The notes under the pieces are model-generated. The model was not told where the DNA came from, made no database searches, and saw only the letters and a list, made by a program, of their open reading frames with translations. Below are positions 1-32,109 of a stretch of 32,109 nucleotides of DNA, piece after piece. The stretch covers positions 1-32,109 of the forward strand of contig CALEHE010000107.1 of NCBI GenBank assembly GCA_937876415.1. The letters are read 5' to 3'. This DNA is from an uncultured Actinomycetes bacterium. Lineage in GTDB: Bacteria > Actinomycetota > Acidimicrobiia > Acidimicrobiales > Ilumatobacteraceae. The translations under genes were made by a program, and so were the position numbers. Every line of letters begins with the position of its first letter. The first letter of the stretch is position 1.

Positions 1-1
1 C

Positions 2-55
2 CGTGAAGGTGGCCGTACTGTTGGTGCTGGCCGCGTCGTCAAGATCATTAAGTGA
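2..55 (+). CDS. tuf: Elongation factor Tu, C-terminal end (partial)
   Basis: Only the last 17 codons and the TGA stop lie in the window. They read [17 protein letters not shown], the highly conserved end of domain 3 of EF-Tu, which delivers aminoacyl-tRNA to the ribosome. The reading frame is open from the window edge. The gene ends 13 bp before the S10 start, which is the usual fusA-tuf-rpsJ order and suggests that rpsJ is read from the str operon. The 5' part is outside the window. Confidence 0.93.
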
Positions 56-68
56 GTCGCTGAACAAC

Positions 69-383
69 ATGGCTCAAATTATTCGTATCCGTCTCAAGGC
101 ATTTGATCACGAGATCATCGATCAATCGACACGCAAGATCGTCGAGACCGTTGCTCGTACCAATGCCACCATCCGTGGGCCGATTCCTTTGCCTACAGAC
201 AAGCATCGTTACACGGTTATTCGTGGACCGCACATTGACAAGGACTCACGCGAGCACTTCGAAATGCGCATCCACAAGCGTTTGATCGACATCATTGATC
301 CCAAGCAGCAGACCATTGACAGCCTCCAGCGCATCGACCTTCCGGCCGGTGTTGAGGTTGAGATCAAGGTTCAGAACGCCTGA
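69..383 (+). CDS. rpsJ: 30S ribosomal protein S10
   Basis: A 104-residue protein beginning [18 protein letters not shown], typical of S10 in sequence and length (usually 101-105 residues). The loop with [21 protein letters not shown] is the conserved 30S-head and NusE segment; S10 also acts as NusE in antitermination. The ATG at 69 is chosen because S10 homology starts there; the open frame continues upstream over the tuf end without homology. No strong Shine-Dalgarno is visible, so translation may be coupled to tuf, whose stop is 13 bp away. A strong terminator follows, so S10 is cut off from rplC, its usual next gene, by about 2.9 kb. Confidence 0.97.
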
Positions 384-424
384 GTCTTTGACTCGTAGTC
401 AATGCAATATGTTGAACGAAATTG

Positions 425-455
425 AAAAGCCCCGCTGGAAACAGCGGGGCTTTTT
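425..455 (+). terminator. Intrinsic terminator after rpsJ
   Basis: Bases 425-436 and 443-454 form a perfect 12-bp stem (AAAAGCCCCGCT with AGCGGGGCTTTT) around a 6-base loop, ending in a run of five T. This is a textbook rho-independent terminator 41 bp after the S10 stop. Because the A and T ends are symmetrical it could partly work in both directions. It should end the tuf-rpsJ transcript before the protease gene. Confidence 0.92.
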
Positions 456-527
456 CGTTACTTCTCTTACCCAATTCATACCAATCCCGACCCCACATCT
501 CATTCGTAGATAGGTAAAAATTGCACC

Positions 528-1763
528 GTGACTGATCACTTTCCGCCGCCCGCCCCACCCACGAATTTTTCGAATTCGCCCGAACCCGTTCAACCGAAAT
601 CTCGCCGTGGTTTATTGATCACATTGCTCGTCGTTGTGTCAATGGTGCTCGGTGGGTTTGTTGGTGCCCAGATCGCTCAATCAGGTGATGATGCTGATTC
701 ATCCTCTGACCCAACTCAATCTCCGACAACAGTTGTGGAAGATGAATCCAACTCGGGTGGTTCAGAAGTAGCAACTGCACCGACTGGTGAAGCCCCTGGA
801 AGTTCTGACGAACCAGTGGTCATCGCACCCGCATCGAGTGGTGATGAGCCAGCGATGAATGTTGCTCAAGTGTTGAAGAAGATTCAACCTAGCGTGGTGA
901 CGGTCATTGCGATTACTGAGTCAGGCATGGATCGTGGCCGTGGGACTGGAACAGGTGTCGTTCTCACCTCAGATGGCGACATCTTGACAAATGATCACGT
1001 AATTGATGGTGCTGACACGGTGTACGTGTTGTTCGCTGGGGATACTGAGCCAACACCTGCGACTGTCATAGCTGTTGATCCCGGTAATGACTTGGCGCTC
1101 ATTCATGTCGACAGGACAGGTTTAACACCAGCAGTTTTTGCCGATCCCAGTTCAATTGACATCGGTGATGAAGTTGTTGCGGTTGGGTTTGCTCTTGACC
1201 TTGACGGTGGTCCAACGGTGACGCGCGGAATTGTTTCAGCACTTAATCGCACCATCGTGAGTGGTGATGGTGCTCTTGATGGATTGATCCAAACCGATAC
1301 TGCAATTTCATCTGGCAACTCTGGTGGACCATTGGTGAATACACGTGGCCAAGTCATCGGTATTAACACGGCAGTGTTTCAGAGCTCGAGCGAAGTAGCC
1401 GCGAACAACGTGGGCTTTTCAATTTCAGTTGCTGAAGCTTTGCCCGTCATTGAAGAGTTGCGTGCTCAAGCCAACGGACAAGCCCGCACTGAGGGCTACC
1501 TTGGTGTGAGTGTTCTTGATCGTAATGATGGCGGGCTTGGCGCAATGATCGCTGAAGTGTCACCTGGTTCGCCCGCTGACCTCGCCGGAATGAAAGTTGA
1601 TGACGTTGTCATTGAGGCTGACGGTTCACCAGTTGATGGTCAGCCGGCTCTCGTTGCAGCGATTCGTGACAAGTCGCCCGGCGACACCATCAAGATTGAT
1701 GTGCTGCGCGACGGTGAAAGAATCACCTTGACCGCCAAACTCATCAAACGCCCCACCGAATAG
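528..1763 (+). CDS. Membrane-anchored HtrA/DegP-type serine protease with PDZ domain
   Basis: A 411-residue trypsin-like protease. Residues 1-27 are Pro-rich and end in a basic stop (KSRR); residues 28-50 form one membrane helix; residues 51-110 are an Asp/Ser/Thr/Pro-rich linker, so the catalytic part should face outside. The triad is visible: His157 (TNDHVID), Asp188 (GNDLALI) and Ser265 (GNSGGPL). A PDZ domain covers about 323-408. This matches actinobacterial HtrA/PepD proteins that degrade misfolded envelope proteins. The start is GTG 528; an AT-rich TAAAAA at 515-520 lies 7 bp upstream, so a leaderless start is possible. Its position between rpsJ and rplC is unusual. Which htrA paralogue it is cannot be told. 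Confidence 0.93.
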   Translation: MTDHFPPPAPPTNFSNSPEPVQPKSRRGLLITLLVVVSMVLGGFVGAQIAQSGDDADSSSDPTQSPTTVVEDESNSGGSEVATAPTGEAPGSSDEPVVIAPASSGDEPAMNVAQVLKKIQPSVVTVIAITESGMDRGRGTGTGVVLTSDGDILTNDHVIDGADTVYVLFAGDTEPTPATVIAVDPGNDLALIHVDRTGLTPAVFADPSSIDIGDEVVAVGFALDLDGGPTVTRGIVSALNRTIVSGDGALDGLIQTDTAISSGNSGGPLVNTRGQVIGINTAVFQSSSEVAANNVGFSISVAEALPVIEELRAQANGQARTEGYLGVSVLDRNDGGLGAMIAEVSPGSPADLAGMKVDDVVIEADGSPVDGQPALVAAIRDKSPGDTIKIDVLRDGERITLTAKLIKRPTE

Positions 1764-1787
1764 AAACTCACGACATATGACGTGTTG

Positions 1788-1793
1788 TACTGT
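1788..1793 (+). promoter_or_regulatory. Candidate -10 element for a leaderless hydrolase transcript
   Basis: TACTGT fits the actinobacterial TANNNT -10 pattern and lies exactly 6 bp before the ATG at 1800. That spacing would put the transcription start at or next to the start codon. There is no Shine-Dalgarno and no convincing -35. The element supports ATG 1800 over GTG 1782. Confidence 0.35.
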
Positions 1794-1799
1794 GCGTTC

Positions 1800-2993
1800 A
1801 TGCTTGATGTACATGTCGGTGGTGCACGTCCGTTTGGTTTGAACTATTGGCCGATGCCCGAAGACGATCCGGGTGTTGAGATTCCGCGTGAATCAATTCG
1901 TTTGGTGAGTCCCGACGGGGCACTCGTACGTGGCGTGTTGTGGACTCCACCAAGTGGCAAGAAGTGGAAGACCGCAGTGATCTTGTCTCACCCACGTGGT
2001 GACTTCAGTGTGCACTACGCCGCACCGTTACTCGCAGCCGCTGGGTACGCAGTTTTAGGTTTTGGTACGCGCTACATGAACAACGACACCGATTGTCTGC
2101 ACGAGGCGTGCACGATCGATGTTGAAACTGTGCACAACGAAATGAAACGCCGCGGTGCCGAAGCGGTGGTGCTACTTGGCAACTCTGGTGGAGGATCACT
2201 GATGGCCCTTGCTCATGCCGAACGTGGCATTGGTGACGGCTGGGTGGGTATGGCCGCACACCCGGGTGAAGGTGTGTTCATGTTGCAAGTCATCGACCCG
2301 AGCGTGGCCGATGAAAGCGATCCGTTTTCGACAGCGCCCGAACTTGATATGTACAACCCCGAAAACGGCTGGCGCCCGTGGCCCGAACCGTGTGTGTATG
2401 ACAAAGAGTGGCTCAAGCGTTATCGCGCCGCACAAGTTGAACGAGTTGCCCGCATTGATGCGATCGCCAAAGCCAGCATTGCCGAGTCAATTGATGCCGG
2501 TTCACGTTTGCGGGGGGTCGACAACCAGACCCAGACCGTGCAGTGGCGCGAATTGCGGCGCCGTGCGGTGTTCACCAAGTACATGGTGATCTATCGCACC
2601 CTTGCCGACCCGGCCTATCTTGACTTGTCGATTGACCCCGATGAACGACCCATGGGCAGTTTGTTTGCCTTCCCCGACCCCTTTGACGCCAACTATGGCC
2701 GAGGAGGTCTGGGCCGGTCGATGACAGCGCGCGGTTGGTTGTCTACGTGGAGCGGCTTATCAAGTCATGCCAAGTTGGCCGACACGATGCCCAAGGTCAA
2801 GGTCCCAACCCTGCTCATCCATCCGACGGCCGACACCGAGATTCGTATCTGGCAAGCGAAAGAAATCGTCGATAACAGTGGTGCGGCAGACAAGACCTAT
2901 ATCGAGATGAAGGGCGCACCTCATTATCTCGAGGGCCATCGCCGCGAAGCGCTTGCTCACGTGGCTGACTGGTTGGCGAAAAGATTCCCCTGA
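1800..2993 (+). CDS. Alpha/beta hydrolase family protein, substrate unknown
   Basis: A 397-residue soluble protein with the alpha/beta-hydrolase plan. The N-terminal strand region has AVILSHPRGD (about 59-68); the nucleophile elbow is GNSGGGS with Ser129; a large cap-like insertion covers about 150-310; near the C-terminus are the likely acid Asp345 (HPTADTE) and His375 (GAPHYLEG), with His380 as alternative. The C-terminal half resembles peptidase or acyl-esterase hydrolases, but the substrate cannot be read from sequence. An in-frame GTG at 1782 would add six residues; ATG 1800 is preferred because a TANNNT element lies 6 bp upstream. It follows the protease by 36 bp with no terminator between them, and ends just before a perfect palindrome at 3001-3027. 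Confidence 0.8.
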   Translation: MLDVHVGGARPFGLNYWPMPEDDPGVEIPRESIRLVSPDGALVRGVLWTPPSGKKWKTAVILSHPRGDFSVHYAAPLLAAAGYAVLGFGTRYMNNDTDCLHEACTIDVETVHNEMKRRGAEAVVLLGNSGGGSLMALAHAERGIGDGWVGMAAHPGEGVFMLQVIDPSVADESDPFSTAPELDMYNPENGWRPWPEPCVYDKEWLKRYRAAQVERVARIDAIAKASIAESIDAGSRLRGVDNQTQTVQWRELRRRAVFTKYMVIYRTLADPAYLDLSIDPDERPMGSLFAFPDPFDANYGRGGLGRSMTARGWLSTWSGLSSHAKLADTMPKVKVPTLLIHPTADTEIRIWQAKEIVDNSGAADKTYIEMKGAPHYLEGHRREALAHVADWLAKRFP

Positions 2994-3000
2994 TACCGCA

Positions 3001-3027
3001 CTTTTGTCTCACTATATGAGACAAAAG
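3001..3027. promoter_or_regulatory. Perfect 11-bp palindrome, candidate operator
   Basis: CTTTTGTCTCA (3001-3011) and TGAGACAAAAG (3017-3027) are exact inverted repeats around 5 bp. No T-run follows on either strand, so it is not a standard terminator. Size and symmetry fit the binding site of a dimeric regulator (TetR- or GntR-like). A TAAAAT at 3033-3038, a possible -10 box, lies just downstream, but no matching -35 was found. It sits between the hydrolase stop and the rplC leader. Confidence 0.5.
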
Positions 3028-3294
3028 ATCCATAAAATTGCTGTCCGGCGCGTGTGGGTTCGCGTCCAATGTGGCGGTAGCGTTCCCACCTCGTGCGAAA
3101 CGGGCTGATGTCCGTCCGCTGCAATCGATGTCTATGAAAGCCCAGCTCGCTGGGGACTACATGGCAACAACCGAAAAAAATGCTCCGTTGATCATCCGAT
3201 CCACGGAGCGTTTGCATGAACGGCGGTTTACCAAAGTTCATGCACAGTCAACTCGAAAGCGCCAGAAATACTGGCTGGATGAAGAGGCTGCCTT
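3028..3294 (+). promoter_or_regulatory. Structured 5' leader of the rplC operon
   Basis: No convincing gene lies here. The RNA would fold into successive hairpins: 3141-3154 (CCCAG/CTGGG, 4-base loop); 3182-3209 (GCTCCGT/ACGGAGC, one mismatch, then GATC/GATC with loop ATCC); 3213-3244 (TGCATGAAC/GTTCATGCA, 9 perfect pairs around 14 bases); and 3261-3275 (GCCAG/CTGGC, 5-base loop). The last ends 5 bases before the rplC Shine-Dalgarno (GAAGAGG, 3281-3287). Such leaders often bind a ribosomal protein of their own operon, as L4 does in the E. coli S10 leader. Which ligand acts here, if any, is not known. The promoter is probably near 3033-3038. Confidence 0.55.
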
Positions 3295-3933
3295 ATGGCA
3301 AAGAAAGCGATCGTCGGCGAAAAGGTCGGCATGACACAAGTGTGGGCAGACGATAACTCAATCGTTCCCGTCACTGTGCTTCGTGTTGAACCGGCTCGCA
3401 TTGTTCAAGTCAAGACTTCAGAGCGCGACGGTTACGCCGCGCTTCAAGTTACGTATGGGCACAAGGACGCCAAGAAATTGTCCAAGCCCAAGGCTGGTCA
3501 CTTCGCGAAAGCGGATGTCGAATCAGGTCGTCGTCTCGTCGAGCTTCGTCTCGAGAGCGTTGACGGATTCGAAGTCGGCGGAGAGATCACTGTTGATCAA
3601 TTCGTCAAGGGCCAAAAAGTCGACGTGACTGCAGTGAGCCGAGGTAAGGGCTTCGCTGGTGGAATGAAGCGTCACAACTTCAGTGGTCAAGGCGCAAGTC
3701 ACGGTAACCACAAGCACCACCGTGCTCCTGGTTCCATTGGTTCGGCTTCATACCCGGGTCGCGTTTTGAAGGGTCTCAAGATGGCCGGACACATGGGTCA
3801 TGCCCAAGTCACCACCTTGAACCTCGAAGTTGTTGAGGCTGATGCCGAACGTGGTTTGTTGTTGGTCCGTGGTTCAGTACCCGGCCCCAATGGTGGCGTT
3901 GTCATCGTGCGCAACGCGGTGAAGGGAAAGTGA
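3295..3933 (+). CDS. rplC: 50S ribosomal protein L3
   Basis: A 212-residue protein starting [17 protein letters not shown], with the L3 central loop (about 118-150) containing [32 protein letters not shown] split over the conserved glutamine-bearing GQGASHG segment that reaches toward the peptidyl-transferase centre. L3 is one of the first proteins in 50S assembly. The start ATG 3295 has a good Shine-Dalgarno (GAAGAGG, 7 bp upstream). It is the first gene of the long ribosomal-protein run here, because rpsJ is displaced upstream. rplD begins 4 bp after its stop. Confidence 0.98.
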
Positions 3934-3937
3934 CCTG

Positions 3938-4561
3938 ATGCCTTCGTTAAAAGTGAAGAATCAAGCTGGTAAGGAAGTCGGAACTGTCGCTTTGAGCGAT
4001 GCCGATTTCGGGCGTCAGCCCAACGTTCCGGTGATGCACCAAGTCGTGACGGCGCAACTTGCGCACCGACGTGCTGGTACACAGAGCACCAAGACTCGTG
4101 CCGAAGTTTCCGGTGGTGGCAAGAAGCCGCTCAAGCAAAAGGGAACTGGTAGCGCTCGTCAGGGCTCAACCAACTCACCACACTTCTCTGGTGGTGGTGT
4201 GGCCCTCGGACCCAAGCCGCGTAAGTACACGCAGAAGACTCCAAAAAAGATGATCAAGATTGCATTGCAATCAGCATTGTCCGATCGTGCCAACGAAGGA
4301 AAAGTCGTTGTCATCGATTCTTGGAACTTTGAAACACCCAAGACCTCTGCTGCGATTGAAGCGTTGAACGCCCTCAATCTTGAAGGTCGTACGTTGATCG
4401 TGGTTCGTCGTGACGAACTCAATGCGATCCGTTCGTTCCGCAATCTCCCCGAAGTACAGCTCATCGAAATTGGCGAACTCAATGCCTACGACGTGCTGTG
4501 CAACGACACCATCGTTTTCTCGCAGGCATCTTTGCCTGGAGCAAGTAAGGACGGTCAGTGA
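3938..4561 (+). CDS. rplD: 50S ribosomal protein L4
   Basis: A 207-residue L4. The extended loop that lines the exit tunnel is recognisable at about 40-100 ([20 protein letters not shown], then [12 protein letters not shown]). The C-terminal globular part carries [14 protein letters not shown] and ends in a normal L4 fold. L4 binds 23S rRNA early in assembly, and in several bacteria represses its own operon by binding the leader; the structured RNA upstream of rplC would be the place to test that here. It starts 4 bp after rplC and overlaps the rplW start by one base (TGATG). Confidence 0.98.
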
Positions 4562-4854
4562 TGAAAGATCCCCGCGACATCATCATCGCTCCCATCGTGT
4601 CCGAAAAGAGCTACGCGCTCATCGAGACCGGTGTCTACACATTCAACGTTCACGTTGATGCCTCAAAGCCCGAGATCCACGACGCAGTCGAGGCCATCTG
4701 GGGTGTCAAGGTCGTCAAGGTCAACACACTCAACCGTGCGGGCAAGGTCCAGCGCACCCGAGGCACTAATCGCCCCGGTCGTCGCCCTGGCACCAAGCGC
4801 GCCATCGTCACTTTGGCTGCTGGGAATGAAATCCCACTGTTCGAGAACAACTGA
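4561..4854 (+). CDS. rplW: 50S ribosomal protein L23
   Basis: A 97-residue L23 ([18 protein letters not shown]), normal in length. L23 sits at the tunnel exit, where trigger factor and the signal-recognition particle dock. The Arg/Gly-rich loop [19 protein letters not shown] reaches into 23S rRNA. ATG 4561 is taken as start because it overlaps the rplD stop as TGATG; a GTG at 4558 would only add one Met-like codon. The stop is followed 11 bp later by rplB. Confidence 0.97.
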
Positions 4855-4865
4855 GGCATCACGTC

Positions 4866-5702
4866 ATGGGAATTCGTAAGCGTAAGCCAACATCTGCCGG
4901 TCGTCGTTTCCAGACTTCGTCAGACTTCTCCGAGATCACATCAACGACACCCGAGAAGTCATTGCTCACGAGCAAGCCGAAGACTGGTGGACGTAACGCC
5001 TATGGTCGCAAGACCTCACGTCACCGCGGTGGCGGTCACAAACAGCAGTACCGCATGATCGACTTCAAGCGCAACAAAGATGGCATTACCGCCAAAGTTG
5101 CAACTATTGAATACGACCCCAACCGCACCTGCCGTATTGCTTTGTTGCACTACGCAGACGGCGAGAAGGCATACATCCTTGCCCCTAAGGGCATGAATGT
5201 TGGCGATCATGTATCAAATGGTTCGAAGGCCGACATCAAGCCTGGCAATGCGTTGCCATTGCGCTACATGCCGGTCGGTACCGTTGTCCACAACGTCGAA
5301 TTGCGCCCGGGTCAGGGTGGCAAGATGGCTCGTTCGGCCGGCGTGGGCGTTCAGCTCGTCGCTAAAGATGGCGATTACGCAACATTGCGTTTGCCATCAA
5401 CCGAAATGCGCCGCGTGCTCATCGATTGCCGTGCCACTGTTGGCGAAGTCGGTAACTCTGAGCATGAACTCATCAAGATTGGTAAGGCTGGTCGTAACCG
5501 TTGGAAGGGTGTTCGTCCGCAAACTCGCGGTGTCGCCATGAACCCGGTCGATCACCCGCTCGGTGGTGGTGAAGGTAAGACCTCTGGTGGTCGTCCTCCC
5601 GTGTCGCCATGGGGTAAGCCAGAAAGCCGTACACGTGATGGCAATAAGGCATCACAGAAGTTGATCGTTCGTCGTCGTCGTTCCGGCAAGGGCCGCCGGT
5701 AA
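4866..5702 (+). CDS. rplB: 50S ribosomal protein L2
   Basis: A 278-residue L2, the usual length. It begins [16 protein letters not shown] and ends in a basic tail ([14 protein letters not shown]). The conserved [20 protein letters not shown] segment (about 224-242) carries the histidine needed for peptidyl-transferase activity. L2 joins the subunits and contacts the catalytic centre. It lies between rplW (11 bp) and rpsS (16 bp; AAGGATAGGTG before the rpsS start). Confidence 0.98.
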
Positions 5703-5718
5703 AGGATAGGTGCATTAG

Positions 5719-6003
5719 ATGTCTCGTAGCTTGAAAAAAGGGCCGTTCGTTGACGACCACCTCGTCAAAAAGGTGGACGCGTTAAACGCTGCCAATGAAA
5801 AGAAGGTCATCAAGACCTGGAGTCGCCGTTCGACGATCATCCCCGACATGGTGGGTCACACCATCGCGGTGCATGACGGTCGTAAGCATGTCCCGGTGTA
5901 CGTCACCGAATCAATGGTTGGTCACAAGCTCGGTGAATTCTCACCGACTCGTACCTTCAAATATCACGCAGGTCAAGAGAAGAACGTGAAGGGTCGCAAG
6001 TAA
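5719..6003 (+). CDS. rpsS: 30S ribosomal protein S19
   Basis: A 94-residue S19 ([19 protein letters not shown]), standard in length. The motif [22 protein letters not shown] and the conserved [12 protein letters not shown] segment are both present. S19 pairs with S13 in the 30S head near the A-site tRNA. The TAA stop shares its last A with the ATG of rplV (TAATG), so translation is probably coupled. Confidence 0.98.
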
Positions 6004-6668
6004 TGACTGGTCCCAAGCTCAATGAGCGTTCATTCGTTGCTGGAGAGCGCACCGGAACAAAAGCAAGTGTTCGCGGTTCACGCATGTCAGCATCGAAGGC
6101 ACGCGTTGTCCTCAATCTCATTCGCGGTCGCGATGTTGTGATGGCCGATCAGGTCTTGCAGTTCACCGAGCGTGAAGCTGCTCGCGTGATTCGCAAAGTG
6201 CTGGCATCTGCTGTTGCTAACGCCGTAAACAACGATGGCCTCGAAGCCGAAACTTTGTACGTCAAGGCTTGCTACGCCGACGAAGGTCCGACCTTGCGTC
6301 GCTTCAAGCCCCGTGCCAAGGGCCGTGCAACTCGCATCAACAAGCGCACTTGCCACATCACCATTGTGCTCGGCGTGATTGATGCTGAACTGTTGACAGT
6401 TGTCCAGGCTCGTCGTGAGCGTGCAGTCAGCGGTCGCCGTGCAACTCGCGGTGGCGGTGTTGCTGATCGTCGTGCTCGCGTTCAGGCCAGCCGCACCAAG
6501 CGCACCGATGGTGGCGATGATGCAGCTGAAAACACATCAACTGAATCAACAACTGTTGAAGAAGTAACAACCGAAGAGACATCAATGGAAAATACGACGA
6601 TCGAAGCAACAGCAGTCGAAACTACTTCGGTTGAAAATGCAGCGCCTGAGGCTGAGGAGACCAACTGA
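6003..6668 (+). CDS. rplV: 50S ribosomal protein L22 with long acidic C-terminal tail
   Basis: Residues about 20-130 are a normal L22: the globular part [17 protein letters not shown] and the tunnel-lining hairpin around [20 protein letters not shown]. The protein is 221 residues, whereas L22 is normally about 110-150. After the core comes a basic linker (about 137-167, rich in Arg) and then a 50-residue tail (169-221) of Thr, Glu, Ser, Val and Ala with no Lys or Arg, full of TTE, STE and VEN units. Such a tail is probably disordered and, given where the L22 C-terminus lies, could reach the ribosome surface. Actinobacterial L22 proteins are often extended, so this may be lineage-typical. It overlaps rpsS and rpsC by one base each. 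Confidence 0.97.
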
Positions 6669-7552
6669 TGGGCCAAAAGATTAATCCTTACGGCTTCCGT
6701 CTTGGAATTACCACCGACTGGAAGAGCCGCTGGTTCAGCGAGCGCAACTACAAGGAATACCTCACCGAAGACTGGAAGATTCGCGCCTACATCATGGAAT
6801 CACTTCCCGATGCTGCGATCTCACGTATTGAAGTTGAGCGTAAGCGTGGCGAGACCTTGAAGGTCGACATCCACACTGCACGTCCCGGAATTGTTATTGG
6901 TCGTAAAGGTGCCAAGGCCGACGAACTTCGTTCAGGTCTCACCAAACTCACCGGCAACTTGAAGGTGCAGTTGAACATTGTTGAAATCAAGTCGCCAGAA
7001 CTTGATGCAGCACTGATCGCTCAAGGCGTCGCCGATCAACTCGTTGGTCGTATTGCTTTCCGTCGTGCCATGAAGCGGGCCGTGCAGAACGCACAAAAGG
7101 CTGGCGCACTTGGTATTCGTGTTCAGTGTTCGGGCCGTCTTGGTGGCGCCGAAATGAGCCGTACCGAGTGGTACCGCGAAGGTCGCGTTCCGTTGCACAC
7201 ATTGCGTGCTGACATTGATTACGGCTTCCGTGAAGCTCGTACCGCAAGTGGTCGCGTTGGCGTGAAGGTATGGATTTATCGTGGCGACATTTTGCCGTAC
7301 AAGCCGGTCACCGATGACAAGATCGTTCGCGAAGCAGCCATGGCTGTTGGCGAAACTTCGGGTGCACCTGGTGCACGCAAAGTTGTGTCATCAAGCGGAC
7401 GCCGTAAGGCCGAAGAAGCTGCCGAATTGGCCGCAACACCGCTCATTAAAGAAGCCGATCCCGAACTCGAGAAGTTGCTCGACGAGGAAGAAGAAATTGC
7501 CCGCCGCACCCACGATGGGCACGAGACCCCGCACTTCCGTGCACAGGACTGA
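6668..7552 (+). CDS. rpsC: 30S ribosomal protein S3
   Basis: A 294-residue S3. It starts [18 protein letters not shown], has the KH RNA-binding loop [13 protein letters not shown] (about 76-88) and the conserved C-terminal domain ending in [13 protein letters not shown]3 helps form the mRNA entry channel. The protein is longer than most (about 210-275): residues 240-294 are a charged tail with an acidic stretch ([17 protein letters not shown]). It starts one base inside the end of rplV and is followed 6 bp later by rplP. Confidence 0.98.
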
Positions 7553-7558
7553 TTCATT

Positions 7559-7975
7559 ATGTTGATGCCTCGCAAAGTTGCCCATCGTAAGCACCATCGT
7601 GGTCGTACCGGCGGTATGGCCAAGGGTGGAAGCGAACTGGCTTTTGGTCAGTACGGAATTCAAGCCCTTGAACCGTGCTGGTTGACCGCTCGTCAGATTG
7701 AAGCTGCACGTATTGCTATGACCCGTCACATCAAGCGTGGTGGCAAAGTCTGGATCAACGTGTTCCCCGATAAGCCTGTCACCAAGAAGCCAGCTGAAAC
7801 CCGCATGGGTTCTGGTAAGGGCAACCCCGAATTTTGGGTAGCCGTGGTCAAGCCTGGTCGCGTGTTGTTCGAATTGTCATTCCCAAGTCGCGAGCAGGCA
7901 TTTGAAGCCTTGAACAAGGCCATTCAAAAGTTGCCAATTAAGGCTCGCATCATCACCCGCGAGGAGGCGATCTGA
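7559..7975 (+). CDS. rplP: 50S ribosomal protein L16
   Basis: A 138-residue L16 ([15 protein letters not shown]), a normal length. The conserved segments [18 protein letters not shown] and [17 protein letters not shown] are present; the latter holds the Arg that is hydroxylated in some bacteria. L16 positions the A-site tRNA and is essential late in 50S assembly. ATG 7559 is preferred over ATG 7565 because L16 proteins keep the two extra residues. rpmC begins 2 bp after the stop. Confidence 0.98.
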
Positions 7976-7977
7976 TC

Positions 7978-8205
7978 ATGGCAACTCAAGCCAGCAAAGA
8001 CCGCGCTGAACTAAGCGAACTTGACCTCACGTCATTGGTTGAGCAGCTCCGTGCTACTAAGCAAGAGGCATTGAACCTCCGCTTCCGTAGCGCCACTGGT
8101 CAGCTCGACACCCATAGCGAATTGCGTCGTGTTCGTCGCCGCATCGCACGAATCAACACCCTTATCCGTCAGCGTGAAATCGCTGCCGCTGAGGCCGGAG
8201 AGTGA
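7978..8205 (+). CDS. rpmC: 50S ribosomal protein L29
   Basis: A 75-residue, mostly helical L29. The core [26 protein letters not shown], split by a turn and followed by the conserved [19 protein letters not shown], is the family signature. L29 sits beside L23 at the tunnel exit. A GAGGAGG lies upstream in the rplP end. The tail AAAEAGE is a small acidic extension. rpsQ begins 5 bp after the stop. Confidence 0.96.
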
Positions 8206-8210
8206 ATCAG

Positions 8211-8486
8211 ATGTCTGAAACAATCGAAACAACAGAACGCGCCCCCCGCAAGGTACGTGAGGGCATCGTGTCCTCTTCAAAGATGGACCGCACGTTGGTC
8301 ATCGAAGTGGTCGAGCGAGTGCGCCACCCGAAGTACAACAAGTTCGTCATGCGCACCAAAAAATTGTATGCCCACGACGAGGCCAACGACGCCAATGTTG
8401 GCGATCGTGTGCGCGTCATGGAAACCCGTCCGTTGTCGAAGACGAAGCGCTGGCGCCTCGTCGAGATTCTCGAGCGGGCCAAGTGA
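8211..8486 (+). CDS. rpsQ: 30S ribosomal protein S17
   Basis: A 91-residue S17. The OB-fold core carries [22 protein letters not shown] and the conserved [16 protein letters not shown] segment. About 13 residues precede the core ([14 protein letters not shown]), as in other actinobacteria. ATG 8211 is chosen over an in-frame GTG at 8202 because GGAGAG at 8198-8203 is well placed for the ATG. S17 binds 16S rRNA early in 30S assembly. rplN follows after 25 bp. Confidence 0.96.
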
Positions 8487-8511
8487 GCCTGGGAACGACG
8501 GAGAAGAACAC

Positions 8512-8880
8512 ATGATTCAGCAAGAAAGTCGTCTACGGGTTGCCGACAACAGTGGCGCCAAAGAAGTTCTGTGCATCAAGGTGCTCGGTGGTACTCGCCG
8601 CCGTTACGCCTCGATCGGAGATATTTTCGTGGCTGCCGTGAAGGATGCAATTCCCGGGGCAGGTGTCAAAAAAGGTGATGTCGTCAAGTGCGTCGTCGTT
8701 CGTGTCAAGAAGGAAAAGCGTCGTCCCGATGGCAGCTATATCCGTTTCGACGAGAACGCAGCCGTGATCATTAAAGATGACCTCACTCCACGAGGAACAC
8801 GTATTTTCGGACCAGTCGGCCGTGAATTGCGTGACAAGAAGTTCATGCGCATTGTTTCGTTAGCGCCGGAGGTGTTGTGA
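8512..8880 (+). CDS. rplN: 50S ribosomal protein L14
   Basis: A 122-residue L14 ([19 protein letters not shown]), exactly the standard length. It shows the signature stretch from [17 protein letters not shown] to [16 protein letters not shown], and ends [14 protein letters not shown]14 forms part of an intersubunit bridge and binds the silencing factor RsfS. ATG 8512 has GGAGAAGAA upstream; the frame is open far upstream through rpsQ but has no homology there. rplX starts 1 bp after the stop. Confidence 0.98.
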
Positions 8881-8881
8881 G

Positions 8882-9187
8882 ATGAAAATTAAAAAAGGTG
8901 ACACCGTTGTGGTGATCTCAGGTAAGGACAAGGGCAAAGAAGGCACCGTTTCGCGTGTTATGCCCACGACCAACCAGATCATCGTTGACGGAATCAATGT
9001 TGTGAAGAAGCACCAGAAGCCAAGCGGTACTAACCAGCAAGGTGGAATCATCGACCGTGACATGCCGCTTGACGCATCGAACGTGATGCTCTTGCATAAG
9101 GGCAAGCCCACGCGCGTTGGTTACAAGGTTTTGGCCGATGGCAAGAAAGTACGCATCGCTCGCAAGACAGGTGAGGAAATTTCATGA
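8882..9187 (+). CDS. rplX: 50S ribosomal protein L24
   Basis: A 101-residue L24 ([21 protein letters not shown]), with the KOW motif in residues 4-30 and the conserved [11 protein letters not shown] segment. It is an assembly initiator of the 50S subunit. A GGAGG lies at the end of rplN, 9 bp upstream. Its end overlaps the rplE start by 4 bp (ATGA), so the two are probably translationally coupled. Confidence 0.98.
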
Positions 9188-9813
9188 GCACCACTACGTT
9201 GCCCCGTTTGAAGGCTCGCTATCAGAGCGAAATTCGTGACAGCCTCAAGGCTTCTCTCGAATTACCCAATGTCATGCAGGTTCCACGTCTGGAAAAGATT
9301 GTGGTGAACATGGGTGTTGGTCGCGCCACTCAGCAGCCGTCGTTGCTCGAAGGAGCGGTCGCTGACATGACTCGTATCACTGGCCAAAAGCCGAAGGTGA
9401 CCAAGTCACGCGACTCCATCGCCAACTTCAAACTTCGTGAGGATCAAGCAATTGGTTGCATGGTCACACTTCGTGGTGACCGCATGTGGGAATTCCTTGA
9501 TCGTTTGATCGCAGTGGCCATTCCTCGTATTCGCGACTTCCGCGGTTTGCCAGCCCATTCATGGGATGGTCGTGGAAACTACTCGTTTGGTCTTGTTGAT
9601 CAGACGGTGTTCCCCGAAATTGAATATGACAAGATCGATGCCCCTCGAGGTATGGACATCACCATCGTGACTACCGCTGTCAATAATGCCCAAGGTCGGG
9701 CACTCCTTGATGCGTTTGGCTTCCCCTTCAAGCGTGGTGCTGATGCAGTTGCTCCGCCGAAGAAGAAGTCCAACACTCGTGGACCGCAGTTCGCAGCCAA
9801 GAAGAAGAAGTGA
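9184..9813 (+). CDS. rplE: 50S ribosomal protein L5
   Basis: A 209-residue L5. The core has [35 protein letters not shown] and the ending [27 protein letters not shown]5 binds 5S rRNA and touches the P-site tRNA. It is about 25 residues longer than the common 179-187, because of a Lys-rich tail ([16 protein letters not shown], then KKKK) that probably contacts RNA. It overlaps rplX by 4 bp and precedes rpsN by 17 bp. Confidence 0.98.
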
Positions 9814-9830
9814 GCGAGAGGTACTGACTC

Positions 9831-10016
9831 ATGGCAAAGAAATCTTTAATTAACCGAGCCAATGCAACACCGAAGTTCAAGGTGCGTGGCTATACACGTT
9901 GCCGCAAGTGTGGGCGTGCTCGTTCTGTTTACCGCAAGTTCGGACTCTGCCGTGTGTGTCTTCGCGAGATGGCTCACGCTGGAGAAATCCCCGGCCTAAC
10001 GAAGTCGAGTTGGTGA
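9831..10016 (+). CDS. rpsN: 30S ribosomal protein S14, zinc-binding type
   Basis: A 61-residue short S14 (type Z). The zinc ribbon is complete: Cys24-x2-Cys27 (RCRKCGRA) and Cys40-x2-Cys43 (LCRVCLRE). The C-terminus [11 protein letters not shown] is the family signature. S14 is placed late in the 30S head near S3 and S10. Organisms with this type often carry a zinc-independent paralogue elsewhere; none is in this window. A GAGAGGTA lies 10 bp before the ATG. Confidence 0.98.
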
Positions 10017-10022
10017 GGCGTT

Positions 10023-10424
10023 ATGTTGACTGATCCTATTGCCGACATGCTGACCCGCATCCGCAACGCCAACACGGCGATGCACGATGAGGTCAAGATG
10101 CCGTCGTCAAAGCAAAAAGTTGCTCTGGCCAAGATCTTGGAACAAGAGGGTTATATCTCGGGTTTCACGGTTGCTCCCAACACCAAGGGACCAGGCGAAA
10201 TCTTGAACATCGGAATGAAGTACTCGGCCGAACGCCGTCGCACTATTGCCGGCATCAAGCGCATCTCAACACCTGGACTTCGCGTGTACCGCAAGTCCGA
10301 CACTGTGCCTCGCGTGCTCGGTGGACTTGGTGTTGCCGTTCTATCCACCAGTCAGGGACTCATGACCGACCGTGAAGCGCGCAAGCGTAAAGTCGGCGGC
10401 GAAGTTCTCTGCTACGTGTGGTGA
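10023..10424 (+). CDS. rpsH: 30S ribosomal protein S8
   Basis: A 133-residue S8 ([17 protein letters not shown]), normal in length. The C-terminal signature runs [20 protein letters not shown] and ends LCYVW. S8 binds the central domain of 16S rRNA and in E. coli represses the spc operon through a site near rplE; no such site was recognised here by eye. GGTGAGG before the start overlaps the rpsN stop. Confidence 0.98.
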
Positions 10425-10436
10425 TCAGGAGACAAC

Positions 10437-10979
10437 ATGTCACGTATCGGTAAAGCACTTATTCCCGTCCCGTCGGGTGTTGATGTTTCAATCAACGGAA
10501 GTTCAGTAACGGTCAAGGGTCCAAAGGGCACCTTGAGTCGCGATCTGGTTGGTGGAATCACGGTTCGTCAAGACGAAGGCAACTTGGTTGTCGAGCGTCC
10601 GAACGACGAGCGTGAATCACGAAGCTTGCACGGCTTAAGCCGCGCCCTCGTGAACAACATGGTTGTTGGGGTCACCACTGGATTCGCCAAGGAACTCGAC
10701 ATCGTCGGCGTTGGTTACCGCGCCGAGTTGAAGGGCCCAAGCTCCATTCGTCTCAACCTTGGTTTTTCACATCCCGTTGATGTGCAAGCACCAGAAGGTG
10801 TCACTTTTGAAGTGCCCGTGCAGACCAAGATCATCGTGAAAGGTATCGACAAAGAATCTGTCGGCCAAGTAGCTGCCAACATTCGTTCCATTCGCAAGCC
10901 TGAGCCCTACAAGGGTAAGGGTGTGCGTTATGAGGGCGAGAAGATTCTGCGCAAGGCCGGCAAAGCCGGCAAGAAGTAA
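10437..10979 (+). CDS. rplF: 50S ribosomal protein L6
   Basis: A 180-residue L6 ([17 protein letters not shown]) of normal length with the two repeated L6 domains (about 1-80 and 81-175). The signature [19 protein letters not shown] is near the C-terminus. L6 supports the sarcin-ricin loop, where elongation factors bind. It has CAGGAGACA 5 bp before the ATG and sits 12 bp after rpsH. Confidence 0.98.
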
Positions 10980-11010
10980 TGCCGAGAAAAGATTCCGGTA
11001 GGGAGATCCA

Positions 11011-11376
11011 ATGAGCAAGATCAGTAAAGAGCGTCGTGAGAGTCGCCTTGTACGTCACAACCGAGTTCGTAAGAAGATCCACGGCACCGCCGAGCGTCCA
11101 CGCTTGTCGTTGTACCGTTCGAACAAGCACCTCATGCTTCAAGTGATCAACGACGATCTCGGTGTCACCATTACTTCGGTTTCATCAAATGAGCCGGCAT
11201 TGCGTGCCGCTGGTGGAAGCACCGTCGAAGTCGCTAAGGCTTTAGGTGCAACCGTTGCCCAACGCGCTCAGGCAATTGGTGTCAAGAAAGTTGTTTTCGA
11301 TCGCGGTGGCTACTTGTACCACGGTCGTGTTGCTGCGGTTGCTGAAGCCGCCCGTGAAGCAGGTCTGGAGTTCTGA
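11011..11376 (+). CDS. rplR: 50S ribosomal protein L18
   Basis: A 121-residue L18. It starts with a basic arm ([21 protein letters not shown]), followed by the conserved [16 protein letters not shown] and ending [21 protein letters not shown]18 binds 5S rRNA together with L5. TAGGGAGAT lies upstream of the ATG. The stop TGA overlaps the rpsE start by one base. Confidence 0.98.
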
Positions 11377-12023
11377 TGACGAATACACCAAACAACCCCA
11401 ATCCGAACCCGCGTTCAGGTGGTCCCGGCGGCGGCAACCCGCGCCAGGGTGACCGTCCGCCTCCGGGTATGGGCAACACCCCCGAAGGTGGCCGCGAGTC
11501 ACGCGTGATTCACATCAACCGCGTGGCCAAGGTCGTGAAGGGTGGTCGTCGTTTCTCGTTCACCGCACTTGTTGTGGTTGGCGATGGCAACGGTCGCGTT
11601 GGTCTCGGTTACGGAAAGGCCAAGGAAGTTCCGTTGGCCATCCAAAAAGGAACCGAAGACGCTAGGCGCAACATGTTCTCGGTTGCCCTCGCTGGCAGCA
11701 CCATCATGCACCCGGTTATCGGCATCTTGGGTGCCGGTCGCGTGATGCTCAAGCCTGCTGCTCCTGGTACCGGTGTTATCGCCGGCGGTGCTGCTCGTAT
11801 CATCCTCGAAGAGGCTGGCATTCACGATGTGTTGGCCAAGTCACTTGGTTCATCCAACGCCATTAACGTGGCCCGCGCCACCATCAACGGTCTGCAGTCA
11901 TTGCAACGTCCCGATGAAGTTGCGGCTCGTCGTGGCATTCCCGCCGATAGTTTCGTACCGAAGGGCTTGCTCAAGGCCTACAACGAGACCAAGCGTGCCG
12001 TTGCTGCAGGAGAAAGTCACTGA
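11376..12023 (+). CDS. rpsE: 30S ribosomal protein S5
   Basis: A 215-residue S5. The core begins near residue 44 ([27 protein letters not shown]) and has the conserved [13 protein letters not shown] and the C-terminal RGIPADSF region. About 40 residues of Asn, Pro and Gly ([20 protein letters not shown] and more) precede it, a flexible extension not seen in E. coli but usual in kind for actinobacteria. S5 guards decoding accuracy and the mRNA entry site. rpmD starts 2 bp later. Confidence 0.97.
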
Positions 12024-12025
12024 TT

Positions 12026-12253
12026 ATGGCTACCTACCAAACAGTCGTTCACACTGGCCCAACCATCACTGTGACCCAGATCAAGTCGAGCACCCATGCC
12101 AAGCCCAAGAGCCGCGGAACATTGCGTGCACTCGGTCTTGGACGCATTGGCAAGTCCAATACGTTGCCCGACCGTCCCGAAATTCGCGGCATGATTGCCC
12201 GAGTGCCCCACCTCATCGAAGTTTCATCTTCGACTGATTCGAAGGAGAGCTGA
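12026..12253 (+). CDS. rpmD: 50S ribosomal protein L30
   Basis: A 75-residue L30. The region TITVTQIKSSTHAKPKSRGT then LRALGLGRIGKSNTLPDRPE is the family signature, followed by RGMIARVPHLIEV. The tail SSSTDSKES extends beyond the usual 58-60 residues. GCAGGAGAA upstream overlaps the rpsE end. rplO begins 3 bp after the stop, with GAAGGAGAG inside the rpmD end. Confidence 0.97.
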   Translation: MATYQTVVHTGPTITVTQIKSSTHAKPKSRGTLRALGLGRIGKSNTLPDRPEIRGMIARVPHLIEVSSSTDSKES

Positions 12254-12256
12254 CCA

Positions 12257-12748
12257 ATGCGCGTTGACGAATTAGCACCAGCACCTGGTTCAACCCATCC
12301 GAAAAAGCGGCTCGGTCGCGGTATCGGCGGCAAAGGCGGAAAGACTGCCGGTCGCGGTACCAAGGGTCAGCACTCACGTGGTCGCGGCAAGGTTGCTCGC
12401 GGCTTCGAAGGTGGACAGATGCCCCTCAAGCAGCGTGTTCCGAAGTTGAAGGGTTTCAATAACCCATTCCGCATCGAATACCAGGGTGTCAACCTTGACA
12501 CCATCAATGAACTTGAAGATGCACTTGTCAACCCCGAGGTCTTAACGGCCGCTGGTGTCTTGCACAAGAACGTTTTCGTCAAAGTTCTCGGTCGTGGACA
12601 GATCACCCGCAAGGTTGACGTTCATGTTCACGGTGCATCGAAGGCCGCTCAGGCAGCCATCGAAGCAGCCGGTGGATCCGTCACCATCATTCCGTTGCCG
12701 TACAAGGTTCGCCCTGCCGCCAACGGCAACCAGTTCACCAACCGCTGA
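12257..12748 (+). CDS. rplO: 50S ribosomal protein L15
   Basis: A 163-residue L15. The N-terminal Gly/Arg-rich RNA-binding arm is clear (LGRGIGGKGGKTAGRGTKGQ, then HSRGRGKVARGFEGGQMPL), as is the globular C-terminal domain with ITRKVDVHVHGASKAAQAAI. L15 is a late 50S assembly protein. The gene is the last ribosomal protein before secY, the standard spc-operon order. Confidence 0.98.
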   Translation: MRVDELAPAPGSTHPKKRLGRGIGGKGGKTAGRGTKGQHSRGRGKVARGFEGGQMPLKQRVPKLKGFNNPFRIEYQGVNLDTINELEDALVNPEVLTAAGVLHKNVFVKVLGRGQITRKVDVHVHGASKAAQAAIEAAGGSVTIIPLPYKVRPAANGNQFTNR

Positions 12749-12750
12749 TT

Positions 12751-12768
12751 TCGGGCTTCCCGATTTTC
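12751..12768 (+). terminator. Weak stem-loop between rplO and secY
   Basis: TCGGG and CCCGA form a 5-bp stem with a 3-base loop, followed by TTTTC. It is too short to be a strong terminator but could lower transcription into secY. It may equally be chance. Confidence 0.2.
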
Positions 12769-12796
12769 ACCAGCCGCTAGAACCCGAGGAGACCAC

Positions 12797-14119
12797 GTGC
12801 TGTCGAACCTGAAGAACATCTTCAAGGTCCCCGACCTACGGAACAAGATTTTGTTCACGGTCATGATGGTGTTGCTCTACCGTTTGGGCGCGCATATTCG
12901 CGTGCCTGGTATTGACGACCAAGCTGTTCGCCAATTGCGCGAGTCAGCCCGCGAACAGGGTGCACTTGGTTTCTTGAACTTGTTCTCGGGCGGAGCATTC
13001 TCGTCGTTCGCTATCTTCGCGTTGGGCATCATGCCGTACATCACCTCCAGCATCATCATGCAGGTGTTGACAGTGGTGATTCCGAAACTCGAAGAGTGGC
13101 AACAAGAAGGCGCAACTGGTCAGCGCAAAATCACGCAGTGGACGCGTTATGTCGCAATCGCGATTGCAACATTGCAAGGTGCTGGCTTGACTTTCATTTT
13201 CGGTCAAGGAAACGGATCGGCTTTCTTTACGGCTTCGACAACTGCTCCTGACATCGTGTTGCTGCCAGACGGCATGTGGCCACGTGGTTTGCTCGTGATT
13301 ATTTCATTGGTCGCCGGTACTGCCTTGTTGATGTGGATGGGCGAACTCATTAGTCAACGCGGCATTGGTAACGGTATGAGTATTTTGATCTTTGCATCAG
13401 TGGTGAGCTCATTGCCCTTTAGTTATTACTCCATTTTGCAAAGTAAGAAGTGGGTTGTCTTCGCAATTCTCGTCACGATTTCAATTGGCATTTTGATTGC
13501 GGTGGTACGTGTTGAACTTGGTCAGCGTCGTATACCGGTGCAGTTCGCCAAGCGTGTCGTCGGTCGACGGATGTATGGCGGCCAAAGCACGTACATTCCG
13601 TTGAAGGTCAACCAGGCTGGCATTGTCCCAATCATCTTCGCGAGTTCTGTGATGTTGTTGCCTGTTCTTGTCACCAACGTCATCGGTGGTGCAAATGGCT
13701 GGCGCCGCACGGTGACCGAATGGGTTGACCGCAACTTGGTGTCGTCCCAAGGAATGCTCTACATCGTGTCGTTTGCATTGCTCATTGTCGCCTTTGCCTA
13801 TTTCTACAACTCGATTGCCTTCGATCCGATTCGGCAGGCTGATCAGATTCGCCGCCAAGGTGGATTCATTCCGGGCATTCGTCCCGGACCGCAGACCGAG
13901 CGCTATCTCGCAAAGACCGTGAACCGCATTACATTGCCGGGTGCTTTGTTTGTGGCTTTTATCGCGATCTTGCCGTACATCGTGTTGTGGGTGGGCGATG
14001 TGCAGTCATTCCCGTTTGCTGGAACGACTGTGTTGATTGCCGTCGGTGTCGCTCTTGAATTGATGCGCCAAGTCAATAGCCAACTCATGTTGCGCAACTA
14101 CGAGGGATTCCTGAAGTGA
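12797..14119 (+). CDS. secY: Protein translocase subunit SecY
   Basis: A 440-residue polytopic membrane protein with ten predicted helices, the normal plan. Helix 1 is in KILFTVMMVLLYRLGAHIRVP (split), helix 2 and the plug in FAIFALGIMPYITSSIIMQ. The cytosolic loop with QGGFIPGIRPGPQTERYL (about 353-370) is the SecA- and ribosome-binding region. SecY forms the channel for Sec export and membrane insertion. The start is GTG 12797, with CCGAGGAGA 6 bp upstream. It follows rplO by 48 bp and precedes adk by 38 bp. Confidence 0.98.
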   Translation: MLSNLKNIFKVPDLRNKILFTVMMVLLYRLGAHIRVPGIDDQAVRQLRESAREQGALGFLNLFSGGAFSSFAIFALGIMPYITSSIIMQVLTVVIPKLEEWQQEGATGQRKITQWTRYVAIAIATLQGAGLTFIFGQGNGSAFFTASTTAPDIVLLPDGMWPRGLLVIISLVAGTALLMWMGELISQRGIGNGMSILIFASVVSSLPFSYYSILQSKKWVVFAILVTISIGILIAVVRVELGQRRIPVQFAKRVVGRRMYGGQSTYIPLKVNQAGIVPIIFASSVMLLPVLVTNVIGGANGWRRTVTEWVDRNLVSSQGMLYIVSFALLIVAFAYFYNSIAFDPIRQADQIRRQGGFIPGIRPGPQTERYLAKTVNRITLPGALFVAFIAILPYIVLWVGDVQSFPFAGTTVLIAVGVALELMRQVNSQLMLRNYEGFLK

Positions 14120-14157
14120 TGCTCACGCGGCATCGGTGGCTGCGTCAGGACTAACTC

Positions 14158-14823
14158 ATGACCGCGGGCGTTCGTCTGATCATCATGGGTCGTCAAGGCG
14201 CAGGCAAAGGTACTCAATGCCAACGCATTTCACGGCACTATGTGGTTCCCCATATTTCGACGGGGGACATCTTGCGCGCTGCCGTACGTGAAGGAACTGA
14301 ACTCGGCAAGATGGCCAAGCAGGTCATCGAAGCTGGTCGCTTGGTGGGTGACGACATCATGATCGAAATTATCCGCGAACGTTTAGAGCAAGATGATGCC
14401 CGCACTCGGGGTTACATTCTTGACGGCTTTCCGCGGACGGTGGCCCAGGCCGTTGCACTTGACGGAATCGCGGCCGAACGGCCGATCCACAGCGTGCTCG
14501 ACCTTGATGTGCCTCGGGATTTGGTGATTCAGCGCATTTCGGCTCGACGCGTGTGCCGAGATTGTGGGACCAATTACGTGGCGACGGGGCAAAAACGGGA
14601 TCCCTGGATTTGTGACTCGTGTGGAGGAGACGTTGTTCAGCGCGACGACGACACCCCCGAAAGCATCAATCAGCGACTCGATCTCTATGAATCGCAGACG
14701 TCACCGTTGCTTGAGTTTTACGGTCAAGGCGGTCGTCTGGTGGAGATTGATGGATCGCTCTCGCCGGATGAAGTTTTTGAAGCTTTGACCGTGGCGATTG
14801 ATGTTGCTCGGACGAGCAGCTGA
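14158..14823 (+). CDS. adk: Adenylate kinase, zinc-lid type
   Basis: A 221-residue long-form adenylate kinase (AMP + ATP to 2 ADP). The P-loop is GRQGAGKGT (11-19), with Arg-Gln where most have Pro-Pro. The AMP-binding segment is HISTGDILR; the signature is LDGFPRTVAQA (88-98). The LID carries four cysteines, Cys133, Cys136, Cys152 and Cys155 (CRDC and CDSC), so it should bind zinc. No Shine-Dalgarno is obvious. In most bacteria map (methionine aminopeptidase) follows; here there is a 216-bp gap and then infA. Confidence 0.96.
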   Translation: MTAGVRLIIMGRQGAGKGTQCQRISRHYVVPHISTGDILRAAVREGTELGKMAKQVIEAGRLVGDDIMIEIIRERLEQDDARTRGYILDGFPRTVAQAVALDGIAAERPIHSVLDLDVPRDLVIQRISARRVCRDCGTNYVATGQKRDPWICDSCGGDVVQRDDDTPESINQRLDLYESQTSPLLEFYGQGGRLVEIDGSLSPDEVFEALTVAIDVARTSS

Positions 14824-14830
14824 GCGTGCT

Positions 14831-14839
14831 TGTGGATAA
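14831..14839 (-). other. Single consensus DnaA box
   Basis: TGTGGATAA on the + strand is a perfect TTATCCACA on the - strand, the strongest DnaA-binding 9-mer. It lies 8 bp after the adk stop. No second box was noticed nearby, so it is not an origin. A perfect 9-mer on either strand would turn up by chance about once in four windows of this size. Confidence 0.35.
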
Positions 14840-14927
14840 CTTTTCTTCAGATATTGCCACGACCGGCCGAGAATCCTGGGCTATGGTTTGGCTCCGAAAA
14901 GACTCCCAAGTTTCTGGCTCGAGGCAC

Positions 14928-14956
14928 TTGGTTCACTTGAGTCTCGGCGGTAGCAT
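14928..14956 (+). promoter_or_regulatory. Candidate promoter for the infA-alpha operon
   Basis: TTGGTT (14928-14933) and TAGCAT (14951-14956) are separated by 17 bp in the 216-bp gap between adk and infA. The -10 matches four of six and the -35 three of six consensus bases. The rest of the gap (14824-15039) shows no gene and no remnant of map. Confidence 0.3.
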
Positions 14957-15039
14957 TGCCCCTCGGTCCAATGGCCGACCCTGCACGCGTCCTTGTGGCG
15001 TGAAGCAGTGTGCAATATCCGCCCCGTTAGGAGTCAGTT

Positions 15040-15264
15040 CTGTCCAAGCCCAAAGACGACGCCATTTTACTCGAAGGAACGATCCTCGAGTCCCTGCCGA
15101 ACGCCATGTTTCGGGTGGAACTCGAGAACGGCCACAAAGTTTTGGCGCATATCTCCGGAAAGATGCGAATGAACTACATCCGTATTCTTCCTGGCGACAA
15201 GGTGCAAGTGGAGCTCACGCCGTATGACCTCACCAGAGGTCGCATCACGTACCGCTACAAGTAG
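15040..15264 (+). CDS. infA: Translation initiation factor IF-1 with CTG start
   Basis: A 74-residue IF-1. The OB-fold is plain: [20 protein letters not shown], the [17 protein letters not shown] segment and the ending SPYDL-like [16 protein letters not shown]-1 occupies the A site during initiation. The frame has no ATG, GTG or TTG near the N-terminus: a TAG stop at 15028-15030 closes it, leaving codons GAG, TCA, GTT, CTG before [15 protein letters not shown] 15040 gives the family's usual length (72-74) and lies 6 bp after a perfect AGGAG (15029-15033). This is therefore a rare CUG start. Standard gene finders would miss it. A sequencing error is possible but not needed to explain the pattern. 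Confidence 0.93.
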
Positions 15265-15276
15265 TTACAAGTAGTT
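15257..15276 (+). repeat. Tandem 10-bp direct repeat at the infA stop
   Basis: ACAAGTAGTT occurs twice head to tail, the first copy holding the infA TAG stop. It looks like a small local duplication in the 3' untranslated region and has no evident function. Confidence 0.6.
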
Positions 15277-15304
15277 ACCAAACATCGTAAATAGTCAGTA
15301 AAAC
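15275..15304 (+). promoter_or_regulatory. Weak promoter-like pair before rpmJ
   Basis: TTACCA (15275-15280) and TAAAAC (15299-15304) are spaced 18 bp, each matching four of six consensus bases, in the AT-rich 87-bp gap between infA and rpmJ. It could feed the alpha operon, but AT-rich gaps produce such matches by chance. Confidence 0.22.
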
Positions 15305-15351
15305 CAGTCTCTATTCATTCAAGAAATTCAACAACAAGAAGTGAGATGACC

Positions 15352-15465
15352 ATGAAGGTCAAACCAAGTGTTAAGAAAATCTGCGAGAAGTGCAAAGTGA
15401 TCCGCCGTCACGGCAGCGTCATGGTTATTTGCGAGAACCCGCGTCACAAGCAGCGTCAAGGCTGA
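15352..15465 (+). CDS. rpmJ: 50S ribosomal protein L36, zinc-binding
   Basis: A 37-residue L36 ([20 protein letters not shown]), exactly the family length and ending NPRHKQRQG. The zinc ligands Cys11, Cys14, Cys27 and His32 are all present. In-frame ATGs at 15346 and 15352 are both possible; 15352 reproduces the universal MKVKPSV start. GAAGTGAG lies upstream. The gene is too short for many gene finders. It stands between infA and rpsM as in most bacteria. Confidence 0.97.
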
Positions 15466-15485
15466 GAAGAGAATAAGGAAACAGC

Positions 15486-15863
15486 ATGGCCCGTATTTCT
15501 GGAGTTGACATTCCCCGCGAGAAGCGGTTGGAGATTTCGCTCACCTACATCTTTGGCATCGGCAAGCCGACTGCACAACGCATGTGCGCTGATCTCGACA
15601 TCAGTCCGAACACGCGTGTTCGCGACTTGACCGACGAAGAAGTCAACAAACTTCGTGGTTGGGTTGACAAGAACGTCACTGTCGAAGGTGACCTTCGCCG
15701 CGAAGTTCAGACCGACATCAAGCGCAAGATCGAAATCGGTTGCCTTCAGGGCGTCCGTCACCGTAAGGGCCTGCCCGTTCGTGGCCAGCGCACTCACACC
15801 AATGCTCGTACCCGTAAGGGACCGAAGAAGACCGTTGCTAACAAGAAAAAGGCAGTGAGGTAG
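15486..15863 (+). CDS. rpsM: 30S ribosomal protein S13
   Basis: A 125-residue S13 ([20 protein letters not shown]). The helix-two-turn-helix region [14 protein letters not shown], the signature [20 protein letters not shown] and the Lys-rich tail that touches P-site tRNA are present. It bridges the 30S head to the 50S subunit. AATAAGGAAAC precedes the ATG; rpsK begins 6 bp later. Confidence 0.98.
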
Positions 15864-15869
15864 TACATC

Positions 15870-16268
15870 ATGGCTAAGCCGAAGCCGGGCGGACGACGCC
15901 CCCGTAAGCGCGAGCGCAAAAACGTCAGCGTTGGTGTGTGTCACATCAAGTGCTCGTTTAACAACACCATCGTCAGCATCTCTGACACCGAAGGCAACGT
16001 TTTATCGTGGGCCTCAGGTGGCGGAGTTGGTTTCAAGGGTTCGCGCAAGAGCACACCTTTTGCTGCACAAATGGCAGCCGAAAAAGCAGCCAAGGCCGCT
16101 TTCGAACAAGGTATGCGTCGAGTTGAAGTGCACGCCAAGGGCCCAGGCTCTGGTCGTGATACTGCAATTCGTTCGTTGCAGAACACTGGCATCGAAGTGA
16201 CTGGCATCAAAGATGTCACGCCCGTGCCCCATAACGGCTGCAAGTTGCCTAAGCGGAAGAGGAACTAA
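15870..16268 (+). CDS. rpsK: 30S ribosomal protein S11
   Basis: A 132-residue S11. After a basic start ([20 protein letters not shown]) comes the conserved [19 protein letters not shown] and the ending [21 protein letters not shown]11 lies on the 30S platform near the exit site. It is 6 bp after rpsM and 3 bp before rpsD, the normal alpha-operon order. Confidence 0.98.
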
Positions 16269-16271
16269 GTC

Positions 16272-16889
16272 ATGGCCCGTTACACCGGACCCAAGGTGCG
16301 CTTGTCGCGCCGTCTCAATACGAACTTGTTCGAAAACGAAAAGGGCCGTAAGGCTCTTGAGCGTCGCCCATTCCCACCGGGTCAGCACGGTCGCACGCGC
16401 CGTCGTTCGGCTGGTAGCGAATACCTCGCACAGCTTCAGGAAAAGCAGAAGGCTAAGTACATCTACGGGGTGCTCGAGCGTCAGTTCCGCAAGACCTACG
16501 AAGAAGCAAACCGTTTGCAAGGACCGACTGGCGAAAACCTGTTGCGTTTGCTTGAACTTCGCCTCGACAACGTGGTGTATCGCGCCGGTTTCGGTAGCAC
16601 CCGCCCCCAGGCTCGTCAGTTTGTTAGCCACGGCCTCATCTTGGTCAACGGCAAGCGACTCAACATCCCGAGCGCTCGCGTCAAAAAAGGCGACATCATC
16701 ACTTTGGCTGTGAAGGCTCGCGACATGATCGTGATTCAGCACAACATCGATACTTTGGACCGTTCATTGGTTGGTTGGCTCGAAAGCGGAGACGGCGGCA
16801 AGCAAGTCACCGTTCGCAATGAACCAGCCCGCGAGCACATTGACGTGCCCGTACGTGAACAGCTCATTGTTGAGCTTTACTCGAAGTAA
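16272..16889 (+). CDS. rpsD: 30S ribosomal protein S4, cysteine-free
   Basis: A 205-residue S4. The N-terminal domain has FPPGQHGRTRRR and EKQKAKYIYGVLERQFRK; the S4 RNA-binding domain has LELRLDNVVYRAGFGSTRPQ and ARQFVSHGLILVNGKR. There is no Cys, so it is the zinc-free (C-) type. S4 starts 30S assembly and in E. coli represses the alpha operon; no leader pseudoknot was recognised here. rpoA follows after 64 bp. Confidence 0.98.
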   Translation: MARYTGPKVRLSRRLNTNLFENEKGRKALERRPFPPGQHGRTRRRSAGSEYLAQLQEKQKAKYIYGVLERQFRKTYEEANRLQGPTGENLLRLLELRLDNVVYRAGFGSTRPQARQFVSHGLILVNGKRLNIPSARVKKGDIITLAVKARDMIVIQHNIDTLDRSLVGWLESGDGGKQVTVRNEPAREHIDVPVREQLIVELYSK

Positions 16890-16953
16890 TTCATAACCTA
16901 TATCAGCAATTAATACCCCGTAAGTACAAACCCTCGACGAACGGAAGAGACAA

Positions 16954-17892
16954 ATGCTCGTCATCCAGCGCCCCAGTGTCGAAGCAATCGGCGAACAGAA
17001 CGGTAACCGTCAGAGTTTCTCTGTCGGACCTCTTGAGCCAGGCTTCGGTCATACCATCGGTAACTCGCTTCGTCGCGTGTTGCTGTCCTCTATCCCCGGT
17101 TCCGCCATCACGACGGTTCGCTTTGATGAGGCATTGCACGAGTTTGACACCATCGCCGGTGTCACCGAGGACGTCACTGACATCATCCTCAACCTCAAAG
17201 ACATCGTGTTGATTTCCCAGTCCGACGAACCCATCACCATTCGTGTTGATGTTCGCGGCGAAACCACTTCAGTTGTCACCGCCGGCGACATTCAGTGTCC
17301 AGCAGATGTGGAGATCCTCAACAAGGATCTCGTCATTGCGCATGTGAATGGCAAAGGTCGCCTTGCATTTGACCTCACCGTCGAGCAGGGACGTGGCTAC
17401 ACCTCAAGCGATCGTGATTCGGGTTCACGCACCATCGGTGTTATCCCGATTGATGCCATCTTCTCGCCAGTGCGTCGTGTGATGTTTGATGTTCAGCCAA
17501 CTCGCGTTGAGCAGTCAACGAACTACGACAAACTCATCATTGACATCGAAACCGATGGCACCACCACACCGCGTGATGCGCTCGCATCTGCTGGCGCAAC
17601 TTTGCGTTCGTTGGTTGATCTCGTTGCCAACTTGTCAGAAGAGCCCAAGGGTCTTGAACTCGGTGAAGTGATTTTGGCCGGTTCAGCGAGCCCCGATCTC
17701 GACATTGCAATTGAAGATCTTGATCTCTCCGAGCGTCCCCGTAACTGTTTGAAGCGCGCCCAGGTCAACACCATCGGCGAACTTCTCAGCAAGAACGAAG
17801 ATGACTTGTTGAATATCACCAACTTTGGCCAGAAGAGCCTCGACGAAGTCAAGCAGAAGCTTGATGAGCGCGGCCTGACACTTCGCGGCTGA
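16954..17892 (+). CDS. rpoA: RNA polymerase alpha subunit
   Basis: A 312-residue alpha subunit. The N-terminal dimerisation domain (about 1-230) has the signature GPLEPGFGHTIGNSLRRVLLSS split around GNSLRR and, later, NYDKLIIDIETDG. The C-terminal domain (about 248-312) carries RNCLKRAQVNTIGELL, the surface that binds UP elements and activators, and ends in LDERGLTLRG. It is slightly short at the C-terminus (usual 315-350). ACGGAAGAGA lies before ATG 16954. rplQ follows after 32 bp. Confidence 0.98.
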   Translation: MLVIQRPSVEAIGEQNGNRQSFSVGPLEPGFGHTIGNSLRRVLLSSIPGSAITTVRFDEALHEFDTIAGVTEDVTDIILNLKDIVLISQSDEPITIRVDVRGETTSVVTAGDIQCPADVEILNKDLVIAHVNGKGRLAFDLTVEQGRGYTSSDRDSGSRTIGVIPIDAIFSPVRRVMFDVQPTRVEQSTNYDKLIIDIETDGTTTPRDALASAGATLRSLVDLVANLSEEPKGLELGEVILAGSASPDLDIAIEDLDLSERPRNCLKRAQVNTIGELLSKNEDDLLNITNFGQKSLDEVKQKLDERGLTLRG

Positions 17893-17924
17893 GCCGACGA
17901 ACGTTTTAACGAAGGAAACACACC

Positions 17925-18296
17925 ATGCCCGCAACACCACGCCGTGCCAGAAACTTTGGCGGTAGCTCACAGCATCAGAAGTTGATGATGGCCAACCTCA
18001 CAGCATCTTTGATTGCTGCTGAAGCCATTGAAACCACTGAAGCAAAGGCCAAGGCTCTTCGCCCCATCGCTGAAAAGCTCATCACCAAGGCCAAGAAGGC
18101 TCAAGACGGAAACGCCGTGAGCGTGCACCGTATTCGACAGATCCAGGGTTATCTCGGTGACAAGGAAATGACCCACAAGTTGGTTGCAGAAGTTGCTCCT
18201 CGTTACCTTGAACGTAACGGTGGCTACTTGCGTATCTTGAAGCTTGGTCCGCGTCAGGGCGATAACGCCCCCATGGCGCGTATTGAACTCGTCTGA
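17925..18296 (+). CDS. rplQ: 50S ribosomal protein L17
   Basis: A 123-residue L17. Signature segments are QHQKLMMANLTASLIAAEAI and ETTEAKAKALRPIAEKLITK; the ending YLRILKLGPRQGDNAPMARI is typical. Most L17 start MRH or MPTP; this one begins MPATPRRARNFGGSS, as actinobacterial L17 do. CGAAGGAAAC precedes the start. It is the last gene of the alpha operon, 42 bp before truA. Confidence 0.97.
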   Translation: MPATPRRARNFGGSSQHQKLMMANLTASLIAAEAIETTEAKAKALRPIAEKLITKAKKAQDGNAVSVHRIRQIQGYLGDKEMTHKLVAEVAPRYLERNGGYLRILKLGPRQGDNAPMARIELV

Positions 18297-18338
18297 TATT
18301 GACGCGTCTAGTTTTTATCTGGTCGCGAGTGACAACTG

Positions 18339-19163
18339 ATGAATACTTCCGAGCCCGCCACTAGGCGGGCTCGTTTGTTGGTCGCCTACGAAGGTTCACA
18401 CTTCAGCGGCTTTGCAATCAACGACGGGGTGCGTTCGGTTGCCGGGGTGATCGGTGATGCGCTGTCACTCATCGCGCGCTTTCCGGTGCACATCACGGGT
18501 GCGGGTCGTACCGATGCCGGAGTGCATGGCTGGGGACAGGTCATCACGTGTGATTTGCCGCTTGATATCGATCTTGAAAACCTGCCGCGACGTTTAACCA
18601 AAATGTGTGCACCGGGCGTGGTGGTGCGTGCCGCTGAATGGACTGCGCCAGATTTCCATGCGCGTTTCTCGGCCTACTGGCGTCACTATCGCTACACCGT
18701 GCTCAATGATCCAGTGGCCGATCCATTTTTGGCTGCGACTGCATGGCACGTACCCCAAGAACTCGATCTGCCGCTGATGTATTTGGCCTGTGATCCGCTC
18801 ATCGGCGAACACGACTTTTCGGCTTTCTGCCGGAAGCCAAAGCCGGTTGAAGGCGAAAAAGAGCCAAGTATGTTCCGCGAAGTCACCCAGGCCAGATGGT
18901 CTGAACACACCAGTGAACGAGGCGCCCGCATACTGCGTTTTGAGATTCGGGCCAATGCGTTTTGTCATCAAATGGTCCGCTCAATCGTGGGGACATTGGT
19001 TGATGTGGGCCTGCGCAAGCTGACCCCCGGTGCAATGTCGGGCGTTTTGCGCTCGGGCGCCCGCACCGAGGCTGGCCAAGTCGCCCCAGCCCACGGACTG
19101 TGTTTGTGGGAGGTCGGCTACGACCAAGAAGTATTCCTGCGCCCACGCGAGATATTCGGGTGA
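18339..19163 (+). CDS. truA: tRNA pseudouridine synthase A
   Basis: A 274-residue TruA, which makes pseudouridine at tRNA positions 38-40 in the anticodon stem. The catalytic aspartate is Asp59 in GAGRTDAGVHGWGQV. Further signatures are FHARFSAYWRHYRYTVLN, the HDFSAFCR motif, and FEIRANAFCHQMVRSIVGTL. ATG 18339 is the only normal start ahead of the conserved RLLVAYEGSHFSGF. Codons 5-12 form a strong GC hairpin (18351-18372). The gene follows rplQ as in many actinobacteria and ends 91 bp before rplM. Confidence 0.95.
   Translation: MNTSEPATRRARLLVAYEGSHFSGFAINDGVRSVAGVIGDALSLIARFPVHITGAGRTDAGVHGWGQVITCDLPLDIDLENLPRRLTKMCAPGVVVRAAEWTAPDFHARFSAYWRHYRYTVLNDPVADPFLAATAWHVPQELDLPLMYLACDPLIGEHDFSAFCRKPKPVEGEKEPSMFREVTQARWSEHTSERGARILRFEIRANAFCHQMVRSIVGTLVDVGLRKLTPGAMSGVLRSGARTEAGQVAPAHGLCLWEVGYDQEVFLRPREIFG
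18351..18372 (+). terminator. truA: Terminator-like hairpin inside the 5' end of truA
   Basis: GAGCCCGCC (18351-18359) and GGCGGGCTC (18364-18372) form a perfect 9-bp stem with a 4-base loop, followed by GTTTGTTGG. The T-tract is broken, so termination may be partial. It could end most alpha-operon transcripts after rplQ, or limit truA translation by covering codons just after the start. Both roles are inference. Confidence 0.5.
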
Positions 19164-19188
19164 CCACCCTGTCGTTTTTACCCATAAT
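19160..19188 (+). promoter_or_regulatory. Candidate promoter for rplM-rpsI
   Basis: GTGACC (19160-19165, four of six -35 matches, overlapping the truA stop) and CATAAT (19183-19188, five of six -10 matches) are spaced 17 bp. It lies 66 bp before the rplM start, leaving a leader of about 60 bases. Confidence 0.45.
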
Positions 19189-19254
19189 GCCCGTATCATT
19201 TCTGAGTCCCTGCGGGCTGCAATGTCTCGGGCACCTTTTCTGAAAGAAGTATCT

Positions 19255-19701
19255 ATGAGCACTTATACGCCAAAGGCCAGCGAGATCGTTCGTGAGTGGC
19301 ATGTCGTCGACGCTGAGGGCATGATCCTTGGTCGTCTTTGCACCGAAGTCGCACGTGTGTTGCGCGGTAAGCACAAGCCAACATTTGCACCTCATATGGA
19401 TTCTGGCGATCACGTCGTCATCATCAACGCCGACAAGATTGTGTTGACTTCTGGCAAAGCCGAGAGTCGTTTGATTCACAACTACTCGGGTTACCCCGGT
19501 GGTTTGAAGAGCGAAACTTTCGCCAGCTTGTTGAATCGTCGCCCCGATGAAGCCATTCGTGGTTCAGTGCGTGGCATGCTACCCAAAGGTCCGCTTGGAC
19601 GTCAGATGATTAAGAAGCTCAAGGTGTACACCGGAGCAGAACATCCTCACGGCGCGCAAAACCCGACCATCATCAAGTTCGACCACGCCAAAGCTCGCTG
19701 A
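19255..19701 (+). CDS. rplM: 50S ribosomal protein L13
   Basis: A 148-residue L13. The core WHVVDAEGMILGRLCTEVA, RGKHKPTFAPHMDSGDHVVI and the signature GMLPKGPLGRQMIKKLKVY are clear. L13 is an early 50S assembly protein. ATG 19255 has GAAAGAAGT upstream; the frame is open further upstream into truA but without homology. rpsI follows after 23 bp; the two are an obligate pair in most bacteria. Confidence 0.97.
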   Translation: MSTYTPKASEIVREWHVVDAEGMILGRLCTEVARVLRGKHKPTFAPHMDSGDHVVIINADKIVLTSGKAESRLIHNYSGYPGGLKSETFASLLNRRPDEAIRGSVRGMLPKGPLGRQMIKKLKVYTGAEHPHGAQNPTIIKFDHAKAR

Positions 19702-19724
19702 GCAAAGAATTCAAGGATCATAAA

Positions 19725-20117
19725 ATGACGAAGCCTCTTACTCAGACAACCGGTCGCCGCAAGGAAGCAGTCGCACGGGTGCGCGTTCGCCCAGGTACTG
19801 GCAAGCACACCGTGAACGGCAAGCCGATCGATGTGTACTTCTGCACCGCAACTCAGCAGAACGCTGCGATCGAAGCATTGCGCGTGACCAACACCTCAGA
19901 GCAGTACGACGTTGATGCAACCATTCATGGTGGCGGCGTCACTGGACAGTCTGGTGCAATGCGTATGGGCTTGGCTCGTTCACTGGTTGAACTTGATCCC
20001 GATTCACGCGCTGCACTCAAGAAGGCCGGCTTGTTGACTCGCGACTCACGTCGTAAGGAAAGCAAGAAGTACGGTCTGCGCAAGGCCCGCAAGGCCGGAC
20101 AGTACACGAAGCGCTGA
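19725..20117 (+). CDS. rpsI: 30S ribosomal protein S9
   Basis: A 130-residue S9. Signature segments are TTGRRKEAVARVRVRPGTG, the GGGVTGQSGAMRMGLARSLV region and the Lys/Arg-rich tail. It ends QYTKR rather than the common Q(F/Y)SKR; the final Lys-Arg that touches P-site tRNA is kept. CAAGGATCA lies before ATG 19725. glmM begins 11 bp later. Confidence 0.98.
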   Translation: MTKPLTQTTGRRKEAVARVRVRPGTGKHTVNGKPIDVYFCTATQQNAAIEALRVTNTSEQYDVDATIHGGGVTGQSGAMRMGLARSLVELDPDSRAALKKAGLLTRDSRRKESKKYGLRKARKAGQYTKR

Positions 20118-20128
20118 TCGCGACTTTC

Positions 20129-21517
20129 ATGTCGGGCGCAAGCAATTCGCCCCAGCCATCTATGTCTTTTATTCCGTCATTCGGCACCGATGGTGTTCGT
20201 GGCGTGGCTATTAGCGAAATCACTCCCGAGTATGTCCTTGCTCTTGGTCGTGCTGTTGGCACGGTTTTAGGCTCGCCACGTTTATTGATTGCTCGTGATC
20301 CACGAGTGTCTGGGCCCATTCTTGAAGCGGCGTTTTCTGCTGGAGTGGCAGCAGTTGGTGTGCGCGTTGAACAACTTGGTGTGGTGCCAACGCCGACAGT
20401 TGCTTTGATTGCCCGACTTGAAAATGTGCCTGGTGTGATGATCACCGCGTCGCATAACAAGTTCTCTGATAACGGAGTCAAAGTATTTGCCGCGGGTGGT
20501 CGCAAGTTGACCGACACCGATCAAGAATTGATCGAATCAGAAGTTCACAAAATCATGAGTGGTGTCACTCCAAGTACATCTGATGTTGGGGTCATCATTC
20601 GCCGCAGCGATGCCGTGACTTTGTACGTTGATCATCTCGTTGAACTTTTCGGTGAAGGTTCATTGGCGGGTTTACGAATTGTCGTTGACTCGGCCAATGG
20701 AGCGATGAGCCAAGTTGCACAACTGGTGTTACAACGACTCGGTGCTGATGTGATTTCCATGAACGATGCGCCGAATGGTCGCAATATCAATGATGCGTGT
20801 GGAGCTACTTCGCCACAAACATTGTGTGATTTCGTTAGTGGTACGGGCACCGGTGTTTCGGTTGATATTGGCTTTGCCTACGACGGAGATGGCGATCGTT
20901 TAATTGCTGTTGATGAAAACGGCCATGTGGTTGACGGCGACCGATTAATTGCGTTGTCGGTGCTTGATCGACGTGAGCACAACACTTTGGCGAACAACAC
21001 CGTGGTAGTGACCGTGATGTCGAATTTGGGTTTTCATCAGGCCATGAAGCAGGTTGGTGTCAACGTTGTGACAACCACTGTTGGCGATCGTTATGTCCTT
21101 GATGCCATGGAAGATGGCGGCTTTGTTATTGGCGGCGAGCAAAGTGGTCACATCATTCATCGCGATCTCGCGACAACTGGTGATGGTCTTTTGGCCTCGA
21201 TTGTGTTGGCCCAGTTAGTACGTCGCCGGCAAGAAAAAGATGGATCAAAGTTCTCTCAGCTCGCTGGGTCAATCATGCAGACTTTCCCGCAGGTGTTGAA
21301 GAACGTCAAGGTTGCAGTTCGTCCTACTGATGTTGCCAAACTATTAGCAACAGAAATTGCAGCCGAGGAAGCGATTCTCGGTGACAATGGACGAGTTTTA
21401 GTACGGGCAAGTGGCACCGAGCCACTCATTCGAGTCATGGTCGAGGCTCCAACTGCACAATTGGCTGACGAAGCAGCCAATCGTCTGGTTGCCATTGCCG
21501 TCAACAAGTGCGTGTGA
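20129..21517 (+). CDS. glmM: Phosphoglucosamine mutase
   Basis: A 462-residue GlmM, converting glucosamine-6-phosphate to glucosamine-1-phosphate for UDP-GlcNAc. The phosphorylated serine is Ser108 in ITASHNKFSDNG; the metal loop is DGDGDR (Asp252, Asp254, Asp256); the sugar-binding loop is GGEQSG (335-340); the phosphate loop is RASGTEP (426-432). ATG 20129 gives 11 residues before a second possible start at ATG 20162 (MSFIPSFGTDGVRG), which may be the true one; neither has a Shine-Dalgarno. It precedes the glmS-like gene by 37 bp, placing two consecutive steps together. Confidence 0.96.
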   Translation: MSGASNSPQPSMSFIPSFGTDGVRGVAISEITPEYVLALGRAVGTVLGSPRLLIARDPRVSGPILEAAFSAGVAAVGVRVEQLGVVPTPTVALIARLENVPGVMITASHNKFSDNGVKVFAAGGRKLTDTDQELIESEVHKIMSGVTPSTSDVGVIIRRSDAVTLYVDHLVELFGEGSLAGLRIVVDSANGAMSQVAQLVLQRLGADVISMNDAPNGRNINDACGATSPQTLCDFVSGTGTGVSVDIGFAYDGDGDRLIAVDENGHVVDGDRLIALSVLDRREHNTLANNTVVVTVMSNLGFHQAMKQVGVNVVTTTVGDRYVLDAMEDGGFVIGGEQSGHIIHRDLATTGDGLLASIVLAQLVRRRQEKDGSKFSQLAGSIMQTFPQVLKNVKVAVRPTDVAKLLATEIAAEEAILGDNGRVLVRASGTEPLIRVMVEAPTAQLADEAANRLVAIAVNKCV

Positions 21518-21519
21518 GC

Positions 21520-21547
21520 CTGTCACCGCATCGGTGTTCGGTAACCT
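21520..21547 (+). promoter_or_regulatory. Candidate leaderless promoter for glmS
   Basis: CTGTCA (21520-21525) and TAACCT (21542-21547) are spaced 16 bp. The TANNNT -10 ends 7 bp before ATG 21555, so the transcript would begin at or next to the start codon. No Shine-Dalgarno precedes this ATG, which fits a leaderless mRNA. Confidence 0.45.
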
Positions 21548-21554
21548 AATTGTC

Positions 21555-24500
21555 ATGTGTGGCATCATCGCTTTGGTCGGCCGACCTGCTCAACGGCAAG
21601 CTCCCAGCGTGGCCGACATCGTTCAGCATCTAGACGCCGCAATCGCGAGTGGTCGCAACATGGTCGATGCCACGAGCCATTTGGTTAAAGTCAACGAACT
21701 TCTCGCAGGTGTTCCCGGTGCTGTAGCGCTCATTGACAATCACGAATTAGTGAGTGCGATGACGAGTCGTCTTGACCAAGTGGGGGCAACGATCACGGCG
21801 ATCGACGAAGGTCTAGAAAACAGCGTGGCCGACGCCGACGAAACTGAGCGAAAGGCCGCGGCTCTCATTGCGCTGCGTGATGTCACGTGGTCGATTGGGC
21901 AAGATCGCTTACGTACGGCTCGTCTCGTTCGTGATTTGGCTGGACGTGACGCCGGCATCGCCGCAGTCGCTGGTTACCTCACGATTCAACAGGCTTTCTC
22001 GGCTCTTGATCGTCTTGAAGTACGCGGTCGCGATTCGGCGGGAATCCATGTTTTTGTTTGGGGCCACGGGTTGTCGGCTAACGATCCTTCGGTCTCGGCG
22101 GCACTGAGTGCTCGGGCCCATGACGCGCTCTTTCAAAATCGATCGGTGCGCTTGATTGATGACACGTTGTCGTTCGTCTATAAAGCAGCCGCCGAGATCG
22201 GTGAGTTAGGCGACAACACTAAAGCCTTACGTGCAGCCGTACAAGAAGATGACTTGTTACGTTTAGCACTTTCGAATCCAAGTGCTCGTTTGTCATTAGT
22301 TGGACACACGAGGTGGGCGAGTGTCGGAATCATTAGCGAGCCAAACGCGCACCCGGTGAACAGCGAGCGCGAACTCGGTGATCTTGAAACGACGCAACCG
22401 TATGTTGTGGCTGCGCTCAATGGTGATGTTGATAACCATGGTGATTTGCGTATCGCTCATGGGCTGTCATTTCCAGGCCAAATCACGACCGACGCCAAAG
22501 TGATTCCGGCGTTAGTGAATATGCATGCCCGAGCCTGTGGTGATACGGTCGAGGCTTTCCGTCGCAGTGTGGCGTCATTTGAAGGATCAGTGGCCATTGG
22601 TGCTGCCGCAACTGATCAACCCGATCGGTTGATGTTCGCACTACGCGGCAGTGGTCAAGGATTGTTCGTTGGTTTGGCCGAAGATTTATTCATTGTTGCG
22701 AGCGAACCGTATGGCGTCGTTGAAGAAACCTCCACTTATTTCCGCCTTGATGGTGAAGGAACCAGCACCGCATCTTTGACCGACAGCAAAGGTCAGATCA
22801 TCATTCTTGATGGAGCACTGGCCGGAGATCTTTCAGGCGTGACACGACTGGCTTATGACGGAACTGTTTTGCCTATTGCGACGACCGAGTTAGTGACGGC
22901 CGAAGTTACAACTCGCGATATTGATCGTGGCGATGCTCCGCACTTCTTGCTCAAAGAAATTGGCGAAGCTCCCGAATCATTCCGCAAGACTCTTCGCGGA
23001 AAAATCATTGAGCGAGACGGTGTCTTGCATGCATCGCTCGGTATCAAGACTTTGCCGACACCCATTATTGAACGACTGGCGTCGGGTGCAATTCGTAAAG
23101 TTCGCGTGATTGGTCAAGGTACCGCTGCTATCGCAGGGCGCAGTTGTGCCACGGTTCTTGATGAACTATGCGCGGGCGGTCTTGACGTTGATCCGATTAC
23201 CGCCACCGAACTCAGTGGTTTCCATTTGCAACTCGATATGAGCGACACGCTCATCATTGCTGTGAGTCAAAGCGGAACAACGACTGACACAAATCGCACT
23301 GTTGACTTAGCGCGTTCACGTGGCGCATCGGTTCTGGCGATCGTTAATCGACGCGGTAGCGACTTGTGCGATAAGGCCGATGGTGTTTTGTTTACCAGCG
23401 ATGGTCGCGACGTAGAAATGAGTGTCGCATCAACGAAGGCTTTTTATGCCCAAGTTGCTGCTGGAGTTCTGTTGGCTTGTGCAGTGAGCGATGCTGCTGG
23501 GCTCGGCACCGATTCGCGTCGGCACGATTTGCTGCGAACATTGCGTGAACTTCCGACCGCGATGCGCACAGTGATCGATGCTCGGGCCAAGGTTGCTGAA
23601 GTAGCGCGTAAATATGCGCCGTCTAAGCGGTATTGGGCAGTCGTAGGTAACGGGCCTAACGCAATCGCGGCCAATGAAGTTCGAATCAAGTTGAGCGAAC
23701 TTTGCTACAAGAGTATTTCGTGCGACATCACTGAAGACAAAAAGCACATTGACTTGTCGTGCGAGCCTTTGATCTTGGTGTGTGCTGCTGGTCTCTCTGG
23801 TAGCACCGCCGACGATGTTGCCAAAGAGATCGCGATCTATCGTGCGCACAAGGCGACCCCCATTGTGATCGCCAGTGCCTCCGAGTCACGTTTTTCAAGT
23901 GCAGTCGCGGTCATTGATGTTCCCGATGTTGACCCGACATTGGCTTTTGTGCTGAGCGCAGTGGTTGGACATCTTTTTGGTTACGAAGCGGCGCGTGCCA
24001 TTGACGAACTTGCTCGTTCGTTGCGTGAGGCCCGCGAAGTCGTTGAGTTTGCGGTGTTGCATAACCCCGATGGCGATTCAGTTTTGAATGTTGTGCGTGC
24101 TGGTTTAGTGATTGCGGCCGAACGCTTTAATGAGACTCTTCGCGCCGGCACTTACGATGGACATCTTGAAGCCAGCACTGCAGTGCGTTTGGCCTCGATG
24201 TTACGCGTTGTTCTTGATCGGTCTCCCGTTGAGGCATATCAAAATGAAACCGGCAAAGTTGGCACCCCATCTGCGCTCATTGACGATCTGACCTTGGCAT
24301 TGACTAGAGCGATTGAAGAACTCACGCGTCCTATTGACGCGATTAAGCATCAGGCCAAGACAGTGACGGTCGGAATTAGCCGTAGCGACGAAGGCGTGAT
24401 GGATCGTGCTCTCGTGCAAGAAGCTCTTGCGACGGGCGCAGGGCGTGATGTGTTGGCGTATCGCACACTGAAGGTATTGGCCGATCTTGATCCGGCAGTC

Positions 24501-24965
24501 GATGCGGTAGTCGGTTATACGCGTTACAGCATTGACGGAGATCCATCGGGCACTAATGCAACGATTGCGATTGTTGATCGTGGCGGACTGTCACGTGATG
24601 TGCCGAGTCGAGTTGATCGCAATCCATCGTTACTCGGAACAAAGCGCCGAGTTGCCAGCGAACGCGAGGTGCTCGTCGCACGTGGTCGTAGTGACGGACG
24701 AACGGTGATCTTCATTCCCGAAGTGAAGGCTGGTCAAACGGTTGGTATCACTCTGCTGCATGTGCGTTTCCATGATCGCCTCCATGCGTCGGTCATGCGC
24801 GGAGTCTTGCAAGGTTACGACCGGCGATATGACCGCCTCGTTGACTGGGTTTCTGAAACCGAAGGTGAAATGCGCGACGATTTGTTGAGCGAGTTATCGG
24901 TGGCAGATCTGTTGATCTTGCCGATCAGCGAAATGGCCGATCGCTGGCGTCGCGCCTCATCGTGA
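21555..24965 (+). CDS. glmS: Enlarged glucosamine-6-phosphate synthase (GlmS-like)
   Basis: A 1136-residue protein; normal GlmS has about 610. Glutaminase residues are present: Cys2 (MCGII), Arg157 (RGRDSAG), Arg253-Trp254 (HTRWAS), Asn289-Gly290, Asp313. The first sugar-isomerase (SIS) domain (about 508-650) has GQGTA, SQSGTTTDT and SVASTKAF; the second (about 680-830) keeps Lys712, Glu715 and His731, matching E. coli Lys485, Glu488 and His504 by spacing. Extra parts are a helical insertion (about 12-145) between the nucleophile and RGRDSAG, about 45 more residues before HTRWAS, and about 300 residues after the second SIS domain. The C-terminal Lys603 of E. coli has no clear counterpart. The start is fixed by Cys2. 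Position after glmM supports fructose-6-P amination. Confidence 0.88.
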   Translation: MCGIIALVGRPAQRQAPSVADIVQHLDAAIASGRNMVDATSHLVKVNELLAGVPGAVALIDNHELVSAMTSRLDQVGATITAIDEGLENSVADADETERKAAALIALRDVTWSIGQDRLRTARLVRDLAGRDAGIAAVAGYLTIQQAFSALDRLEVRGRDSAGIHVFVWGHGLSANDPSVSAALSARAHDALFQNRSVRLIDDTLSFVYKAAAEIGELGDNTKALRAAVQEDDLLRLALSNPSARLSLVGHTRWASVGIISEPNAHPVNSERELGDLETTQPYVVAALNGDVDNHGDLRIAHGLSFPGQITTDAKVIPALVNMHARACGDTVEAFRRSVASFEGSVAIGAAATDQPDRLMFALRGSGQGLFVGLAEDLFIVASEPYGVVEETSTYFRLDGEGTSTASLTDSKGQIIILDGALAGDLSGVTRLAYDGTVLPIATTELVTAEVTTRDIDRGDAPHFLLKEIGEAPESFRKTLRGKIIERDGVLHASLGIKTLPTPIIERLASGAIRKVRVIGQGTAAIAGRSCATVLDELCAGGLDVDPITATELSGFHLQLDMSDTLIIAVSQSGTTTDTNRTVDLARSRGASVLAIVNRRGSDLCDKADGVLFTSDGRDVEMSVASTKAFYAQVAAGVLLACAVSDAAGLGTDSRRHDLLRTLRELPTAMRTVIDARAKVAEVARKYAPSKRYWAVVGNGPNAIAANEVRIKLSELCYKSISCDITEDKKHIDLSCEPLILVCAAGLSGSTADDVAKEIAIYRAHKATPIVIASASESRFSSAVAVIDVPDVDPTLAFVLSAVVGHLFGYEAARAIDELARSLREAREVVEFAVLHNPDGDSVLNVVRAGLVIAAERFNETLRAGTYDGHLEASTAVRLASMLRVVLDRSPVEAYQNETGKVGTPSALIDDLTLALTRAIEELTRPIDAIKHQAKTVTVGISRSDEGVMDRALVQEALATGAGRDVLAYRTLKVLADLDPAVDAVVGYTRYSIDGDPSGTNATIAIVDRGGLSRDVPSRVDRNPSLLGTKRRVASEREVLVARGRSDGRTVIFIPEVKAGQTVGITLLHVRFHDRLHASVMRGVLQGYDRRYDRLVDWVSETEGEMRDDLLSELSVADLLILPISEMADRWRRASS

Positions 24966-24975
24966 GTGCACGTCG

Positions 24976-25356
24976 ATGATCATTGGTGTTGGGGTAGACG
25001 CGGTTGAAATTGATCGCTTTCGCCGATCGCTTGAGCGCACCCCATCAATGAAGGCCCGACTCTTCACACGTGAAGAGCTAGAGTACGTTGAAACTCATGA
25101 TGACCCGACCCCGTCATTGGCGGCTCGGTTTGCAGCCCGTGAAGCAGTGATGAAGGCGATGGGCGTGGGTCTTGGTGCATTTGAGTTTCATGATGTGTGG
25201 GTGCAGCGGGCCGAGTCTGGTCGACCGTCACTCGCAGTCACCGGCCGTGCGGAGCAGATTGCTCACGACCTGGGTGTGACGGACTGGCATCTGTCAATCA
25301 CGCACACTGACAGCACCGCCATTGCCTATGTGATTGCTGTCCGATCACCGCAGTAG
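24976..25356 (+). CDS. acpS: Holo-[acyl-carrier-protein] synthase
   Basis: A 126-residue AcpS, which moves 4'-phosphopantetheine from CoA to acyl carrier protein. It starts MIIGVGVDAVEIDRF with metal ligand Asp8; the second ligand is Glu56 in RFAAREAVMKAMG. The ending WHLSITHTDSTAIAYVIA is the family signature. Size is normal. A GTGAG lies upstream, 10 bp after the glmS stop. nnr follows after 28 bp. Confidence 0.96.
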   Translation: MIIGVGVDAVEIDRFRRSLERTPSMKARLFTREELEYVETHDDPTPSLAARFAAREAVMKAMGVGLGAFEFHDVWVQRAESGRPSLAVTGRAEQIAHDLGVTDWHLSITHTDSTAIAYVIAVRSPQ

Positions 25357-25372
25357 AACAGTATTTAAGGCA

Positions 25373-25378
25373 TACGAT
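25373..25378 (+). promoter_or_regulatory. Candidate -10 element for leaderless nnr
   Basis: TACGAT fits TANNNT and ends 6 bp before ATG 25385. No Shine-Dalgarno and no clear -35 are visible. Confidence 0.35.
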
Positions 25379-25384
25379 CTAGTT

Positions 25385-26782
25385 ATGCGCCCCGTGCTGA
25401 CCCCGAAACAGATGCGCGTTCTTGACGCTGAAGCCATCACTGCGGGAACACCGGTTGATGTTTTGATTGGCCGTGCTGGTGCCGCTGTCGCTCGGGCTGC
25501 CAAGCGCATGATGGGCGGGCTGTATGGCCGCACGGTGGTCGTGATTACTGGCAAAGGGAACAATGGTGCTGATGGCCGCGTGACTGCTCGATTGCTGGCC
25601 GATCAAGGAGTTCGCGTGCATGTCATTGACGCCGAGCACATGCCGTTACGCCTACCCGTGAGTGACCTCATCATTGATGCCGCCTTTGGAACTGGTTTTC
25701 GTGGTGAATGGAGCCCGCCAGCAACTCAAGGCGTTCCCGTTTTGGCAGTCGATATTCCGAGCGGAATTGATGGCCTGACGGGTCTCGCTGTACCCGATAC
25801 ATGGCAGGCGACTCGCACCGTCACCTTTGTGGCGTTGAAGCCAGGCTTATTGTTGGGGGCGGGTCGAGCCTTATGCGGTGACGTTGAGCTTGTTGATATT
25901 GGTATCAACCTCGGTATGGGCAACGTTGATATCAACGAAGTTGACCGGAGCGATGTTTCGCAATGGGTTCCACAACGCCCATTTGATTCACACAAATGGA
26001 AAGCGGCGTTGTACGCAGTCGCCGGAAGTTCCGGAATGATGGGTGCCGCTAATTTGTGCAGTGCATCGGCGTTGCGAGCAGGTGCTGGCATTGTGCACGT
26101 TGCATCACCTGGCATCGTGAGCGATCGCAGCACATCAACTGAAATCGTGCGCCGAGCTTTGCCAGCCTTGGGTTGGTCACATGAAGTGCTTGATGATCTC
26201 TCGCGCTTTAAAGCGATCGTCATCGGACCAGGACTTGGCCGCGACGAAGGAACTGTCAGTGAGGCGCGACGCATCATTGCTGGTGCACATATTCCGATGG
26301 TCATTGATGGTGACGGCTTATTCGCCGTTGCTTGGGGTGGCGAAGGAGCCCGCGACATTGTGCGCGCTCGTGCCGCCGGCACGGTGTTGACTCCGCACGA
26401 TGGTGAGTTCACCACACTTCTTGGTCATGCACCATCACATGATCGCATTACGAGTGCTCGTCGTTTAGCGAGCGATACAAATTGTATTTGCTTATTAAAG
26501 GGAACCACAACTGTTGTCGCCGAACCTTCTGGCGAAGTCTTAATGGTGGCAAACGGTGATCAACGTTTAGCAACAGCCGGAACTGGTGATGTGTTGGCTG
26601 GAATCATCGGTGCATTGTTGGCTCAAGGAGTCTCGCCATTCCATGCCGCCGCAAGTGGCGCCTGGATTCATGGTTACGCCGCTTCATTGTTTAACGCCGA
26701 TGAAGGCTTGATTGCGTCTGATTTGGTAGACCTCATTCCGTTGGCTTTGTCGCATATGCGACATGTTGGTTCACAGGACTGA
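25385..26782 (+). CDS. nnr: Bifunctional NAD(P)HX epimerase / ADP-dependent dehydratase
   Basis: A 465-residue fusion that repairs hydrated NAD(P)H. The N-terminal epimerase domain (about 1-190) has GKGNNGADG (56-64; usually GNNGGDG), DAAFGTG and VDIPSGIDG. The C-terminal kinase-fold dehydratase has GSSGMMG (214-220), GPGLGRDEG (281-289), LTPHDGE (335-341) and TAGTGDVLAG (397-406) with the catalytic Asp402. The epimerase domain is somewhat compact. ATG 25385 starts directly at the homology; the frame is open upstream into acpS. It lies between acpS and alr as in many actinobacteria. Confidence 0.95.
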   Translation: MRPVLTPKQMRVLDAEAITAGTPVDVLIGRAGAAVARAAKRMMGGLYGRTVVVITGKGNNGADGRVTARLLADQGVRVHVIDAEHMPLRLPVSDLIIDAAFGTGFRGEWSPPATQGVPVLAVDIPSGIDGLTGLAVPDTWQATRTVTFVALKPGLLLGAGRALCGDVELVDIGINLGMGNVDINEVDRSDVSQWVPQRPFDSHKWKAALYAVAGSSGMMGAANLCSASALRAGAGIVHVASPGIVSDRSTSTEIVRRALPALGWSHEVLDDLSRFKAIVIGPGLGRDEGTVSEARRIIAGAHIPMVIDGDGLFAVAWGGEGARDIVRARAAGTVLTPHDGEFTTLLGHAPSHDRITSARRLASDTNCICLLKGTTTVVAEPSGEVLMVANGDQRLATAGTGDVLAGIIGALLAQGVSPFHAAASGAWIHGYAASLFNADEGLIASDLVDLIPLALSHMRHVGSQD

Positions 26783-26784
26783 AG

Positions 26785-27906
26785 ATGGGCGCTCGAGCAG
26801 CTTGGATTGATATTGATCTGGATGCGGTACGCCACAACGTCGGCTATCTGCGTTCATTGGTTGGCGAAGCCAAAGTCATGGTCGTCGTGAAAGCTAATGG
26901 TTATGGCCATGGCGCGGTTCAGGTTGCTGAAGCGGCGCTTGAAGCTGGAGCCCATGGACTGTGCGTTGCTTTGGTTCAAGAAGGAATTGAATTACGGCGC
27001 GCCGGAATTGAAAGTCCGATTCTTGTTTTGTCGGAGCAACCCCTTGATCAAGTGGGTGACATCGTTGCGCATGGTCTGATTGCAACCGCATATTCGGTTT
27101 CCTTTATTGATGCGTTGGAACAAGAAGTACGACTGCGCAATGTGGTGGGTCAAGAGGTACATCTCAAGATTGACACGGGGATGAATCGAGTTGGATGTAA
27201 ACCAAGCGACGCGGTTGAATTGGGTGGACGCATCATGGCTCGGTCTCCCGAACTTGTTTTGGGTGGAGTTTTCACGCACTTGGCAACCGCCGATGATCTT
27301 GAAAGCGATTTCACAGATCAACAAATTTCAAAGTTTGATATGACCATTGCTGCACTCAAGAAAGCCGGAGTTGAAACGGGTTGGATTCATATCGCCAATT
27401 CAGCCGGAGCGATTGGGCATAGCCATTCGCATCGCGACATGGTGCGCGTAGGGATTGCGCTGTATGGCATCGCTCCAGATATTGCGATTGAAGATATGTG
27501 CACCGATCTACGTCCAGCGTTGTCGTTAAAGGCCCAAGTTTCATTTGTGAAACGAGTGACGGCTGGCGAGGGTGTTTCGTATGGTCAGCGTCACCATTTT
27601 GAGAAAGCGACAGCGGTGGCAACTGTTCCACTGGGTTATGCCGACGGCGTGCCCCGAAGATTGTCGGCTGTTGGTGGAGAGGTCTTGATTGGTGGTCGTC
27701 GTTGCCTGATCGTGGGAGTCATCACCATGGACCAACTAATGGTTGACGTGGGCGATCACACCGTTGTGGTTGGCGATGAGGTTGTCGTCATCGGTGCACA
27801 AGGCAGCGAATCAGTTTCTGCCAACGAATGGGGTCGTCGACTTGGGACGATTGGCTACGAAATCGTTTGTGGCCTCTCGAACCGTCTCCCGCGTCACTAC
27901 CGTTAG
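26785..27906 (+). CDS. alr: Alanine racemase
   Basis: A 373-residue PLP enzyme supplying D-alanine for peptidoglycan. PLP binds Lys36 in VVVKANGYGHG; the second catalytic residue is Tyr266 in GEGVSYGQRH. HLKIDTGMNRVG and VRVGIALYGIAP are further signatures. Length is normal. It starts 2 bp after nnr. Its stop TAG forms part of a TANNNT element before tsaE. Confidence 0.97.
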   Translation: MGARAAWIDIDLDAVRHNVGYLRSLVGEAKVMVVVKANGYGHGAVQVAEAALEAGAHGLCVALVQEGIELRRAGIESPILVLSEQPLDQVGDIVAHGLIATAYSVSFIDALEQEVRLRNVVGQEVHLKIDTGMNRVGCKPSDAVELGGRIMARSPELVLGGVFTHLATADDLESDFTDQQISKFDMTIAALKKAGVETGWIHIANSAGAIGHSHSHRDMVRVGIALYGIAPDIAIEDMCTDLRPALSLKAQVSFVKRVTAGEGVSYGQRHHFEKATAVATVPLGYADGVPRRLSAVGGEVLIGGRRCLIVGVITMDQLMVDVGDHTVVVGDEVVVIGAQGSESVSANEWGRRLGTIGYEIVCGLSNRLPRHYR

Positions 27907-27909
27907 GCT
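27904..27909 (+). promoter_or_regulatory. Candidate -10 element for leaderless tsaE
   Basis: TAGGCT fits TANNNT, overlaps the alr stop codon and ends 6 bp before GTG 27916. There is no Shine-Dalgarno before that GTG. This would allow transcription to start at tsaE within the operon. Confidence 0.3.
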
Positions 27910-27915
27910 TTCGGG

Positions 27916-28404
27916 GTGATTTCGTTATCGATTCGCTCGCTTGCCGACACTCATGGTGTGGCTGAAGCGTTGGCGCAATTAGTGCGCACGGGCGACATCA
28001 TTGTTTTGGCTGGCGAAATGGGTGCCGGTAAAACGGCCTTCGCTCAAGGCTTTGGTGCAGCGCTCGGAGTTGACGAACCCATCACGAGCCCCACCTTTAC
28101 TTTGGTGCACACCTACGACACCGGTCGTGTGACGTTGCATCATGTCGATCTGTACCGTCTCGACAAATTGTCTGAAGTTTCTGATCTCGCTCTTCATGAA
28201 ATGGTTGATGGAGACGGAGTCATGCTCGTCGAGTGGGGAGACGTTGCATCCGAACTTTTGGGAGATCATCTCGAAGTATTCCTACGTCATAACACCGAAC
28301 ATGCCGATGATGAACGATCAATCGTGATTCATAGTGTCGGTATGCAATGGGCATCACGTCTTGAACGTTTGAAGACCGCTTTAACATTATGGCTTGAGGA
28401 CTAG
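27916..28404 (+). CDS. tsaE: tRNA t6A synthesis ATPase TsaE
   Basis: A 162-residue P-loop ATPase that works with TsaB and TsaD in making N6-threonylcarbamoyl-adenosine at tRNA position 37. Walker A is GEMGAGKT (33-40); the family motif ITSPTFTLVHTY and HHVDLYRL follow, then VEWGD. The start is GTG 27916, 9 bp after alr, with no Shine-Dalgarno. tsaB starts 4 bp after the stop, and tsaD is three genes on, so the t6A set is together except for tsaC. Confidence 0.95.
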   Translation: MISLSIRSLADTHGVAEALAQLVRTGDIIVLAGEMGAGKTAFAQGFGAALGVDEPITSPTFTLVHTYDTGRVTLHHVDLYRLDKLSEVSDLALHEMVDGDGVMLVEWGDVASELLGDHLEVFLRHNTEHADDERSIVIHSVGMQWASRLERLKTALTLWLED

Positions 28405-28408
28405 GGCC

Positions 28409-29116
28409 ATGCTCACACTCGGAATTGAAACGGCTACCGAACGCGTGAGTGTCGCGCTTGGTGATCATGATGGGGTTATTGGGTCAATTGATATCACGCG
28501 TGGTCGTCGTCATGCCGAAACTCTGACTCCGGCAATTGAATTTCTCTGTCGCCAAGCCGACGTCAAGATTGATGAAGTGGCTGTTGTGGCAGTTGATGTT
28601 GGTCCAGGATTGTTCACTGGCATGCGCGTTGGAATCGCTGCAGCCAAGGCCATCGCTCTTGCATTGCACATTCCGATGATCGCGATGTCGAGTCTTGATC
28701 TTTTGGCGTATCCATTGCGCCGCACCGATCAACTCCTCGCATCAGTGATTGATGCACGTAAGGGTGAAGTGTTCTACGCGTTCTTTCGCCGGACCGATAA
28801 TGGCATTCAGCGTGTCCTTGAGCCGATGGTCGGTTCAATTGATGATCTGATTTCTGATCTGTTAGGCCGCGGCCAAGAAACCTTGTGTGTGGGCGATGGG
28901 GCAGTGCGTTATCGCGAAGAAATTGTTGCCGGATTCGCGACTGATTTTGCGGGCTCGTCGTATTCGTTCCCAAGTGCTTCTGCTTTAGTTGAAATGGCAC
29001 ATCTAAAAGCACTGAAAGAAGATTGGGTTGAACCCCACCAGATTGAAGCAATGTATTTACGTCAGCCCGATGCCGAGATCAATTGGTCAACTCGCAATTC
29101 TGGAGCCGGACGATGA
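28409..29116 (+). CDS. tsaB: tRNA t6A synthesis protein TsaB
   Basis: A 235-residue ASKHA-fold protein, the non-catalytic partner of TsaD. It begins MLTLGIETATERVSVALG and carries VDVGPGLFTGMRVGIAAAKA (about 60-80), the family signature. The metal histidines of TsaD are lacking, as expected. ATG 28409 is chosen over an in-frame TTG at 28394, inside the tsaE end, because homology starts at the ATG. Its stop overlaps the rimI start by 4 bp (ATGA). Confidence 0.95.
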   Translation: MLTLGIETATERVSVALGDHDGVIGSIDITRGRRHAETLTPAIEFLCRQADVKIDEVAVVAVDVGPGLFTGMRVGIAAAKAIALALHIPMIAMSSLDLLAYPLRRTDQLLASVIDARKGEVFYAFFRRTDNGIQRVLEPMVGSIDDLISDLLGRGQETLCVGDGAVRYREEIVAGFATDFAGSSYSFPSASALVEMAHLKALKEDWVEPHQIEAMYLRQPDAEINWSTRNSGAGR

Positions 29117-29664
29117 GTATCGTGTCGCGTTTTCTGAAGCCATCAAGCGATGACACCAATGGCATCTCAATTGAACCAATGCGTCGTCGACATGTGCGTG
29201 AAATTTTGGCGATTGAAGAAAACGTGTACCCGAAGCCGTGGACATCGGGTGTGTTCTCAAGTGAGATTGATCTAGCTCGTCGTGGTGAGCGCTACTACGT
29301 GGTCGCAAAAGACAGCGAAGAGGTGGTGGGGTATGCCGGTCTCATGTTTGCTCTTGATGAAGCACACGTCACCAACATTGCCGTTAACCCAACGCGGCAT
29401 CGCCAAGGAATCGCCCGTTTATTGATGGCGCACATCGCACAACAAGCAATTGTGCACAAGTCTGAGGCACTGACTCTTGAAGTGCGGGTGAGTAATACGG
29501 CAGCCCAAGAGTTGTATCGGCATTTTGGCTTTGCCCCGGCCGGAGTTCGCCAGCGCTATTACGAAAACACCGAAGATGCTCTAGTTATGTGGGCGCACGA
29601 TATTCAGGATGCCGCGTACCAAACTCGACTTGAAAATGTCATGCGGGGGAGTGCGACCTCATGA
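29113..29664 (+). CDS. rimI: Ribosomal-protein-alanine N-acetyltransferase (GNAT)
   Basis: A 183-residue GNAT enzyme, likely RimI. The acetyl-CoA loop is TRHRQGIARLL (about 94-104) after VTNIAVNP; the C-terminal motif YRHFGFAPAGVRQRYYENTEDALVMW is characteristic when read in parts (HFGFAPAG, YYENTEDA). RimI acetylates the N-terminus of S18 in E. coli; in actinobacteria it may act on several proteins. ATG 29113 overlaps the tsaB stop and has GGAG upstream, so it is preferred to a TTG at 29083. About 18 N-terminal residues are extra. It overlaps tsaD by 4 bp. Confidence 0.92.
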   Translation: MSIVSRFLKPSSDDTNGISIEPMRRRHVREILAIEENVYPKPWTSGVFSSEIDLARRGERYYVVAKDSEEVVGYAGLMFALDEAHVTNIAVNPTRHRQGIARLLMAHIAQQAIVHKSEALTLEVRVSNTAAQELYRHFGFAPAGVRQRYYENTEDALVMWAHDIQDAAYQTRLENVMRGSATS

Positions 29665-30716
29665 GCGGTTTCACCCCGAACAACCTCGTTGTCAATGAAT
29701 CAACCGTCATCTTGGCGATTGAAACAAGTTGTGATGAAACGGCTGCCTCGATTGTGATGGGTGGCAACGACATCTTGAGCAGTGTGGTCAGCACACAGAT
29801 TGATTTGCATGCTCAATACGGTGGAGTCGTCCCCGAAATCGCCGGGCGTGCCCATCTTGATTTGTTGAATCCAGTCATTGCGCAAGCCATTTCTGAAGCA
29901 GGAATTAGTGAGTCACGCGTTGATGCGGTTGCTGCAACCCATGGTCCTGGACTCATTGGCGCCCTATTGATTGGCGTGTCGGCAGCTAAAGCCTTGGCCT
30001 ACACCTGGGATGTTCCGTACATTGGCGTCAATCACCTTGAAGCACATTTGTATGCAGGTTTACTTGAAGATCCAACGTTAGAACTGCCACTCGTTGTGCT
30101 CTTAGTTTCTGGTGGTCACACGATGCTGATCGAAATGCGTGGACATGGCGAATACAAATTGCTGGGTCGCACGATCGATGATGCAGCCGGTGAAGCATTC
30201 GACAAGGTTGCGCGATTCTTAGATCTTGGTTATCCAGGCGGGCCAGCGATTGATGCCATTGCCCGCACTGGTAATGCGCAGGCCATCGATTTCCCACGAG
30301 GGATGTTGCATGACGGACTTGATTTCAGTTTCAGTGGGCTTAAAACATCAGTCGTGAACTACGTGCGCAAGAACCCCAATGTCAACACCGCCGATGTAGC
30401 CGCTTCATTTCAGTGGGCGGTTGTTGATGTGTTGCTGAATAAGGCTCGCAAGGCGGCTGATTCTGTCGGTGCTAAGGGATTAGTTCTTGGTGGTGGTGTA
30501 GCAGCGAACTCGTTGTTGCGAGAGAAATTTACCGAGATGTGTGCAGCCGATGGACGACAAGGATTGTTACCGAGTCGCACGATGTGTACTGATAACGCGG
30601 CAATGATCGGCAGCGCTGCGTGGTATCGCTTACGTAGTGATGGCCCAACGGCACTTGATTCTGGCGGATTTCCGAATTTGCGTTTGCCACTGATTGATTC
30701 GAGCTGGTCACGATGA
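29661..30716 (+). CDS. tsaD: tRNA t6A transferase TsaD
   Basis: A 351-residue TsaD, the catalytic subunit that transfers threonylcarbamoyl to A37. Metal ligands are His125 and His129 (NHLEAH) and Asp311 (CTDNAAMIG). The start of the fold is ILAIETSCDETAASIV; the KAE1 loop has THGPGLIGALLIGVSAAK. About 15 residues precede the fold. ATG 29661 overlaps rimI (ATGA), with GGGGAG upstream. dusB starts inside its last codons. Confidence 0.97.
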   Translation: MSGFTPNNLVVNESTVILAIETSCDETAASIVMGGNDILSSVVSTQIDLHAQYGGVVPEIAGRAHLDLLNPVIAQAISEAGISESRVDAVAATHGPGLIGALLIGVSAAKALAYTWDVPYIGVNHLEAHLYAGLLEDPTLELPLVVLLVSGGHTMLIEMRGHGEYKLLGRTIDDAAGEAFDKVARFLDLGYPGGPAIDAIARTGNAQAIDFPRGMLHDGLDFSFSGLKTSVVNYVRKNPNVNTADVAASFQWAVVDVLLNKARKAADSVGAKGLVLGGGVAANSLLREKFTEMCAADGRQGLLPSRTMCTDNAAMIGSAAWYRLRSDGPTALDSGGFPNLRLPLIDSSWSR

Positions 30717-31870
30717 AGCCACTCAAGATTGGCAGTATTGAATTGGCATCACCCATTGTGTTGGCGCCGATGGCTGGCGTGACCAATGCGCCGTTTCGAA
30801 CACTGTGTCGCGAATTCGCTTCGGGCCTGATGTACGTCAACGAAATGGTGATGGCAACTGCGTTGGTTCACGGCAGTGCCAAAACAGAACGCATGGTCAC
30901 TTTTGCTCCCGATGAATCACCGCGCAGTTTGCAGTTGTACGGGAGCGACCCGATTATGTTGGCGCGCGCGGTGACCAAACTGTGTGAGAACGACATCGTT
31001 GATCACATTGATATGAACTTTGGTTGCCCGGTTGCCAAAGTGACTCGCAAAGGTGGCGGTGCTGCGGTACCTGCGAAGCCAAACTTGTTGCGGGCAATTA
31101 TGAAAGCAGCGGTGAAAGCTGCTGAGCCTTACGGCATTCCGGTGACGGCGAAATTTCGTATCGGTGTTGACGAAGATCTCATTACCTATCTGAATACTGG
31201 TCGTATTGCTGAAGAAGAAGGTATTGCCTCTATTGCACTGCATGCTCGCACTGCTGAACAGCATTACAGCGGTACGGCCCGCTGGGACACTATTGCTGCA
31301 CTCAAACAAGCAGTCACGTCAATTCCGGTTTTAGGCAACGGAGATATTTGGACAGCTGACGACGCTGTGCGCATGGTGACCGAAACTGGTTGCGATGGTG
31401 TCGTGATTGGCCGCGGTTGTCTTGGTCGACCATGGCTCTTTGAAGATTTGGCCGATGCGTTCAACGGTCGTGAAGTGAAGGCACCGCGCACGTTGGGTTT
31501 TGTTGTTGATGTGATGAAGCGTCACTTGCGAACTTTGGTTGATCACTTTGGTGATGACAGTTCAGGTACGTCACGTGGCGTCCGCGATTTTCGTAAACAC
31601 GTGTCGTGGTATCTCACTGGTTATCCAGTTGGTGGTGAAGTGCGTCATCGTTTGGCAACTGCTGATTCAATAGCGGCCTTTGATGCAATTCTTGACGAGA
31701 TGATTGAACGCAATGGCGCCGATATGACTGTGGTTGAAGGTGGCGAGAGTTTGCGTCGAGGCAAGACCAGCGGACCGATCAAGGTTTCATTGCCCGAAGG
31801 ATTCCGCGGTTGTCTTGATGACATGACTGTGCCCGATGACGATTCAGAGATGGCTATTTCGGGTGGCTGA
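30713..31870 (+). CDS. dusB: tRNA-dihydrouridine synthase
   Basis: A 385-residue flavin enzyme reducing uridines in the tRNA D-loop. The FMN barrel starts LAPMAGVTNAPFRTLC; the catalytic cysteine is Cys105 in DMNFGCPVAKVTRKGGG; later come PVTAKFRIG, ALHARTAEQHYSGTARW, PVLGNGDIW and DGVVIGRGCLGRPWLF. The C-terminal helical domain is present (about 260-340), then a loose Glu/Asp/Gly tail to the end. It is closest to the DusB (Nif3-like) branch, but the exact position modified cannot be read. ATG 30713 overlaps the tsaD stop (ATGA). Confidence 0.93.
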   Translation: MKPLKIGSIELASPIVLAPMAGVTNAPFRTLCREFASGLMYVNEMVMATALVHGSAKTERMVTFAPDESPRSLQLYGSDPIMLARAVTKLCENDIVDHIDMNFGCPVAKVTRKGGGAAVPAKPNLLRAIMKAAVKAAEPYGIPVTAKFRIGVDEDLITYLNTGRIAEEEGIASIALHARTAEQHYSGTARWDTIAALKQAVTSIPVLGNGDIWTADDAVRMVTETGCDGVVIGRGCLGRPWLFEDLADAFNGREVKAPRTLGFVVDVMKRHLRTLVDHFGDDSSGTSRGVRDFRKHVSWYLTGYPVGGEVRHRLATADSIAAFDAILDEMIERNGADMTVVEGGESLRRGKTSGPIKVSLPEGFRGCLDDMTVPDDDSEMAISGG

Positions 31871-31891
31871 CGTATCAATGGTTGATTTTTT

Positions 31892-32109
31892 ATGACGGTG
31901 ATTTTGGGTTCGGGTTCGCCGCGACGACTTGAGTTGTTGCGCAGGGTTGGCATTGAGCCGCGCGTGGTGTCACCCGATATCGATGAGTCAGTTCTTGAAG
32001 GCGAGTTGCCTGCTGATTATGTACGACGTTTGGCCTCGGCGAAATTAGATGCAGTCATGAAAAATGTGGGTGCCGTGAACGTTGGGGCCATCGTGATTGC
32101 CGCCGACAC
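31892..32109 (+). CDS. maf: Maf-like nucleotide pyrophosphatase, N-terminal part
   Basis: The first 72 codons of a Maf protein, open to the window end. It begins MTVILGSGSPRRLELLRRVG, the Maf signature, followed by PDIDES and SAKLDAV. Maf proteins hydrolyse non-canonical or canonical nucleoside triphosphates and affect septum formation. ATG 31892 is preceded by a T-run and no Shine-Dalgarno. It lies 21 bp after dusB. Confidence 0.92.
   Translation, partial: MTVILGSGSPRRLELLRRVGIEPRVVSPDIDESVLEGELPADYVRRLASAKLDAVMKNVGAVNVGAIVIAAD

Follow-up and report, generated by a model that had tools for sequence, protein, structure and literature searches.

The infA gene in the window (the whole stretch of DNA analysed, 32,109 nucleotides long) raises the question of which codon begins the synthesis of translation initiation factor IF1 at the head of a ribosomal-protein operon, and of what a start other than ATG, GTG or TTG could do for the bacterium.

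The infA reading frame and its surroundings

The identity of the gene is clear. Its protein gave a full-length match to the NCBIfam IF-1 equivalog TIGR00008 (E 1.4e-38; score 130.7 against a cut-off of 61.15), with residues 5-73 covering positions 1-69 of the 69 in the model, and it was the single match to PF01176 in the genome (E 2.8e-28). The gene order adk-infA-rpmJ-rpsM-rpsK (Table 1) marks it as the infA of the alpha operon. The original prediction held that the frame is shut upstream by a TAG with no ATG, GTG or TTG before the conserved residues, and that a CTG lying 6 bases after an AGGAG yields 74 residues; both statements were confirmed from the window sequence. Following the TAG, the codons read GAG TCA GTT CTG TCC AAG CCC AAA GAC GAC, no in-frame ATG, GTG or TTG was found between the TAG and the conserved part of infA, and the first in-frame ATG encodes the M of NAMF, well within the protein, which ends at a TAG stop (15262-15264). 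Judged by its codon, infA would share with infC-type genes a start other than ATG, GTG or TTG. As well supported as sequence allows, infA of the window genome and of most genomes of the order examined is translated from CUG, which the ribosome of the window genome would decode as fMet.

Table 1. Features of the window discussed in the text and their coordinates.
Feature	Coordinates	Strand	Basis or remark
adk, adenylate kinase, gene upstream of infA	14158..14823	+	NCBIfam adenylate kinase models
TAG shutting the infA frame on its upstream side	15028..15030	+	
AGGAG, Shine-Dalgarno core	15029..15033	+	6 bases (15034-15039) ahead of CTG
CTG, infA start codon	15040..15042	+	position and conservation across the order
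infA, translation initiation factor IF-1, 74 aa plus stop	15040..15264	+	TIGR00008, PF01176
rpmJ (L36), ATG start, control gene	15352..15465	+	TIGR01022, E 6.3e-22
rpsM (S13), ATG start, control gene	15486..15863	+	ORF
rpsK (S11), ATG start, control gene for Shine-Dalgarno strength	15870..16268	+	ORF

We also searched the region for regulatory RNA and promoter signals. Rfam returned two matches only in 14600-15600, both below their gathering scores. One was to Alpha_RBS, the element of S4 repression of the alpha operon, which scored 19.8 bits against a gathering score of 38; this match surrounds the start of rpsM, not that of infA, and the region was not assigned to the family. The rpsM start (15463-15518, the span of the match) is where S4 control would be expected. 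Folding of 14980-15100 was ordinary (z -0.70), no sigma-70-type promoter match was found in 14780-15360, and with these results an RNA leader at infA was rejected.

Conservation of the CTG codon across the order

The check put forward with the original prediction was whether the CTG is conserved in close relatives, and it came out in its favor. We searched 24 genomes of the genus and read 18 loci, the other six giving no match or a cut match; CTG occupied the infA start in 18/18, which rules out a sequencing error at 15040. The preceding codon was GTT in all 18, and the spacer is thus common to close relatives. For the order, we compared 143 infA loci, which are a subset only (a single search detected infA in 284 of 297 genomes), at a column placed six codons before a conserved Asp with the codon itself not presupposed. 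CTG was found there in 117 of the 143 loci, and the column one codon upstream held 37 different codons. In 131 of the loci, hereafter the operon loci, rpmJ or rpsM lies downstream of infA, and here the starts were CTG in 120, ATC in five, TTG in three, ATA and GTG in one each, and ambiguous in one (L207, where ATG is one possibility); four of the 120 CTG calls were placed with an indel, and in loci with indels the Shine-Dalgarno sequence decided the start. CTG, ATC and ATA together thus account for 126 of the 131. Among named records kept outside these counts, CTG was found in L032-L038, L040 and others, TTG in L039 and ATC in L043, and infA of other phyla began with ATG, GTG or TTG where the start was clear.

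Similar results were obtained with a motif composed of the start and the N-terminus, which is strict, so that genomes matching neither form are uninformative on their start. With CTG, it matched in 218 of 397 same-order genomes; with ATG, it matched in none of the 397. Forms with CTC, CTT or CTA were absent from 94 genomes, 50 of which carried the CTG form (by eye). When the first base was allowed to be A, G or T, the second T and the third any base, 50 of the 397 genomes matched (by eye), with TTG in 31, GTG in nine, ATC in nine, ATA in one and no other codon. Genus g51 of family f35 (e.g., L188) contributed 18 of the 31 TTG matches from 19 sampled genomes, the remaining one matching neither form, and family f58 contributed 16 of the 50 (8 GTG and 8 TTG); L218, the sole f58 copy whose surroundings were examined, is flanked by neither rpmJ nor rpsM. 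Elsewhere in infA, at nine internal Leu columns, CTG made up 0-35% of the Leu codons, the commonest being CTC in seven columns, CTG in one and TTG in one.

Could the CTG be an internal leucine, with the real start at an upstream GTG, TTG or ATG or at a downstream codon? We scanned the 126 operon loci called as CTG, ATC or ATA from the upstream stop, or from 30 codons before the conserved Asp, to that Asp, and found some in-frame canonical codon in 34, which leaves room for such a start, and none in 92. However, 27 of the 131 operon loci have a stop no more than five codons ahead of the start column, and in L149 it directly precedes the CTG; the codons upstream of the CTG vary over the order, and the Shine-Dalgarno sequence stands at the usual distance from it. 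Together with the contrast between CTG and its synonymous leucine codons in the 94 genomes described above, these observations make a start elsewhere very improbable.

The CTG might, alternatively, have arisen once by an ancestral accident and been tolerated since, a strong Shine-Dalgarno sequence compensating for it. A single origin would fit its spread through the order, and the strength of the infA Shine-Dalgarno sequence (see below) could be such a compensation. Against this stands a tree made quickly for 220 operon loci; it used three proteins joined end to end, many of its branches are weak, and it covers 130 of the order's 131 operon loci. To account for the order's tips without CTG, of which there are 10 (five ATC, three TTG, one ATA and one GTG; L207 was unscored), this tree required 10 later changes. 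None of these led to ATG, and ATC or ATA stands at six of the ten tips. Both of these codons are two changes from CTG, and the one-step intermediates were not found, whether as ATG in the 397 genomes or as CTC or CTA in the 94. Since ATT or ATC, and ATA, also occur on infA in two other families (see below), we consider accident alone improbable. The CTG at the infA start is best read as maintained by selection, as far as comparison of sequences can tell.

Neighboring genes, infC and infA elsewhere

A general habit of starting genes at CTG was rejected by the two start controls, rpmJ and rpsM, the only genes used for this purpose since the rpsK and adk columns hold misplaced starts and were left out. 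The rpmJ column (from 15352) held ATG in 106, GTG in 22 and TTG in three of 131 loci of the order, and the rpsM column held ATG in 120 and GTG in 10 of 130; CTG was found in 0/131 and 0/130, respectively. On these two controls, infA thus shows the pattern of infC-type genes, i.e., an odd codon that relatives conserve, next to other genes with ordinary starts.

We then compared pairing with the anti-Shine-Dalgarno sequence. Among the genes compared, operon infA paired most strongly by median, at -10.2 kcal/mol (130 loci); medians were -7.3 for rpsK (109 loci), -6.5 for rpsM (129), -5.1 for rpmJ (130) and -4.0 for adk (26), and -3.2 kcal/mol at 390 random places. In the window itself, the values were -6.8 for infA, -6.2 for rpsM and -7.9 kcal/mol for rpsK, i.e., rpsK is stronger than infA. 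Since the window infA falls between rpsM and rpsK, the contrast in Shine-Dalgarno strength characterizes the group more than the window genome.

The gene for IF3, infC, could be compared in relatives; no infC match was found in the window's own assembly. A match was present in 36 relatives, of which 30 loci (L225-L254) were examined, and the aligned start was ATA in 24 and ATC in six (by eye). In 22 of the 30, the stretch leading from the upstream stop, or from 60 codons back, to the conserved core contains no canonical codon; the other eight have one.

In 12 of the 143 loci of the order, neither rpmJ nor rpsM was found in the infA flank. These copies are more diverged (60-78% identical), and their starts were TTG in four, GTG in four, ATG in two and CTG in two. 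We located rpsM elsewhere in 11 of the 12 genomes, and in these 11 no full-length infA was found in the available stretch upstream of rpmJ/rpsM (L375-L385); decayed infA remnants are present there in L378 and L380. It is therefore probable that infA departed from the operon in several families and that its start then became mostly canonical. As an observation in its own right, L375-L385 appear to record the relocation of an essential gene, a diverged copy of which stands elsewhere. Three genomes with infA outside the operon (L227, L241 and L252, with infA at TTG, GTG and CTG, respectively) still have infC at ATA.

Beyond the order, 45 operon infA loci from sister families of the class, with starts partly set by eye, showed CTG in 22, ATG in six, TTG in six, GTG in five, GTA in four (by eye), ATC in one and GTC in one (by eye), and 13 more loci of the class without operon context showed TTG in five, GTG in five, ATG in two and an unclear start in one. 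The apparent GTA and GTC starts belong to five sister-family loci, L257, L258, L259, L260 and L300, four with GTA and one with GTC; to our knowledge, neither codon is more than hardly known as a natural start. Several infA starts in the sister families are preceded by a AGGTGGTG-like motif rather than by AGGAGG.

Automatic calls for 59 infA loci of the phylum gave no start in 21, TTG in 15, GTG in 11, ATG in six, and ATT, ATA and CTG in two each; these calls were often doubtful, and only families examined by eye were used. Two families outside the window's class, f89 and f107, were examined further because the first look had given ATT and ATA. By eye, infA of f89 (L293, L337 and L386-L394) starts at ATT in 10 of 11 genomes and at ATC in one, and infA of f107 (L353 and L395) starts at ATA in both, with the reservation that in five of these 13 genomes another ATT, ATC or ATA directly precedes the chosen start. 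Starts at ATT, ATC and ATA are classically known from infC. Families f102, f90 and f105 have infA at GTG or TTG where the start is clear, and TTG, GTG or ATG was found in most automatically callable loci of the other phylum families, many loci being unclear.

Possible control of IF1 synthesis through the start codon

We consider it most likely, with a probability of about 0.55, that the selected CUG start of infA serves an infC-like negative feedback by initiation factors. The strong Shine-Dalgarno sequence would recruit the 30S subunit to a CUG whose pairing with fMet-tRNA is weak, so that IF1 synthesis would hinge on the start-codon stringency of the initiation machinery. When IF3 and IF1 are plentiful, IF1 strengthening the effect of IF3, the CUG would be rejected and IF1 synthesis would drop; with the factors in short supply, more complexes on CUG would mature and IF1 would rise. 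The downstream ribosomal-protein genes, which start at ATG, GTG or TTG, would be little affected. Under such a scheme, the levels of IF3 and IF1 would alter the rate of initiation at CUG, and feedback would be what selection maintains on infA. CUG ends in G and reportedly belongs to the codons that IF3 rejects in E. coli; this is knowledge of E. coli, not of the group studied here. In the available part of PMC4611024, AUG, GUG and UUG are described as spared by IF3 discrimination, other triplets not, and IF1 as acting on fidelity jointly with IF3. Lower stability and poor initiation are described for CUG initiation complexes (PMC11497404, available part), and IF3 in vitro prefers strong codon-anticodon pairs (PMC10158994, in whose available part CUG is not mentioned).

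Support for feedback comes from the strong Shine-Dalgarno sequence, from a codon of the class used by infC, from the replacement of CTG by ATC or ATA and from the parallel non-canonical start of infC, and two further families of the phylum, with infA at AUU/AUC or at AUA, also fit. The strongest median Shine-Dalgarno sequence on infA would be odd if low expression were the sole aim and is expected if the codon is the limiting step. Counting against feedback, infA has ATG, TTG or GTG in 6, 6 and 5 of the 45 operon loci from sister families of the class. Furthermore, TTG is not expected to be sensitive to IF3, and its presence in genus g51 indicates that feedback is not indispensable.

The main rival, and a serious one, is that the CUG simply makes the cell produce much less IF1 than ribosomal proteins from the same strong transcript, without any feedback, in which case any weak start would suffice. 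The position of infA at the head of a ribosomal-protein operon favors this explanation, as do the TTG, GTG or ATG starts in 10 of the 12 copies not found in the operon and the existence of a clade with TTG in nearly all sampled genomes (g51). The mostly canonical starts of infA outside the operon agree equally well with feedback and with a tie to the strong transcript of the operon. However, the three genomes of this kind in which infC was seen keep it at ATA, a weak Shine-Dalgarno sequence with ATG would brake synthesis equally well where infA instead has the strongest median, ATG was not called at any of the 131 operon loci (one being ambiguous), and the codons that replaced CTG include ATC and ATA, the choice of infC. 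We therefore regard a fixed low level as a real but rather doubtful explanation. The feedback proposed in the original prediction stands only in part: the Shine-Dalgarno strength, the infC-like codons and the ATC and ATA replacements agree with it, but most of the same evidence is also explained by a fixed low set point, which the TTG of g51 and the copies outside the operon favor.

An extension of the feedback reading, which we advance tentatively and at somewhat less than even odds, is that IF3 (from AUA or AUC) and IF1 (from CUG, AUC or AUA, and from GUA or GUC in sister families) form a two-gene rheostat, both being made from starts that they help reject, so that stringency would itself be regulated. 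Such an arrangement would have been conserved through the order, mostly lost where infA left the operon, and would have had separate AUU and AUA origins in the phylum.

Several known systems resemble that of infA. A eukaryotic start-selection factor, eIF1, reportedly regulates itself through its initiation context, and to that extent its own start site, too, takes part in its control, as far as the partly available account goes. Control of eIF1 acts via start context, not through a non-AUG codon, and the protein is unrelated to IF1. For self-control of an initiation factor via its start codon, the standard example is infC, which starts at ATT in E. coli, with autoregulation by IF3 (PMC5472188, available part), at ATC in Streptomyces (same source) and at ATT in Listeria (PMC13068326, available part). 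Like infA of the order, infC with AUU, AUC or AUA is an initiation-factor gene with a non-canonical start conserved clade-wide; it differs in encoding IF3, whereas infA encodes IF1, starts mainly at CUG and would be subject to feedback by analogy, the infC of its relatives having ATA or ATC. In Streptomyces, sigR has a GTC start and is repressed by IF3 (PMC5472188, available part); this, too, is an actinobacterial gene with a non-canonical start, and GTC and GTA recur in sister-family infA (by eye), but sigR encodes a sigma factor, not an initiation factor, and its dependence on IF3 is described there as measured. In the chloroplast, infA itself has a weak start, UUG, whose change to AUG raised translation 300-fold (Hirose 1999, cited in PMC9845219, available part); that gene is a plastid one, with UUG in place of CUG.

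We found no prior report of a CUG start on bacterial infA in the titles and abstract openings listed from a partial open-access literature with few subscription journals. Non-canonical infC starts and the UUG of chloroplast infA being already known, this survey suggests that an order-wide CUG on bacterial infA is new. If infA shares the device of infC, start-codon choice may be a general control point of the initiation machinery. The infA of this order offers a natural system for testing the level of IF1 against start-codon fidelity, and the TTG clade of genus g51 is one with which the CUG state could naturally be compared. Annotation restricted to ATG, GTG and TTG would likely misplace the start of the essential infA in this group. 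The infC of the order is also distinct in its own start, which is mostly ATA, unlike the ATT of E. coli or the ATC of Streptomyces.
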